Shown here piece after piece: positions 1-45,946 of a stretch of 45,946 nt of DNA (position 1 is the stretch's first letter; each line of letters starts with the position of its first letter). The DNA comes from a virus. A program made the position numbers and the translations under genes. The notes below the pieces were generated by a model. The model made no database searches. It worked only from the letters and a program-made list of their open reading frames with translations, and was not told the DNA's origin. Location: positions 1-45,946 of the IMG/VR virus record IMGVR_UViG_3300042516_001891; one strand, given 5' to 3'.

Positions 1-103
1 CGATGTAACTAAAACCGTTGGAGAATGTTCGGCGGATCTTGTTACCTTCAGCAGAATAAGATCCATACTTAACTGGAAACTGATTGAGAATTGTTCTGAT
101 CAT
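1..103 (-). CDS. Partial hypothetical protein (N-terminus only)
   Basis: The first 34 codons of a minus-strand gene are present; the rest lies beyond the left edge. The ATG overlaps the stop of the next gene upstream by 4 nt (ATGA), the usual junction in this operon, which supports the start. The visible peptide begins MIRTILNQFPVKYGSYSAEG and is basic further on. I do not recognise a family from so short a piece. Confidence 0.6.
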   Translation of the reverse strand, partial: MIRTILNQFPVKYGSYSAEGNKIRRTFSNGFSYI

Positions 104-258
104 TTGATGTTCAAATAAGGTTTGTTATAGATCATGTGATCCAGAACTTGACCGATCATTTGTCGGTAAGTCTCATCATAGTTCTTACTGCACTCTTCAT
201 ATGCCTCATAGAGTTTGGTATAGAGTGTGACCCAGTGCTCTTGAGTGATGGTGGTCAT
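100..258 (-). CDS. Small hypothetical protein
   Basis: A 52-residue reading frame starting MTTITQEHWV. A longer frame reaches to 300, but that extension runs across the TATAAT at 280-285 and a terminator-like hairpin, so I place the start at the internal ATG. It is the first gene after the promoter element at 280-328. The protein is mostly helical in composition, rich in Tyr and acidic residues, with no transmembrane segment and no motif I recognise. Its stop overlaps the start of the next gene. Confidence 0.6.
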   Translation of the reverse strand: MTTITQEHWVTLYTKLYEAYEECSKNYDETYRQMIGQVLDHMIYNKPYLNIK

Positions 259-279
259 CGGTTTGTTTGAACTGAAGTT

Positions 280-328
280 ATTATACGGCAAAAAGGGCAC
301 CTGTGGAGATGCCCTGTACCAGTTCTTC
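280..328 (-). promoter_or_regulatory. Recurrent box + hairpin + TATAAT element (copy 1)
   Basis: On the minus strand a GAAGAACTGGTACA box (315-328) is followed after 29 nt by TATAAT (280-285), upstream of the gene starting at 258. No good -35 hexamer is seen 17 nt before the -10. The same arrangement occurs at 1911-1959, 8216-8264 and 8811-8858. The box overlaps the stop codon of the preceding gene. Promoter function is inferred from the -10 match and recurrence. Confidence 0.6.
290..314 (-). terminator. Rho-independent terminator
   Basis: Minus-strand stem GGGCATC/GGTGCCC (one G-T pair) with a 6-nt loop, followed by five T residues, just after the stop of the gene at 327-611. It sits between the conserved box and the -10 of the next promoter. 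Confidence 0.65.
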
Positions 329-611
329 AGGTGTCCTTGTATTTCTCTTCTACTTCCTTCACACGCAATAGGAAACTATCATCACCATGATCACCACTAT
401 ACAGGTAATCAATGTGCCTCATGATCTCTGCCATCTTACGCATTTTGGGTAGTTGTGTTTCCAGGTAATCAATTACATCAGGATCAAAGTCGTATTTGTA
501 ACCGTCTTCATTTACTTTACCATTATACTGAATCTCATGCTCCAACTCATCGGCAAATTGCCCTACCTTGTAATAATCGTAACCGCAGTTACCAAAATGT
601 CCGCCGCTCAT
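327..611 (-). CDS. Conserved hypothetical phage protein
   Basis: A 94-residue protein beginning MSGGHFGNCGYDYYKVGQFA. This opening resembles a small phage protein family without known function; that is from memory. The rest is acidic and predicted helical, with no membrane segment. The start overlaps the stop of the upstream gene by 4 nt, so the two are probably translationally coupled, and a terminator follows at 290-314, making this the last gene of its transcript segment. Confidence 0.75.
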   Translation of the reverse strand: MSGGHFGNCGYDYYKVGQFADELEHEIQYNGKVNEDGYKYDFDPDVIDYLETQLPKMRKMAEIMRHIDYLYSGDHGDDSFLLRVKEVEEKYKDT

Positions 612-805
612 TTTACTGCCTCCAATTCATCAAGTTTTTCATTTACAAATCCAGTCATATCAATAGTGCGAGGATCTACACCTTCATCTAGACAATCAAG
701 GTTAAATTCCATCACAGCACCAAGGATTAGACATGCTTTACGCTTATCATCCAGTGGTTGAGCAACATAATGAATAATGTGCTCGTAGAGTTGATCGTAA
801 GTCAT
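608..805 (-). CDS. Small hypothetical protein
   Basis: A 65-residue acidic protein starting MTYDQLYEHIIHYVAQPLDD. It overlaps both neighbours by 4 nt (ATGA junctions), so it belongs to one polycistronic unit with the genes at 327-611 and 802-1008. The composition suggests a small helical soluble protein. I recognise no domain. Confidence 0.7.
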   Translation of the reverse strand: MTYDQLYEHIIHYVAQPLDDKRKACLILGAVMEFNLDCLDEGVDPRTIDMTGFVNEKLDELEAVK

Positions 806-1008
806 TTTTGTGCCTTAATAATAGATTTGATGGTTTTAAGATCTTCTAATCGTTCTTTGTGGTCATCATATTCTTCACAGAATTGTTCCATTCGTTCTTG
901 GTGTCCATCATCATCATAATTGGTTTCTTCACGGATCTCCCATTCAATATCAGAAAGATGTGCCTGGGTATCATCAATAAAGTATTCAAGAGTATCAAGG
1001 AGCGACAT
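802..1008 (-). CDS. Small acidic coiled-coil-like hypothetical protein
   Basis: 68 residues, strongly charged, with long Glu/Asp/Lys/Arg stretches and spaced Leu and Ile that suggest one long helix or coiled coil. The start overlaps the end of the upstream gene by 14 nt and the stop overlaps the next gene by 4 nt. Function unknown. Confidence 0.7.
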   Translation of the reverse strand: MSLLDTLEYFIDDTQAHLSDIEWEIREETNYDDDGHQERMEQFCEEYDDHKERLEDLKTIKSIIKAQK

Positions 1009-1288
1009 TTTCGGGAACTGGGGGTGGAGGTGTTACTGGAGGTAGTGTAGCAGGTTGTGGTGGTGTTTGAATAGTAGGTTGTGGTTGTGGTTGTGGAAGA
1101 TTTACTGGTTCAGGAGTGACTTGTGGTTGCTGTGCTTGTTCAAGTTTTTTCTCCAACTCCATTACTTTTTGGTCCAGTGGAGTCAAAGGAACTTCTTTTT
1201 GAGAATCTGCAAGTTTCCAACCAGTAGCACCAGCAGCAAAGATACTTGCAAGAGCAGCGAAAACAGAAACAGTCTTAGAAAAACTCAT
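995..1288 (-). CDS. Membrane-anchored proline-rich protein
   Basis: 97 residues from the MSFSKTV start, chosen because TAATG joins it to the upstream stop by one base; the longer frame to 1303 has no better signal. Residues about 5-25 are hydrophobic and could be a signal anchor. A short helical heptad-like stretch follows (LDQKVMELEKKLEQAQ), then a Pro/Gln/Thr-rich tail of about 50 residues ending in PPPPVPENVAP. This layout suggests an N-terminally anchored protein with an extended tail. Spanin-like or envelope-associated roles are possible, but nothing specific shows it. Confidence 0.65.
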   Translation of the reverse strand: MSFSKTVSVFAALASIFAAGATGWKLADSQKEVPLTPLDQKVMELEKKLEQAQQPQVTPEPVNLPQPQPQPTIQTPPQPATLPPVTPPPPVPENVAP

Positions 1289-1509
1289 TAAATGACCTCC
1301 CAATGTGCGTCAGATTTGTCACCGAAACGATTAGTGCCAGTGCGGGTGCTAACCCAAAAAAAGTATTTACGATTTTCAGAGGCAAGAAACAATTCACCAC
1401 CAGTATCCTGCTCTACAATACAAACAGGATTACCTTCCATTGTATTAGCAAGGCGGTTCTTCGCTTTGCTGCTTTTGGGTTTGACTTTGACTTTCCTCAT
1501 TTTCTCCAT
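1288..1509 (-). CDS. Conserved hypothetical protein, basic N-terminus
   Basis: Up to 73 residues; the first ATG is at 1509 and a second at 1500. The N-terminus is very basic (RKVKVKPKSSKAKNRL), then a compact beta-rich part with VCIVEQDTGGELFLASENRKYFFWV. I recall small cyanophage proteins of this type without known function. It overlaps the end of the upstream gene by about 60 nt in another frame, an unusually long overlap. Confidence 0.65.
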   Translation of the reverse strand: MEKMRKVKVKPKSSKAKNRLANTMEGNPVCIVEQDTGGELFLASENRKYFFWVSTRTGTNRFGDKSDAHWEVI

Positions 1510-1888
1510 CAGTTAGAACAGTTCCCATCGGACCTTTTTTAAGTCGTGCCCACTCTTCTTCTGCTTCTCGCATATCATCAAACTTCTTCTTCAGGTCTTC
1601 ACCCAAAGTCAGTTCAAACTCATCAGCAACCTTACGCATATTCTCTACACTTTTATCCTCAGCAAATGCAACACCACAACCACCTTTCATAATGCTGATT
1701 TCACTGTGACCCATTGCACGAGCAACAGTTTCAAAGAAGCGAAACAGTTGATAAATGTTAAGGTCTTCGGCAGGAACCTGAAAAGTATAATGCTCTTCAG
1801 GGAGCACCGTATCATCAAAACCACTACTGTAATTGGTGGAAGTCCATTCAGAATCAAACTGAACTTTAAGAGATGCCTTGTAAGTCAT
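1445..1888 (-). CDS. Hypothetical protein
   Basis: 147 residues starting MTYKASLKVQFDSEW. An alternative TTG start at 1906 lies too close to the TATAAT at 1911-1916, so the ATG at 1888, about 16 nt after the likely transcription start, is preferred. It has an N-terminal beta-rich part, then a charged helical part and a Gln/Ser/Glu-rich tail ending in EEPPC. First gene after promoter element copy 2. No family recognised. Confidence 0.65.
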   Translation of the reverse strand: MTYKASLKVQFDSEWTSTNYSSGFDDTVLPEEHYTFQVPAEDLNIYQLFRFFETVARAMGHSEISIMKGGCGVAFAEDKSVENMRKVADEFELTLGEDLKKKFDDMREAEEEWARLKKGPMGTVLTDGENEESQSQTQKQQSEEPPC

Positions 1889-1910
1889 TGGTCTGTTGTT
1901 GTACAAGAGT

Positions 1911-1959
1911 ATTATAGGGCATCATAGGAAACTTTGAAGTGTCCTTGTGCCGGTTCTTC
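1911..1959 (-). promoter_or_regulatory. Recurrent box + inverted repeat + TATAAT element (copy 2)
   Basis: On the minus strand a GAAGAACCGGCACA box (1946-1959) is followed after 29 nt by TATAAT (1911-1916). Between them GGACACTT faces AAGTTTCC as an imperfect inverted repeat with no T-run, so here the repeat is a poor terminator although the spacing is unchanged. It drives the gene starting at 1888. Confidence 0.6.
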
Positions 1960-1967
1960 AAGTGTCC

Positions 1968-2126
1968 TCACTTATCTCCCAACTTTACACCTATGTCTTT
2001 ATCAGTTAGGTCATTATATAAAAGTCTAGCAAAAATAAGATGTGGTTTCTCTCTAGTCTCAATTGCGGAACTGGTCGCCACCGTCCACATTATATCAAGT
2101 TGTAGTTTATCGGGAAATTCTTTCAT
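1968..2126 (-). CDS. Small hypothetical protein (52 aa)
   Basis: An open frame of 52 codons starting MKEFPDKLQLDIMW. Its ATG overlaps the upstream stop (TGATG), the normal junction here, and it fills a gap that would otherwise be non-coding. The protein is small, soluble and has no motif I know. It is the last gene before promoter element copy 2. Confidence 0.65.
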   Translation of the reverse strand: MKEFPDKLQLDIMWTVATSSAIETREKPHLIFARLLYNDLTDKDIGVKLGDK

Positions 2127-2707
2127 CAGTCCCACCACCAGCAGAGATTTTCTAGAGTGTTGATGAACTGTTCATGGTAGACAGTGCGACTAGGATTAGG
2201 TTTATCGTCCTTCATATCTTGCAGATACTGGATAATACCACGAACTACTGGAGTGTCTTGGAAGTATTCGTGCATTCGGTAACAATCAAACTTTTCATTA
2301 TATTGAATAAAGTCATGGAGTGGTGCAGTATTGCGACGATGAGCACGAATGAATACATCCTCATCCTTAATACCTTGCTTGTTTAGAATCTGAAGAGGAG
2401 TATATTTTTCCCCATCATGTTCTTCATCAAGTTCTTCTGATTCATCAAATACAAAGTGAAGGTCTTTATAATACTTTTCCATCAACTCAAGATCTGGTGC
2501 CACACGAAGTTCTTCATTTTCTTGCAGATAATACTTAATGCGATTGATAGCATCAGGGTTTGTCAGACGAAATACAATATTACCAACATAATAATCTACT
2601 GGACCACCATAAAGATGGGTGGACTCTCTCTTACGAAATGATAGATGAAGAATCTCAAATCCAGGATCTTCGTTTTCTTCTGATACTAACCCTTGTGAAA
2701 TAGTCAT
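2126..2707 (-). CDS. Hypothetical protein
   Basis: 193 residues, acidic overall, with many aromatic residues and a Trp-rich end (CWWWD). No transmembrane segment, no Cys-rich motif and no nucleotide-binding motif can be seen. The start overlaps the upstream stop by 4 nt and the stop overlaps the next ATG, placing it in the middle of a coupled run from about 3351 down to 1968. Function unknown. Confidence 0.75.
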   Translation of the reverse strand: MTISQGLVSEENEDPGFEILHLSFRKRESTHLYGGPVDYYVGNIVFRLTNPDAINRIKYYLQENEELRVAPDLELMEKYYKDLHFVFDESEELDEEHDGEKYTPLQILNKQGIKDEDVFIRAHRRNTAPLHDFIQYNEKFDCYRMHEYFQDTPVVRGIIQYLQDMKDDKPNPSRTVYHEQFINTLENLCWWWD

Positions 2708-2982
2708 TCCTTCACCTCTTTTACATAAAATAATTCATCACGCCAGTTGCGACCAGCAATATCAAAAGTAAATCCTATCTTACCAAGAGAAAATAGGAAA
2801 GAAAATAACCTTCCATATCCCATAGAAATTTGCAGATAAGGCCAGTCAAACCAAGAACCATAATCTCCAATATCAACTGCAACTTGAAGAAGTGCTTGCC
2901 TTTCGTTAAAGAAAAGAGTCAAGCAATACTCTTTACCGTAATCTTCTCTTACATACCATTTTGCAATTTGAAAGATTTTCAT
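2704..2982 (-). CDS. Hypothetical protein
   Basis: 92 residues starting MKIFQIAKWYVREDYGKEYC, rich in aromatic residues (Trp, Tyr, Phe), probably a small beta-sheet protein. It is joined to both neighbours by 4-nt overlaps. I do not recognise the family. Confidence 0.75.
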   Translation of the reverse strand: MKIFQIAKWYVREDYGKEYCLTLFFNERQALLQVAVDIGDYGSWFDWPYLQISMGYGRLFSFLFSLGKIGFTFDIAGRNWRDELFYVKEVKE

Positions 2983-3173
2983 TCTTCTAGTTCCTGTGCT
3001 AACTGCAGTATATCATTTTTGTCCAAAACAATCAAACCATTTTGAGCATTATAAAACTGAACGTTTTCTGCAGTAACTTTCAAAATTGCAGAAACTAGTT
3101 TCTCTTCAGTATCAGCACCAGAGTTTCGTGCTTCCCAAATAGCATTCATAAATGCTTGCGATCTTTCAGTCAA
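2979..3173 (-). CDS. Small hypothetical protein, probable TTG start
   Basis: About 64 residues if translation starts at the TTG at 3171-3173. That codon has a strong GAGGAG ribosome-binding site 7-8 nt upstream and overlaps the previous stop as TTGACTGA, exactly like the GTGACTGA junction at 4312-4319. An ATG at 3204-3206 gives 11 more residues but lacks a ribosome-binding site, and the ATG at 3147-3149 also has none. The product is helical and acidic. Function unknown. Confidence 0.6.
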   Translation of the reverse strand: MTERSQAFMNAIWEARNSGADTEEKLVSAILKVTAENVQFYNAQNGLIVLDKNDILQLAQELEE

Positions 3174-3351
3174 TTGTCTTCTCCTCTGGGAATTCAAACC
3201 ATTCATATAAAGAGTTCATAGCATCATTTACGATACAATCAACCACAGCATCTTCATGTGGGTTCTCTACGTGTTTATGTGCTCTATTATAACCGAAACG
3301 AACACCTTCTTCAAGTGCCATTTCCAATACTTTACGAAAGTTCGGTTTCAT
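3166..3351 (-). CDS. Conserved small phage protein
   Basis: 61 residues starting MKPNFRKVLEMALEEGVRFG, with the pattern RAHKH and a C-terminal NSLYEWFEF. I recall short phage proteins with this arrangement annotated only as hypothetical. Acidic, soluble and helical. It ends inside the coupled start of the next gene. Confidence 0.7.
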   Translation of the reverse strand: MKPNFRKVLEMALEEGVRFGYNRAHKHVENPHEDAVVDCIVNDAMNSLYEWFEFPEEKTID

Positions 3352-3357
3352 GATTAA

Positions 3358-3834
3358 TTACGAATAAGTGTATAATTTCCATTCTTGGATATTTGAACTG
3401 TGCAGAGTAAACTGCATTTTGTTTAATGGAGGTCTGGGTTTTTTTCTCAATTTCATTCCAGTTTGTTCTAGTGGTGTATTACCCTTTTTTGTATTACAAG
3501 GGCCACAAGCAACTACAAGATTTTCCCAACTATCTTCACCACCACGACATTTTGGAATGATATGATCTATGGTTAGATTTCTGGTAGATCCACAATACTG
3601 ACAAGAATTACTATCACGCTTATAGATCATCGTTTTTGATGGTCTATGTGACATAATTTTTGAAAGTGGAACTTTCACATAATCTAATAATCTGATTACT
3701 TGAGTTGAAAGAATTTGTGCTTTTTCTTTGAGAAGTAAAACTATTGCTCTCTTCCAACTTGTAATGTTAAGTGGTTCGTAACTGGAATTTAAAACTAAAA
3801 CAGATCTTCCAGGTTGAATTTTTAAGTAGTCCAT
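3358..3834 (-). CDS. HNH endonuclease (cyanobacterial-type)
   Basis: 158 residues. The N-terminus (VLVLNSSYEPLNITSWKRAI) matches the opening of the widespread cyanobacterial HNH family. The nuclease core follows: Cys78-x2-Cys81, the Asp90-His91 pair in LTIDHIIPKCRGG, Asn105 in WENL, and Cys110-x2-Cys113, so the zinc cysteines and catalytic His are intact. A basic Pro-rich segment follows. Unlike the HNH protein at 8250-8753 it has no long coiled basic N-terminus and no late promoter, and sits in the early gene run, so it may be a phage-function nuclease rather than a homing enzyme. The substrate cannot be told. Confidence 0.85.
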   Translation of the reverse strand: MDYLKIQPGRSVLVLNSSYEPLNITSWKRAIVLLLKEKAQILSTQVIRLLDYVKVPLSKIMSHRPSKTMIYKRDSNSCQYCGSTRNLTIDHIIPKCRGGEDSWENLVVACGPCNTKKGNTPLEQTGMKLRKKPRPPLNKMQFTLHSSNIQEWKLYTYS

Positions 3835-3838
3835 CGGA

Positions 3839-4219
3839 TTAGTCAGGCTCTACACTTTTATCTATAAAATTTTCAAGAGAATCTAAATCATCTTTAAGTT
3901 CTTGCTCTTTCTTCTGATCATGATAATAAGACCACAGAGCATTATGAACATCCATTAAATGATCTACCCAGAAACCCGTAGGATAAATGCCAAGTGCAGA
4001 TTGAAGTCCTCGGTGTGAAGTTCCCTCACTTTCTGCTTTGCAAATAATGTGAGTAATTGCTTCTACCATATCAATCTTATCTTCTTCGGAGAGCATAAAA
4101 TACTTTCCGATTGCACGTTCTTTTGCTTCTTTGTTTGCCTTCTGAAGTTCCTTACAGGCATCAGAATCCCACCACTCTTGGAGTGCTTTGCCAAATTCAT
4201 TGGGTTGCTGTTCAGTCAT
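3839..4219 (-). CDS. Hypothetical protein
   Basis: 126 residues from the ATG at 4219 (MTEQQPNEFGKAL), chosen because it overlaps the upstream stop as ATGACTGA, the junction type seen repeatedly here. Helical and acidic, with a charged N-terminal part (ELQKANKEAKERAIGKY) and a central region with conserved-looking Trp and His residues. No known domain. Confidence 0.7.
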   Translation of the reverse strand: MTEQQPNEFGKALQEWWDSDACKELQKANKEAKERAIGKYFMLSEEDKIDMVEAITHIICKAESEGTSHRGLQSALGIYPTGFWVDHLMDVHNALWSYYHDQKKEQELKDDLDSLENFIDKSVEPD

Positions 4220-4319
4220 TACCCTCACGTTTACCTACGACGTATCCTAGCACAAGACCGCACATGAACGCAACAAATAAGTAAAGTTCATGAGACGCAA
4301 ACTGTATCAGATCAGTCAC
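4212..4319 (-). CDS. Single-span membrane microprotein, GTG start
   Basis: 35 residues. The start is GTG at 4317-4319, preceded by GGAG at good spacing, and overlaps the upstream stop as GTGACTGA; its own stop overlaps the next ATG by 8 nt. Residues about 11-29 (ELYLFVAFMCGLVLGYVVG) form one transmembrane helix followed by a basic KRE end. Precise coupling on both sides supports a real gene. Function unknown; likely an inner-membrane microprotein. Confidence 0.65.
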   Translation of the reverse strand: MTDLIQFASHELYLFVAFMCGLVLGYVVGKREGND

Positions 4320-4632
4320 GTTGTCTCCAATCCTCTGGTTTATCTTCTGTAAAGAAATCTACAATTTCATCAACACTATTAAATCTAGAAATTCCCCTAC
4401 TTTCGTGTCCAGTACCACCAATATCAAGTTGATTTAAAAAATCATCTAAGTCCCCTTCAACCATGTCAGGATTTTCTGCTTTTCTTCTTGCCTGACGGAG
4501 CATTGTGCCTGCACTGCGATTAACTTTTGCAAGTTTTTCTGCCCAAATCATATCTTCCAAACTGACTTCTTCATGAAGAGCAATTTTTTCACAGATTGCT
4601 TCAAGACGTAGGCGATATTGTGTAGAGAGCAT
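4312..4632 (-). CDS. Conserved cyanophage hypothetical protein
   Basis: 106 residues starting MLSTQYRLRLEAICEKIALH. The N-terminal two thirds are helical with a basic patch (RQARRKAENP); the C-terminal third is acidic (EIVDFFTEDKPEDW). I recall similar cyanophage proteins of unknown role. A TCTAAATA late-type promoter lies 21 nt upstream, so this gene and those after it can be transcribed late. Confidence 0.75.
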   Translation of the reverse strand: MLSTQYRLRLEAICEKIALHEEVSLEDMIWAEKLAKVNRSAGTMLRQARRKAENPDMVEGDLDDFLNQLDIGGTGHESRGISRFNSVDEIVDFFTEDKPEDWRQRD

Positions 4633-4653
4633 ATTTGTTATTATGATAATGAT

Positions 4654-4661
4654 TATTTAGA
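4654..4661 (-). promoter_or_regulatory. Late-type promoter TCTAAATA
   Basis: TCTAAATA on the minus strand, 21 nt before the ATG at 4632. Resembles the T4 late promoter TATAAATA; the CTAAATA form recurs at the right distance before several genes in this window. Confidence 0.5.
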
Positions 4662-4662
4662 T

Positions 4663-5310
4663 TTAAATTAATAAATTAAAAACACAAACCAACCTATTTT
4701 CCCCTGGTTTTGGAAATCTGTTAGCATGATAATATGCTCCATTAAAACAAATTATTTTTCCAAATTTTGGTTTAATTTCACATTTAATGGGAATTTTATC
4801 TGGGTAAAGATTAAGATCATAGCAATATGGACCTTCTTCTTTACTAAAATCAATTCGTTTGTCAAAAATTATAGTTGAATTGTAACGATCATCTTCAACA
4901 TTAACATCATTTAAGTAAAGCAAAACAACTAAATGATCCCTAGAAAAATCAACATGAGGATCAAGATAGTCATAATTATCAAAGAAAAAAGTACTGTTAA
5001 TATTTGCTCTTATAACATGTTTAAAATTTAATTCATATTTACAACAAAATTCTTTAACTATCTTGTAATAAAAGTAAAAATGTTTAGAGTGAATATTGAT
5101 ATATGAATTGGAATCATATGTTTTTTCTCTACCATCAGTAGGTCTAAATGCAAGAATATGACTATAATAAGGAAATTTATTTGTTGTTGATCCTTGAGAC
5201 CAATAAAAAGGCAATTGTATATTATTATATTTTATCGTTGCCTTATCATTTGTAGATAATATATTATCATCTTCTATTAAAAAAAATTTAGAAAAATCAA
5301 TCTTTTTCAT
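4663..5310 (-). CDS. 2OG-Fe(II) oxygenase family protein
   Basis: 215 residues. The double-stranded beta-helix signature is visible: iron ligands His119-x-Asp121 (DPHVDFSRDHLVVLLYLND), distal His195 (GAYYHANRF), and Arg206 (ENRLVCVF) for the 2-oxoglutarate carboxylate. These match the prolyl-4-hydroxylase-like branch common in T4-like cyanophages. The start has an AAGGAT ribosome-binding site about 9 nt upstream. The gene is more AT-rich than its left neighbours, hinting at separate origin. Known family members hydroxylate proteins, nucleobases or small molecules; the substrate cannot be read here. Confidence 0.85.
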   Translation of the reverse strand: MKKIDFSKFFLIEDDNILSTNDKATIKYNNIQLPFYWSQGSTTNKFPYYSHILAFRPTDGREKTYDSNSYINIHSKHFYFYYKIVKEFCCKYELNFKHVIRANINSTFFFDNYDYLDPHVDFSRDHLVVLLYLNDVNVEDDRYNSTIIFDKRIDFSKEEGPYCYDLNLYPDKIPIKCEIKPKFGKIICFNGAYYHANRFPKPGENRLVCVFNLLI

Positions 5311-5321
5311 AAAAAATATCC

Positions 5322-5552
5322 TTATTTTTTAAATTCTTTTTCAAGTTCTTTAGCAAGTTTATAAGCTCTCCTCCACATTAACCACTTTACTATAGGGTTT
5401 GCTGGATTATATAAAATCCACCATTTTGTTTTTTCATACTGGACTCTTGCAAGTTGAGTAAGCATATAAAATGCCCTAGCTACTGAGTTATCTGTAATTA
5501 TAAAATACTCAACAATTGCAAAAAGTGCAAACCAAATATAGTAAGAGTTCAT
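5322..5552 (-). CDS. Small membrane protein
   Basis: 76 residues. The N-terminus (YYIWFALFAIVEYFII) is a hydrophobic segment of about 18 residues; the rest is basic and amphipathic, ending in ELEKEFKK. Probably one transmembrane helix with a cytoplasmic basic tail. ATGA overlap with the gene upstream. No family known to me. Confidence 0.7.
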   Translation of the reverse strand: MNSYYIWFALFAIVEYFIITDNSVARAFYMLTQLARVQYEKTKWWILYNPANPIVKWLMWRRAYKLAKELEKEFKK

Positions 5553-5722
5553 TTTCTTATTGTTTTAAGGTATTCTATTACATGTTCACGAACTGCCATG
5601 AGCTCGTTATAGCATTCTTGATCATATGCCGCTTGCCTTAATTCAGAGTCTGGTTTATATACGGATTCAATAAACAAATCCAAACCACGATTCCATTTTA
5701 CATCTTGCATGTTTTTCATCAT
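5549..5722 (-). CDS. Small hypothetical protein (57 aa)
   Basis: An open frame starting MMKNMQDVKWNRGLDLFIES. The stop overlaps the next ATG by 4 nt, and the frame fills the gap between 5552 and 5739, which argues for a real gene. Acidic and helical, ending in a basic KTIRK. Unknown function. Confidence 0.65.
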   Translation of the reverse strand: MMKNMQDVKWNRGLDLFIESVYKPDSELRQAAYDQECYNELMAVREHVIEYLKTIRK

Positions 5723-5738
5723 TTTTTATATACTTTTA

Positions 5739-6140
5739 TTATTTAACCTCAAAGTCAATATTTTGCTCACCATAATCAATACATATTTCTTCACCATCAG
5801 AAATATCTTTGATGGTAAAGTGTTTCATCGTCATATTTACATAGTCTTTCATCCAATCCGCATTTGGATTATTGGAATGATTATATAGACCAGCAAATCC
5901 AAATGGAAGCATAACCGACTCATCATCATTAGAGTAAGTATATGTAATAATTTTAGAATTTTCTGGTTTTGAAACTACAATATATGGAACTTCTTCAAGT
6001 AAAGAGTATTTTTTTATGTTTTTACGAGCAAAAATTCCCCACTTTCCATCTTTTGAAGATCTTCTTATTTCTATTCCAGAATTTTTATATAAAATATTTT
6101 TAAAAACAGAAGGCATAATTTTTTTACAAAATACTTTCAT
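5739..6140 (-). CDS. SET-domain protein, putative lysine methyltransferase
   Basis: 133 residues, close to a minimal SET domain. The N-terminal SET motif is GKWGIFARKNIKK (about 32-44), the NHS motif is in LYNHSNNPN (85-93), and the final ELxxDY-like motif is EICIDYGEQ (118-126). These form the S-adenosylmethionine and active-site core of the family. Pre- and post-SET cysteine clusters are absent, as in small viral SET proteins. The family methylates lysine on proteins, so a host or phage protein is the likely target. AT-rich like the oxygenase gene nearby. Confidence 0.8.
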   Translation of the reverse strand: MKVFCKKIMPSVFKNILYKNSGIEIRRSSKDGKWGIFARKNIKKYSLLEEVPYIVVSKPENSKIITYTYSNDDESVMLPFGFAGLYNHSNNPNADWMKDYVNMTMKHFTIKDISDGEEICIDYGEQNIDFEVK

Positions 6141-6146
6141 TAAAAA

Positions 6147-6317
6147 TTATTTACCATCTTGTTTAATTTTTACAGGGCAAGATGGAATAGTTTCTTTTAT
6201 AATTTGAATAAGTTCAATCTTAACAAAATTTGGTAAATTGCGATGAGATTGAATACGATTTAAAAGATTTAATGCCTGACTACACGTAATAGTTGTAGTG
6301 AGAAATAGAGCAGTCAT
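6147..6317 (-). CDS. Small hypothetical protein (56 aa)
   Basis: An open frame starting MTALFLTTTITCSQALNLL, with a strong GGAGGAG ribosome-binding site and a late-type AATAAATA 24 nt before the ATG. The N-terminus is weakly hydrophobic and could be a short signal or just a helix. Two Cys residues (12 and 47) could pair. I recall similar short cyanophage proteins without function. Confidence 0.7.
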   Translation of the reverse strand: MTALFLTTTITCSQALNLLNRIQSHRNLPNFVKIELIQIIKETIPSCPVKIKQDGK

Positions 6318-6341
6318 TGCTCTCCTCCCTGTTCTTAAATT

Positions 6342-6349
6342 TATTTATT
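6342..6349 (-). promoter_or_regulatory. Late-type promoter AATAAATA
   Basis: AATAAATA on the minus strand 24 nt before the ATG at 6317. One mismatch from TATAAATA. It overlaps the stop of the upstream gene. Confidence 0.45.
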
Positions 6350-6563
6350 AGGAGAATCCACCACTCTTCACTTTTTCTTTACTTTTCTTTTTATCTTTTA
6401 CAAGTATAAGATCCAAAAAATCGGGAACCTGATTGTTCTCAAACCAGTACCTCTGGGCATCCTCCCAGTGATCAAAAAATTGGTTTTTACCACTTTTCAG
6501 AACAACTTCATAGGTATGCCTATCATAAAGAGCATCGGATGTGCAAGTAAAGAGTTGAGTCAT
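6348..6563 (-). CDS. Conserved small cyanophage protein
   Basis: 71 residues starting MTQLFTCTSDALYDRHTYEV, with FDHWEDAQRYWFENN in the middle and a very basic tail (KDKKKSKEKVK). I recall this type among cyanophage hypothetical proteins. It overlaps the upstream gene by 41 nt in another frame. Soluble; the basic tail may contact nucleic acid, which is inference. Confidence 0.65.
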   Translation of the reverse strand: MTQLFTCTSDALYDRHTYEVVLKSGKNQFFDHWEDAQRYWFENNQVPDFLDLILVKDKKKSKEKVKSGGFS

Positions 6564-6792
6564 ATGAATTTATCAAGAGGTCCTTTAGTGTTTTTTTAAG
6601 TGCTTTTACTTCTTTTTCAATATAAGATACCGCAGTCTTATAGTTGTTTGCAGTATGCACTTGCTGCCCTTTATGGACAATAATGAATTTCTTACCCCAA
6701 GGAATTGCTGCCCACTCCATGTCTTTGGTTACATATCCATTTGGGCTCCCTGGAGTGGAGTTTAAAATACCTTCATTTTGAACATTATTCAT
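6523..6792 (-). CDS. Hypothetical protein
   Basis: 89 residues. An unstructured N-terminus is followed by a beta-rich part (WGKKFIIVHKGQQVHTANNYKTAVSYIEKEV) that looks like a small two-strand and helix fold. The last residues are encoded in the overlap with the next gene, so the true end may have drifted. The start overlaps the upstream stop (TAATG). Confidence 0.6.
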   Translation of the reverse strand: MNNVQNEGILNSTPGSPNGYVTKDMEWAAIPWGKKFIIVHKGQQVHTANNYKTAVSYIEKEVKALKKTLKDLLINSYDSTLYLHIRCSL

Positions 6793-6932
6793 TAGAATTT
6801 AACGTTCACGCCAACGATCTTTGCCTTGGGGTTGCGGGCAAGAGCAGTTTCACGGGCATCTTTTGGATTTGACGCCTGAACTTCTTCATTGAATACTTTA
6901 CCAGCAACGTAGAGTTGAACAACGTACTTCAT
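6792..6932 (-). CDS. Conserved cyanophage microprotein (46 aa)
   Basis: The start MKYVVQLYVAGKVFNEEVQA has AGGAG upstream at good spacing. An upstream extension to 7064 overlaps the helicase gene in another frame and has no ribosome-binding site, so I exclude it. The pattern of three strands and a helix with DARETALARNPKAKIVGVNV is one I recall in cyanophage small proteins. Function unknown. Confidence 0.7.
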   Translation of the reverse strand: MKYVVQLYVAGKVFNEEVQASNPKDARETALARNPKAKIVGVNVKF

Positions 6933-6966
6933 TTGAGAGTCTCCTGTAGGGAATTGAGTAAAAAGA

Positions 6967-8193
6967 TCAGCGCCGAATGGTGCTGAAGGCAACATCACCT
7001 TGTACAAAGATGGTGTCAACCACGTTTTGAACTGCACGGGCAGTGCTTGAAGATGCCTTGTCAAAGGTGGGACAGATCACCAGTCCATAGGATTTGGTGT
7101 ATGCCTCCAGATCGCCCGCCTGAAGCGCCCCAGAGCGGATGTTAGCGGCATCCTGGGGGTGTAGGCGCAGAGTGCGTCCAACCGTCTGTCCGATGCCCAC
7201 AACATCCATAGAGCGCATGAATACTACTGCCTCCAGAGCAGAGATGTTGATGCCTTCGGCAAGAATGCTGTGATGCAGAACCACAAACTTCTTATCGGCA
7301 TCCTTGCCCCACTGGTTGAGAGTGTCAAAGAACACCTCACGGTTCACGATCTTACCATCAATAAAGGCACCGTGCTTAGAGGTAATGTGCATCACAGAAT
7401 AACCCTGTTGTGCAAGTTGATCAGCAAAGTTAGTCTCAGAAAGCAAACCAATAATATGCTTGGTTGCCTTGGCACAGATCAGAATCTTATTGACAGGGTG
7501 ATCTGCAATCGTTTGAAGCAGATACTCACAGTCACGTTGAGCAATATCCTCACCCTTGATGGAAAGGCGCATCTCTTTCATCATCACCTTGGGAGGAATG
7601 ATATAACCACCCTCTACCAGTTGAGGAGCAGGAACCTTGGCGATGATTTGACCATAAACATCAACATCGTTCATACCTGCTTTACCAACCACAGAAGAAT
7701 ACTTGGGAGTGGCAGTAAAGAAGTAGCAACGCTTTGCCTCTGAAGAGAAGTGCTCTACAGCAGGAAAGAAGTGCCGCTTTACAGAGTTGTGTGCCTCGTC
7801 AAAGTAGATCGTATCTACAGCAATATCTGCTTTGGCAAGTTGCTGCAGAGAGTTGTAAGTGGTGAAGATCAGTTTGTGACCCTCCACATTCTCATACCAG
7901 GTGCGAATTACATTCGGACGAGTGCTGCTGAAGTGATGAGTCTCACCTGTGTGAACATGCATCACATGAGCATTGGTAATGAACTCAAGATACTCACTGG
8001 ACAACTGCTCGGCAAGCAAAATACGAGGACTAACTACAATAACAGTCTGTGGTTCAGAATTAGAAAATTGTCTAATAGCATCAAAAATACCAACGTTGGT
8101 TTTACCTGCTCCTGTTGGCATCACCAAAATACCTTTAATATGCTGAACAAGAGCATCCAAAGCATGTTGCTGGTGGGGGCGGAGTTGAAACAT
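6967..8193 (-). CDS. SF2 DEAH-type helicase/ATPase
   Basis: 408 residues from the ATG at 8193; a TTG at 8199 is possible but less likely. Motif I is MPTGAGKT (about 25-32), motif Ia VVSPRILLAEQL, motif II DEAH (about 132-135), motif III FTATP, and motif VI QTVGRTLR, so both RecA-like domains look intact. Members of this superfamily translocate on nucleic acid; T4-like phages use relatives such as UvsW for branch migration, and restriction enzymes use similar motors. It is markedly more GC-rich than its neighbours, suggesting separate acquisition. Promoter element copy 3 precedes it. Whether it pairs with the methyltransferase genes nearby is open. Confidence 0.85.
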   Translation of the reverse strand: MFQLRPHQQHALDALVQHIKGILVMPTGAGKTNVGIFDAIRQFSNSEPQTVIVVSPRILLAEQLSSEYLEFITNAHVMHVHTGETHHFSSTRPNVIRTWYENVEGHKLIFTTYNSLQQLAKADIAVDTIYFDEAHNSVKRHFFPAVEHFSSEAKRCYFFTATPKYSSVVGKAGMNDVDVYGQIIAKVPAPQLVEGGYIIPPKVMMKEMRLSIKGEDIAQRDCEYLLQTIADHPVNKILICAKATKHIIGLLSETNFADQLAQQGYSVMHITSKHGAFIDGKIVNREVFFDTLNQWGKDADKKFVVLHHSILAEGINISALEAVVFMRSMDVVGIGQTVGRTLRLHPQDAANIRSGALQAGDLEAYTKSYGLVICPTFDKASSSTARAVQNVVDTIFVQGDVAFSTIRR

Positions 8194-8215
8194 TACCAAT
8201 CAATTCAATAAAAAT

Positions 8216-8264
8216 ATTATAGGGTACTTTCAATCAAAACTCAAGTACCTTATGCCAGTTTTTC
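8216..8264 (-). promoter_or_regulatory. Recurrent box + hairpin + TATAAT element (copy 3)
   Basis: A GAAAAACTGGCATA box (8251-8264) is followed after 29 nt by TATAAT (8216-8221) upstream of the helicase. A 7-bp perfect stem GGTACTT/AAGTACC (8223-8249) fills the interval. Here the box is the last coding part of the upstream HNH gene (it encodes EKLA and the stop). Confidence 0.65.
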
Positions 8265-8753
8265 AAGTGTCACAATAGTTTTGTTTCCTATAGTTTCAAT
8301 AGATATTACTCTTTTACCAACAGCAAGATTATTACAATCGTGATTTACTAAAGTTTTATGTTGATGGCAATTTTCACATAATAATTGACATTTATTTGCT
8401 TCTTCAATTAATTTTTCCAGATTTGATGCTAATCTTTTTCCTATACAAAATGATTTTTTAGTCCTATCAATATGATCAAATTGTAAATTTTTAGTTGTTC
8501 CGCACCCCACACATTTTCCACCTAACATATCAATCAAATATTTTTTATTATTTTGTTTTCTTTCTTTAAAATATAATCTTCTTTGATCCTTTGTATCTTC
8601 ATACCAATTATTTCGTTTTTCTCTTATTTTTATTCTTTCTTCTTCAGTTAATTCTTTCCGTTTTTTCTTTGCTTTTTGTGATAAATTTTCTTTATTTTTT
8701 TCATAATATTCTTTTCTATTTTTTTCTCTATCTTCTTTATTTTTATAAGGCAT
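8250..8753 (-). CDS. Free-standing HNH homing endonuclease
   Basis: 167 residues. Residues 1-70 are an extremely charged Lys/Glu/Arg helix, typical of phage HNH endonucleases. The nuclease core has Cys81-x2-Cys84, Asp93-His94 (LQFDHID), and Cys126-x2-Cys129-His130-x-His132 (CENCHQH). An exact T4 late promoter TATAAATA lies 25 nt before the start and TATAAT further upstream. Very AT-rich relative to the helicase and ParB-like genes on both sides, fitting recent insertion. Likely promotes its own spread by cutting related phages; the target is probably near its insertion point. Confidence 0.85.
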   Translation of the reverse strand: MPYKNKEDREKNRKEYYEKNKENLSQKAKKKRKELTEEERIKIREKRNNWYEDTKDQRRLYFKERKQNNKKYLIDMLGGKCVGCGTTKNLQFDHIDRTKKSFCIGKRLASNLEKLIEEANKCQLLCENCHQHKTLVNHDCNNLAVGKRVISIETIGNKTIVTLEKLA

Positions 8754-8778
8754 TTGGGTCTTAATGTATTACTATGTT

Positions 8779-8786
8779 TATTTATA
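8779..8786 (-). promoter_or_regulatory. Late promoter TATAAATA
   Basis: Exact T4 late promoter sequence on the minus strand, 25 nt before the HNH endonuclease ATG. It is embedded in an 8-bp inverted repeat (GTTTATTT/AAATAAAC). Confidence 0.65.
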
Positions 8787-8810
8787 AAAAAATAAACCAC
8801 TAATGCCATT

Positions 8811-8858
8811 ATTATAGCAGAAAGGGGTCTCCGAAGAAACCCCATGTGCCAGTTATGA
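8811..8858 (-). promoter_or_regulatory. Recurrent box + hairpin + TATAAT element (copy 4)
   Basis: An AACTGGCACA core within 8845-8858 is followed after 28 nt by TATAAT (8811-8816), upstream of the HNH gene. The interval is filled by the UUCG-type terminator at 8821-8843. The left part of the box (GACACYTGAA in other copies) is not conserved here. Confidence 0.55.
8821..8843 (-). terminator. Terminator hairpin with UUCG tetraloop
   Basis: Minus-strand stem GGGGTTTC/GAGACCCC closed by TTCG, followed by TTTCT. It lies just after the stop of the ParB-like gene at 8866. Confidence 0.7.
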
Positions 8859-8865
8859 AATTGGA

Positions 8866-9924
8866 TCAGACAAGAGAGATCAGATCGTTCCGATCAAGAT
8901 CCACAAGGTGTGGCAAACGATATCCATAAGTCAAATAGGAACGAATACGTGCCGATTCACTTTTTCCAAGAACTTTGCCGATGTTCTCAATGTGCTCTTC
9001 AATCTCATCAATACGCTCTTTGATGAGATGAATGACTCCAAGTTCATCTTCGACGTTGTTGGTATTCACATAGAAGTGAACCACAGTTGAGATTCCATTA
9101 GCGGCATCTTCAAAGAATTGTGGGAAGAAATCACGATAAACGTGAACTGGACCCATGGCACTTACTAAACGATCAACGGAAGAACCCCGCACATCTGCAG
9201 TTGTGCTTTGAATTTTAATACCTTTCTTCGCAAAATAGCGAATACCCTCAGCACGAGTAAAGTTAGAAAGGAAAGTTTTCTTTTCTGTTGCGTTAAAAAT
9301 GGCATCAATCAGGCGATTTTGAGTATCAGGAGTTTCAAAATCCGCATATTCCTGAACCCAATCTCGGACTTCATCCTTAGTAACTCGTTCATCACCTTCT
9401 TGGCGATTGGCATTCTGTTCAATTACCCAAATAATACCTCGTGCCTTGTAATCTGCAAATTGCGAAGGAGATCCATCGGGTCGTGGTTGAAGCTTCAAAC
9501 CAACTTCATTGATCACATCATTCTTGGTAAATCCTTGTTTTGGACTCACTTTCAGAACAGGAACATATGCAATCTCGTGCTCTTGCAACCAACGCAGTCG
9601 ATGATTACCATTTACTGGACTGTCATCATCACTGAATACAAAAGGAGGAAGTTTGTTGATGTTCCATCCAGGAGTAAGATTTCGGTCAACAATGTCATAA
9701 ACTTCTTCATCGTTGCCATGAAAACGTCCAGCATTCGCCATACCAAGTTTGCGAACAACATCAACGGCAACAACATCAGAACAATCAACTACACAAGTTT
9801 TATACTCTAAAGTTTTAATTTGCTCGGAATACATTTCACGAAGGTCATAAATAACCTTCGTTTTTTTAAAATCATCCCAAGAAATAACATCGTTAGGAAT
9901 TACAATATCATAAAAAAGAGTCAT
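8866..9924 (-). CDS. ParB/Srx-like domain protein
   Basis: 352 residues. Residues about 90-130 carry GNHRLRWLQEHEIAYVPVL, the G-x-H-R box of the ParB/sulfiredoxin nucleotide-binding fold, preceded by LPPFVFSDDDSPVNG. The C-terminal two thirds are helical with charged residues (RIDEIEEHIENIGKVL) and could be a DNA-binding or oligomerisation part. Such ParB-like proteins occur next to DNA modification genes; here the split methyltransferase lies directly upstream. The gene has its own TTGACA-17-TATATT promoter and a 57-nt leader. Chromosome partitioning is unlikely in a lytic phage; DNA modification or nuclease activity is more plausible but not shown. Confidence 0.65.
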   Translation of the reverse strand: MTLFYDIVIPNDVISWDDFKKTKVIYDLREMYSEQIKTLEYKTCVVDCSDVVAVDVVRKLGMANAGRFHGNDEEVYDIVDRNLTPGWNINKLPPFVFSDDDSPVNGNHRLRWLQEHEIAYVPVLKVSPKQGFTKNDVINEVGLKLQPRPDGSPSQFADYKARGIIWVIEQNANRQEGDERVTKDEVRDWVQEYADFETPDTQNRLIDAIFNATEKKTFLSNFTRAEGIRYFAKKGIKIQSTTADVRGSSVDRLVSAMGPVHVYRDFFPQFFEDAANGISTVVHFYVNTNNVEDELGVIHLIKERIDEIEEHIENIGKVLGKSESARIRSYLTYGYRLPHLVDLDRNDLISLV

Positions 9925-9987
9925 TTTTTAATCTGCCAGAGGCATAAACAACAAGTGGTTATTAGCGATCCGCTCAACCACGAAAGC

Positions 9988-10016
9988 AATATACGAGGAA
10001 TCAACCGCCCTGTCAA
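9988..10016 (-). promoter_or_regulatory. Sigma-70-type promoter TTGACA-17-TATATT
   Basis: TTGACA (10011-10016), 17-bp spacer, TATATT (9988-9993) on the minus strand. The leader contains a hairpin GTGGTT/AACCAC with an inner AGCG/CGCT stem. Drives the ParB-like gene. Confidence 0.75.
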
Positions 10017-10028
10017 CCCCCTGACCCA

Positions 10029-10430
10029 TTAGAAAAACTGTTCAATACCGATAAGTTCTCCAAATGAGTAGTCATACTCCAAGGCATCCGCACACACATA
10101 GTGAGGATGGTCTACGGGAACACCAAGACGAGCGCACAGTTCTTTATGATTATCTTCCATCATTTCAACAGCATAGATCATATGATTTAAAACATGTTCT
10201 TCTGTATGATATTGACAAAGCCGATTCTTAAGAGCAATTAAAAAATTACCACACCCAGCAGAGTTATCAATAAAAGTGCTATCAGGATCTTGCAGTATCT
10301 CTAAAGAAATATCATCAATCATACTTTCTACAAGATCCATAGGAGTAAAGACTTCTTGAGTTTCTTTAATCCTTTCATCAGATCTTTCAATTTCAGATCC
10401 AACTTCAATATTATGCTTGTTCTTTTTCAT
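10029..10430 (-). CDS. DNA methyltransferase, SAM-binding subunit (split, permuted)
   Basis: 133 residues. It carries motif X (TQEVFTP, about 24-30) and motif I for S-adenosylmethionine binding (FIDNSAGCGNFLIAL, about 53-67), then PHYVCADAL as a likely motif III region. It has no catalytic (N/D)PPY. That motif is in the gene upstream (10411-11001), which overlaps this one by 20 nt, so together they supply a full amino-methyltransferase with order IV, target-recognition region, X, I, as in beta-class enzymes. The reading frame here is +1 relative to the partner. A stop lies four codons before the ATG, so a separate start is likely. Confidence 0.75.
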   Translation of the reverse strand: MKKNKHNIEVGSEIERSDERIKETQEVFTPMDLVESMIDDISLEILQDPDSTFIDNSAGCGNFLIALKNRLCQYHTEEHVLNHMIYAVEMMEDNHKELCARLGVPVDHPHYVCADALEYDYSFGELIGIEQFF

Positions 10431-11001
10431 TCTTCTCTTTCAAACAATTAGTATAAGTTGAAATTAAATCGTTCTTTCCAAAGTGCCTTCTACCATTACA
10501 ACTAGAAGCAACTTCTCTAAATCTCGTAGCAAATTCTAGCAGGTTTTCTATCACACTAGGATCTCTAACCTTTAGAAAATGATGTCCTTTAGCATAGTGT
10601 GTAAAGTTTTCTGTTTTGACTCTACCACTGGGTCCAGAACCATATTCACCCACAAATACATCTGCTTCAAATCTTCTCTCATAAGGAAGAAATTGAAAGT
10701 CTGGATGTTCTCTCATCATAGGAATTTCACCTACACCAACTTGAAATCTAGATGTATTCCTTACTTCCCAATATTGTTTAACTGCACTAATACCATTCGG
10801 GAATGTAGAAGGATCTAGATCTTCGTCTACAGCACAGTGAAGGTGTGCTTTGATCTTATTCAGTGATGATGGTTTACGAACTGATGTAGGTAAGACTGCA
10901 CGAATATCATCTGTGATCTCTGCAGTCTTATTGAGAAACTTTATAGCAAGGTTTCCACCCACCCCATAAGGTGGATTAATAATAGCTAAAGTAAACTTCA
11001 T
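10411..11001 (-). CDS. DNA methyltransferase, catalytic NPPY subunit (split)
   Basis: 196 residues. The catalytic motif IV NPPY is at residues 9-12 of the extreme N-terminus (LAIINPPYGVGG), typical of N6-adenine and N4-cytosine methyltransferases. The remainder contains DDIRAVLPTSVRK and a C-terminal part that may be the target-recognition region (basic, with GRRHFGKNDLISTYTN). There is no SAM-binding motif I; the overlapping gene downstream supplies motifs X and I. The ATG has AAGGAC upstream, and a TTGACA-17-TAGAAT promoter ends about 20 nt before the likely transcript start. Modified base and recognition site are unknown. Confidence 0.75.
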   Translation of the reverse strand: MKFTLAIINPPYGVGGNLAIKFLNKTAEITDDIRAVLPTSVRKPSSLNKIKAHLHCAVDEDLDPSTFPNGISAVKQYWEVRNTSRFQVGVGEIPMMREHPDFQFLPYERRFEADVFVGEYGSGPSGRVKTENFTHYAKGHHFLKVRDPSVIENLLEFATRFREVASSCNGRRHFGKNDLISTYTNCLKEKNEKEQA

Positions 11002-11027
11002 ACATGTCCTTCAAACCTAGCAAAGGT

Positions 11028-11056
11028 ATTCTACTGGGATTTGGGGGTTTTGTCAA
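11028..11056 (-). promoter_or_regulatory. Sigma-70-type promoter TTGACA-17-TAGAAT
   Basis: TTGACA (11051-11056), 17-bp spacer, TAGAAT (11028-11033) on the minus strand. The -35 overlaps the stop of the structural gene at 11053. The spacer holds CCCCCAAATCC, the same string found in the gp32 promoter spacer. Drives the methyltransferase genes. Confidence 0.75.
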
Positions 11057-13536
11057 TACAGTTGTAAACTTGTAGTACCAACTCCAGGAACTGTGAAGAT
11101 TATTCGGTTTCCAATCGTTGTTATTTGAGCTGCTGTTCCTATTCCACTATTAAATCCATTGGTGGAAGTGACAATTCCAGTAACTTGTACTGTCCCTTTA
11201 ACTTCTAAATCTGCAATTGGAGTTGTAGTTGTACCAATACCAACCTTTGCTCCATCAAAAACCTTAATATGTCCACCGTTGTAACAAGTTATTCCACCCC
11301 CAACGGTTACGGATGAATTATCACCTGTTAAATTACCATATACAAACGGTGCAGTAATAAAGTTTCCATTTATAATAACGATCCCTCCCCCAGCATCAAG
11401 TGTTCGGAATTGTTCTGAATATGAAACATCAGAAGTAATTGAAGAACAACCGCTAATGTTTCCACCACCAAATTGAGTGGTAAAACCAATATTTCCGTTT
11501 GTGAGTAAAATGGAACCGTCAACAAGTTCTAATGATGCATTTGGAATGGAAGTTCCGATTCCCACTGGATATGGTGTCCACGCACCATAATCTCCAGTTA
11601 ACCATTCTCCAGTGAGGGACAACCAATTTGTTCCATCACCTCTAGTGTAGTAATGTGTATTTTCCTCTCTATGGTAGACTATTCCACCAGGAGGATAATA
11701 TAGACCCATTGATGTTAAATCTGATTCTGTAACATAAGGAGGAACAAAAACAGATTTTTTACCGTTAAGTTCTTTTGCATTAGAAAGATCTAATGCACAT
11801 ATTGGTAGATTAGTCCCTACTCCAATTGAAGACTTAGTTCCTTTAACGACTAATGCACCTTCATTAATAGTGATACCACCATTATATACTTGAAGATTTC
11901 CCTGATCTTCTGTTGTTAATGGATATGTTGTGGTTCCTATCCCAACTTTATTTGTAAAGACTGCAGATCCGCCAACAGTTAATTCTGCTGCTATTCTTTC
12001 AGTTTTAATTCCAATTGCCGCAAACATTCCTGTGGAAGTGCGAGCATCAAAATCAGTAATTGGAGTGGTTGTTTGAATGCCAATAGAACCAACACCTATA
12101 ACTCTCAATGCTGCAACTGTTGAAATTCCAGTCGTAACATTAATATTGGTATTATTTAATAAATTATACTGACCATTTCCAAAATTTACCTGATTAACTC
12201 CAGTTCCAGCAACAAGACCACCTAAAATAGAAACATCACCATCAACAAAAAGATCATCAGTAATTGTTGCAACACCAACAACATCAAAGTTAGTTATTGG
12301 ATTATCCCTACCAATTGCCGCTTTTCCATTATAAGTCAATGAAAGTATGGTAGAATTGTCTTTACCATACACCCATTTAAATCCTCCAGTATTTAACCCA
12401 ATTCCAGTTCCAGCATGAGTATAGAAATTAATTCCCCCAGAATCATTATTTGATATTTCAAAAGTTTTTACAACATTTCCAAAACTAAGAACTGCAGAAC
12501 TATTTCCAACTCCAACAGATTGACCAATGCTAATTCTTGATTGACCAGATTGCCCTACAACTTCAACTAATATATTACTTGGTCGTACTAATTGAACATC
12601 GGATCCTGGTATTCCCGTACCAAATCCAATTCTTCCAGTTGTATTTGATACTGTAAATAATGTTCCACCAGTGCCAACATGAATTTGTTGAGATATTGTA
12701 CTTATACCAACAGATGCAGATGTTCCTACAATATGTCTAAAAGTAGTAATTCCTAAAAATTCTGAGTTTCTGTTAACAGTTAAATTCCAAACATCAATAG
12801 ATGGTTGACCAATTAAAGCTCTAGCAGTATTTGCAATTCCGGTTATATCACCTCTAGAAGTAATTGTATTAACATTTATTGATGTGGTTACATCTAAAGA
12901 ATTTGCAGTGAGTATGCCACTTATGCTAATATTAGATGGTAATTTGTTCGTGTTAATTGTTGGAAGTCTATCATTTGATAATGTTCCGGAGGAAATATTA
13001 TTAGCATTGATATTAGATATGCCAGAACCAAAACCAACAAAACTCGTAGCAGTTACTATCCCAGATGCTCTAAAATCACCAGAAGAAGATATTCCAACTC
13101 CACTTTGATTATTATTTGGATTTGCTCCAACTTGGAAAGTATATCTTGGATCATTTGTTGCAACACCAACAAATCCTTGAGCGTATATACTTGTAAATCC
13201 CAAACCAACATCAACGTCCAACCATTGAGATGTTGGAAGATTTGCCAATCTACCACCATCACCATAATATGTAACAACACCAGATGCGGAAGAAGATGTA
13301 ATTATACCAGAAGTTATAGAAACAACACCAACTCTTATATTGGAAAGGGAAGATACTCCAGTAACTATAAGAGAAGATGCAGTAACTAATCCATCAAATC
13401 TAGCAGTTCCTCTAACGTCAAGTGCCTCTGTTGGTACTGATGTCCCAATACCAACATTAAAACCTCTTACTACAAATACGTCTTGATCGACTTGTACTCC
13501 ATCACGAAAACTAAATGACTTTCTTATATTGGACAT
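11053..13536 (-). CDS. Tail fibre-like structural protein with VGIGT repeats
   Basis: 827 residues rich in Gly, Ser, Thr, Val and Ile. Degenerate repeats recur along the length, for example NVGIGTSVPTEALDVRGTARF, SVGIGT-type and VGIATS-type units, each resembling a beta-helical rung with VTATSF strands between. Such repeats occur in cyanophage tail fibre and adhesin proteins. No C-terminal S74 chaperone domain is present, unlike the next gene upstream. It follows the 1775-residue protein by 12 nt and is the last late structural gene before the early-type methyltransferase promoter. Confidence 0.75.
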   Translation of the reverse strand: MSNIRKSFSFRDGVQVDQDVFVVRGFNVGIGTSVPTEALDVRGTARFDGLVTASSLIVTGVSSLSNIRVGVVSITSGIITSSSASGVVTYYGDGGRLANLPTSQWLDVDVGLGFTSIYAQGFVGVATNDPRYTFQVGANPNNNQSGVGISSSGDFRASGIVTATSFVGFGSGISNINANNISSGTLSNDRLPTINTNKLPSNISISGILTANSLDVTTSINVNTITSRGDITGIANTARALIGQPSIDVWNLTVNRNSEFLGITTFRHIVGTSASVGISTISQQIHVGTGGTLFTVSNTTGRIGFGTGIPGSDVQLVRPSNILVEVVGQSGQSRISIGQSVGVGNSSAVLSFGNVVKTFEISNNDSGGINFYTHAGTGIGLNTGGFKWVYGKDNSTILSLTYNGKAAIGRDNPITNFDVVGVATITDDLFVDGDVSILGGLVAGTGVNQVNFGNGQYNLLNNTNINVTTGISTVAALRVIGVGSIGIQTTTPITDFDARTSTGMFAAIGIKTERIAAELTVGGSAVFTNKVGIGTTTYPLTTEDQGNLQVYNGGITINEGALVVKGTKSSIGVGTNLPICALDLSNAKELNGKKSVFVPPYVTESDLTSMGLYYPPGGIVYHREENTHYYTRGDGTNWLSLTGEWLTGDYGAWTPYPVGIGTSIPNASLELVDGSILLTNGNIGFTTQFGGGNISGCSSITSDVSYSEQFRTLDAGGGIVIINGNFITAPFVYGNLTGDNSSVTVGGGITCYNGGHIKVFDGAKVGIGTTTTPIADLEVKGTVQVTGIVTSTNGFNSGIGTAAQITTIGNRIIFTVPGVGTTSLQLY

Positions 13537-13548
13537 TTTGTTTTTTAG

Positions 13549-16500
13549 TTATTTATTTGACTGATTGTTGATGGAATTTAGTTTATTATTCAGATCTTTA
13601 ATTGCCTCAATTAAGAGTGGTACTAATTTTTCGTATTGAACTGCCTTATATCCATCACCCCTAGTTTTAACAACTTGTGGGAGAATTGATTCAACTTCTT
13701 GGGCAATAACACCAACATCCTCTCCAGTATGTGATGAATTATCATTCCAAGTAAAAGTATTTCCACTTATGGAGTTTACTTTGTCTAGAGCATTTGGTAT
13801 TGGATTAATATTATTTTTCAGTCGCTTATCAGAACTATAGAATGCAGTAATGTCACCAACAACATTGAGTGCTCCACCAATGTAAACATTATTGTTTGTT
13901 CTTAATTCATTATCAGTATCACAATAAATTGATGCAGATCCACTGTTTGAAGCATTATTTAGTATAAGATCTCCACCATTACGTAAAGTTATACCTGTGC
14001 TGCTATTAACTGTTAAAGATCCAACAAGAGATGCATCGCCACCAACAAAAATATTTGAATTAAATGTAGATACGCCAACAAAAGTAGAAACCCCAGATAC
14101 TCTAAGTAATCCAGTGATACTGGTAGCTCCACCAACGTTTAGATTTTTTTCAATTCCAACTCCACCCTCAACAACTAAACATCCAGTATCTTTATCTACA
14201 GATTGTGTCGTACTATCAATTTTAAGAGAATCTCTAACTTTTAATGAATTGTTAATATTTACCGCACCATTGATTTTAAGGTCCTTATTCATCAACACTG
14301 GACCATTAAATTGTGATAAAATGGTTCCAGAATTTCCACCTTCAACTAATAATCTTTCTTTAATAGTTACTTCATCAAAAACTACACTTAATCTAGAAGG
14401 ATCTTGTCCAGTTACTGTTGGTGTGGGAATATCAAAAGTTTTTTGTTTTCCACTGGTTGATGAATATTTTGTATTTCCAATGAAGAAATCTCCATCGCTA
14501 TTCATTCCAGTATAAACTACTATTCCAGATGATTTTTCCTGAGACTGTGATAAAAATTCTTCTCTTTCAGTTAAAGTTTTAACTTGTAACTGTGGAAGAG
14601 AAGTTGAGTAGTTTCCAGGACCATATCCAAGATATTCAAAAGTATGACCAGAAGCTCTTATGATTGCAGGTCTTCTTAATTCAATTGCAATTGGTTTTAT
14701 TTTTTGAATTAATGAATTTGCTGAATGACTTTCAATTTGAGTTCCTAATGCTCCACGAATAACATAAATTAGATTAAGATTAGATCCACTAAGAGTACTA
14801 CTAGTGATTCTCATAATCTCATTGCCAATCTGAATATAAGAACCTAGTGGAAATCTATTAAGTATTGCTGTCTGTGACTCTAGAGTTTCAACCTCAAGAT
14901 AATTTTCTGTAGTTACTGCAGTAATGAGATTTAATCTTTCATTATCGTAGATATATTGTCCACGTATACCTAAATTTTCTCCTTGTATATCTGAAGTAGA
15001 TTCATTGGCAGAAAGACCATGTTTAAAAATTCTAGATGCTGATAAAGATCTATTTGTTAAAGATCTAAAACTTGTTAAACTAGTAATTTCATTAACAATA
15101 TAATCTCCAAGATTATTATTATTGGAATCAATTATTCTAATTCTATTACCAATGAGTAATCCATGAGAAGATGAACAATTAAATGTCATGTAACCATTGG
15201 AAGAATTGTAAGAAGAAGAACTTACTACTAAAGACTTCCCAACGTTAAATGCATATTGATTTATTTGTATTCTTGGATCACCATTGGTAATCGCAACTGA
15301 AACTTGTGTCGTTGAAGGAATTGATGTTATTCTAAAGTATCCATCTGAAGTCGTTGTAATTCCAGTTGTTTGAATTACATTATTGATCGCACTAGAAATT
15401 CCACTATGTGAAATAGTTATTGAAGCTCCACTACCAGAACCAACGACTGTAGTATCAAACTCTAATACTTCTCCGTTAGTGTATCCAGATCCACCTGTCA
15501 TAATATCAACAGATGTTATAGAGTTTGCTGCTCCAGCAACAACCACTTTAGATGTTGCACCATCCCAGGTTGAAGTTCCCGTATTATATAATTTTACATT
15601 ATAGTATGTTCCAGGAGTATATCCACTACCACGACTAATTGAAGAATATGTAACAATGCCACTTAAATTATGAGGTCTGTCAAATACTAATGTTGTAGTT
15701 CCAGAAGTTGCTGATGTGTATGTAGTGCTAACTCCAGTGATCTTTAATCCAAATCCCAAAGAAACTGCCATTTTATCTACAGTTTCTTTGGTAACACTTT
15801 TCTTTACATCATTAGTAACAACGTCTCCAACTGGACTTCTTTTTGCAAAACATTTTGTAGGTTGAGGATTCTCTTCAATATTATCTCTATCAAACTGTGG
15901 ATATAAATCAATAACTGGTTGACTAAATTTAAGATCAGAAAATTCTTCAGGTATCTGATTATCCGCATTTAAAACATATAAGTGATAAATTCCATCTTGT
16001 ACATTGTAAATGTAAGAAGAAATTGTATCACTTCTGTAAATATAGAAATTTTTCTTTAAATCTATTCTTTCAAATCTTGGTAAAAAGACATTTCTCGTGC
16101 TTGTATTATCTACAAATGTTCCAGTATTATGGGTTACACCTTCAATATCAACAATTGAATATGTAAAAGATTTATCACCAGTTACTGACAAAACTGTAAA
16201 TAATCCATTAAATCCTTTATTATTTTCTCCAGAAGCATTGGTACTGCTCTGAACATTTTTAATTGTGACTGTATCACCAACAGATAAATTGTGAGGTTTT
16301 TCTGTAGTTACAGTAACTATATTAGATGTTTGAGAACATTTACTAATTAATCTTAGATTTTTATTATAAGCATAATCGTTAGAAGTAATATTAGTTAAAG
16401 TAAAATCATATTCACTTCTAGCTCCAGTAGAATTTGATTCTTGAATAACATATCCCTCTGTTGGATCTTTAGCATTAATAGATTCTTTTGGGATAACAAC

Positions 16501-18876
16501 TCTTAATTTATAAATTTTTTCATCAAGACTTCTGATATCACTATTTCTTTCAAAATATGAAACTTCCGATCTATCAGTAAGTGATGCTTCTCCTAAAGTG
16601 TTAAAAATATTATAAATGTCATTGTTTGGATTTACATGTAGGAACCAATTGGAATTTGCATCATCATATTGTACTGGAGATCCAACATCTCCCGCATTTT
16701 TATCAGAAACTCTACTAACGATTTTAACTTTTGATCCACCATAAATCGTTATGGCAGTTCCATTGTCGGTATTTGTCTTCGATGCTGCAATCTTTATTTC
16801 AGTGCTTGAATGCCTAATTGCATAGTAAATAACATTCTCAGTTAAATTTTCTGGTATATCTCCATCATCACTAAGTATCAGTATCTTCTCACCTGTTGAT
16901 AAATTATGAGTTCCAATATTCAGAATATTTGATGGTGATCCGGAAGGACCAGAAACTACATAATATTCTTTAAATGATACGTTAGATCCATATGCAACAT
17001 TATTAATAAAACTATCAACCATATTAATGGAAGCACTATAATTGTTCCCGTTCGCAGAAACAAATATCTTATCATCTACCTTGGCACCAACTTTAAACGC
17101 TTGAACAACAACTGGAGGTAAATCTTGTTTTTCTGTAAATCCATACAAATAAAGATGACTAGAAATTCCAACACTTGTTGTGAGACCAACATCAAATGAT
17201 TGCCAATCAATTAAACTTGTTTCGGAAATAATTGCTCTAGGCGTGATAATTGATGTTATGTAAGCATTATCATCTTTTGAAAACGCTTCTTTTCTGAAAC
17301 CATATGACGATAATGCAAGTTGTCCAAAGTTTGAGTTTGAGTTTGTAATACTGATGTCGCCACCAGTTTGAGAATCAAAATGTTTCGTAAATCCAATTGC
17401 GAATACAGAAACAACTTGAACGAATGCATCGTTAGTAACTTTTACGTGACTGGATTCCCACCCATCTCTATAAATTGCATCAGAATCTAAGTGATATGCA
17501 CTATTTGGATTTGTTGAAGATGATCCGGATGCGAGTTCAGATCCAGATGTTTTTGTTACTGTAATTGACTCATATTTTCTAGATGTTTTGTTATACTTAA
17601 CAAAAGCTCTATCATCTTTTTGTAGAGAAACACCAGTAAACTGTGCGACCACCATGGATTTAAATCCAGATGCCTTGCTTCCATCTGCAAGCATTCCGTT
17701 CATACCCCAAACGGAACGTAAAGATACGTTAAAAATGTATGGGGATGCACCAGATACTGTATCAGTTTCAATGGTCACTTCTGCACCAGAAACAGACGGA
17801 GATGCTGGAAGATTATTTCTAACAAATGGAAGTAAATATGTAAATTGAAAAAGACTGTTTACATTTTGTACTTTTGTAGAAATATTATAATCTTCAACAT
17901 CAATACCATTAATTTTTACTGGAGTTCCCGCAGTTAATCCATGAGGTTCACTAGTTGTAACGGTAACTAAATTAGATGGAGTAAATCCATCTCCCGATGT
18001 AATGGAACTGATGGGAATGGGATCTGGAGCAAACGCACCAACAATTTCCCATTCTGGACGTTGCTTAGAAAATCCTAGTGAGTTTGATGGAAATTTTTGA
18101 TCAATATCTCTACCAGATGCCCTATTAAAGGCATTAGATAACTTACTATAGTACATGTCAAGATCACTAATATCATATCCAGTAGGAACATTTGTTCCAT
18201 CCGCATATTCAAAACAAGTTAATTTATGGTGAGAAAAAGTCGGTTTAGATCTATTTCCAGATGAAAAATCTCTACTATCAGTATATACTAAAGTATTTTC
18301 ATCACCATCAAAAAATGAAAGTTGCCAAAAATAACAAGCACCAGTAATTCTAAAGATAGCACTTGGATCAACGTCAACGTCTGTAGGATTTGGTATATAT
18401 TTTGGCCTAATCTTTGTCTTTCTTAAATCTAAACTAACAATAGAGGTTCCTCTAGGAACTATTACTCCACCACGAATACTATTAAACTTATATAAAATAT
18501 TATCTGAAGAAGTAATATCAAAATTTGAATTCAAATCTAAAGTTAGTTCTGCAGATGCTGCAGTTTGTTCACCTAAAGGAGATATTGCATAGGCAGTTCC
18601 CGCAATATCTTTAATAGCATATCCAGGTCTATTGTCAACTGTATGCTCGCCAGGAAAAAGAAGTATTGTTGTTTTTTCAGTAACGTCGTTATTATTACCC
18701 TTTAAATATGAAAATCTTGCTGATTCTAAAAGTGCTCTTTGTACAGTCTTAAAGGGTTGAGCAAGAGAGTTTCCTTGGTTATTAATATTATCAGTTGCAT
18801 CAAGATCGTTCGGATTAACATAAAGAATACGACCTTCAACGTTTTTGATAAAATTCTCTAACTTATTAAGAGGCAT
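13549..18876 (-). CDS. Large tail fibre protein with C-terminal S74 self-cleaving chaperone
   Basis: 1775 residues. The N-terminus (RILYVNPNDLDATD, QGNSLAQPFKTVQRALLESA) looks like the beta-helix or pectate-lyase-like start of cyanophage structural proteins. The middle is a long beta-rich array. The last 95 residues form a Peptidase_S74 intramolecular chaperone: SSDKRLKNNI begins at about residue 1681, followed by FTWND, DVGVIAQEVESILPQVV and a final coiled coil (IEAIKDLNNKLNSINNQ). In this family the Ser and Lys of the opening motif release the chaperone after trimer folding, so the mature fibre should end near residue 1680. Probable host-recognition fibre. Confidence 0.85.
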   Translation of the reverse strand: MPLNKLENFIKNVEGRILYVNPNDLDATDNINNQGNSLAQPFKTVQRALLESARFSYLKGNNNDVTEKTTILLFPGEHTVDNRPGYAIKDIAGTAYAISPLGEQTAASAELTLDLNSNFDITSSDNILYKFNSIRGGVIVPRGTSIVSLDLRKTKIRPKYIPNPTDVDVDPSAIFRITGACYFWQLSFFDGDENTLVYTDSRDFSSGNRSKPTFSHHKLTCFEYADGTNVPTGYDISDLDMYYSKLSNAFNRASGRDIDQKFPSNSLGFSKQRPEWEIVGAFAPDPIPISSITSGDGFTPSNLVTVTTSEPHGLTAGTPVKINGIDVEDYNISTKVQNVNSLFQFTYLLPFVRNNLPASPSVSGAEVTIETDTVSGASPYIFNVSLRSVWGMNGMLADGSKASGFKSMVVAQFTGVSLQKDDRAFVKYNKTSRKYESITVTKTSGSELASGSSSTNPNSAYHLDSDAIYRDGWESSHVKVTNDAFVQVVSVFAIGFTKHFDSQTGGDISITNSNSNFGQLALSSYGFRKEAFSKDDNAYITSIITPRAIISETSLIDWQSFDVGLTTSVGISSHLYLYGFTEKQDLPPVVVQAFKVGAKVDDKIFVSANGNNYSASINMVDSFINNVAYGSNVSFKEYYVVSGPSGSPSNILNIGTHNLSTGEKILILSDDGDIPENLTENVIYYAIRHSSTEIKIAASKTNTDNGTAITIYGGSKVKIVSRVSDKNAGDVGSPVQYDDANSNWFLHVNPNNDIYNIFNTLGEASLTDRSEVSYFERNSDIRSLDEKIYKLRVVIPKESINAKDPTEGYVIQESNSTGARSEYDFTLTNITSNDYAYNKNLRLISKCSQTSNIVTVTTEKPHNLSVGDTVTIKNVQSSTNASGENNKGFNGLFTVLSVTGDKSFTYSIVDIEGVTHNTGTFVDNTSTRNVFLPRFERIDLKKNFYIYRSDTISSYIYNVQDGIYHLYVLNADNQIPEEFSDLKFSQPVIDLYPQFDRDNIEENPQPTKCFAKRSPVGDVVTNDVKKSVTKETVDKMAVSLGFGLKITGVSTTYTSATSGTTTLVFDRPHNLSGIVTYSSISRGSGYTPGTYYNVKLYNTGTSTWDGATSKVVVAGAANSITSVDIMTGGSGYTNGEVLEFDTTVVGSGSGASITISHSGISSAINNVIQTTGITTTSDGYFRITSIPSTTQVSVAITNGDPRIQINQYAFNVGKSLVVSSSSYNSSNGYMTFNCSSSHGLLIGNRIRIIDSNNNNLGDYIVNEITSLTSFRSLTNRSLSASRIFKHGLSANESTSDIQGENLGIRGQYIYDNERLNLITAVTTENYLEVETLESQTAILNRFPLGSYIQIGNEIMRITSSTLSGSNLNLIYVIRGALGTQIESHSANSLIQKIKPIAIELRRPAIIRASGHTFEYLGYGPGNYSTSLPQLQVKTLTEREEFLSQSQEKSSGIVVYTGMNSDGDFFIGNTKYSSTSGKQKTFDIPTPTVTGQDPSRLSVVFDEVTIKERLLVEGGNSGTILSQFNGPVLMNKDLKINGAVNINNSLKVRDSLKIDSTTQSVDKDTGCLVVEGGVGIEKNLNVGGATSITGLLRVSGVSTFVGVSTFNSNIFVGGDASLVGSLTVNSSTGITLRNGGDLILNNASNSGSASIYCDTDNELRTNNNVYIGGALNVVGDITAFYSSDKRLKNNINPIPNALDKVNSISGNTFTWNDNSSHTGEDVGVIAQEVESILPQVVKTRGDGYKAVQYEKLVPLLIEAIKDLNNKLNSINNQSNK

Positions 18877-18908
18877 CGGATTATATGAACCAAAATATTT
18901 CTATGTTT

Positions 18909-18916
18909 TATTTAGT
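18909..18916 (-). promoter_or_regulatory. Late-type promoter ACTAAATA
   Basis: ACTAAATA on the minus strand, 32 nt before the fibre gene ATG at 18876 and overlapping the stop of the small gene upstream. Confidence 0.45.
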
Positions 18917-19214
18917 TCATTAAATCCTCATCAAAAATATAATAATCATCATCTGGCATATCTTCTGGATTCTCTAACTCAATTGGAAAAAGGCAAGGAT
19001 GCACTTCTTCATCTATAAGATAAAAAGAACTTTTATATAAGTCTTCTGGTTCAAATGATCTTTCTTTATCTGCTAGTCTCTTAAGATCATCATCTTCCAA
19101 ATGACCATCTGGTAGTTCATCAAATGTAAATGGTACATGATTGATAAAGTACATTTTTACAATCATACTGCCATTATTGTACCAGCAATATGCACTATCA
19201 ATACGATAAGACAT
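18912..19214 (-). CDS. Acidic hypothetical protein
   Basis: 100 residues, very acidic, especially the C-terminal half (ENPEDMPDDDYYIFDEDL). It starts MSYRIDSAYCWYNNGSMIVK, with GGGAGT upstream and AATAAATA 21 nt before the ATG. No domain recognised. The acidity might suggest a DNA mimic or a chaperone-like role, but nothing else supports that. Confidence 0.7.
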   Translation of the reverse strand: MSYRIDSAYCWYNNGSMIVKMYFINHVPFTFDELPDGHLEDDDLKRLADKERSFEPEDLYKSSFYLIDEEVHPCLFPIELENPEDMPDDDYYIFDEDLMN

Positions 19215-19235
19215 AGGATTTACTCCCGTATCTTA

Positions 19236-19243
19236 TATTTATT
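19236..19243 (-). promoter_or_regulatory. Late-type promoter AATAAATA
   Basis: AATAAATA on the minus strand, 21 nt before the ATG at 19214; one mismatch from TATAAATA. It lies just downstream of the tRNA. Confidence 0.45.
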
Positions 19244-19255
19244 TTTATGTTTTTA

Positions 19256-19328
19256 TGCTCGTTACTGGGATCGAACCAGTCTATCAGGTCTTATGAGGAC
19301 CGCGCTTTCGCCAGAGAGCTAAACGAGC
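19256..19328 (-). tRNA. tRNA with CAT anticodon (Met, or Ile if lysidine-modified)
   Basis: A 73-nt cloverleaf on the minus strand. The acceptor GCTCGTT/AACGAGC pairs perfectly, the D arm has a GG in its loop, the anticodon loop is CTCATAA (anticodon CAT), the T stem ACTGG/CCAGT is perfect with loop TTCGATC, and the discriminator is A. The top anticodon-stem pair is mismatched (C-U). CCA is not encoded. Elongator Met and Ile2 (C34 to lysidine) share this anticodon and I cannot separate them by eye. Confidence 0.85.
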
Positions 19329-19330
19329 GA

Positions 19331-19392
19331 TGGGAATACTGGGAGTTGAACTCAGTCTAATTTTTTATAAAAATTCCACTTCGACTACTCCC
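19331..19392 (-). tRNA. tRNA-like sequence lacking a normal D arm (possible pseudo-tRNA)
   Basis: 62 nt on the minus strand, 2 nt from the tRNA. The acceptor GGGAGTA/TATTCCC (one G-T), a T arm CTGAG-TTCAACT-CCCAG (one mismatch) and an anticodon arm AATTT-TTATAAA-AAATT are present. Only 10 nt separate acceptor and anticodon stem, so no D stem can form. By position the anticodon reads ATA, unusual because A34 is rare. It is either a decayed tRNA or a noncanonical structured RNA. Confidence 0.5.
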
Positions 19393-19405
19393 ATAAACCA
19401 GATCA

Positions 19406-19434
19406 ATTACAGAGGATCTGGAACTCTTTGTCAA
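19406..19434 (-). promoter_or_regulatory. Sigma-70-type promoter TTGACA-17-TGTAAT for the tRNAs
   Basis: TTGACA (19429-19434), 17-bp spacer, TGTAAT (19406-19411) on the minus strand, overlapping the stop of the Phd-like gene. A 7-bp perfect inverted repeat CCAGATC/GATCTGG straddles the -10, so a repressor could bind there. Drives the tRNA-like and tRNA genes. Confidence 0.7.
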
Positions 19435-19613
19435 CTACCTTCTTCGTGATCTGTGTGAATCCTAATTATTTCATCAATTTCTTTATGCTCTTTGTATGGC
19501 ATGAGAATTACATTCCCATGATTACTTTTTACTAGAAATTGTTGTCCTTGTTCAACACGATCAATAAAATATTCAAAATTTTCTTGCAATTCTTGAATAG
19601 TGATAGTTTTCAT
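19431..19613 (-). CDS. Phd/YefM-type antitoxin, orphan
   Basis: 60 residues from the ATG at 19613 (MKTITIQELQENFEYFIDRV). This is the classic Phd/YefM N-terminal fold: a short strand, then a helix with LQENF, then EQGQQFLVKSNHGNVILMPYKE. Known members bind DNA as dimers through this part and neutralise a toxin through a C-terminal tail. The tail here is short and acidic (IHTDHEEGS). No Doc or RelE/YoeB-like toxin is next to it. The phage may use it to block a host toxin, or as a transcription regulator of the adjacent promoters. Confidence 0.75.
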   Translation of the reverse strand: MKTITIQELQENFEYFIDRVEQGQQFLVKSNHGNVILMPYKEHKEIDEIIRIHTDHEEGS

Positions 19614-19618
19614 CTTAT

Positions 19619-19813
19619 TCAAAAGGGATTTGAGTACACCAAAGTTTCTTCATCAAGTTGTGAGCGAACAACATCAAGAACATTCATAAACTGATCAACA
19701 GTTTCACATTCTACAACTTTTTCACCACCCTCACTAGAATACAAATAAAATTTTCGTGCAAGAGTATCAACAACACAACGAGTTAAAAACTCATTTGTTT
19801 CAGAAGGCATCAT
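19619..19813 (-). CDS. Small hypothetical protein upstream of the antitoxin
   Basis: 64 residues from ATGATG at 19813/19810. A longer frame to 19876 runs through a consensus promoter, so I exclude it. The peptide (FLTRCVVDTLARKFYLYSSEGGEKVVECETVDQFMNVLDVV) looks like a small alpha/beta domain. It does not match a Doc or RelE toxin fold by eye and is too short for Doc. It is co-transcribed with the Phd-like gene, whose start it nearly touches. Confidence 0.65.
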   Translation of the reverse strand: MMPSETNEFLTRCVVDTLARKFYLYSSEGGEKVVECETVDQFMNVLDVVRSQLDEETLVYSNPF

Positions 19814-19835
19814 TTTGATTTTTGAGTACCCTGAT

Positions 19836-19864
19836 ATTATAGGGTGCCTGGCGGGAAATGTCAA
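19836..19864 (-). promoter_or_regulatory. Consensus sigma-70 promoter TTGACA-17-TATAAT
   Basis: A perfect TTGACA (19859-19864), 17-bp spacer and perfect TATAAT (19836-19841) on the minus strand, 9 nt after the stop of the collagen-like fibre gene. Predicted to drive the hypothetical gene and the antitoxin strongly early in infection. Confidence 0.85.
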
Positions 19865-19872
19865 GTGAATCT

Positions 19873-22254
19873 TCATGAAGATTTTTTACAGTCTTCAATT
19901 ATGATTTTAATTTTTTCTTCAAGATCTAAAATTTTGTGTTGTTGTTTTTTCATAGCATCTATTATAAAAGAAATCAAAGGAATATAACTTACAGATTTAT
20001 AGTTACTATCAGTTTTAACGAGTTCTGGTAGAATTTTTTCTATTTCTTGAGCAATTACACCATAACTTATTGCACCAGTATCTTTCCAGGTAAACTTAAC
20101 TGGATTAATTTTTTCAATAACTTCTATAGAATCTAGTAAATTTTTTAATGGTTCAATATTTTCCTTTAAATTTTGGTCGGATGTTGAGTTAAAATCAACA
20201 GCAGTTAATTGACCTGTTGATGGATTAAAAGTTAGTTTTGTTGACGCTACATTTACTGTTAGAGGAGTTCCGCTAGTAATATCATCAAATAAAATATATC
20301 TCGTTGCATCTGTTGTAGTGTCATCAGAAACAGAAATTCCATTCCCAGATATTCCTTGAGATCCTTGATTACCCCCAAGTCCTTGAAGACCTTGAACACT
20401 TAGTCCCTGGGTTCCTTGTAAACCTTGTAAACCTTGTGATCCCTGAGTTCCTTGTGTCCCTTGAGCACCTTGAGATCCACTAGTTCCACTAGTTCCATCT
20501 GCACCTTTAAGTCCTTGAACACCTTGAGTGCCTTGTAAACCTTGTAATCCCTGAGTACCTTGAGTACCTTGAGTTCCTTGAGTACCTTGTAAACCTTGTA
20601 AACCCTGAGTTCCTTGAGTACCTTGAGTTCCTTGAGTTCCTTGAGTTCCTCGTGTCCCTTGAGTACCTTGTAAACCTTGTAATCCCTGGAGACCTTGTGT
20701 CCCTTGAGCACCTTGAGATCCACTAGTTCCACTAGTTCCATCTGCACCTTTAAGTCCTTGAACACCTTGAAGACCCTGCAATCCTTGGGTTCCTTGAGTT
20801 CCTTGAGTTCCTTGAGTTCCTTGAGTACCTTGTAAACCCTGAGTTCCCTGAGTACCTTGAGTTCCTTGAGTTCCTTGAGTTCCTCGTGTCCCTTGAGTAC
20901 CTTGTAAACCTTGTAATCCCTGAGTGCCCTGAAAACCTTGAGTACCCTGTAATCCTTGTGTACCTTGAGTACCTTGAGCACCTTGTGTGCCTTGTCCGGC
21001 ATTTTGACCAGAAATACCCTGATTACCCTGTAAACCTTGTAATCCTTGAATACCTTGAGTACCTTGAGTACCTTGAGTTCCTTGTAGTCCTTGAGTACCT
21101 TGAGTACCTTGTGTACCCTGTAATCCTTGAGCACCTTGAGCACCTTGAGTACCTTGAGCACCTTGAATACCTTGAGCACCTTGAGTACCTTGAGTACCTT
21201 GGAGACCTTGTAATCCTTGAGTACCTTGAGTACCTTGTCCGGCATTTTGACCAGAAATACCCTGATTACCCTGTAAACCTTGTAATCCTTGAATACCTTG
21301 AGTACCTTGAGTACCTTGATTACTTAATCCTTGGGTTCCTTGAATTCCTTGAGAACCTTGAAATCCTGATACTCCTTGAATACCTTGATTTCCTTGAAGA
21401 CCTTGAATACCTTGAGTACCTTGAGTACCTTGAGTTCCTTGTAGTCCTTGAATACCTTGAATTCCTTGATTACTTAATCCTTGGATTCCTTGAGTTCCTT
21501 GAGAACCTTGAAATCCTGATACTCCTTGAATACCTTGATTTCCTTGAAGACCTTGAAGACCCTGCAATCCTTGAACACCTTGAGTACCTTGAGTACCTTG
21601 AGTACCTTGAGTACCTTGATTACTTAATCCTTGGGTTCCTTGAGTTCCTTGAGAACCTTGAAATCCTGATACTCCTTGAATACCTTGATTTCCTTGAAGA
21701 CCTTGAATACCTTGAGTACCTTGAGTTCCTTGTAGTCCTTGAAGACCATGCAATCCTTGAACACCTTGAGTACCTTGATTTCCTTGAAGACCTTGTAATC
21801 CTTGAGTACCTTGTGAACCTTGTGTACCTTGACCTGCATTTTGTCCCGCAAGACCTTGAGAACCTTGAGAGCCTTGAATGCCTTGAGTACCTTGAGTTCC
21901 TTGTGAACCTTGTGTACCTTGAAAATCACTTAGTGGACCTTGAACACCTTGCAATCCCTGTAGTCCCTGAGTACCTTGAGTACCTTGAGTTCCTTGAGAT
22001 CCTTGTGCTCCTTGTATTCCAGCACCATCTTGTTCTGTTGATTTAATCCAATATCTTTTTCCTATTTTTCCATCAACTGCTATTAATACATATTGTTCTC
22101 CTGGAGGAACTGGATTTGCTCCAACAGATGAAACACCAACATTCGGATCTCCTAGATCAGGTTCTGCTTGCTCTAAACCTAAAAATTCATATCTATCTGA
22201 AGTTATACCAGATTGATCAAATCTTTTTACTCTTCCAGAATTATACTTTACCAT
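19873..22254 (-). CDS. Collagen-like tail protein with C-terminal S74 chaperone
   Basis: 793 residues. Residues 1-75 form a globular head (YVLIAVDGKIGKRYWIKS). About 540 residues of G-x-Q repeats follow, mostly GTQ, GLQ and GIQ triplets, interrupted by short modules such as GLSNQG, GVSGFQ and GQNAGQG. The end is a Peptidase_S74 domain: STSDQNLKENI starts at about residue 690, then FTWKDTG, YGVIAQEIEKILPELV and a coiled-coil tail. The repeat should form a triple-helical stalk, and the S74 domain should trimerise and then cleave itself off. Probably a distal tail fibre. Confidence 0.85.
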   Translation of the reverse strand: MVKYNSGRVKRFDQSGITSDRYEFLGLEQAEPDLGDPNVGVSSVGANPVPPGEQYVLIAVDGKIGKRYWIKSTEQDGAGIQGAQGSQGTQGTQGTQGLQGLQGVQGPLSDFQGTQGSQGTQGTQGIQGSQGSQGLAGQNAGQGTQGSQGTQGLQGLQGNQGTQGVQGLHGLQGLQGTQGTQGIQGLQGNQGIQGVSGFQGSQGTQGTQGLSNQGTQGTQGTQGTQGVQGLQGLQGLQGNQGIQGVSGFQGSQGTQGIQGLSNQGIQGIQGLQGTQGTQGTQGIQGLQGNQGIQGVSGFQGSQGIQGTQGLSNQGTQGTQGIQGLQGLQGNQGISGQNAGQGTQGTQGLQGLQGTQGTQGAQGIQGAQGTQGAQGAQGLQGTQGTQGTQGLQGTQGTQGTQGIQGLQGLQGNQGISGQNAGQGTQGAQGTQGTQGLQGTQGFQGTQGLQGLQGTQGTRGTQGTQGTQGTQGTQGLQGTQGTQGTQGTQGTQGLQGLQGVQGLKGADGTSGTSGSQGAQGTQGLQGLQGLQGTQGTRGTQGTQGTQGTQGTQGLQGLQGTQGTQGTQGTQGLQGLQGTQGVQGLKGADGTSGTSGSQGAQGTQGTQGSQGLQGLQGTQGLSVQGLQGLGGNQGSQGISGNGISVSDDTTTDATRYILFDDITSGTPLTVNVASTKLTFNPSTGQLTAVDFNSTSDQNLKENIEPLKNLLDSIEVIEKINPVKFTWKDTGAISYGVIAQEIEKILPELVKTDSNYKSVSYIPLISFIIDAMKKQQHKILDLEEKIKIIIEDCKKSS
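20400..22020 (-). repeat. Tandem 9-bp-type repeats encoding G-x-Q collagen-like triplets
   Basis: Long array of CCTTGAGTA-like units (plus-strand view) with third-base variation. It includes longer near-identical blocks, for example the two copies around the CTTGTCCGGCATTTTGACC segment near 20992 and 21236. Such arrays change length by recombination or slippage. Confidence 0.85.
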
Positions 22255-22263
22255 TTTGCTTCA

Positions 22264-22611
22264 TTACTGTTTTGCAGTTTCTAAAACACTTAATACTAAA
22301 GTTAAAGAATTATTTTCACTAGCCGAAACTTTAAAAATATCATTAGATTCTAAGACTAATCTTCCGTCAGAAACAATGCTATAACCATCATTTGGTGGTA
22401 TTGCAACTTGATTACTTAAACTTCTATCTGTTGGGGATTCTGAAGGGCGAGAATGATAAGCAGATACGGATACAATTCCAGATGATGTATTAGTAACTTG
22501 AGATAAAATAATAATGGATGCAACTCCTTGAGGACAAGTATATATTCCAACATTTGAAGTTGTTAAATCATATCTAATAGTTCTAAATTTATTAAGTGCG
22601 ACTACTGCCAT
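22264..22611 (-). CDS. Small structural protein between collagen-like genes
   Basis: 115 residues, beta-rich, with no membrane segment (MAVVALNKFRTIRYDLTTSNVGIYTCPQGVASIIILSQ split over the N-terminus, then SGIVSVSAYHSR, ending LVLSVLETAKQ). It lies 1 nt after the 1272-residue protein gene and 9 nt before the S74 collagen gene. By position it is probably a fibre-associated or adaptor protein. I do not recognise a named family. Confidence 0.7.
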   Translation of the reverse strand: MAVVALNKFRTIRYDLTTSNVGIYTCPQGVASIIILSQVTNTSSGIVSVSAYHSRPSESPTDRSLSNQVAIPPNDGYSIVSDGRLVLESNDIFKVSASENNSLTLVLSVLETAKQ

Positions 22612-25600
22612 TTATATAATTCCTAGTGCAATAATTAATGGTGTTACTGTATTTAACATACTTTGATTAAATGCTCTTCCAGAAATAGTTCCAGTTAATT
22701 GATTTATTGTAAAATCTGGACCTATTCTAAAATTTCCAGATTGATTTGTTCCAGTGAAGATTATTTTTCCACCATTTAAAAATACAAATTCACTATTTTG
22801 ATCCGTAACTCCACCTAAAGATGGTTTTGCAGAATTGATATTTGTTCCAGATCCAACCCACTCTAATGAAATTGTTGTTGCCAACTGTAAACTTAATCTA
22901 GAAAAATATACTGTAGAACCAGCACTAACAGTATTATTTAAAGGTTGTTGTAAAACAACCGTAGATATTCCAGAAATCGGATTAGTTGCACTTTCAATTC
23001 CGTAATAAATTGGATACATTACAGTAGTAAGTGCAAGACCTACTCCACCATTATGATTTATAGTATATCCTGGATTTTTAAGATATTGTGATCCAGTATT
23101 ATTGACATCTATAGAAATAACGGTTCCATTATCAGAAACATTAGCTGAAATCTCAGAAGCAATTCCATTTTCACCTTCTGGATTTGAGAGGGTAATTATT
23201 GGTGGATTAGATCGTGAATAACCAGAACCACCATTTATAATTTGTATTGATTGAACTTGATAATATAATTCATTAAAGTATATTGCTTGTCCATCATATG
23301 GACGATTTGTGCCTAATCCAGAAATAACTACCGTATCCGAATTATCTGATTCAAATACAACAGTATTTTCAACTTTACCAGTATAACGATAAATTGATCT
23401 AGATTCTGAATCTCCAACTCCATTAGACACCAATCCTTTATTTCCAAAAGAAGAATTTGAGTTTGTAATATCACATTGTCCACCACCAGAAGTCCAGTGT
23501 CCAATATCATTACAAATTGTAAATATTGAAACTAACTGAGCATACGCTCCATTAGTAATTGAAACCCCTATTCCACCTTGATTATATTGAGTGTAAGAAT
23601 CAACGCTCATGGATCCGGTTACACCAATATCATTTTGATCCCCTGGTTCTGCATGGAATCCATCAACTTTCATACCAATGCTTTTTGGTATGAAATTAGT
23701 ACAATTTCTTACGTATGGACCTTGGATAATATTTCCAACTCCAGGAGAATAAGTTGTTAATCCAATTTTACTTAAAGACCAATTATTTCCAACTTGTCCA
23801 TCATAATTTGAAGGATACGTTGTATTAATTCCTGAACCACCAAGAGCACCTAAACCGTCTCTAATAATGGTTGTAACTACTCCAACACAACTTGCAACTG
23901 CAGAAAGAACATTTGCACAATTTCCAATATCATAATTATTTGCTCCATCTGGTTGCATACTCAAATCTCTAACCTGAGTAAATATATTCTGATAAGTGGA
24001 AGTGCCATTCTTTGTCCATATAATATTGTTAATACAGGAATGCGCAATTCCTATTGCATACTTTAACGTATCAATTGTTGCTTCTTTTACACTATATCCA
24101 TTTGTGTCTGTTCCAGTGATATGAAGAAGAGTTGCACCATCATAATAAGACTTTCCTGCACCAACACATTTTGAGTTTCCACCACGAGTAATATCAAAAC
24201 ACACTGACTTTAAAATATCTTTAATATCATCTTTACAATCATTTGGATTGCCTGTAGGAACTACAAATGCTGGATTTTTATAATCTGTACTGGTTAAATA
24301 ACCAACTGCTTCAGATGCAATAAAATCAAGATTCATACGAATCATTCTTGCACCATCAAAAAATCTATCTGAAGATACTCCTGCTAATGGTTGGAAGGCA
24401 ATAATTGAAGCTCCATTTGTTGATTCTGGTCCTACAAAACTTAAATCTGTAAGATGACATCCATTATTGACATGGAATAAATCTAACCCAGAATTTTGAG
24501 GTGTGATCATACAGTTTCTTAACTCTGTCCCTTCCACAGAAACTGTTTTATCTAAAATTATAGGATTATCTTCAACATACACACCAGGGAAAACTTTAAT
24601 TGTGTCCCCATAACTAGCTATTCCAGCAGCATTCTTTATAGTTCTTTTCGGATGATTTTCTGCTAATCCAGTATTATTATCATTTCCATTTTGAGAAACG
24701 TAAATTGTTTTACCAACTGGTTTATAAGAAGTTATTGTTACTTTACCTTTACCATCTGTAGGACTTAAATCAATTCCAATTCCAGAAACTAATTGAGTTA
24801 CAATTCCAACTAATGATGACCCTTCACCAAAATATTTTGTTGCTGTTGCGGTTCCAACAACAGTTAAATTATTAGTTATTTCATCGGTATTAATTCCAAT
24901 ACTTCCACTACTAGGTAAAAATACTAATTTTTTAGAAGATACAAATACTGTGGATAATGACCCAGTATTTTGTGTTAAAAATCCAATATAATTGACATTA
25001 TTATTTTCAAATTCTTCAAGTACATTTGCAAATTCCGAAGATCCTTGTAAACCTTGAAGACCTTGAAGACCTTGAGTTCCTTGAGTTCCTTGTCTACCCT
25101 GAAGACCTTGTGTTCCTTGTGTTCCTTGAGTTCCTTGAAAATCACTTAATGGACCTTGAGTACCTTGAATACCTTGAATACCTTGTGATCCTTGTAATCC
25201 TTGAGTTCCTTGAGTACCTTGTAAACCTTGAGATCCTTGTATTCCTTGTATTCCTTGTATTCCCTGTGTTCCCTGTGTTCCTTGAAAATCACTTAACGGA
25301 CCTTGAGCGCCTTGACTTCCTTGAGAACCTTGAGAACCTTGACGCCCTTGTGTTCCTTGTAAACCTTGAGTACCTTGAGCACCTTGATTACTTAAACCCT
25401 GGAGACCTTGTGTCCCTTGAGTACCTTGAGTTCCTTGAAAATCACTTAATGGTCCCTGAATACCTTGACTTCCTTGAGAACCTTGAGAACCTGTTAATCC
25501 AACAGATCCTTGAACTCCTTGTCCTCTAGGTCCTTGAGTACCTTGAAACCCTTCAGTGCCTTGTGTACCCTGAAAATCACTTAACGGACCTTGAGCACCT

Positions 25601-26430
25601 TGAAAACCTTGAGCACCCAATAATCCTTGAGTACCTTGAGTACCTTGATAACCTTGACGTCCTTGAGTCCCTTGAAAGTTACTTAATGCACCTTGAGTAC
25701 CTTGACGCCCTTGAGTCCCTTGAAAATCACTCAATGGGCCCTGAGCACCCTGTAATCCCTGAAGACCTTGAGTTCCTTGAGTTCCTTGAGTTCCTTGAAA
25801 ATCACTTAACGGACCTTGAGCGCCTTGACTTCCTTGAGAACCTTGAGAACCTTGAGCACCCTGTAATCCCTGAAGACCTTGTGTACCTTGAGTACCCTGT
25901 AATCCCTGAAGACCTTGAGTTCCTTGAGTACCTTGAGTTCCTTGAGTACCTTGAGCACCTTGTGTACCTTGTAAACCTTGTAATCCCTGAGTTCCTTGTG
26001 TCCCTTGTCTACCTTGGAGACCTTGCAATCCTTGTGTTCCTTGTAATCCTTGAACACCTTGATTACTTAAACCCTGAAGACCTTGTGTTCCTTGAAAATT
26101 ACTTAGTGCTCCTTGTGTTCCTTGGAAATTATTTAATGCTCCCTGAACACCTTGAGCACCTTGAGGACCATCCGTTACAATATATGCAAGATCGTTCCAA
26201 AAAGTTTTTCCATCTCCAAATTTAAATTTGGTAGTATCAGATTCAATTCCAACTTCACCAGCAAGTAAAACAGGATTTTTTTCAACCCATTCTTCACTTC
26301 GTAGATATTTTAATGGTATATGATTTGCATCAACAATTCCATAAACCCTTATATTTTTGACAAAGGTTGCTAACTCATTGAATAAAGTTTCTTTACCAAA
26401 TACTGTATAATTTTCTGAATTATCTGCCAT
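22612..26430 (-). CDS. Collagen-like tail protein with beta-helix (pectin-lyase-like) domain
   Basis: 1272 residues. The N-terminal 90 residues form a baseplate- or tail-attaching head. Residues about 95-470 are G-x-Q collagen-like triplets, broken at least six times by GPLSDFQ and three times by GALSNFQ or GALNNFQ. A beta-rich region follows, then a pectin-lyase-like right-handed helix starting around residue 570 (GNDNNTGLAENHPKRTIKNAAGIA, GDTIKVFPGVY). The helix and C-terminal domain probably contact the host surface or its polysaccharide. No S74 domain. Confidence 0.8.
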   Translation of the reverse strand: MADNSENYTVFGKETLFNELATFVKNIRVYGIVDANHIPLKYLRSEEWVEKNPVLLAGEVGIESDTTKFKFGDGKTFWNDLAYIVTDGPQGAQGVQGALNNFQGTQGALSNFQGTQGLQGLSNQGVQGLQGTQGLQGLQGRQGTQGTQGLQGLQGTQGAQGTQGTQGTQGTQGLQGLQGTQGTQGLQGLQGAQGSQGSQGSQGAQGPLSDFQGTQGTQGTQGLQGLQGAQGPLSDFQGTQGRQGTQGALSNFQGTQGRQGYQGTQGTQGLLGAQGFQGAQGPLSDFQGTQGTEGFQGTQGPRGQGVQGSVGLTGSQGSQGSQGIQGPLSDFQGTQGTQGTQGLQGLSNQGAQGTQGLQGTQGRQGSQGSQGSQGAQGPLSDFQGTQGTQGIQGIQGIQGSQGLQGTQGTQGLQGSQGIQGIQGTQGPLSDFQGTQGTQGTQGLQGRQGTQGTQGLQGLQGLQGSSEFANVLEEFENNNVNYIGFLTQNTGSLSTVFVSSKKLVFLPSSGSIGINTDEITNNLTVVGTATATKYFGEGSSLVGIVTQLVSGIGIDLSPTDGKGKVTITSYKPVGKTIYVSQNGNDNNTGLAENHPKRTIKNAAGIASYGDTIKVFPGVYVEDNPIILDKTVSVEGTELRNCMITPQNSGLDLFHVNNGCHLTDLSFVGPESTNGASIIAFQPLAGVSSDRFFDGARMIRMNLDFIASEAVGYLTSTDYKNPAFVVPTGNPNDCKDDIKDILKSVCFDITRGGNSKCVGAGKSYYDGATLLHITGTDTNGYSVKEATIDTLKYAIGIAHSCINNIIWTKNGTSTYQNIFTQVRDLSMQPDGANNYDIGNCANVLSAVASCVGVVTTIIRDGLGALGGSGINTTYPSNYDGQVGNNWSLSKIGLTTYSPGVGNIIQGPYVRNCTNFIPKSIGMKVDGFHAEPGDQNDIGVTGSMSVDSYTQYNQGGIGVSITNGAYAQLVSIFTICNDIGHWTSGGGQCDITNSNSSFGNKGLVSNGVGDSESRSIYRYTGKVENTVVFESDNSDTVVISGLGTNRPYDGQAIYFNELYYQVQSIQIINGGSGYSRSNPPIITLSNPEGENGIASEISANVSDNGTVISIDVNNTGSQYLKNPGYTINHNGGVGLALTTVMYPIYYGIESATNPISGISTVVLQQPLNNTVSAGSTVYFSRLSLQLATTISLEWVGSGTNINSAKPSLGGVTDQNSEFVFLNGGKIIFTGTNQSGNFRIGPDFTINQLTGTISGRAFNQSMLNTVTPLIIALGII
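25040..26180 (-). repeat. Second array of 9-bp-type repeats encoding G-x-Q triplets
   Basis: Same kind of unit as at 20400-22020, with a recurrent AAAATCACTTA-type segment (encoding the SDFQ interruption) about every 100-150 bp. The two arrays share modules, so recombination between them is possible. Confidence 0.85.
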
Positions 26431-26437
26431 TTTTCAC

Positions 26438-27013
26438 TTATAATCCTCCAATAAATGATCTACCAACAGTAAATGCATCTTTTATCAAATCTGCACCAAC
26501 AAAACTTCCTTTAAATACATCCATTCCAAAAGTTCCTGTTAATTTTTCAATTAAACTGCCAGTTAATCCTTCTATATCTGCTTTATTGCAATTCATTAAA
26601 ACTCTTCCAGATCCAGCATTTAGATTTATATTTCTACCAGCTTTTAAATCAAGATCCTCCGTTGCCTCAACGACCACATTTTTTCCTTTAATTCGTATTG
26701 CACCATTTCTCATGGCAGTAATACATACATCACCATTTTGTCCACTTATTGTTATATCTATTTGTTTTTCTTTATTTTTTTGTCCACCTACAATTTCAAT
26801 AGTTCTATCATTAAAAATTCTATAAGTTCCACCTTCAGTTAAACCACTTAAATTTACATCTTTATTATCATTAACACCATATATCGTGTATACTTCAGAT
26901 CCATTACATCCCTTTTGGGGATTATTTACGTCTATTCTAAATTTTGGACCTAAACTCCATATATCTCGTGCTTCCCAATTTTCTGCAGATTTTCCCTTTG
27001 TAGAATCAGACAT
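26438..27013 (-). CDS. Baseplate spike-like beta-helix protein
   Basis: 191 residues. The middle contains short alternating strands (TIEIVGGQ, QIDITISGQNGDVCITAMRNGAIRIKGKNVVV) and then DLDLKAGRNINLNAGSGRV, the pattern of T4 gp5 C-terminal and VgrG-type spike beta-helices. The C-terminus is helical and Gly-rich. It starts 1 nt after the gp5-like gene ends, so it may supply the needle part missing from that protein. Assignment by pattern and position only. Confidence 0.6.
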   Translation of the reverse strand: MSDSTKGKSAENWEARDIWSLGPKFRIDVNNPQKGCNGSEVYTIYGVNDNKDVNLSGLTEGGTYRIFNDRTIEIVGGQKNKEKQIDITISGQNGDVCITAMRNGAIRIKGKNVVVEATEDLDLKAGRNINLNAGSGRVLMNCNKADIEGLTGSLIEKLTGTFGMDVFKGSFVGADLIKDAFTVGRSFIGGL

Positions 27014-27014
27014 T

Positions 27015-30000
27015 TTAGAGTATACAATCTATTACTTGTTTTAATTCACCACCTTCTCTACCACGATCAATAATATCTTGAGTTATAGGTCCAAGAATTG
27101 GTCTTAATATAGCTCCACTTCCAGTTGTTGGTATAGTTACATCAGTACCAATAATTATAACTGGCAAGTCTGTAACCAAAATAGATGTTGTGGGAGTAAC
27201 TTTAACAATTACACCTTCTTCAATTACAGGTTCATATGTATTACCAAAATCATCCGCTATTTGTGTATTTATGTCATAATCTGTTCCACCATCCTCAACG
27301 TAAATATCAGTCACTATATAATTCTCAATTTCACCAATAGTGTAATTTTCTCCAGTAGAAATCATATAGATGGTATCTAACTGCCCATATTCATTTAAAA
27401 CTGGTTCTCCTATTGCACCATATCCCCTTCCACAATTATCAAAAAACTCTATTATTGGAGGTGTATCAAAACCAGATCCAGGATTAGTAACTTTTACTCC
27501 GATTATACTTCCAGTTTTTGTTTCCGAGTCTATAGATCCAAAGATAGGAATGGCAGATGCAGGTGTTTCTCCACCATATATTATAATTTCTGTAGGATTG
27601 CAAACTTCAGGCTCATCACAGATACACTCCGGAAGAGGCGACTCTGGAGTATCTCTTTTTTTAGAAACTATTTTTTCTATTCTAAATTTAATGTTTGCAT
27701 CATTGGCATCATTGTCTCTTAATTCTATTAATTTTTTTCCACCCAAAACTCCATTAACAACATTATCTGGTTTATATATTTTTATTGGTCCGTAGGTCTT
27801 TCCTCCAGTAAATGTTCCCTTTTTTCTTATTTTTTCTACTTCTTTATAAGCAGCAACACCAAATAATGTCATGGGATCATTACCAGTTTCACTATATTGT
27901 TTTCCAAGTCCCTCTCTTTCAAATTTAATAACTCCCTTATCACTTGGTATTTCAATTTTTGAAGCAGCTATAGATGCAATATAAGGACTATCATTAACAT
28001 CCATCAATAATTGTATTTTTCCTGTTCCTTCTCCAGTTACTTTAAGATAAAAATTACCCGATTTTCTTATAAACTCTGCATTTATACTGGATTTCCCTCC
28101 AGATGGTTTTGCTTGAGATTTTGCTTGATTAGTATCTGTTGATGAAACTCCCTGTTCATTATCCACTGAAGGGTTATTAAAAACTGGCCACTCTCCAAAT
28201 TTAACATTAAATTCATCATCGTCTTTACCAGTACCATCATCTATTGTTTTCATGGTTTTTAAAATATCATTAAAAAGTTCTTTTTCTTTTACAGATCCTT
28301 TTGGACCACATCCAATTTCCCATTCTTTAACATTTCCCTTTGATTTGGATTTATTTTGGTTGCAATCATATAAACCACCTTTTGAACTGAATGAATCCGT
28401 ATCTTTTCTAAGAATATCTGCAACATCAAAGTCTGGAGATAAAATTTTAGCAACTCCACGTAACTCATCAGAAAGTTCTTCTCTTATTTTATTGATTATA
28501 TGATTGTTCAATGCCGCCATGAATTGAACACCTGCACATGGAAGAAAGTTTTCAATATTTCTTATAGAACGAATTAATAATTCTCGTATTGGTTTTCTTA
28601 ACCGATTTACAGTGCTTGCTGCTTTACAGCTAATAGATTCTTCTAATTTTTTAACAAAAGGAAGCATTGAAACTTGAGCTAAAACACCAGCAGCGTGTGC
28701 TGCGGCAAATTTTACAGCATGTTCACCTGGAGTTGCAGCGTATACTTTTGCAAAAACTGTTCTATATAAAAGTTCTAATCCTTCTCTTAATATTGGTATT
28801 AGTCCTTTGAACAAAGCATTAAACATTGTTCCAACAATACCATTTACCATCCCCAATATTGAACTAGTAGATGAATTAATTTCTGATAATAAATTAAGAC
28901 CACCAAAACCACCAACAGATCCTAATACAGAACTAACACTTCCACCAAGAATACTAGTTGATGACCCTAAAACACTTCCCAAATTAGAACCAATATTTGA
29001 AGTTGCTCCAAATGCAGTTCCAACTCTTCCCAAGACATTTCCAGTATCACCACCAATCAATCCACCCAATCCACCCAAAGCACCTGCAATATTTCCAGAA
29101 GCACCAGCAGAAGCAATATTACCAACCTGCCCTAAAATTGTTCCAGCACCACCCAATCCACCTAAAGCACCCACTATGTTTCCAGAAGCACCAGCAGAAG
29201 CAATATTACCAACTTGTCCTATAATATTTCCCGTGTTTCCGCCAATTGCACCACCCAATCCACCCAAACCACTTGATATTGCTCCCGCTATATTTCCAGA
29301 AGATATATTATCAGCAATACCAGTTGCAGTATTTAAAACTCCTTGTAAGTTGGGAATACCAGAAACTCTTCCCAAAAGATTGCTAACTTCACCAAGAATT
29401 CCAAATACTCCAACATCTTTTTCAAATGATGCAAATGTAACAATACTTCCTATAGCACTAAAATATGATACCTCTTTTTCATATCCCTTAAGATTTTGAT
29501 TTAATTTAGAGGTAATTTTTGGAGAAACTCCTCTTGGAGACTTTTGAGAAGTTGTTGTTTGTTCATTAGATTGATCTGGGGAAAGAGTACCATTATTTGG
29601 TGGTGGTATTTTTTCAGTATATCCACTGAAAGGAATAAATGGATTTTTATAAGTTCCTGTAGATACAACTGATGTTCTACCAAAACATCCAGTAATTACA
29701 GGTATCTGCCCATTATCACCATCAAGGAAAAATCCAAAGACTATATCCCCAGGTCTTACTTTTACATTTGTTGCATAATTAGAAGCTCCACTACCAGCAG
29801 TTGTTGGTAGTAAAACTGACGCCCAAGGTAGGTCATCGTCTGGCAATTCGTTTTTATCAAAGGGATGATATCCCATGATTCTAACTTTTGTTCTATTTCC
29901 CCAACCATTCTTAGATATTTGACCACTCTGAACTTTAGCTGGTGGAATCTGTCCAATCCACCATCTAAATCCATCTCTTCCAATAAAATTACTTTTTAAT

Positions 30001-30017
30001 AGAGATTCTTCTATCAT
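27015..30017 (-). CDS. 5: Baseplate hub protein gp5 (OB-fold, no lysozyme domain)
   Basis: 1000 residues, larger than T4 gp5 (575). The N-terminus (about 10-110) has the gp5 OB-fold: FRWWIGQIPP, TKVRIMGYHP, DDDLPWASVLLPTT, VRPGDIVFGFFLDGDNGQIPVITGCFG. The T4 lysozyme domain that normally follows is absent. Instead there is a long glycine-rich part with repeats of NIASAGASGNI and GALGGLGG (about 230-400), a charged middle, and a beta-rich C-terminus with VTNPGSGFDTPPIIEF. The cell-wall enzyme role seems moved to the protein at 31357-33270. It should form the central spike base with the gp27-like protein encoded next. Confidence 0.75.
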   Translation of the reverse strand: MIEESLLKSNFIGRDGFRWWIGQIPPAKVQSGQISKNGWGNRTKVRIMGYHPFDKNELPDDDLPWASVLLPTTAGSGASNYATNVKVRPGDIVFGFFLDGDNGQIPVITGCFGRTSVVSTGTYKNPFIPFSGYTEKIPPPNNGTLSPDQSNEQTTTSQKSPRGVSPKITSKLNQNLKGYEKEVSYFSAIGSIVTFASFEKDVGVFGILGEVSNLLGRVSGIPNLQGVLNTATGIADNISSGNIAGAISSGLGGLGGAIGGNTGNIIGQVGNIASAGASGNIVGALGGLGGAGTILGQVGNIASAGASGNIAGALGGLGGLIGGDTGNVLGRVGTAFGATSNIGSNLGSVLGSSTSILGGSVSSVLGSVGGFGGLNLLSEINSSTSSILGMVNGIVGTMFNALFKGLIPILREGLELLYRTVFAKVYAATPGEHAVKFAAAHAAGVLAQVSMLPFVKKLEESISCKAASTVNRLRKPIRELLIRSIRNIENFLPCAGVQFMAALNNHIINKIREELSDELRGVAKILSPDFDVADILRKDTDSFSSKGGLYDCNQNKSKSKGNVKEWEIGCGPKGSVKEKELFNDILKTMKTIDDGTGKDDDEFNVKFGEWPVFNNPSVDNEQGVSSTDTNQAKSQAKPSGGKSSINAEFIRKSGNFYLKVTGEGTGKIQLLMDVNDSPYIASIAASKIEIPSDKGVIKFEREGLGKQYSETGNDPMTLFGVAAYKEVEKIRKKGTFTGGKTYGPIKIYKPDNVVNGVLGGKKLIELRDNDANDANIKFRIEKIVSKKRDTPESPLPECICDEPEVCNPTEIIIYGGETPASAIPIFGSIDSETKTGSIIGVKVTNPGSGFDTPPIIEFFDNCGRGYGAIGEPVLNEYGQLDTIYMISTGENYTIGEIENYIVTDIYVEDGGTDYDINTQIADDFGNTYEPVIEEGVIVKVTPTTSILVTDLPVIIIGTDVTIPTTGSGAILRPILGPITQDIIDRGREGGELKQVIDCIL

Positions 30018-30022
30018 AAACC

Positions 30023-31357
30023 TTATTTGTTATTAGACCCATACATTCCGAAAGTATCTCTAACCAATTTCATTGAGGTATACGAAGCATCAGTGTCAAA
30101 ATGATGACATAATTCCTTTATCATATATAGTCCACTTTGTTGATCATCATATGAATCCACATTTTGTCTGGTTATTTTGGGAAATTTGCACATTATAATA
30201 TCACCCGCCTTTAAATTGGTATTTGAAGGAATCACTATACTTAATGATTGGGTTAAAATAGAATTATAACGCATTAAACTTTGAGATTGATATTCGGATG
30301 GATCTGCATTTTCTGTTATGGAAACATTTGAATCTAATGTTCCCAAATCCATTACTTGTGTTAAAATTCTAGTTGGAAGTTCTGATAAATTATCTGGAAG
30401 AAATGCATTTTCTTTATTAATTTTTTTACCCAAATTTTTAACTCCGGAAGAATAATTGTCCATTGTAAATTTTCCAGTTTTTGGTTCAGTAAAACCAAAA
30501 GTTAATGGATTAAAATATATTCTTGTACTGGAGTATGTCCCCAATCTTAACTTTTCAATTAAATTTTGATTTTTATCAGTAGAATATCTTAAGATATAAA
30601 AATCATTATTTCTTTCATTTTTTGATTTATTTACTTGAGTATATTCATAAGTTGCAACATGTGGTTGTGTTATGAGATTATCAATAGATCTAAATTGAAA
30701 ACCATCCTTTGTTTGATAAAATAAAAATCCAGCAGTAGAATCTTTACTACTAACAGGAACTGCTTTAGATGCTAACCAAACCAATACGGTAAATGGTTTT
30801 TTCATGTTTCCAATAAATCCATACTTATTTTTAGATTTATCAATTTGCCCAACCTTAGAGGCTTTTAAATATGTGTATAAAATATCTTTAACTGAAGCAT
30901 CAATAGTAAAACTAGTTGGATATTTTCTTCCTATTCTAGAAGTTTCATTTGTTATTGCTTCTCTGGATGTTAAATGAAGTAAAAAAGACTCTCTATTAGT
31001 TTCGGAAAAAACCTCAGTTATTGCAGAAACATAGAGATAGTTTTTAGGATTTGTTGAAAAATTTATTCCAGGATTTATTGAACTATTTCCCTTTATCTTC
31101 ATGGATACTCGTTCGCCACCTCTTAAAGGTAGACCATTATAAATTGCTTGCATTGCCCCATCAGCATTTCCACGTTCATCTCTTCCTTGTATTGAATCAC
31201 CCGTATTGACAACTCTTATTTTTGCAGTAATTACTGGAGAAAAAATATCTTCATAATAATCTATAGAGATAACTCCACTACGAATATCAACTGTTCTTTT
31301 TCTATCTACAGATTCTATGAATATTTCTTCATAGATTGACTTATCTATTGCTGCCAT
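30023..31357 (-). CDS. 27: gp27-like baseplate hub protein
   Basis: 444 residues. Beta-rich, with the arrangement of T4 gp27-type hub proteins: an N-terminal tube-like domain (SGVISIDYYEDIFSPVITAKIRVV), a second domain with helices (SVKDILYTYLKA, PFTVLVWLASKAVP), then FLFYQTKDGFQFRS, and a final LKAGDIIMCKFPKI barrel-like end. It lies directly upstream of gp5, the expected partner. Overlaps the upstream gene by 1 nt. Identification is by fold pattern and synteny. Confidence 0.65.
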   Translation of the reverse strand: MAAIDKSIYEEIFIESVDRKRTVDIRSGVISIDYYEDIFSPVITAKIRVVNTGDSIQGRDERGNADGAMQAIYNGLPLRGGERVSMKIKGNSSINPGINFSTNPKNYLYVSAITEVFSETNRESFLLHLTSREAITNETSRIGRKYPTSFTIDASVKDILYTYLKASKVGQIDKSKNKYGFIGNMKKPFTVLVWLASKAVPVSSKDSTAGFLFYQTKDGFQFRSIDNLITQPHVATYEYTQVNKSKNERNNDFYILRYSTDKNQNLIEKLRLGTYSSTRIYFNPLTFGFTEPKTGKFTMDNYSSGVKNLGKKINKENAFLPDNLSELPTRILTQVMDLGTLDSNVSITENADPSEYQSQSLMRYNSILTQSLSIVIPSNTNLKAGDIIMCKFPKITRQNVDSYDDQQSGLYMIKELCHHFDTDASYTSMKLVRDTFGMYGSNNK

Positions 31358-33270
31358 TAGGTATACGCTAAGTCCAAAAATAATTTACTTTTAATAAAAC
31401 TATTTAACGAATCTTGAACCACAATTACCGGAGGAGGTTGTGATCCCCCACCAGAAACTACCTGAGGTGCTGATTGTTGAACATCATCAATTATTATAAT
31501 TTTTTGTCCACTTTTTGAAGATTTAATTTCGTTTGGAGAATATGTTGTTCTAGATGCTATTTTTGGAGATTCTTGTGAAGATGGAATTAAACTTTGATTT
31601 ATTGCGGATAGATTTCCTGCTACAGGTGATGCTGCAGAAACTGGTGTTACTTGTGCAGTTTGTTGTGGTGCTTTTGCTGGTTGACCCGTAAGTTTTCTTC
31701 CAATTGCGAGTAAGTTTAAATATGGGCGAGGATCAATTGCTCTCCCATAAGGACCTCCTGGACGAACTTCATAATGTAAGTGTATATCGCTTGCTGCTCC
31801 ACTTTTTCCAATTTCACCAATTGTTTGTCCATTATAACTTTGCCCAGATCTCACAAACATTGATGCTAAATGTGAAAATCTATAGCAAGTTCCATCTGAT
31901 GTAATAATATCTACCGTGTTACCATATCCACCAGCAACTCCAGCAAAATCAACTCTTCCACTTGTTCTAAACGACACATAATATCCTCTTTCACCTGAAG
32001 TTCCAATATCAATACCCTCATGTAATCTACCACCTTTTCTAGGAGCACCAAACCCTTGACCTGGAGTAAGACCAACTGACGGTGTTCCCCCAGATGGACC
32101 AGAAACATTAATTTCATCTATTACTGTTGTAGGTATATTTGGTGTGGGTGATGTTGGTCTGGGGGGAGGAGTTGCAAGTGGAGTATCTTTTGCCTTATAC
32201 ATGATATCAATTTCTTCTTTAGTATAACTTGAATATTTCGTCCAAGCACCAGGACCTTGAATTTTTAAAAGAGCAACAGCCATTAAATCTTGATTATTTT
32301 GATCAAACTTATCAGTATCTTTCAATCCAGCACCTTTTTGTGCAATGGGAAGGGATCCTGGTATAAATTGATATCTTCCAGCAGCCCATAAAGTTTTTTT
32401 GTTATTTTGGTAATCTTTTACTTCACCAATTGTCATGTCTGTAAGATTTTTTCCAAGCCATTTCTTGGATCCACCTGGTCTATCACCTGCTTGACCATTA
32501 TTCATTGCATTATAATCACCTCCACTTTCTGGTCCAGAAATAATATCCAATGCTTGTTTATGAATTGGTTGCAATTTTCCGCCGGTTCCTGCAGTTCCTG
32601 GAGTTTGGGTATAATCGGTTCCAAATGGAGCAGCATCTTCTCCTCCCTCAATACCTTCCCCCAAAGATATTGTAAAAAGTTTAAAACCCTCACTAAATTG
32701 CTGTTCCATTAATGAAAAATTATTCTCTAGTTCTTGTAGAGATTGACTAACTCTTCCAGAAGTATCAAAAAAATCAAAACTAGAAATGTTCTTATATACT
32801 GCACCTAACAATTGCCCAAAGTTAAAAAACGTATCAACTAAATTTTGAGAGAATTCCATCAACAAAGAAAACATTCTTCTAATTCTCGCAATCAATTCTG
32901 ATGCCATTGTAAAAATAGAAGGAAGATTATTAACCAACCATCCAACTAAAAGAGTTCCAATAAAATCTAAAATTCTTCCTAAAAATCCTCTGGTACTTTC
33001 TGCCGCAATTGTTTGTATTCTTCTAGTTGCTCCAGAAATACCAGATGATTCTAAAATATCTTCTCTTTCTTTTCTTCTAACTTGCTGATCTCTTTTACTT
33101 TGAAAAAATTTAAACTTTGATATTGATTCCCTTTTAAATTTATTTCTTTTAAATAGCGAACTTCTTATTCCGGTTGCCACCAAATTAACACGAGCAATAT
33201 CTCTCTTAATTGGTTTTGTTTGATTTATAATACTTTGAGTGTTTATAAGAGGTTTTATTGTGTTAGCCAT
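31357..33270 (-). CDS. Tail protein with muramidase-like and M23 peptidase domains
   Basis: 637 residues. Residues 1-200 are helical and basic, with a hydrophobic LDFIGTLLVGWLVNN (about 101-115) shared with the neighbour upstream. Residues about 233-350 look like a lysozyme-like domain: candidate catalytic Glu248 in GPESGGDYNAMNNG, MTIGEV, and AAGRYQFIPGSL. Residues about 405-510 are an M23 zinc endopeptidase with ligands His417 and Asp421 (HEGIDIG) and His497-x-His499 (IHLHYEV), plus His467. Both peptidoglycan bonds could be cut during genome injection. It probably replaces the lysozyme domain missing from gp5. A Pro/Ser-rich tail follows. Confidence 0.8.
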   Translation of the reverse strand: MANTIKPLINTQSIINQTKPIKRDIARVNLVATGIRSSLFKRNKFKRESISKFKFFQSKRDQQVRRKEREDILESSGISGATRRIQTIAAESTRGFLGRILDFIGTLLVGWLVNNLPSIFTMASELIARIRRMFSLLMEFSQNLVDTFFNFGQLLGAVYKNISSFDFFDTSGRVSQSLQELENNFSLMEQQFSEGFKLFTISLGEGIEGGEDAAPFGTDYTQTPGTAGTGGKLQPIHKQALDIISGPESGGDYNAMNNGQAGDRPGGSKKWLGKNLTDMTIGEVKDYQNNKKTLWAAGRYQFIPGSLPIAQKGAGLKDTDKFDQNNQDLMAVALLKIQGPGAWTKYSSYTKEEIDIMYKAKDTPLATPPPRPTSPTPNIPTTVIDEINVSGPSGGTPSVGLTPGQGFGAPRKGGRLHEGIDIGTSGERGYYVSFRTSGRVDFAGVAGGYGNTVDIITSDGTCYRFSHLASMFVRSGQSYNGQTIGEIGKSGAASDIHLHYEVRPGGPYGRAIDPRPYLNLLAIGRKLTGQPAKAPQQTAQVTPVSAASPVAGNLSAINQSLIPSSQESPKIASRTTYSPNEIKSSKSGQKIIIIDDVQQSAPQVVSGGGSQPPPVIVVQDSLNSFIKSKLFLDLAYT

Positions 33271-33274
33271 ATTT

Positions 33275-35023
33275 TTAGACTATAACATTATAGCTTGCTT
33301 GTGAATATAATGTATACATATTATCAGAATTTGATGATGCAATAACTGGAACATTTGTTGCAGATCCAGTTTTTGATGGTGCAGATCCAGAGGCAGACTG
33401 TTGAGAAGAAGTTTTTTGATATATTATTGTTGGTTTTGGTTCTGGTTCTGGTTTAATGTCAAAAGAAGATTTTTGCATACTTTGACTTTGAATTGGAATC
33501 AAATTAGAAAAATCACTTTGATTTTGTTGAGGTTTCTCAATTTCTTGATTTTCCTCAGAAGTATTAACCTTTACTCTCCCATACAATGGTGCTTTACTAA
33601 AGTCTAAAAGATTTTCTGGATTTGATGCACTAAATGTGTCAAATGCGTTTATCTTGTCTGATGAAAATTGAAATTCAGATGGTTGTGGTGATAAAGTAAC
33701 TTGAGGTTTAATTTCCAACGTTTGAGAATCCATTGATTGTGGTGTTGGAGAAGAAACCATTTTTTCTTGTGGTTTAGATGCCTCCGAAGTATTTGGTGAA
33801 AATAATGTTGGAGGTGAAGAAATTTTAGGAGTTTCCACCATTGGTGATAATGGTTTAAATCCAGATGTTGAAGATGTAGTTTGTGGATTTGTAGAATTTA
33901 TAGGTGTATTATCAGATGATTTAAATAAATCTTTAATATCTGGAAGTTGAATAGATTGTGGTAATTTTATCTGTTTATTATCTTCTGGAATAAATCCCTT
34001 TCCAAAAATATCTAGTCCCTGCTCCATCCAAAAAGCACCTTTAGCAACTGCTCCAGGAATTCCAGGTAAAAATGATGCGGCTCCAAGACCTGCTTCTAAC
34101 CAGTTTCCTTGGAATGCCTCTATTGCTGATCCAAATAAAGTTCCAAATCCACCAGCTGGTTTGTTGCCCCCAGGTTTTCCTGGAGATAGAGTGGGTGGTT
34201 TAGCTCCTGGTATAAGTTTAAATAAATTATCAAATAATTTACCAATTACTCCTGTCAGAAGAAATCTTCCAACAGTTAAAGAAAGATTTGATATGGTAGA
34301 AAATACGTTACCAATACCAAATCTGATCGCAGTAAATATACCACCAACTGCTAAAAGATTAGATATTACCGAATTTTTAATATCATCTAGTTTTCTTTTG
34401 TTGTCATTAAAACTAGCTCTTAATGCCTCTATACTTTGACTTGTTAACCAACCAACAAATAAATTTCCAAAAAATCCCATTAAAGATTCAAGTATTCCTT
34501 GAACTCTAGTGCTAGTTTCTCTAACAGGAGTAACTAAAGCAATTTGTATTTTTTGCTCTAATTCACTTTCCTTTCCTTCTCTTATTGATCTTTGGGATAA
34601 TCTTCTTTCATTTTCTATTTCTTGATTATCTTTTTGAGTCTCCAATTGAGAATTTGTGTTTATCAATAATCCAATTTGCTGAAGTGTTGAACCAAGATCA
34701 CTAACAGATACTCTTAATATATTAATTTGATTTTGAAGCGCATTAATTGACCCTAAACTGGCAGTTAATTGTTCATTTCTTACATTTAAATTAGAAACTT
34801 GTTCTTGCAGAGAACTAATTGCAAATGTGTCTGAATTGACTGCGGGAGCTAATGATTGTGGATTTGGGCCAGTTCTGATAGGAACAATAGCAGTATTAGA
34901 ACTAAGAGCAGAAGGAGATTTTTTTCCCCCAAAACTAAACATTCTTTTTCTATTTTCCGCAGACAAATAAGATCCACTAGCAGGATTAATGGTGAGTTGA
35001 GATGCTTGTAGTTGATCAACCAT
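33275..35023 (-). CDS. Tail or baseplate hub protein, related to its downstream neighbour
   Basis: 582 residues. An N-terminal coiled coil (about 70-165, LQEQVSNLNVRNEQL and LGSTLQQIG) is followed by GFFGNLFVGWLTSQ and a hydrophobic Gly-rich stretch, then a Pro/Ser/Gln-rich disordered C-terminal half. The GxLxVGWL segment matches the neighbour at 31357-33270, suggesting duplication. T4 has gp29 (tape measure, 590 residues) and gp28 in this genomic neighbourhood, but I cannot say this is either. It overlaps the gp51-like gene by 8 nt. Confidence 0.65.
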   Translation of the reverse strand: MVDQLQASQLTINPASGSYLSAENRKRMFSFGGKKSPSALSSNTAIVPIRTGPNPQSLAPAVNSDTFAISSLQEQVSNLNVRNEQLTASLGSINALQNQINILRVSVSDLGSTLQQIGLLINTNSQLETQKDNQEIENERRLSQRSIREGKESELEQKIQIALVTPVRETSTRVQGILESLMGFFGNLFVGWLTSQSIEALRASFNDNKRKLDDIKNSVISNLLAVGGIFTAIRFGIGNVFSTISNLSLTVGRFLLTGVIGKLFDNLFKLIPGAKPPTLSPGKPGGNKPAGGFGTLFGSAIEAFQGNWLEAGLGAASFLPGIPGAVAKGAFWMEQGLDIFGKGFIPEDNKQIKLPQSIQLPDIKDLFKSSDNTPINSTNPQTTSSTSGFKPLSPMVETPKISSPPTLFSPNTSEASKPQEKMVSSPTPQSMDSQTLEIKPQVTLSPQPSEFQFSSDKINAFDTFSASNPENLLDFSKAPLYGRVKVNTSEENQEIEKPQQNQSDFSNLIPIQSQSMQKSSFDIKPEPEPKPTIIYQKTSSQQSASGSAPSKTGSATNVPVIASSNSDNMYTLYSQASYNVIV

Positions 35024-35189
35024 TTGACTGCTGCTTTAAGTTTTCTTCTTCGATATAATTATGCAATAATGTTACGTAAATTTCTTTCTCCCACGGAATC
35101 ATATTTTCAAGTTCCGTCAAACTATATTTATGATGCTGCATTAGAGCAAAATTTAATTTAAAATATGACGCAAGATCAGTGTGCGCCAT
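35016..35189 (-). CDS. 51: gp51-like baseplate hub assembly protein (57 aa)
   Basis: An open frame between gp26 and the 582-residue tail protein. The peptide has LNFALMQHHKYSLTELENMI and PWEKEIYVTLLHNYIEEEN, the pattern I know from short gp51-like proteins of cyanophages. T4 gp51 is much longer (about 249 residues), so only the core is kept if the assignment holds. It starts 2 nt after the gp26 stop and ends 8 nt into the next gene, so it is coupled on both sides. Confidence 0.6.
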   Translation of the reverse strand: MAHTDLASYFKLNFALMQHHKYSLTELENMIPWEKEIYVTLLHNYIEEENLKQQSNG

Positions 35190-35191
35190 TG

Positions 35192-35908
35192 CTAAGCGAA
35201 AAAAGATGTTAATCCCTCCAAAATCACCTCACTTTCAACACCAGTCTCTGGATTTTTAACTTTAATTGTGTGAGAGAGTTTAGGCATTGTTTCAAAAAAC
35301 TTCTCAATTTCCTTAAACTGCTTACTATTCAGTTGTTCAATAAATTCTAATAATTCTTTTTTAGTGAAATCAGAAGAAGTCCAAGACTCTTCCTCACTAT
35401 AAACTTGCTCTATGCAAGATGAAATCAAATCAAAAGAATCATCAACCGTAATTTCATCTAACCCAAAATTATTTTTTACAAATTCAAGCATTGCTGGATA
35501 TTTCATCCTAATGCTAATACTACCATCTAATTTAATATCTCTAGAATGATTCTTGTTTGTTTCTACTTTAATGTCATCAAGGTTTATACTTACTGGAACT
35601 TGAGTTAAATTATCATCTGGGCAAGTTATTAAAACTTCAACAGTTTCTCCTACAGATTTTCCCCTAATGTTTAAAAACAAATATTCTATATCAAAAGTAG
35701 ATAAATCATCAACTTTAATACCTTTAGTTAAAATACAATTTGATATTACAGTTCTAACAGCATCAGTTATTTGCCTAGGATCTTCACTTTCCATGGCAAT
35801 AATGAGTATTTTTTCTTCTTTAACTAAAAATGGTCTATATTTTATTTTCTTATTTGTTGATGGTATTTCCAATTCATAAGATGGAGTATTGATTTTCGGT
35901 AAAGGCAT
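35192..35908 (-). CDS. 26: Baseplate hub subunit gp26
   Basis: 238 residues (T4 gp26 is 208). The N-terminus PLPKINTPSYELEIPSTNKK followed by YRPFLVKEEKILIIAMESED and ITDAVRTVISNCI is the recognisable T4 baseplate family opening. The middle has a Cys-containing beta part (VLITCPDDNLTQVPVSINLDDI) and the C-terminus is helical. Acts in central hub assembly in T4. An ACTAAATA late promoter lies 25 nt before the ATG. Confidence 0.8.
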   Translation of the reverse strand: MPLPKINTPSYELEIPSTNKKIKYRPFLVKEEKILIIAMESEDPRQITDAVRTVISNCILTKGIKVDDLSTFDIEYLFLNIRGKSVGETVEVLITCPDDNLTQVPVSINLDDIKVETNKNHSRDIKLDGSISIRMKYPAMLEFVKNNFGLDEITVDDSFDLISSCIEQVYSEEESWTSSDFTKKELLEFIEQLNSKQFKEIEKFFETMPKLSHTIKVKNPETGVESEVILEGLTSFFA

Positions 35909-35933
35909 ATTCTTTTATAAAATTCAGATAAAC

Positions 35934-35941
35934 TATTTAGT
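35934..35941 (-). promoter_or_regulatory. Late-type promoter ACTAAATA (gp26)
   Basis: ACTAAATA on the minus strand, 25 nt before the gp26 ATG; it overlaps the stop of the gene upstream. Confidence 0.5.
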
Positions 35942-36716
35942 TGATAATTGGTCGTCCTTGAGAGTCGAAAAATCTTCTATTTACTTCAGCGGTAGTTCTA
36001 GTATCTCTATTTGAATCATAAAAAACAACTCCACTTTGCCCACGAATTGGAATTAATCTAGGACCACTATTAGTATTATCTGCTAAATTAAAATTAAGTG
36101 ATGGAAAATTCAAATTAAACGATGGCAATCCACAAACATATCTCTCATAATTGAAAGTAACTGTAGCTTTTAATACTTCAGATCCCTGATAAGAAACATT
36201 AACAGCATCTAATGCTATTGGAAATAATCCATAAAAAGTGTATTCTAAAATATTTTTATAATCCCTATCAAACTTAATAATCTTTGTAGAATCTGATTTA
36301 TAATAAGTTGGATATTGCATTCTAAAAAAATAACCTTTTCGTCTATTATCAACACCAGATCCACTTGATATAAATTCCATCCAATATTCTATAAATTTTA
36401 ATGATTTATATTGACTATCTACATAAAAATCAACAGTAGTTTGTGAAAACATACGAGTGTGTGCCATTTTTTCATTCACACCCGTAAAGTTTCCAGATAT
36501 ATCTGCCGTAGCAAAAGAACTTCCAGGTAAGGATGCAGAATTACATAATATTCCAGCTTCTTCAGCAACAAATCTACTATCAATTCCTTTGGACAGCAGA
36601 TAAGTTGATAACTGCGATGAAAGACCTGAAAAATTTATTTGATAATGTGAGGTCTGAGCAAGATTAGTGAATATTGGTTTTATATCTGATATTCTTAAAC
36701 GAGTTATTACAGACAC
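35937..36716 (-). CDS. Tail-tube-fold baseplate protein, probably gp54-like
   Basis: 259 residues. HYQINFSGL, then a LCNSASLPGSSFATADI segment, KMAHTRMFSQTTVDFYVDSQYKSLKFIEYWMEFI, and EYTFYGLFPIALDAVNVSYQGSEVLKATVTFNYERY are the hallmarks of the gp19/gp48/gp54 tube fold. gp48 is encoded separately at 37772-38647, so this is best read as the tube initiator gp54 or another tube-like baseplate protein. It is the first minus-strand late gene, with TCTAAATA 29 nt upstream in the divergent promoter region. Confidence 0.65.
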   Translation of the reverse strand: MSVITRLRISDIKPIFTNLAQTSHYQINFSGLSSQLSTYLLSKGIDSRFVAEEAGILCNSASLPGSSFATADISGNFTGVNEKMAHTRMFSQTTVDFYVDSQYKSLKFIEYWMEFISSGSGVDNRRKGYFFRMQYPTYYKSDSTKIIKFDRDYKNILEYTFYGLFPIALDAVNVSYQGSEVLKATVTFNYERYVCGLPSFNLNFPSLNFNLADNTNSGPRLIPIRGQSGVVFYDSNRDTRTTAEVNRRFFDSQGRPIIN

Positions 36717-36753
36717 TCTAAATATTTTATAAATTTGTCATTAATTATTTAGA
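36717..36753. promoter_or_regulatory. Divergent late promoter region
   Basis: TCTAAATA occurs on the plus strand (36717-36724, 28 nt before gp4) and on the minus strand (36746-36753, 29 nt before the tube-fold gene). Two opposed copies in 37 bp make this the control point for both late operons. Confidence 0.55.
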
Positions 36754-37205
36754 TGTCATATAAAGGAAAATATAAACCATCATATCCCAATAAATACAAA
36801 GGTGATCCAACAAATATAATTTATCGTTCCTTATGGGAACGTAAGTTTATGGTTTATTGTGATTTGAATGAAAAAGTTATTGAATGGGGATCTGAAGAAA
36901 TTGCTCTTCCTTATAGATCTCCAATAGACAATAAAATTCATAGATATTTTCCAGATTTTTATATTAAAGTAAAGGAAAGTAATGGTGAAATTAAAAATTA
37001 TATTATCGAAATTAAACCAAAGAAGCAGACGATAGAACCGATACCTCAAAAAAGAAAAACGAAAGGATATATTTACGAAGTAGTTGAGTATGCAAAGAAT
37101 CAGGCTAAATGGAAATCTGCCAGAGAATTCTGCAAAAACCGTGGATATGAATTTAAAGTTCTCACCGAAAACGAACTTTTCGGTTATAAATATGGAAAAG
37201 ATTAA
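36753..37205 (+). CDS. 4: Head completion protein gp4 (nuclease fold)
   Basis: 150 residues, matching T4 gp4 in size (150). YRSLWERKFMVYCDLNEKVIEWGSEEIALPY and RYFPDFYIKVKE then YIIEIKPKKQ show the restriction-endonuclease-like core: Glu in the first helix, Asp in YFPDF, and the E-x-K of IIEIKPK. In T4 this protein completes the head so that tails can join, and it may trim DNA. First gene of the plus-strand late operon. Confidence 0.85.
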   Translation: MSYKGKYKPSYPNKYKGDPTNIIYRSLWERKFMVYCDLNEKVIEWGSEEIALPYRSPIDNKIHRYFPDFYIKVKESNGEIKNYIIEIKPKKQTIEPIPQKRKTKGYIYEVVEYAKNQAKWKSAREFCKNRGYEFKVLTENELFGYKYGKD

Positions 37206-37248
37206 GAATAAAGAATAAAAGACTATTGCACTTATGCTTATTTAAGTA

Positions 37249-37749
37249 ATGGCAAGAAAAGTAAGTAAAATACCAAAAGGAAAGATTAAATCTCTTCTTA
37301 CAAGTCAAAGAGAAAAACTTTCTAATCAACAAAAAGATGCAATACAACAAGAAAAAACTTCAGAAAATTTAGATAGATTAAAAGCACCTACTAAAAAATT
37401 AAATAGAATTCAGATGCTAGAGAAAGCAATTTCGCAAGCAACTGATAGTCCAGATGAACTTATGAACATCATTAGAGAAATTTTTAATGATATTGAGAAA
37501 TATCCAAGACCAGGAAATATATACACATTTGTTTATACTGCAAAAACACCAGGAATTCTTTATGATCAACATCCATTATTAATGGTCGAATCAATAGATT
37601 TATCTGGATTTAGAGGATATAATGTACATTGGTCGGATCATAGGAATTATGTTTGGGAAGGAGTTGGAAGTTCATTTCATAAGATCAAAAAAGGAGAAGA
37701 ATTTAATTATCTTCATGATGTTCCATATAGAAAAATATTGTCAACATAG
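37249..37749 (+). CDS. Conserved hypothetical protein between gp4 and gp48
   Basis: 166 residues. A basic N-terminus (ARKVSKIPKGKIKSLLTSQREK) is followed by a helical linker, then a beta-rich domain: IYTFVYTAKTPGILYDQHPLLMVES, GFRGYNVHWSDHRNYVWEG. I recall such a domain in T4-like phages but cannot name a function. The position among head-completion and tail-tube genes points to a virion assembly role. A 43-nt gap precedes it without a clear late motif. Confidence 0.7.
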   Translation: MARKVSKIPKGKIKSLLTSQREKLSNQQKDAIQQEKTSENLDRLKAPTKKLNRIQMLEKAISQATDSPDELMNIIREIFNDIEKYPRPGNIYTFVYTAKTPGILYDQHPLLMVESIDLSGFRGYNVHWSDHRNYVWEGVGSSFHKIKKGEEFNYLHDVPYRKILST

Positions 37750-37757
37750 TCTAAATA
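37750..37757 (+). promoter_or_regulatory. Late-type promoter TCTAAATA (gp48)
   Basis: TCTAAATA on the plus strand, immediately after the preceding stop and 14 nt before the gp48 ATG. A second TCTAAAT overlaps the start codon. Spacing is shorter than at the other late motifs. Confidence 0.4.
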
Positions 37758-37771
37758 GTTAGAAAGTCTAA

Positions 37772-38647
37772 ATGGCGGAAACTCTAAGATATCCATATCA
37801 AAAAATAGAAGATTATGATGATTATTTGGAGATTGGCATTGTAAAATACGTTGCTCCCGGAATTAGAGCAGCAACAAATTTAGTGCAAAGAACTTCATCA
37901 CAATCTTTGGAGAAACCATCTTCGTACATATTTTTACCAATACCACAAAATATTTCAGATAGCAATTCCGTTGACTGGGGTGATGATAGTTTAAATCCTC
38001 TTGCGGCATTTGGATTGGGAGCAGCAGGTGATGTTATTAAAAGTGAAAATTATGCTATGGGACTAATTGATGCCATCAAAAAAGCTGGTGGAGCATCTGT
38101 TACAGCAGTCATAGATGGAAATGCGCAAAATTTAGCTCAAAGTGCATTTTCTGCAGCAGCAGTTAATTCACTAGGTGCAAATACATCATTGGAAAGTGTT
38201 CTTTCCAGAACTAGTGGTCAAGTATTGAATCCAAATATGGAACTTCTTTTTAAGGGAGTTAAATTAAGATCTCATAATTTTACATTTGATTTGGCACCAA
38301 GAGATTCGACAGAAGGGTATTATGTTAAACAAATTATAAGAACTTTCAAAAAAGAAATGGCTGCCAGATCAAGCAGCACAACTGGTAACAATGGTCTTTT
38401 TATCAGTGCTCCTAGCATATTTAAAATTGCATATAAAACTGGAGGAAGAAAGCATCCTTTTTTACCAGTTTTAAAGCCCTGTGCATTAATCAACATGGAA
38501 GTAAATTACACTGGTTCTGGTGTATACGCAACCTATGATGATGCAACTCCTGTTCATTTAAAACTAACATTATCTTTCCAAGAACTCAATCCAGTTTACT
38601 ATGAAGATTATGATAGTGGTGATGGAATAAATGGAGTAGGATACTAA
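37772..38647 (+). CDS. 48: Baseplate tail tube cap gp48
   Basis: 291 residues. After an N-terminal part (YPYQKIEDYDDYLEIGIVKYV, SSYIFLPIPQNISDS) comes an Ala/Gly-rich helical region, then the tube domain: LNPNMELLFKGVKLRSHNFTFDLAPRD, IIRTFKKEMAAR, FLPVLKPCALINMEVNYTGSG, and HLKLTLSFQELNPVY. This matches T4 gp48, which caps the baseplate and starts the tail tube together with gp54. Followed by gp53 after 1 nt. Confidence 0.85.
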   Translation: MAETLRYPYQKIEDYDDYLEIGIVKYVAPGIRAATNLVQRTSSQSLEKPSSYIFLPIPQNISDSNSVDWGDDSLNPLAAFGLGAAGDVIKSENYAMGLIDAIKKAGGASVTAVIDGNAQNLAQSAFSAAAVNSLGANTSLESVLSRTSGQVLNPNMELLFKGVKLRSHNFTFDLAPRDSTEGYYVKQIIRTFKKEMAARSSSTTGNNGLFISAPSIFKIAYKTGGRKHPFLPVLKPCALINMEVNYTGSGVYATYDDATPVHLKLTLSFQELNPVYYEDYDSGDGINGVGY

Positions 38648-38648
38648 A

Positions 38649-39299
38649 ATGGGATACTTTAGAGAACTTCCTGATTTAGAATATCAAGTTTTTGATAAAA
38701 GTCTTAGAAATTCTTCTTCAGACTATGTTAGAGTTAAAAATTTCTTTAGAAGAGTTAAATTGAGAAATGATTTGTACAATGTAGCAACTATTTTTGTTAA
38801 GTATCAAATATCAGAAGGAGCTCGCCCAGAAACAGTTGCCGAAGAATTGTACGGAAATCCAGAACTAGATTGGGTTGTTATTATTTCTGGAGGAATTATT
38901 AATATTAGAGATGAATGGCCACTTTCAGACAGAGATATTTACAGATACTCTGAACAAAAATATGGAGAAAATTTAAATTCCATAAAACATTATATAACCA
39001 CAGAAGTTAGAGATTCTCAAGATAGATTAATACTTCCAGCAGGTAAAGTAGTAAATTCAAACTTTACGATTAGTAATCCAAATAATAAAGGATCATTTTT
39101 AAATCCAGTTACTGCAATTACTAATTATGAATACGAAGTTGAAAAAAATAATAAAAAAAGACAAATTTATCTGTTAAAACCAACATATCTACAGCAATTT
39201 GTCAATGATATGAGAATAATAATGCATTATGAAGAGTCTTCCCAATACGTTAATGATCTTTTAGTTAAAACTGAAAATACTAGAGTCACATTACCATAA
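38649..39299 (+). CDS. 53: Baseplate wedge protein gp53
   Basis: 216 residues (T4 gp53 is 196). The N-terminus MGYFRELPDLEYQ, then FFRRVKLRNDL, VAEELYGNPELDWVVIISGGIIN and the DEWPLS and YRYSEQKYG segments are the family's typical order. A LysM-like part is likely in the first half, as in T4. gp53 locks the six wedges around the hub. Its last 9 nt overlap the end of the convergent Mom-like gene. Confidence 0.9.
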   Translation: MGYFRELPDLEYQVFDKSLRNSSSDYVRVKNFFRRVKLRNDLYNVATIFVKYQISEGARPETVAEELYGNPELDWVVIISGGIINIRDEWPLSDRDIYRYSEQKYGENLNSIKHYITTEVRDSQDRLILPAGKVVNSNFTISNPNNKGSFLNPVTAITNYEYEVEKNNKKRQIYLLKPTYLQQFVNDMRIIMHYEESSQYVNDLLVKTENTRVTLP

Positions 39300-39878
39300 A
39301 AGTTCTAGATTCTTATCAAAAACCATCACATATCGGTGCTTGCGGGAGCGTTCTTTCCACTCTCCTGCAGCACCTTTAATTTTGCCTCTAGAGTGTTTAG
39401 TTCCGTCTGCATAGTAGAAATCTTTCTTTGGGTCTGAAAGTCCACAATACTTAAAGTTACAAGCGCGATAGATTGTACCAGAATGAAAATCACTATCAGC
39501 GTAAGAGATGATTGCTTTAACTTCAGTATCCTTCCGTAACTGTCTAATCGATCTTGAAACAAACCAAGAAGTAATATTATGCTCATCTGATTGGGTATCT
39601 GGGTGGATGCAGAGTCGTGAAAGTTCAAATAATCCTTGTTGTTCATGGCGTTCAAGTCCAAAGGCACCTTTTGCAATCTCAGGAACAGGCAATCCAGTGA
39701 AAATACAGACTCCAATAGGACCACCAATGTTCAGAGGAGAAAATTCATTATTCTTAAAAAGACCGTAATTATATCCAGACTTATATCCCTTAGAAAAATC
39801 CTTTAGATAATGGTAAGTCAGAAGAAGATCCTCTGCCTGCTTCTTTGTAATGCGGTCAATGTAATAATCAGATTTCAT
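39291..39878 (-). CDS. Mom-like DNA modification protein (GNAT fold)
   Basis: 195 residues. YYIDRITKKQAEDLLLTYHYLKDFSKGYKSGYNYGLF, GVCIFTGLP, LFELSRLCIHPD, FVSRSIRQLRKD and ISYADSDFHSGTIYRACNFKYCGLS match the Mu Mom family, a GNAT-like enzyme that adds a carbamoylmethyl group to adenine and protects phage DNA from restriction. The start lies directly after a hairpin and seven T residues, with no visible ribosome-binding site, so expression may be kept low, as Mom is known to be toxic and tightly controlled. GC-richer than its gp53 neighbour. Converges with gp53. Confidence 0.7.
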   Translation of the reverse strand: MKSDYYIDRITKKQAEDLLLTYHYLKDFSKGYKSGYNYGLFKNNEFSPLNIGGPIGVCIFTGLPVPEIAKGAFGLERHEQQGLFELSRLCIHPDTQSDEHNITSWFVSRSIRQLRKDTEVKAIISYADSDFHSGTIYRACNFKYCGLSDPKKDFYYADGTKHSRGKIKGAAGEWKERSRKHRYVMVFDKNLELLW

Positions 39879-39905
39879 AAAAAAAGGGGAGACCCTTGCC
39901 TCCCC
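39879..39905 (-). terminator. gp32 terminator in front of the Mom-like gene
   Basis: Minus-strand stem GGGGAG/CTCCCC with an 8-nt loop followed by seven T residues; the Mom-like ATG begins at the next base. It ends gp32 transcription and would also lie in the leader of any transcript from the promoter at 39909-39937. Confidence 0.75.
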
Positions 39906-39908
39906 AAT

Positions 39909-39937
39909 ATTATAGCACCTAATCAGTCTTCTGCCAA
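39909..39937 (-). promoter_or_regulatory. Sigma-70-type promoter TTGGCA-17-TATAAT in the gp32 end
   Basis: TTGGCA (39932-39937), 17-bp spacer, TATAAT (39909-39914) on the minus strand. The -35 lies inside the last gp32 codons. The predicted transcript would start at the edge of the terminator hairpin, so output to the Mom-like gene would depend on read-through. Confidence 0.6.
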
Positions 39938-40846
39938 ACGGGCGAAGTAGGAAAGTGCATCATCATCTTCATCTTCCTCCACTGCAGGGCGGCGAGTGGT
40001 GGGTTTCAGATTACTAAGTTCGCTACGAAGATCATCATCAAGATCCTTCACAGGACCACGAGAATATTCTTCCTCTTCGGCAACTTCTTCATCAACACGT
40101 CGTGAACCTTTTGTTCCAAGAACAGATTGCAACCGTGTTTTCAGTTCATCATAAGTTTTATATTCATTCGGAGAAAGAAATTCTGACAATGAATACTGCT
40201 TTTTCCAGATTGCCTCAAGAGCATCATCATCATCCAGAAGGGCACCTTGAGAAGCAAATTCACTAGAATCATAATTACGATAACCAGCAACATTCTTTGC
40301 CTTCAGTTTGAAATTAGCGCCTTGCCAGAAGTCAAAGGGATCAATAGGAGATTCATCTTCAAATTCAGGTTGCATTGCTTCTGAGATCTTATCAAAGATC
40401 TTCTTACCATACTTAAAGAGAAATACTTTACCCTCATTTTCGGGGTTTGCAGGATCCTTCACAACATAAATGTTGGAGACATAAGTCAGTTTACGCTTCT
40501 GCTTGCGAGCAACTTCTTTACCAGCATCAGTTCCGTTATTCCACAAAGTTGAGTTGTGTTCACAAACGGGGCACTTTTGATTCAATGTGGTTAGGCAGTT
40601 ATCAATCAACCAACCACCAGTGCCTTGAAATGCATGAGAATAAATTTTCACAAAAGGAAGATCTTCACTTTCGGGAGCAGGAAGGAAACGAATTACGGCA
40701 TATCCATTACCGCTTTTATCTACATCCAGTTTCCACAAACGTTCATCACTAGAACCACTGCTCGTATTCATTTTTTCAACTTCTTTCACCAGTTTAGCGG
40801 TGAGAGAACCAAGTTTAGACTGTTTTTTAAGATCGGCAAATGCCAT
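39923..40846 (-). CDS. 32: Single-stranded DNA-binding protein gp32
   Basis: 307 residues (T4: 301). A basic N-terminal cooperativity region (KKQSKLGSLTAKLVKEVEK) precedes the core. The zinc site has His71, Cys84, Cys92 and Cys95 (IDNCLTTLNQKCPVCEHN), as in T4. The C-terminus is very acidic (VEEDEDDDALSYFARLAED), the part that binds replication partners in T4. It coats single-stranded DNA in replication, recombination and repair. The gene has its own strong promoter with a duplicated upstream repeat and lies downstream of gp59, its helicase-loading partner. Confidence 0.95.
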   Translation of the reverse strand: MAFADLKKQSKLGSLTAKLVKEVEKMNTSSGSSDERLWKLDVDKSGNGYAVIRFLPAPESEDLPFVKIYSHAFQGTGGWLIDNCLTTLNQKCPVCEHNSTLWNNGTDAGKEVARKQKRKLTYVSNIYVVKDPANPENEGKVFLFKYGKKIFDKISEAMQPEFEDESPIDPFDFWQGANFKLKAKNVAGYRNYDSSEFASQGALLDDDDALEAIWKKQYSLSEFLSPNEYKTYDELKTRLQSVLGTKGSRRVDEEVAEEEEYSRGPVKDLDDDLRSELSNLKPTTRRPAVEEDEDDDALSYFARLAED

Positions 40847-40854
40847 TTAGATAC

Positions 40855-40917
40855 CTCGGATAGTTTGGATTCGGGGGATTACTCGGATAGTATAACAGGA
40901 TTTGGGGGATCAGTCAA
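40855..40917 (-). promoter_or_regulatory. gp32 promoter with tandem imperfect repeats
   Basis: TTGACT (40912-40917), 17-bp spacer, TATACT (40889-40894) on the minus strand; the -35 overlaps the stop of the upstream gene. Plus-strand repeats: CTCGGATAGT at 40855-40864 and 40882-40891, and GGATTYGGGGGATY at 40867-40880 and 40898-40911. One repeat covers the -10, the other lies in the leader. A related GGATTTGGGGGTTT is in the promoter at 11028-11056. Confidence 0.75.
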
Positions 40918-41239
40918 GGTACTTCTTGAGGGATTCAATCGTTTTTGTCATACTAGTGAATAAAACTTGCATATCAGTTTCAGGGGAAAATCCCATGATT
41001 GCAACTGACTTGCGTAGATTCTCTTTCATCTCAACCGCTTCTGGGTCGTCTGAGAGAGATAACCTAGTATACATCACTCTCTGCTTTTCTAGCAAGAGGG
41101 ACAGTTTCTCAATGTGTTCCAGTTTGTCTTCACGGGACATCATACCAAAAGTCAGAATACTTCCGTAAATACTCTCTTGTAACTGATTAATTTCTTTCAG
41201 TTCATCTTGAATAATATCAGAATCAAAAAAGTTACTCAT
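40910..41239 (-). CDS. DUF1825-like protein (cyanobacterial family)
   Basis: 109 residues from the ATG at 41239, which overlaps the gp59 stop as ATGAGTAA; a longer frame to 41281 is inside gp59. The opening MSNFFDSDIIQDELKEIN, the REDKLEHIEKLSLLLEKQRVMYTRLSLSDD centre and the MGFSPETDMQVLFTSMTKTIESLKKYL end match the DUF1825 family, otherwise a cyanobacterial protein family without known function. All helical. Its place between gp59 and gp32 suggests a role at replication or a host-derived regulator, which is inference. Confidence 0.75.
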   Translation of the reverse strand: MSNFFDSDIIQDELKEINQLQESIYGSILTFGMMSREDKLEHIEKLSLLLEKQRVMYTRLSLSDDPEAVEMKENLRKSVAIMGFSPETDMQVLFTSMTKTIESLKKYLD

Positions 41240-41822
41240 TGACAATTTCCCGTAAAATCTTTTTGTAAGAAAACACGTCAATATTTATGAATGGCATGTA
41301 TTTCTTGATTTTCAAACTTACAGTTTCCCATACAGGATCCAAAAGTTTTTGGTCAAACTTATTTGAAAAACGGAATATTTTTTCGTAGATTGTTAAGGTT
41401 TCTAGCGACAATTGCCCGCTTAGAAACCTTTTGAGGATTAGTGGATGTCCTTTGGAACAGTTCAAGACATCCTCTAATTTGGTTTCCGAGAACAATTCGT
41501 TGCTTTGCTCTTTGAACAAGTAAGTCAAACTCTGTTGTCTCCGCATCCAGTCTGCGTAAGTTCTTTCTCCAGAATTGATAATTTCTCCAATCCATAAGTT
41601 ACTGGGATTATCCGATGCTACAAAGTTTGATACTAGAAAATCTACGACTTCTTTGTCAGAATACTTGCGACTTGTCTTTTCGAACCAGTATTTGTCTTTA
41701 CGTTTATTAAATGAAGTTAATGTTGCTCTTGATTTACCACCATACTTAAAAAAGTCATATTTACTATTCGTAAAATGACTTTTTACTGAAAGATAAGTTT
41801 GATATGTCTCAAAAGGACTCAT
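41232..41822 (-). CDS. 59: Replicative helicase loader gp59
   Basis: 196 residues (T4: 217). MSPFETYQTYLSVKSHFTNSKYDFFKYGGKSRATLTSF is the typical gp59 N-terminus, followed by DKYWFEKTSRKYSDKEVVDFLVSNFV and NLWIGEI. All-helical and basic. In T4 it binds gp32-coated forks and loads the gp41 helicase. It overlaps both neighbours (ATGAGTAA with the DUF1825 gene; 4 nt with gp33). Confidence 0.9.
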   Translation of the reverse strand: MSPFETYQTYLSVKSHFTNSKYDFFKYGGKSRATLTSFNKRKDKYWFEKTSRKYSDKEVVDFLVSNFVASDNPSNLWIGEIINSGERTYADWMRRQQSLTYLFKEQSNELFSETKLEDVLNCSKGHPLILKRFLSGQLSLETLTIYEKIFRFSNKFDQKLLDPVWETVSLKIKKYMPFINIDVFSYKKILREIVNE

Positions 41823-42079
41823 AAAGGAAGACGAGCGCGTGAAGTTTTTTTCATAAAATTCAAATTAATCGCATCATTTTTAAGTTTTTCTTTAAGTGGT
41901 TTGGAAATTAGTTTTGTTACCGACTCCACTTCAAGACCATTAATTTCACAATAATGACAGATTCCATCGATATAATTCATATTCTCACTTGACACAATGT
42001 GCTCTATTTCTAGAGCAAACTTGGAAGGTGTAAGAAATTTATTTTCTATAACTTGCTCTAATTCTTTATTTGGTTCCAT
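41819..42079 (-). CDS. 33: Late transcription co-activator gp33
   Basis: 86 residues from the ATG at 42079; the longer frame to 42178 lies inside the exonuclease gene. NKFLTPSKFALEIEHIVSSENMNYIDGICHYCEINGLEVESVTKLIS then PLKEKLKNDAINLNFMKK are the gp33 pattern. T4 gp33 (112 residues) bridges host RNA polymerase and the gp45 sliding clamp for late transcription, consistent with the late-type promoters in this window. The C-terminus (TSRARLPL) differs from the acidic clamp-binding end in T4. Confidence 0.85.
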   Translation of the reverse strand: MEPNKELEQVIENKFLTPSKFALEIEHIVSSENMNYIDGICHYCEINGLEVESVTKLISKPLKEKLKNDAINLNFMKKTSRARLPL

Positions 42080-42746
42080 ATGATTCCAGTTTATCTCTAA
42101 CAAACTCTCTAATGTATTCGGTGAGTAGTTTGATGTACTTTGATTTGTCTCTTTCTTCATAGACGACGCATTCTCCATTTTCGCAAGCCATAATGATTAC
42201 AAGTTTTTTAACTGGGATACCAGTCAGTTCGTAAAGCATACAACCATATGCCATACATTGAACAAAATAATGTTCGATCCACTCGCGTGGTTTTGGTTTT
42301 TTAGAAGTCTTGAAGTCTATGATTGCTAACTCACCATCAAACTCTGCTATACAGTCAACAGTTCCAGCAATACCTAGTTGTTTACTGTATAGAGACCCCT
42401 CAAGGGCGTGAATATTATTTATACGATTGAGAGTTGACTTAGAAATCTTGAATAAGAACTCAGAAAGTGGTTGAACTTCTGGCAGATTCTCATTCTTAAG
42501 ATGATGTTCAACTAGCGTATGCATATCAGTGCCACGACTTGTTGCTTGTCGCGTAATTTTATCCGCTTCTTCTTCACCAACTCTTTTACGCCATTTAACA
42601 AATATCTGACGATTTTTATGACTGGTTACAGAAGTAATTGAAACAAGTCTAAGTAATTCTTCGGCATCAGGAACTTTGTAGTATCTTACCCCATCAATTG
42701 TTTCTCTCTCAAGTTGGGGTAACTTCAAATCAATATGATCAAACAT
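42066..42746 (-). CDS. PD-(D/E)XK exonuclease (RecB/MGME1-like)
   Basis: 226 residues. The core is visible: Glu116 (HALEGSLYSKQLGIAGTVDCIAEF), Asp131, and Asp144-x-Lys146 (LAIIDFKTSKK), then a helical Gln-containing end (YFVQCMAYGCMLYE, motif IV QxxxY-like). This arrangement is that of RecB/MGME1-type exonucleases often found beside gp33 and PhoH in cyanophages. Probable role in DNA recombination or host DNA breakdown. The GIY-YIG gene directly upstream overlaps its start by one base. Confidence 0.8.
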   Translation of the reverse strand: MFDHIDLKLPQLERETIDGVRYYKVPDAEELLRLVSITSVTSHKNRQIFVKWRKRVGEEEADKITRQATSRGTDMHTLVEHHLKNENLPEVQPLSEFLFKISKSTLNRINNIHALEGSLYSKQLGIAGTVDCIAEFDGELAIIDFKTSKKPKPREWIEHYFVQCMAYGCMLYELTGIPVKKLVIIMACENGECVVYEERDKSKYIKLLTEYIREFVRDKLESYGTK

Positions 42747-43471
42747 TAAGACCTCAATCTCCCTTTATTATAACCCATAGGTATACATTCGTCAATTGTT
42801 ATAAGTTTTTCTTCAATACCATTATTAATCCAAATTCTTTTTGGACGATTTTTTGCTTTTTGTTTTAATTTTTCTATAGTTTCTGGAGAATGTTTTTTTC
42901 CATACATAGGATTATTTTCCCCATTCACATCGTGATGATTTTCACTTATTTTTTTTCTAGTTTCTTCACTAGAAACTCTACCAAGATTTATTTGACGCAA
43001 TCTTTCAATAGTTTCTGGACTAAGTTTCCTACCAATTAACCAAGGTTTGGATTTTCCTTTAGATGCCTCACTCATTTTTCGTTTGGTATCATCACTATGC
43101 TTTTTACCATACATACCAACTTTTTTTTCTTTATGGAGTTGTTTAACTCTTTCGGAACATTCTTGTCGATATTCTTCGGTCACTTCCCAACCAAAAATTC
43201 CATCACCACCATCAGTTAAATTATATCCATTGGGGACTTTAGTATTATACTCTTTAATATAATACTGCTCCAATTCATATGCCCTTTCAGCACTCTCAAC
43301 TTCTTCAATCAAGTCAATGGAAAAATTTTGATAACCATATTTTTGAATTGCTTCAGTTAAAATGAATCCTCTTTTAATATGTTGGGAAAACCTTTCTTCA
43401 AGAGAAAATTTAGTTATCCCAACATATTTTTTTGTGTTTTCAGTATTGGTAATTAAATAAATTTTATACAT
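42746..43471 (-). CDS. GIY-YIG homing endonuclease with NUMOD3 repeats
   Basis: 241 residues. The GIY-YIG motifs are YKIYLITNTENTKKYVGIT (about 2-20), Arg27 in LEERFSQHI, and Glu at ELEQYYIKEYN with GYNLTDGG. From about residue 120 three NUMOD3 DNA-binding repeats follow (GKKHSDDTKRKMSEASKG, GRKLSPETIERLRQ, GKKHSPETIEKLKQKAKN). Inserted between phoH and the exonuclease, AT-rich, with an exact TATAAATA late promoter and a 15-bp inverted repeat before the start. It probably spreads by cutting the same region in related phages. Confidence 0.9.
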   Translation of the reverse strand: MYKIYLITNTENTKKYVGITKFSLEERFSQHIKRGFILTEAIQKYGYQNFSIDLIEEVESAERAYELEQYYIKEYNTKVPNGYNLTDGGDGIFGWEVTEEYRQECSERVKQLHKEKKVGMYGKKHSDDTKRKMSEASKGKSKPWLIGRKLSPETIERLRQINLGRVSSEETRKKISENHHDVNGENNPMYGKKHSPETIEKLKQKAKNRPKRIWINNGIEEKLITIDECIPMGYNKGRLRS

Positions 43472-43472
43472 T

Positions 43473-43528
43473 GTCTAACTCATAAAGGTTATAATTATTT
43501 ATAAAATTTAATTCTTTACGAGTTAGAC
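43473..43528 (-). promoter_or_regulatory. Late promoter inside a ribosome-site hairpin (RNA switch)
   Basis: On the minus strand a 15-nt inverted repeat, GTCTAACTCGTAAAG (43514-43528) and CTTTATGAGTTAGAC (43473-43487), has one mismatch and a 26-nt loop. The loop holds TATAAATA (43496-43503). The 3' arm ends 1 nt before the ATG and covers the ribosome-binding site. Read-through transcripts would fold and block translation; a late transcript starting near 43490 would lack the 5' arm. This is the T4 mechanism described for I-TevI and several late genes. Confidence 0.75.
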
Positions 43529-43535
43529 ATATTAT

Positions 43536-44291
43536 CTAAAGACCCAAAGTTTCTTTAGCAATAATAAACTCTCGAACTAAACCTGACCTAACAATATCAT
43601 CTACACCAAATTCAATAATATCAAAAGATGGCATGGTGCGTAAAATTTTCATAAAATCAATAACACCATTTTTTTCACTTGTTTTTATAAGGTCACTTTG
43701 AGTAGCATCTCCACAAAACATGATTTTACAATTTTCACCAACACGAGTAATAATAGAACATAATTCGTGGAAATTTGCGTTCTGGAACTCATCTACGATG
43801 ATAATAGCATTGTCAAGAGTTGTACCTCTCAGGAATGAGGTGCTCCAGAACTTAATGGTTTCTTGTGACTTGAGATTGCCATAAAGCATCTCAAACTCAG
43901 CATCGCTCGAAAGTTGAAACATATACTTTACCATATTCTTATAAGGAATCTGGTAAATGTCTGCCTTATCATCGTGACTTCCAGGCAAGAATCCAATTTC
44001 ACGAGTAGCAACTAATGAACGGACAATATAAACCTTTTCGTAAGGACTTCTTTCATTCAATACATCTTGAATAGCATTGTAAAGTGTGATAAAGGTCTTA
44101 CCAGTTCCAGCACAACCATAAGCAACCAGATGCTTTTGGTCTTTATATGAATCAAATAACTTTCTTTGATTATCAGTAAGAGGTTCAATATCTACAAGAT
44201 ATTCTGCACTCAGTGGTTTTTTGCGCTTCATTTGACGAGTAGTAAGACCAACCCCGATAGGTTGCTCTGCTCTTCTATTTCTTCTTGCCAT
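43536..44291 (-). CDS. phoH: PhoH-like ATPase
   Basis: 251 residues. LTDNQRKLFDSYKDQKHLVAYGCAGTGKTFITLYNA includes Walker A GCAGTGKT (59-66); Walker B is IIIVDE (163-168) in NAIIIVDEFQNA; RVGENCKIMFCGDATQSDL gives the GDxxQ motif. This is the PhoH P-loop family, a cyanophage marker gene often linked to phosphate stress, with roles in RNA metabolism or toxin-associated helicases proposed elsewhere. The start lies 1 nt after the stop of the gene upstream. It ends before the homing endonuclease insertion. Confidence 0.9.
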   Translation of the reverse strand: MARRNRRAEQPIGVGLTTRQMKRKKPLSAEYLVDIEPLTDNQRKLFDSYKDQKHLVAYGCAGTGKTFITLYNAIQDVLNERSPYEKVYIVRSLVATREIGFLPGSHDDKADIYQIPYKNMVKYMFQLSSDAEFEMLYGNLKSQETIKFWSTSFLRGTTLDNAIIIVDEFQNANFHELCSIITRVGENCKIMFCGDATQSDLIKTSEKNGVIDFMKILRTMPSFDIIEFGVDDIVRSGLVREFIIAKETLGL

Positions 44292-44292
44292 A

Positions 44293-44541
44293 TTAGAGTT
44301 TCTTTACAGTTGATTTTGGTGCTTTGCTTGCTTTCTCTAAAACCCCATTCCATCCGGGATTTCTTGCAATCAATTTGTCCCTCCACTCACCAACTTCTCC
44401 TGGTTGTGGGCAAGTTGAAGGGTCAGACCAGTCGCGGATCCAATCAGGATTATCTTTTTTCCACTGATCCCAGTCGTGAACACTCATGCTCACTTCTTTC
44501 TGTTCACCAGTGCTTTGATTAATAATCGGATATGTTGCCAT
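44293..44541 (-). CDS. Conserved cyanophage protein beside PhoH
   Basis: 82 residues starting MATYPIINQSTGEQKEVSMS. It is Trp-rich (DWDQWKKDNPDWIRDW, GEWRDKL, NPGWNGVL) with a basic C-terminus. I recall this protein next to phoH in cyanophages, without known function. A TCTAAATA late promoter lies 24 nt before the ATG, overlapping the ThyX stop. It is probably transcribed together with phoH. Confidence 0.75.
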   Translation of the reverse strand: MATYPIINQSTGEQKEVSMSVHDWDQWKKDNPDWIRDWSDPSTCPQPGEVGEWRDKLIARNPGWNGVLEKASKAPKSTVKKL

Positions 44542-44565
44542 AAAGTTATAAATTCAGGATAAAAA

Positions 44566-44573
44566 TATTTAGA
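44566..44573 (-). promoter_or_regulatory. Late-type promoter TCTAAATA
   Basis: TCTAAATA on the minus strand, 24 nt before the ATG at 44541 and overlapping the ThyX stop codon. Confidence 0.5.
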
Positions 44574-45204
44574 CCCATTCCAATGCTTCTGCTACTGTTG
44601 GAAATTGTTCAGCAAATATCTGCTTACATTCCAGAGCAATATCCATATGCTCCTTTTGAGTTCCATTTTTTTCTCTAAGTTGAATATAATGAATCCATGA
44701 CCTGCAAGAACCGGACATATAGATGCGTGTGGGCGTTGCTAGGGGCAATACAAACCTTGCACACTCCTTTGCCACACCGTGCCCTAGAAGGCGCTTGTAG
44801 AGGTTGTTAGCGGCGTGAAAATGCTCTTGAATCTCTGCCTGCAACTTCAACTTCAAATAACCTTCAAGGTCATCTGTGGAGTTCTGACGATTCTTTGTAT
44901 CCTGCCTACGAAGTTCTGGAACAGGAATATATTCTGTCAGCAGATTAGTGTCAGCATATCGTTGTGAAAATTCTTGATATGTAAATGAACGGTGCCGGAG
45001 AATTTGCGCTGCGATACCACGATTCGTTTCAATTTCAAGAGTCATAAACGCTTGTTCAAACACAGACCAGTGATTGTGTTTGATGCAGTATGCAAGAAGT
45101 TTTGCATAGTTTGGATTTTCCTGATTATTTGGGTTAGATACACGAGCAACATACGCCATTGTTTTTTCTGCATCAGGCGTCACCGAAATAAGTTTTACAG
45201 TCAT
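44569..45204 (-). CDS. thyX: Flavin-dependent thymidylate synthase ThyX
   Basis: 211 residues, the usual ThyX length. The signature RHRSFTYQEFSQRY is at 70-83, with the RHRx7S motif intact. HNHWSVFEQAFMTLEIET and the FAD-binding ARFVLPLATPTRIYMSGSCRSWIHYIQLR region are present. It makes dTMP from dUMP using FAD, NADPH and methylene-tetrahydrofolate, supplying DNA synthesis. The start overlaps the upstream stop by 4 nt. Confidence 0.95.
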   Translation of the reverse strand: MTVKLISVTPDAEKTMAYVARVSNPNNQENPNYAKLLAYCIKHNHWSVFEQAFMTLEIETNRGIAAQILRHRSFTYQEFSQRYADTNLLTEYIPVPELRRQDTKNRQNSTDDLEGYLKLKLQAEIQEHFHAANNLYKRLLGHGVAKECARFVLPLATPTRIYMSGSCRSWIHYIQLREKNGTQKEHMDIALECKQIFAEQFPTVAEALEWV

Positions 45205-45383
45205 TTCTTACCAAATCCTTTTGAAAGTTTTCCTTCTATTTGTGCGAGTTCTTCCTTTACCACTCGCAGTTGCCCCTTCATCTCTATAATCCTTTCATCA
45301 GTATAAAGATGATCTTGTTTAATCAATCGTTCTAAAAGTTTAACAAGTTTTTTTGCTCTACTAATCGGGGTATCCATCATCAT
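45201..45383 (-). CDS. Small coiled-coil-like hypothetical protein
   Basis: About 60 residues from one of three consecutive ATGs (45383, 45380 or 45377). Highly charged with regular Leu and Ile (AKKLVKLLERLIKQD, MKGQLRVVKEELAQIEGKL), so probably one or two helices in a coiled coil. It overlaps the upstream gene by about 20 nt and ThyX by 4 nt. Function unknown. Confidence 0.65.
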   Translation of the reverse strand: MMMDTPISRAKKLVKLLERLIKQDHLYTDERIIEMKGQLRVVKEELAQIEGKLSKGFGKK

Positions 45384-45531
45384 CAAAAATTTCGTCGTAA
45401 TCGTGGTGTAGTGCTTTTTTTACCTCATCATAATTCAGATAACTCTGAGTATCAGAATAAACTTCTGCTTTCAAAGAGTCAACTAAGAGTTCCAAATTAC
45501 GGACGATGAGTTTAAGTTTTTCTTTGTCCAT
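45361..45531 (-). CDS. Small acidic hypothetical protein (56 aa)
   Basis: An open frame starting MDKEKLKLIVRNLELLVDSL; the second half is acidic (HHDYDEIFDDDGYPD). It overlaps the next gene in another frame. It lies just after the terminator at 45563-45590, so it starts a new transcription segment; no clear promoter is visible in the 30 nt between. Predicted helical, soluble. Function unknown. Confidence 0.65.
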   Translation of the reverse strand: MDKEKLKLIVRNLELLVDSLKAEVYSDTQSYLNYDEVKKALHHDYDEIFDDDGYPD

Positions 45532-45562
45532 AAGATAATATTGTCTCGGTTCATTTTAGCAT

Positions 45563-45590
45563 AAAAAAAGGAGGGAATCAATCCCTCCTT
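45563..45590 (-). terminator. Rho-independent terminator
   Basis: Minus-strand stem AAGGAGGG/CCCTCCTT (8 bp, 7-nt loop) followed by a run of T residues. It ends the microprotein operon at 45603-45918. Confidence 0.85.
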
Positions 45591-45602
45591 AAAATTTTGT
45601 GA

Positions 45603-45686
45603 TTACTTAGACAACCATTGAATATACAATGATAGACAAGTAATAAAAGCAGCAGATGCCACTGTAATTTGTGCGATAATTAGCAT
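45603..45686 (-). CDS. Single-span membrane microprotein (27 aa)
   Basis: MLIIAQITVASAAFITCLSL then YIQWLSK: almost the whole protein is one transmembrane helix. The ATG overlaps the upstream stop (TGATG), so it is probably translated by coupling, although it has no strong ribosome-binding site. It is followed by the terminator at 45563-45590. Very short, so confidence rests on the coupling. Confidence 0.55.
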   Translation of the reverse strand: MLIIAQITVASAAFITCLSLYIQWLSK

Positions 45687-45781
45687 CACTTTGCACCTGC
45701 ATTTACAAGCAGTGCCTGGTGACGACGATTCTCTTTTTGCTTCTGCTCTTTAATGAGTTGAAGTACGTTGAGTTTTTTCAT
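45686..45781 (-). CDS. Basic microprotein (31 aa)
   Basis: MKKLNVLQLIKEQKQKENRR is strongly basic and helical; the rest is HQALLVNAGAK. A near-perfect AAGGAGG ribosome-binding site sits at good spacing, and TGATG junctions tie it to both neighbours. Possibly an RNA- or membrane-binding peptide. No family known. Confidence 0.6.
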   Translation of the reverse strand: MKKLNVLQLIKEQKQKENRRHQALLVNAGAK

Positions 45782-45918
45782 CACTTGTGTCCCTCCTTAG
45801 TAAACTTAACACCACGATAGGTTTCATTGTACTGTTGAGGTTGTTGCATCATTTGCTGCTGATATGCGATACGCTTTTCAGTATCGTATTCTACGCCTCT
45901 ATAAACGACTTTAGACAT
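45781..45918 (-). CDS. DUF4278-like microprotein (45 aa)
   Basis: Begins MSKVVYRGVEYDTEKRIAYQ and has a second YRG motif (NETYRGVKF). Paired YRG motifs are the mark of DUF4278, a small-protein family of cyanobacteria and their phages with unknown role; the assignment is from memory. Gln-rich middle. An AAGGAG ribosome-binding site lies 8-9 nt before the ATG. First gene of the microprotein operon in this window; its promoter must lie beyond the right edge. Confidence 0.7.
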   Translation of the reverse strand: MSKVVYRGVEYDTEKRIAYQQQMMQQPQQYNETYRGVKFTKEGHK

Positions 45919-45946
45919 TAGGTTTCTCCTTAGTTTTTTAGGTTAA

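Follow-up and report, generated by a model that had tools for sequence, protein, structure and literature searches.

The DNA analysed here (45,946 nucleotides, positions 1 to 45,946 of the IMG/VR virus record IMGVR_UViG_3300042516_001891; this whole stretch is referred to as the window) contains a free-standing homing endonuclease gene directly behind a phoH-like gene, and the question raised by this locus is whether the short leader between these two genes determines when the nuclease is made. An earlier note, based upon the sequence alone, had proposed that it does so by means of a T4-style RNA switch. The features of this region, all of which are on the minus strand, are as follows.

43536..44291, minus strand: phoH-like gene (PF02562, 3e-43), the upstream neighbour and presumed source of readthrough RNA
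43514..43529, minus strand: 5' arm of the leader hairpin, TGTCTAACTCGTAAAG, contained only in RNA that starts further upstream
43496..43503, minus strand: T4-type late promoter TATAAATA, an exact match within the hairpin loop
43490, minus strand: predicted late transcription start (+1), from T4 spacing
43472..43487, minus strand: 3' arm of the leader hairpin, CTTTATGAGTTAGACA, which adjoins the ATG and would be retained in late RNA
42746..43471, minus strand: intact homing endonuclease of 241 aa with GIY-YIG and NUMOD3 domains (Pfam, PHROG)
42066..42746, minus strand: PD-(D/E)XK exonuclease (PF12705), the downstream neighbour

The endonuclease is recognized by two Pfam families (PF01541, 1.1e-11; PF07460, 3e-24) and by PHROG 314, homing endonuclease (3.5e-46), and its residues Y5, G18, R27, E68, and N84 are invariant across the family to which it belongs. 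The exonuclease ATG overlaps its stop codon by 1 nt. In the freshwater cyanophage S-SRM01, which provides an empty site, the phoH and exonuclease genes share 1 nt, leaving neither a gap nor a hairpin between them, and the entire leader is thus part of the insertion. This leader is 64 nt long (ATG at 43471) and the 5' arm of its hairpin begins 6 nt past the phoH stop. The earlier note had correctly located an inverted repeat of 15 nt with one mismatch around an exact late promoter; in RNA this mismatch becomes a G-U pair and the stem gains an outer U-A pair, which brings it to 16 bp around a loop of 26 nt. The 3' arm ends at 43472, directly before the ATG. The sequence NATAAATA is the described cyanophage late promoter (PMC2984593). 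If +1 is placed by T4 spacing, six bases past the last A of TATAAATA, a start at 43490 would give a late leader of only 19 nt. Two other interpretations of the repeat were rejected: it does not represent the terminal inverted repeats of an element, as both arms are on the same side of the gene, nor does its 5' arm contain a conserved small ORF (AUGUCUAACUCGUAA), since several lineages have lost the start and stop. An Rfam search of the window identified a single tRNA and nothing else.

Based upon this arrangement and the comparisons described below, it is very probable that the leader serves as a lock that permits translation of this nuclease only late in infection. RNA reading in from phoH at early or middle times would contain both arms, and in such RNA the 16-bp hairpin would cover the region where ribosomes land, as far as the ATG, so that the nuclease would not be made. 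The late sigma factor (gp55), together with gp33, would then fire the TATAAATA promoter in the loop, and the resulting RNA, starting near 43490 and devoid of the 5' arm, would stay unfolded and be translated. Fold predictions, which had been suggested as a check of this proposal, agree with it: a folding energy of -27.2 kcal/mol is obtained for the readthrough RNA (z -5.4, with none of 200 shuffles equally stable), whereas the late RNA is essentially unfolded at -0.8. Across 30 distinct leaders, the unpaired fraction of positions -16 to +6 ranges from 0.06 to 0.34 in the long RNA and from 0.25 to 0.82 in the late RNA, and it is higher in the late RNA in all 30 of them. As the window is AT-rich and contains other perfect 16-bp hairpins (two on the minus strand and two on the plus strand, with G-U pairs and loops of up to 60 allowed), the length of the stem alone is not special. 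Its placement, however, is special: when the stretch preceding the promoter was dinucleotide-shuffled 4000 times, the hairpin score was never reached, and among the seven late-promoter/ORF pairs in the window the endonuclease leader ranks first, with a score of 35.5 compared with 15.5 for the next.

All tblastn matches to this endonuclease in isolated phages are of less than 60% identity, and its closer relatives were found in IMG/VR contigs (54 at 65–89% identity and eleven more at 64–84%). Wherever the upstream flank of these relatives is readable, the gene lies directly 3' of phoH, with the downstream gene being variable. More than 50 relatives have kept both the hairpin and the promoter in its loop, and no intact member whose leader is readable lacks them, although three are weak cases; TATAAATA is kept in nearly all relatives while the flanking loop bases vary. 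Two of the weak cases (L038 and L048) have a degraded promoter match, and in the third (L037) the start codon has changed from ATG to ATA and one stem pair has become a mismatch. The sole relative without the leader (L109) is a broken gene with a frame of 39 codons. The earlier note had held that loss of pairing in phages keeping the gene would speak against the switch; in these relatives the leader is absent only from the broken copy, and the member that has lost a stem pair is the one with the ATA start. Another phoH-linked relative (L112, around 2720–2795) has a hairpin of unrelated stem sequence around its promoter, and here, in the manner of T4, TATAAATA belongs to the 5' arm. The position of the hairpin just past the phoH stop would also suit a transcription terminator or mRNA-stability element serving mainly phoH. 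We regard this as extremely improbable, as the stem is not followed by a U-tract and a terminator scan makes no call there, the stem adjoins the endonuclease ATG across the relatives, the empty site in S-SRM01 is without a hairpin, and the leaderless copy is a broken gene.

The manner in which the hairpin would block initiation differs in one respect from that originally suggested. The ribosome-binding site had been claimed to be hidden, and the hairpin indeed covers the initiation region, in some members including the start codon itself, but a Shine-Dalgarno sequence is not evident: AGG or GGA was found at positions -19 to -4 in none of 37 family leaders and GAG in one lineage only. In the family the 5' arm starts a median of 5 nt after the phoH stop (range -4 to 16), and is thus sometimes inside phoH, where a terminating ribosome could reach it. 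There is hence a slim chance that the control is one of translational coupling, in which ribosomes finishing phoH melt the 5' arm and the timing of the endonuclease follows phoH and not the late promoter. However, the endonuclease start lies 49–66 nt beyond the phoH stop in the relatives, which is far for reinitiation; coupling also leaves the late promoter in the loop and the onset of pairing at about +1 (see below) unexplained, and other families carry the hairpin elsewhere, often with a terminator in its loop. Within the late-only lock that we favour, the closeness of the 5' arm to the phoH stop means that phoH-terminating ribosomes could partly open the hairpin.

A clear indication that this structure is maintained as a helix comes from paired substitutions in its two arms, which the earlier note had recommended looking for in related phages and which are abundant. 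When 13 core pairs were examined in 28 distinct leaders, pairing was found in 90% of the cells, and 53 cells show changes on both sides of a pair as compared with 21 ± 6 after shuffling (none of 500 shuffles reached the observed value), with a covariation score of 0.418 versus 0.230. Only 1–18 double-change cells are seen when the register is slid, and those in the true register occur at 8 of the 13 pairs. On both phoH and endonuclease trees, pairs 18/65 and 19/64 have switched between A-U/C-G and G-C/U-A 3–4 times each, and pairs 13/70, 15/68, 22/61, and 24/59 have each undergone five to eight changes. More weight is to be given to the slid register and the tree counts than to the shuffle count, since the rows share ancestry. 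The leader in the window belongs to an element that is conserved and covaries across these relatives.

Covariation of this kind could be a property of RNA or of a palindromic DNA site, and to compare these, stems were identified by Watson-Crick pairs only and the exceptions were then counted. In a second endonuclease family, consisting of the IMG/VR relatives of one S-SRM01 nuclease, the exceptions comprised 23 G-U and no A-C pairs on the coding strand (p 2e-7), and the pairing in this family therefore belongs to the coding-strand RNA; the window family shows the same trend weakly, with counts of 17 and 8 that are not significant alone (p 0.11). The extent of the pairing was also informative. 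In 77 leaders of the second family, with the register fixed, the promoter and spacer are paired in 5–73% of cases and the ten positions from the predicted +1 in 77–100% (at least 89% over the first nine or ten), and in the window family pairing is 86–100% once the fourth base of the late RNA is reached. The helix search accepted only 3' arms located downstream of +1, and the values on the right-hand side of this footprint could thereby be inflated; in the second family, however, the pairing is not continued inward in that register. A lock that has to vanish in late RNA would be expected to leave such a footprint, with its onset at about the predicted +1.

These results also bear on the possibility that the inverted repeat is a DNA operator, by which the endonuclease or some other protein represses its own late promoter. 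I-TevI is known to repress itself through an operator that overlaps its late promoter (PMC2988022), and in the window leader the palindrome likewise flanks the promoter. Nevertheless, such an operator is very improbable as the explanation of this repeat: the preference for G-U over A-C in the second family (the same preference in the window family not being significant by itself) is that of RNA, the stem sequences have diverged widely, among families as well as inside them, without loss of pairing, whereas a fixed protein site would not permit such divergence, and the pairing starts at about the predicted +1 and is not centred on the promoter. A DNA operator and an RNA lock are not mutually exclusive.

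To find similar leaders at other genes, complete genomes were scanned, blind to gene function, for NATAAATA with an ORF start within 60 nt and a helix linking the sequence upstream of +1 to the start. In the T4 control, I-TevI and SegB ranked first and second of 33 and lysozyme e also appeared; SegB is missing from a stricter scan because its stem runs beyond the start codon. In S-SRM01, the top ten of 62 late-promoter hairpins all precede endonuclease-like genes, seven of which are named endonuclease in RefSeq. Of the remaining three, gp152 and gp091 are called "hypothetical", the former sharing its family (by PHROG 15526) with the NUMOD3 protein gp075 and the latter having a weak match to a homing-endonuclease PHROG (E 0.002), whereas gp114 (62515–63273; L177:2815–3573) is named "translation initiation factor 2", yet contains six NUMOD3 motifs. 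As gp45 of phage B23 (L516:395–1018) bears the same name and matches homing-endonuclease PHROGs, this label appears to be a misannotation repeated across cyanophages. By RefSeq labels alone, 7 of 12 endonucleases and 3 of 50 other genes in S-SRM01 are above threshold (Fisher p 1.5e-4); counting gp152 and gp091, which were labelled endonucleases only after their hairpins had been seen, the numbers are 9 of 14 and 1 of 48 (p 9e-7). The nucleases concerned are of unrelated kinds, viz. GIY-YIG-like with NUMOD3, endonuclease VII-like HNH, and other HNH proteins, and three further S-SRM01 endonucleases have no late promoter.

The same arrangement was also observed in the relatives of these nucleases. 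In the second endonuclease family, 64 of the 66 distinct loci have the promoter and 56 have the hairpin (1.5 hairpins expected), and the relatives of the S-SRM01 endonuclease VII-like nuclease have it in 11 of 38 cases (0.1 expected); generic endonuclease VII relatives from other phages (L279–L345) yielded one promoter and no helices among 55. Both strong matches in the marine phage S-SKS1 are also endonucleases. In the marine phages P-SSM2 and S-PM2 and the freshwater S-CRM01 the scan showed no excess, with no strong case in the latter two, and the device was not found at the endonucleases of S-N03 and RN05-S. In B23 and S-B68 the fold is present with an intrinsic terminator in its loop, the promoter match of S-B68 being degenerate. 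This second type of leader, in which a terminator (e.g., AGGTGCTTTCGGGCACCTTTT) is located in the loop just upstream of TATAAATA, occurs in L176 (S-SRM01 48.5, 51.3, and 56.0 kb), L174 (18.0 kb), L183 (192.5 kb), L516, and L518, and readthrough RNA in these cases would be terminated as well as locked. Taken together, these observations make it likely that a lock with its promoter in the loop is a general device of free-standing homing endonucleases in cyanophages, either assembled repeatedly or captured as a cassette by at least three unrelated kinds of nuclease (GIY-YIG/NUMOD3, endonuclease VII-like HNH, and other HNH), that its stem varies freely, that several instances have an intrinsic terminator in the loop as an extra barrier, and that it is rare at the other late genes of these same phages.

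The early-off, late-on logic itself is known for I-TevI, I-TevII, I-TevIII, T4 segB, and Aeh1 mobE (PMC2988022, PMC3014915) and for the ordinary late genes e, soc, and 49 of T4 (PMC3014915), as the earlier note had stated for I-TevI and some T4 late genes. Its suggestion that a free-standing endonuclease was a new setting went too far, as both segB, which is also GIY-YIG, and mobE have already been described with this logic (PMC2988022, PMC3014915). I-TevI, of the T4 td intron, is likewise a GIY-YIG enzyme for which a hairpin in early/middle RNA blocks translation and the late promoter removes the 5' arm (PMC2988022, PMC3014915), but it is intron-encoded, has a consensus Shine-Dalgarno sequence in its stem, and in our fold its late promoter is itself within the 5' arm, whereas the window gene is free-standing, without a recognisable Shine-Dalgarno sequence, and has a promoter in the loop and a separate 5' arm. 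T4 SegB is likewise a free-standing GIY-YIG nuclease with a late promoter and a hairpin over its start, but its 5' arm is formed by the promoter CATAAATA, which pairs with the region of the ATG, its 3' arm contains the Shine-Dalgarno sequence AGGAG, and it is located in a tRNA region and not beside phoH. The T4 GIY-YIG endonucleases are only distantly related to the window protein (29–41% identity in the main matches), and with this identity and the differing leader anatomy no close kinship to I-TevI or SegB was found in protein and leader. The mobE gene is also free-standing, with a late promoter and a hairpin by which the ribosome-binding site is sequestered, as shown by Gibb and Edgell (2009, cited in PMC3014915); it differs in encoding an HNH nuclease inside nrdA. 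The T4 genes e, soc, and 49 are not homing endonucleases, in contrast to S-SRM01, where the strong hairpins are confined to endonucleases.

The window leader shares with the I-TevI/SegB/MobE kind a downstream homing endonuclease, a hairpin over the initiation region, and a promoter between the arms (its start being predicted), and as its stem contains no Shine-Dalgarno sequence it is regarded as a variant that works like this kind, being untypical in this respect; in the T4 review, sequestration of the Shine-Dalgarno sequence and/or the AUG is counted (PMC3014915). With the promoter in the loop and a separate upstream 5' arm, the stem is free to drift. What is new here is the promoter in the loop, the lack of a recognisable Shine-Dalgarno sequence, and the recurrence at unrelated endonucleases in the S-SRM01 top ten; no report of the device in cyanophages was found in the open-licence papers searched. 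The earlier note had left open whether the solution was kept or evolved again, and the anatomy unlike that of T4, together with the recurrence at unrelated nucleases with unrelated stems, favours repeated assembly over inheritance from T4. A regulatory principle so far described in a small number of T4-type phages of enterobacteria and Aeromonas is thereby extended to cyanophages, with evolutionary evidence from covariation and from loss of the leader along with the gene, and this suggests a strong and general selection for silencing a selfish nuclease until late, which has been met by different anatomies. In practical terms, a late-promoter hairpin provides a signature that flags endonucleases even when they are annotated as hypothetical or misnamed.

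The leader does not appear simply to travel with the nuclease. Leader identity is correlated more with that of phoH (r 0.65) than with that of the endonuclease body (r 0.32), and inheritance of leader and endonuclease as a single unit is thus unsupported. In several relatives (L030, L044, L047, L051, and others), endonuclease bodies that are about 90% identical are preceded by leaders and phoH ends of only about 70–84% identity, which suggests recombination inside the endonuclease gene with the leader staying with the flank.

Lastly, three additional observations were made. A second near-perfect inverted repeat of 16 nt (AATATGTTGGGAAAAC / GTTATCCCAACATATT, window 43376–43428) is present within the 5' part of the endonuclease coding sequence. 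The sequence TATAAATA also occurs within the exonuclease coding sequence (window 42416–42423, minus strand) and in the same place in S-SRM01 (L078:4091–4098); it is possibly a late promoter for gp33 or merely a set of conserved codons. In S-SRM01, an endonuclease gene at 207752–208447 splits psbA (gp320), and its leader hairpin has a score of 22, which is at the threshold.
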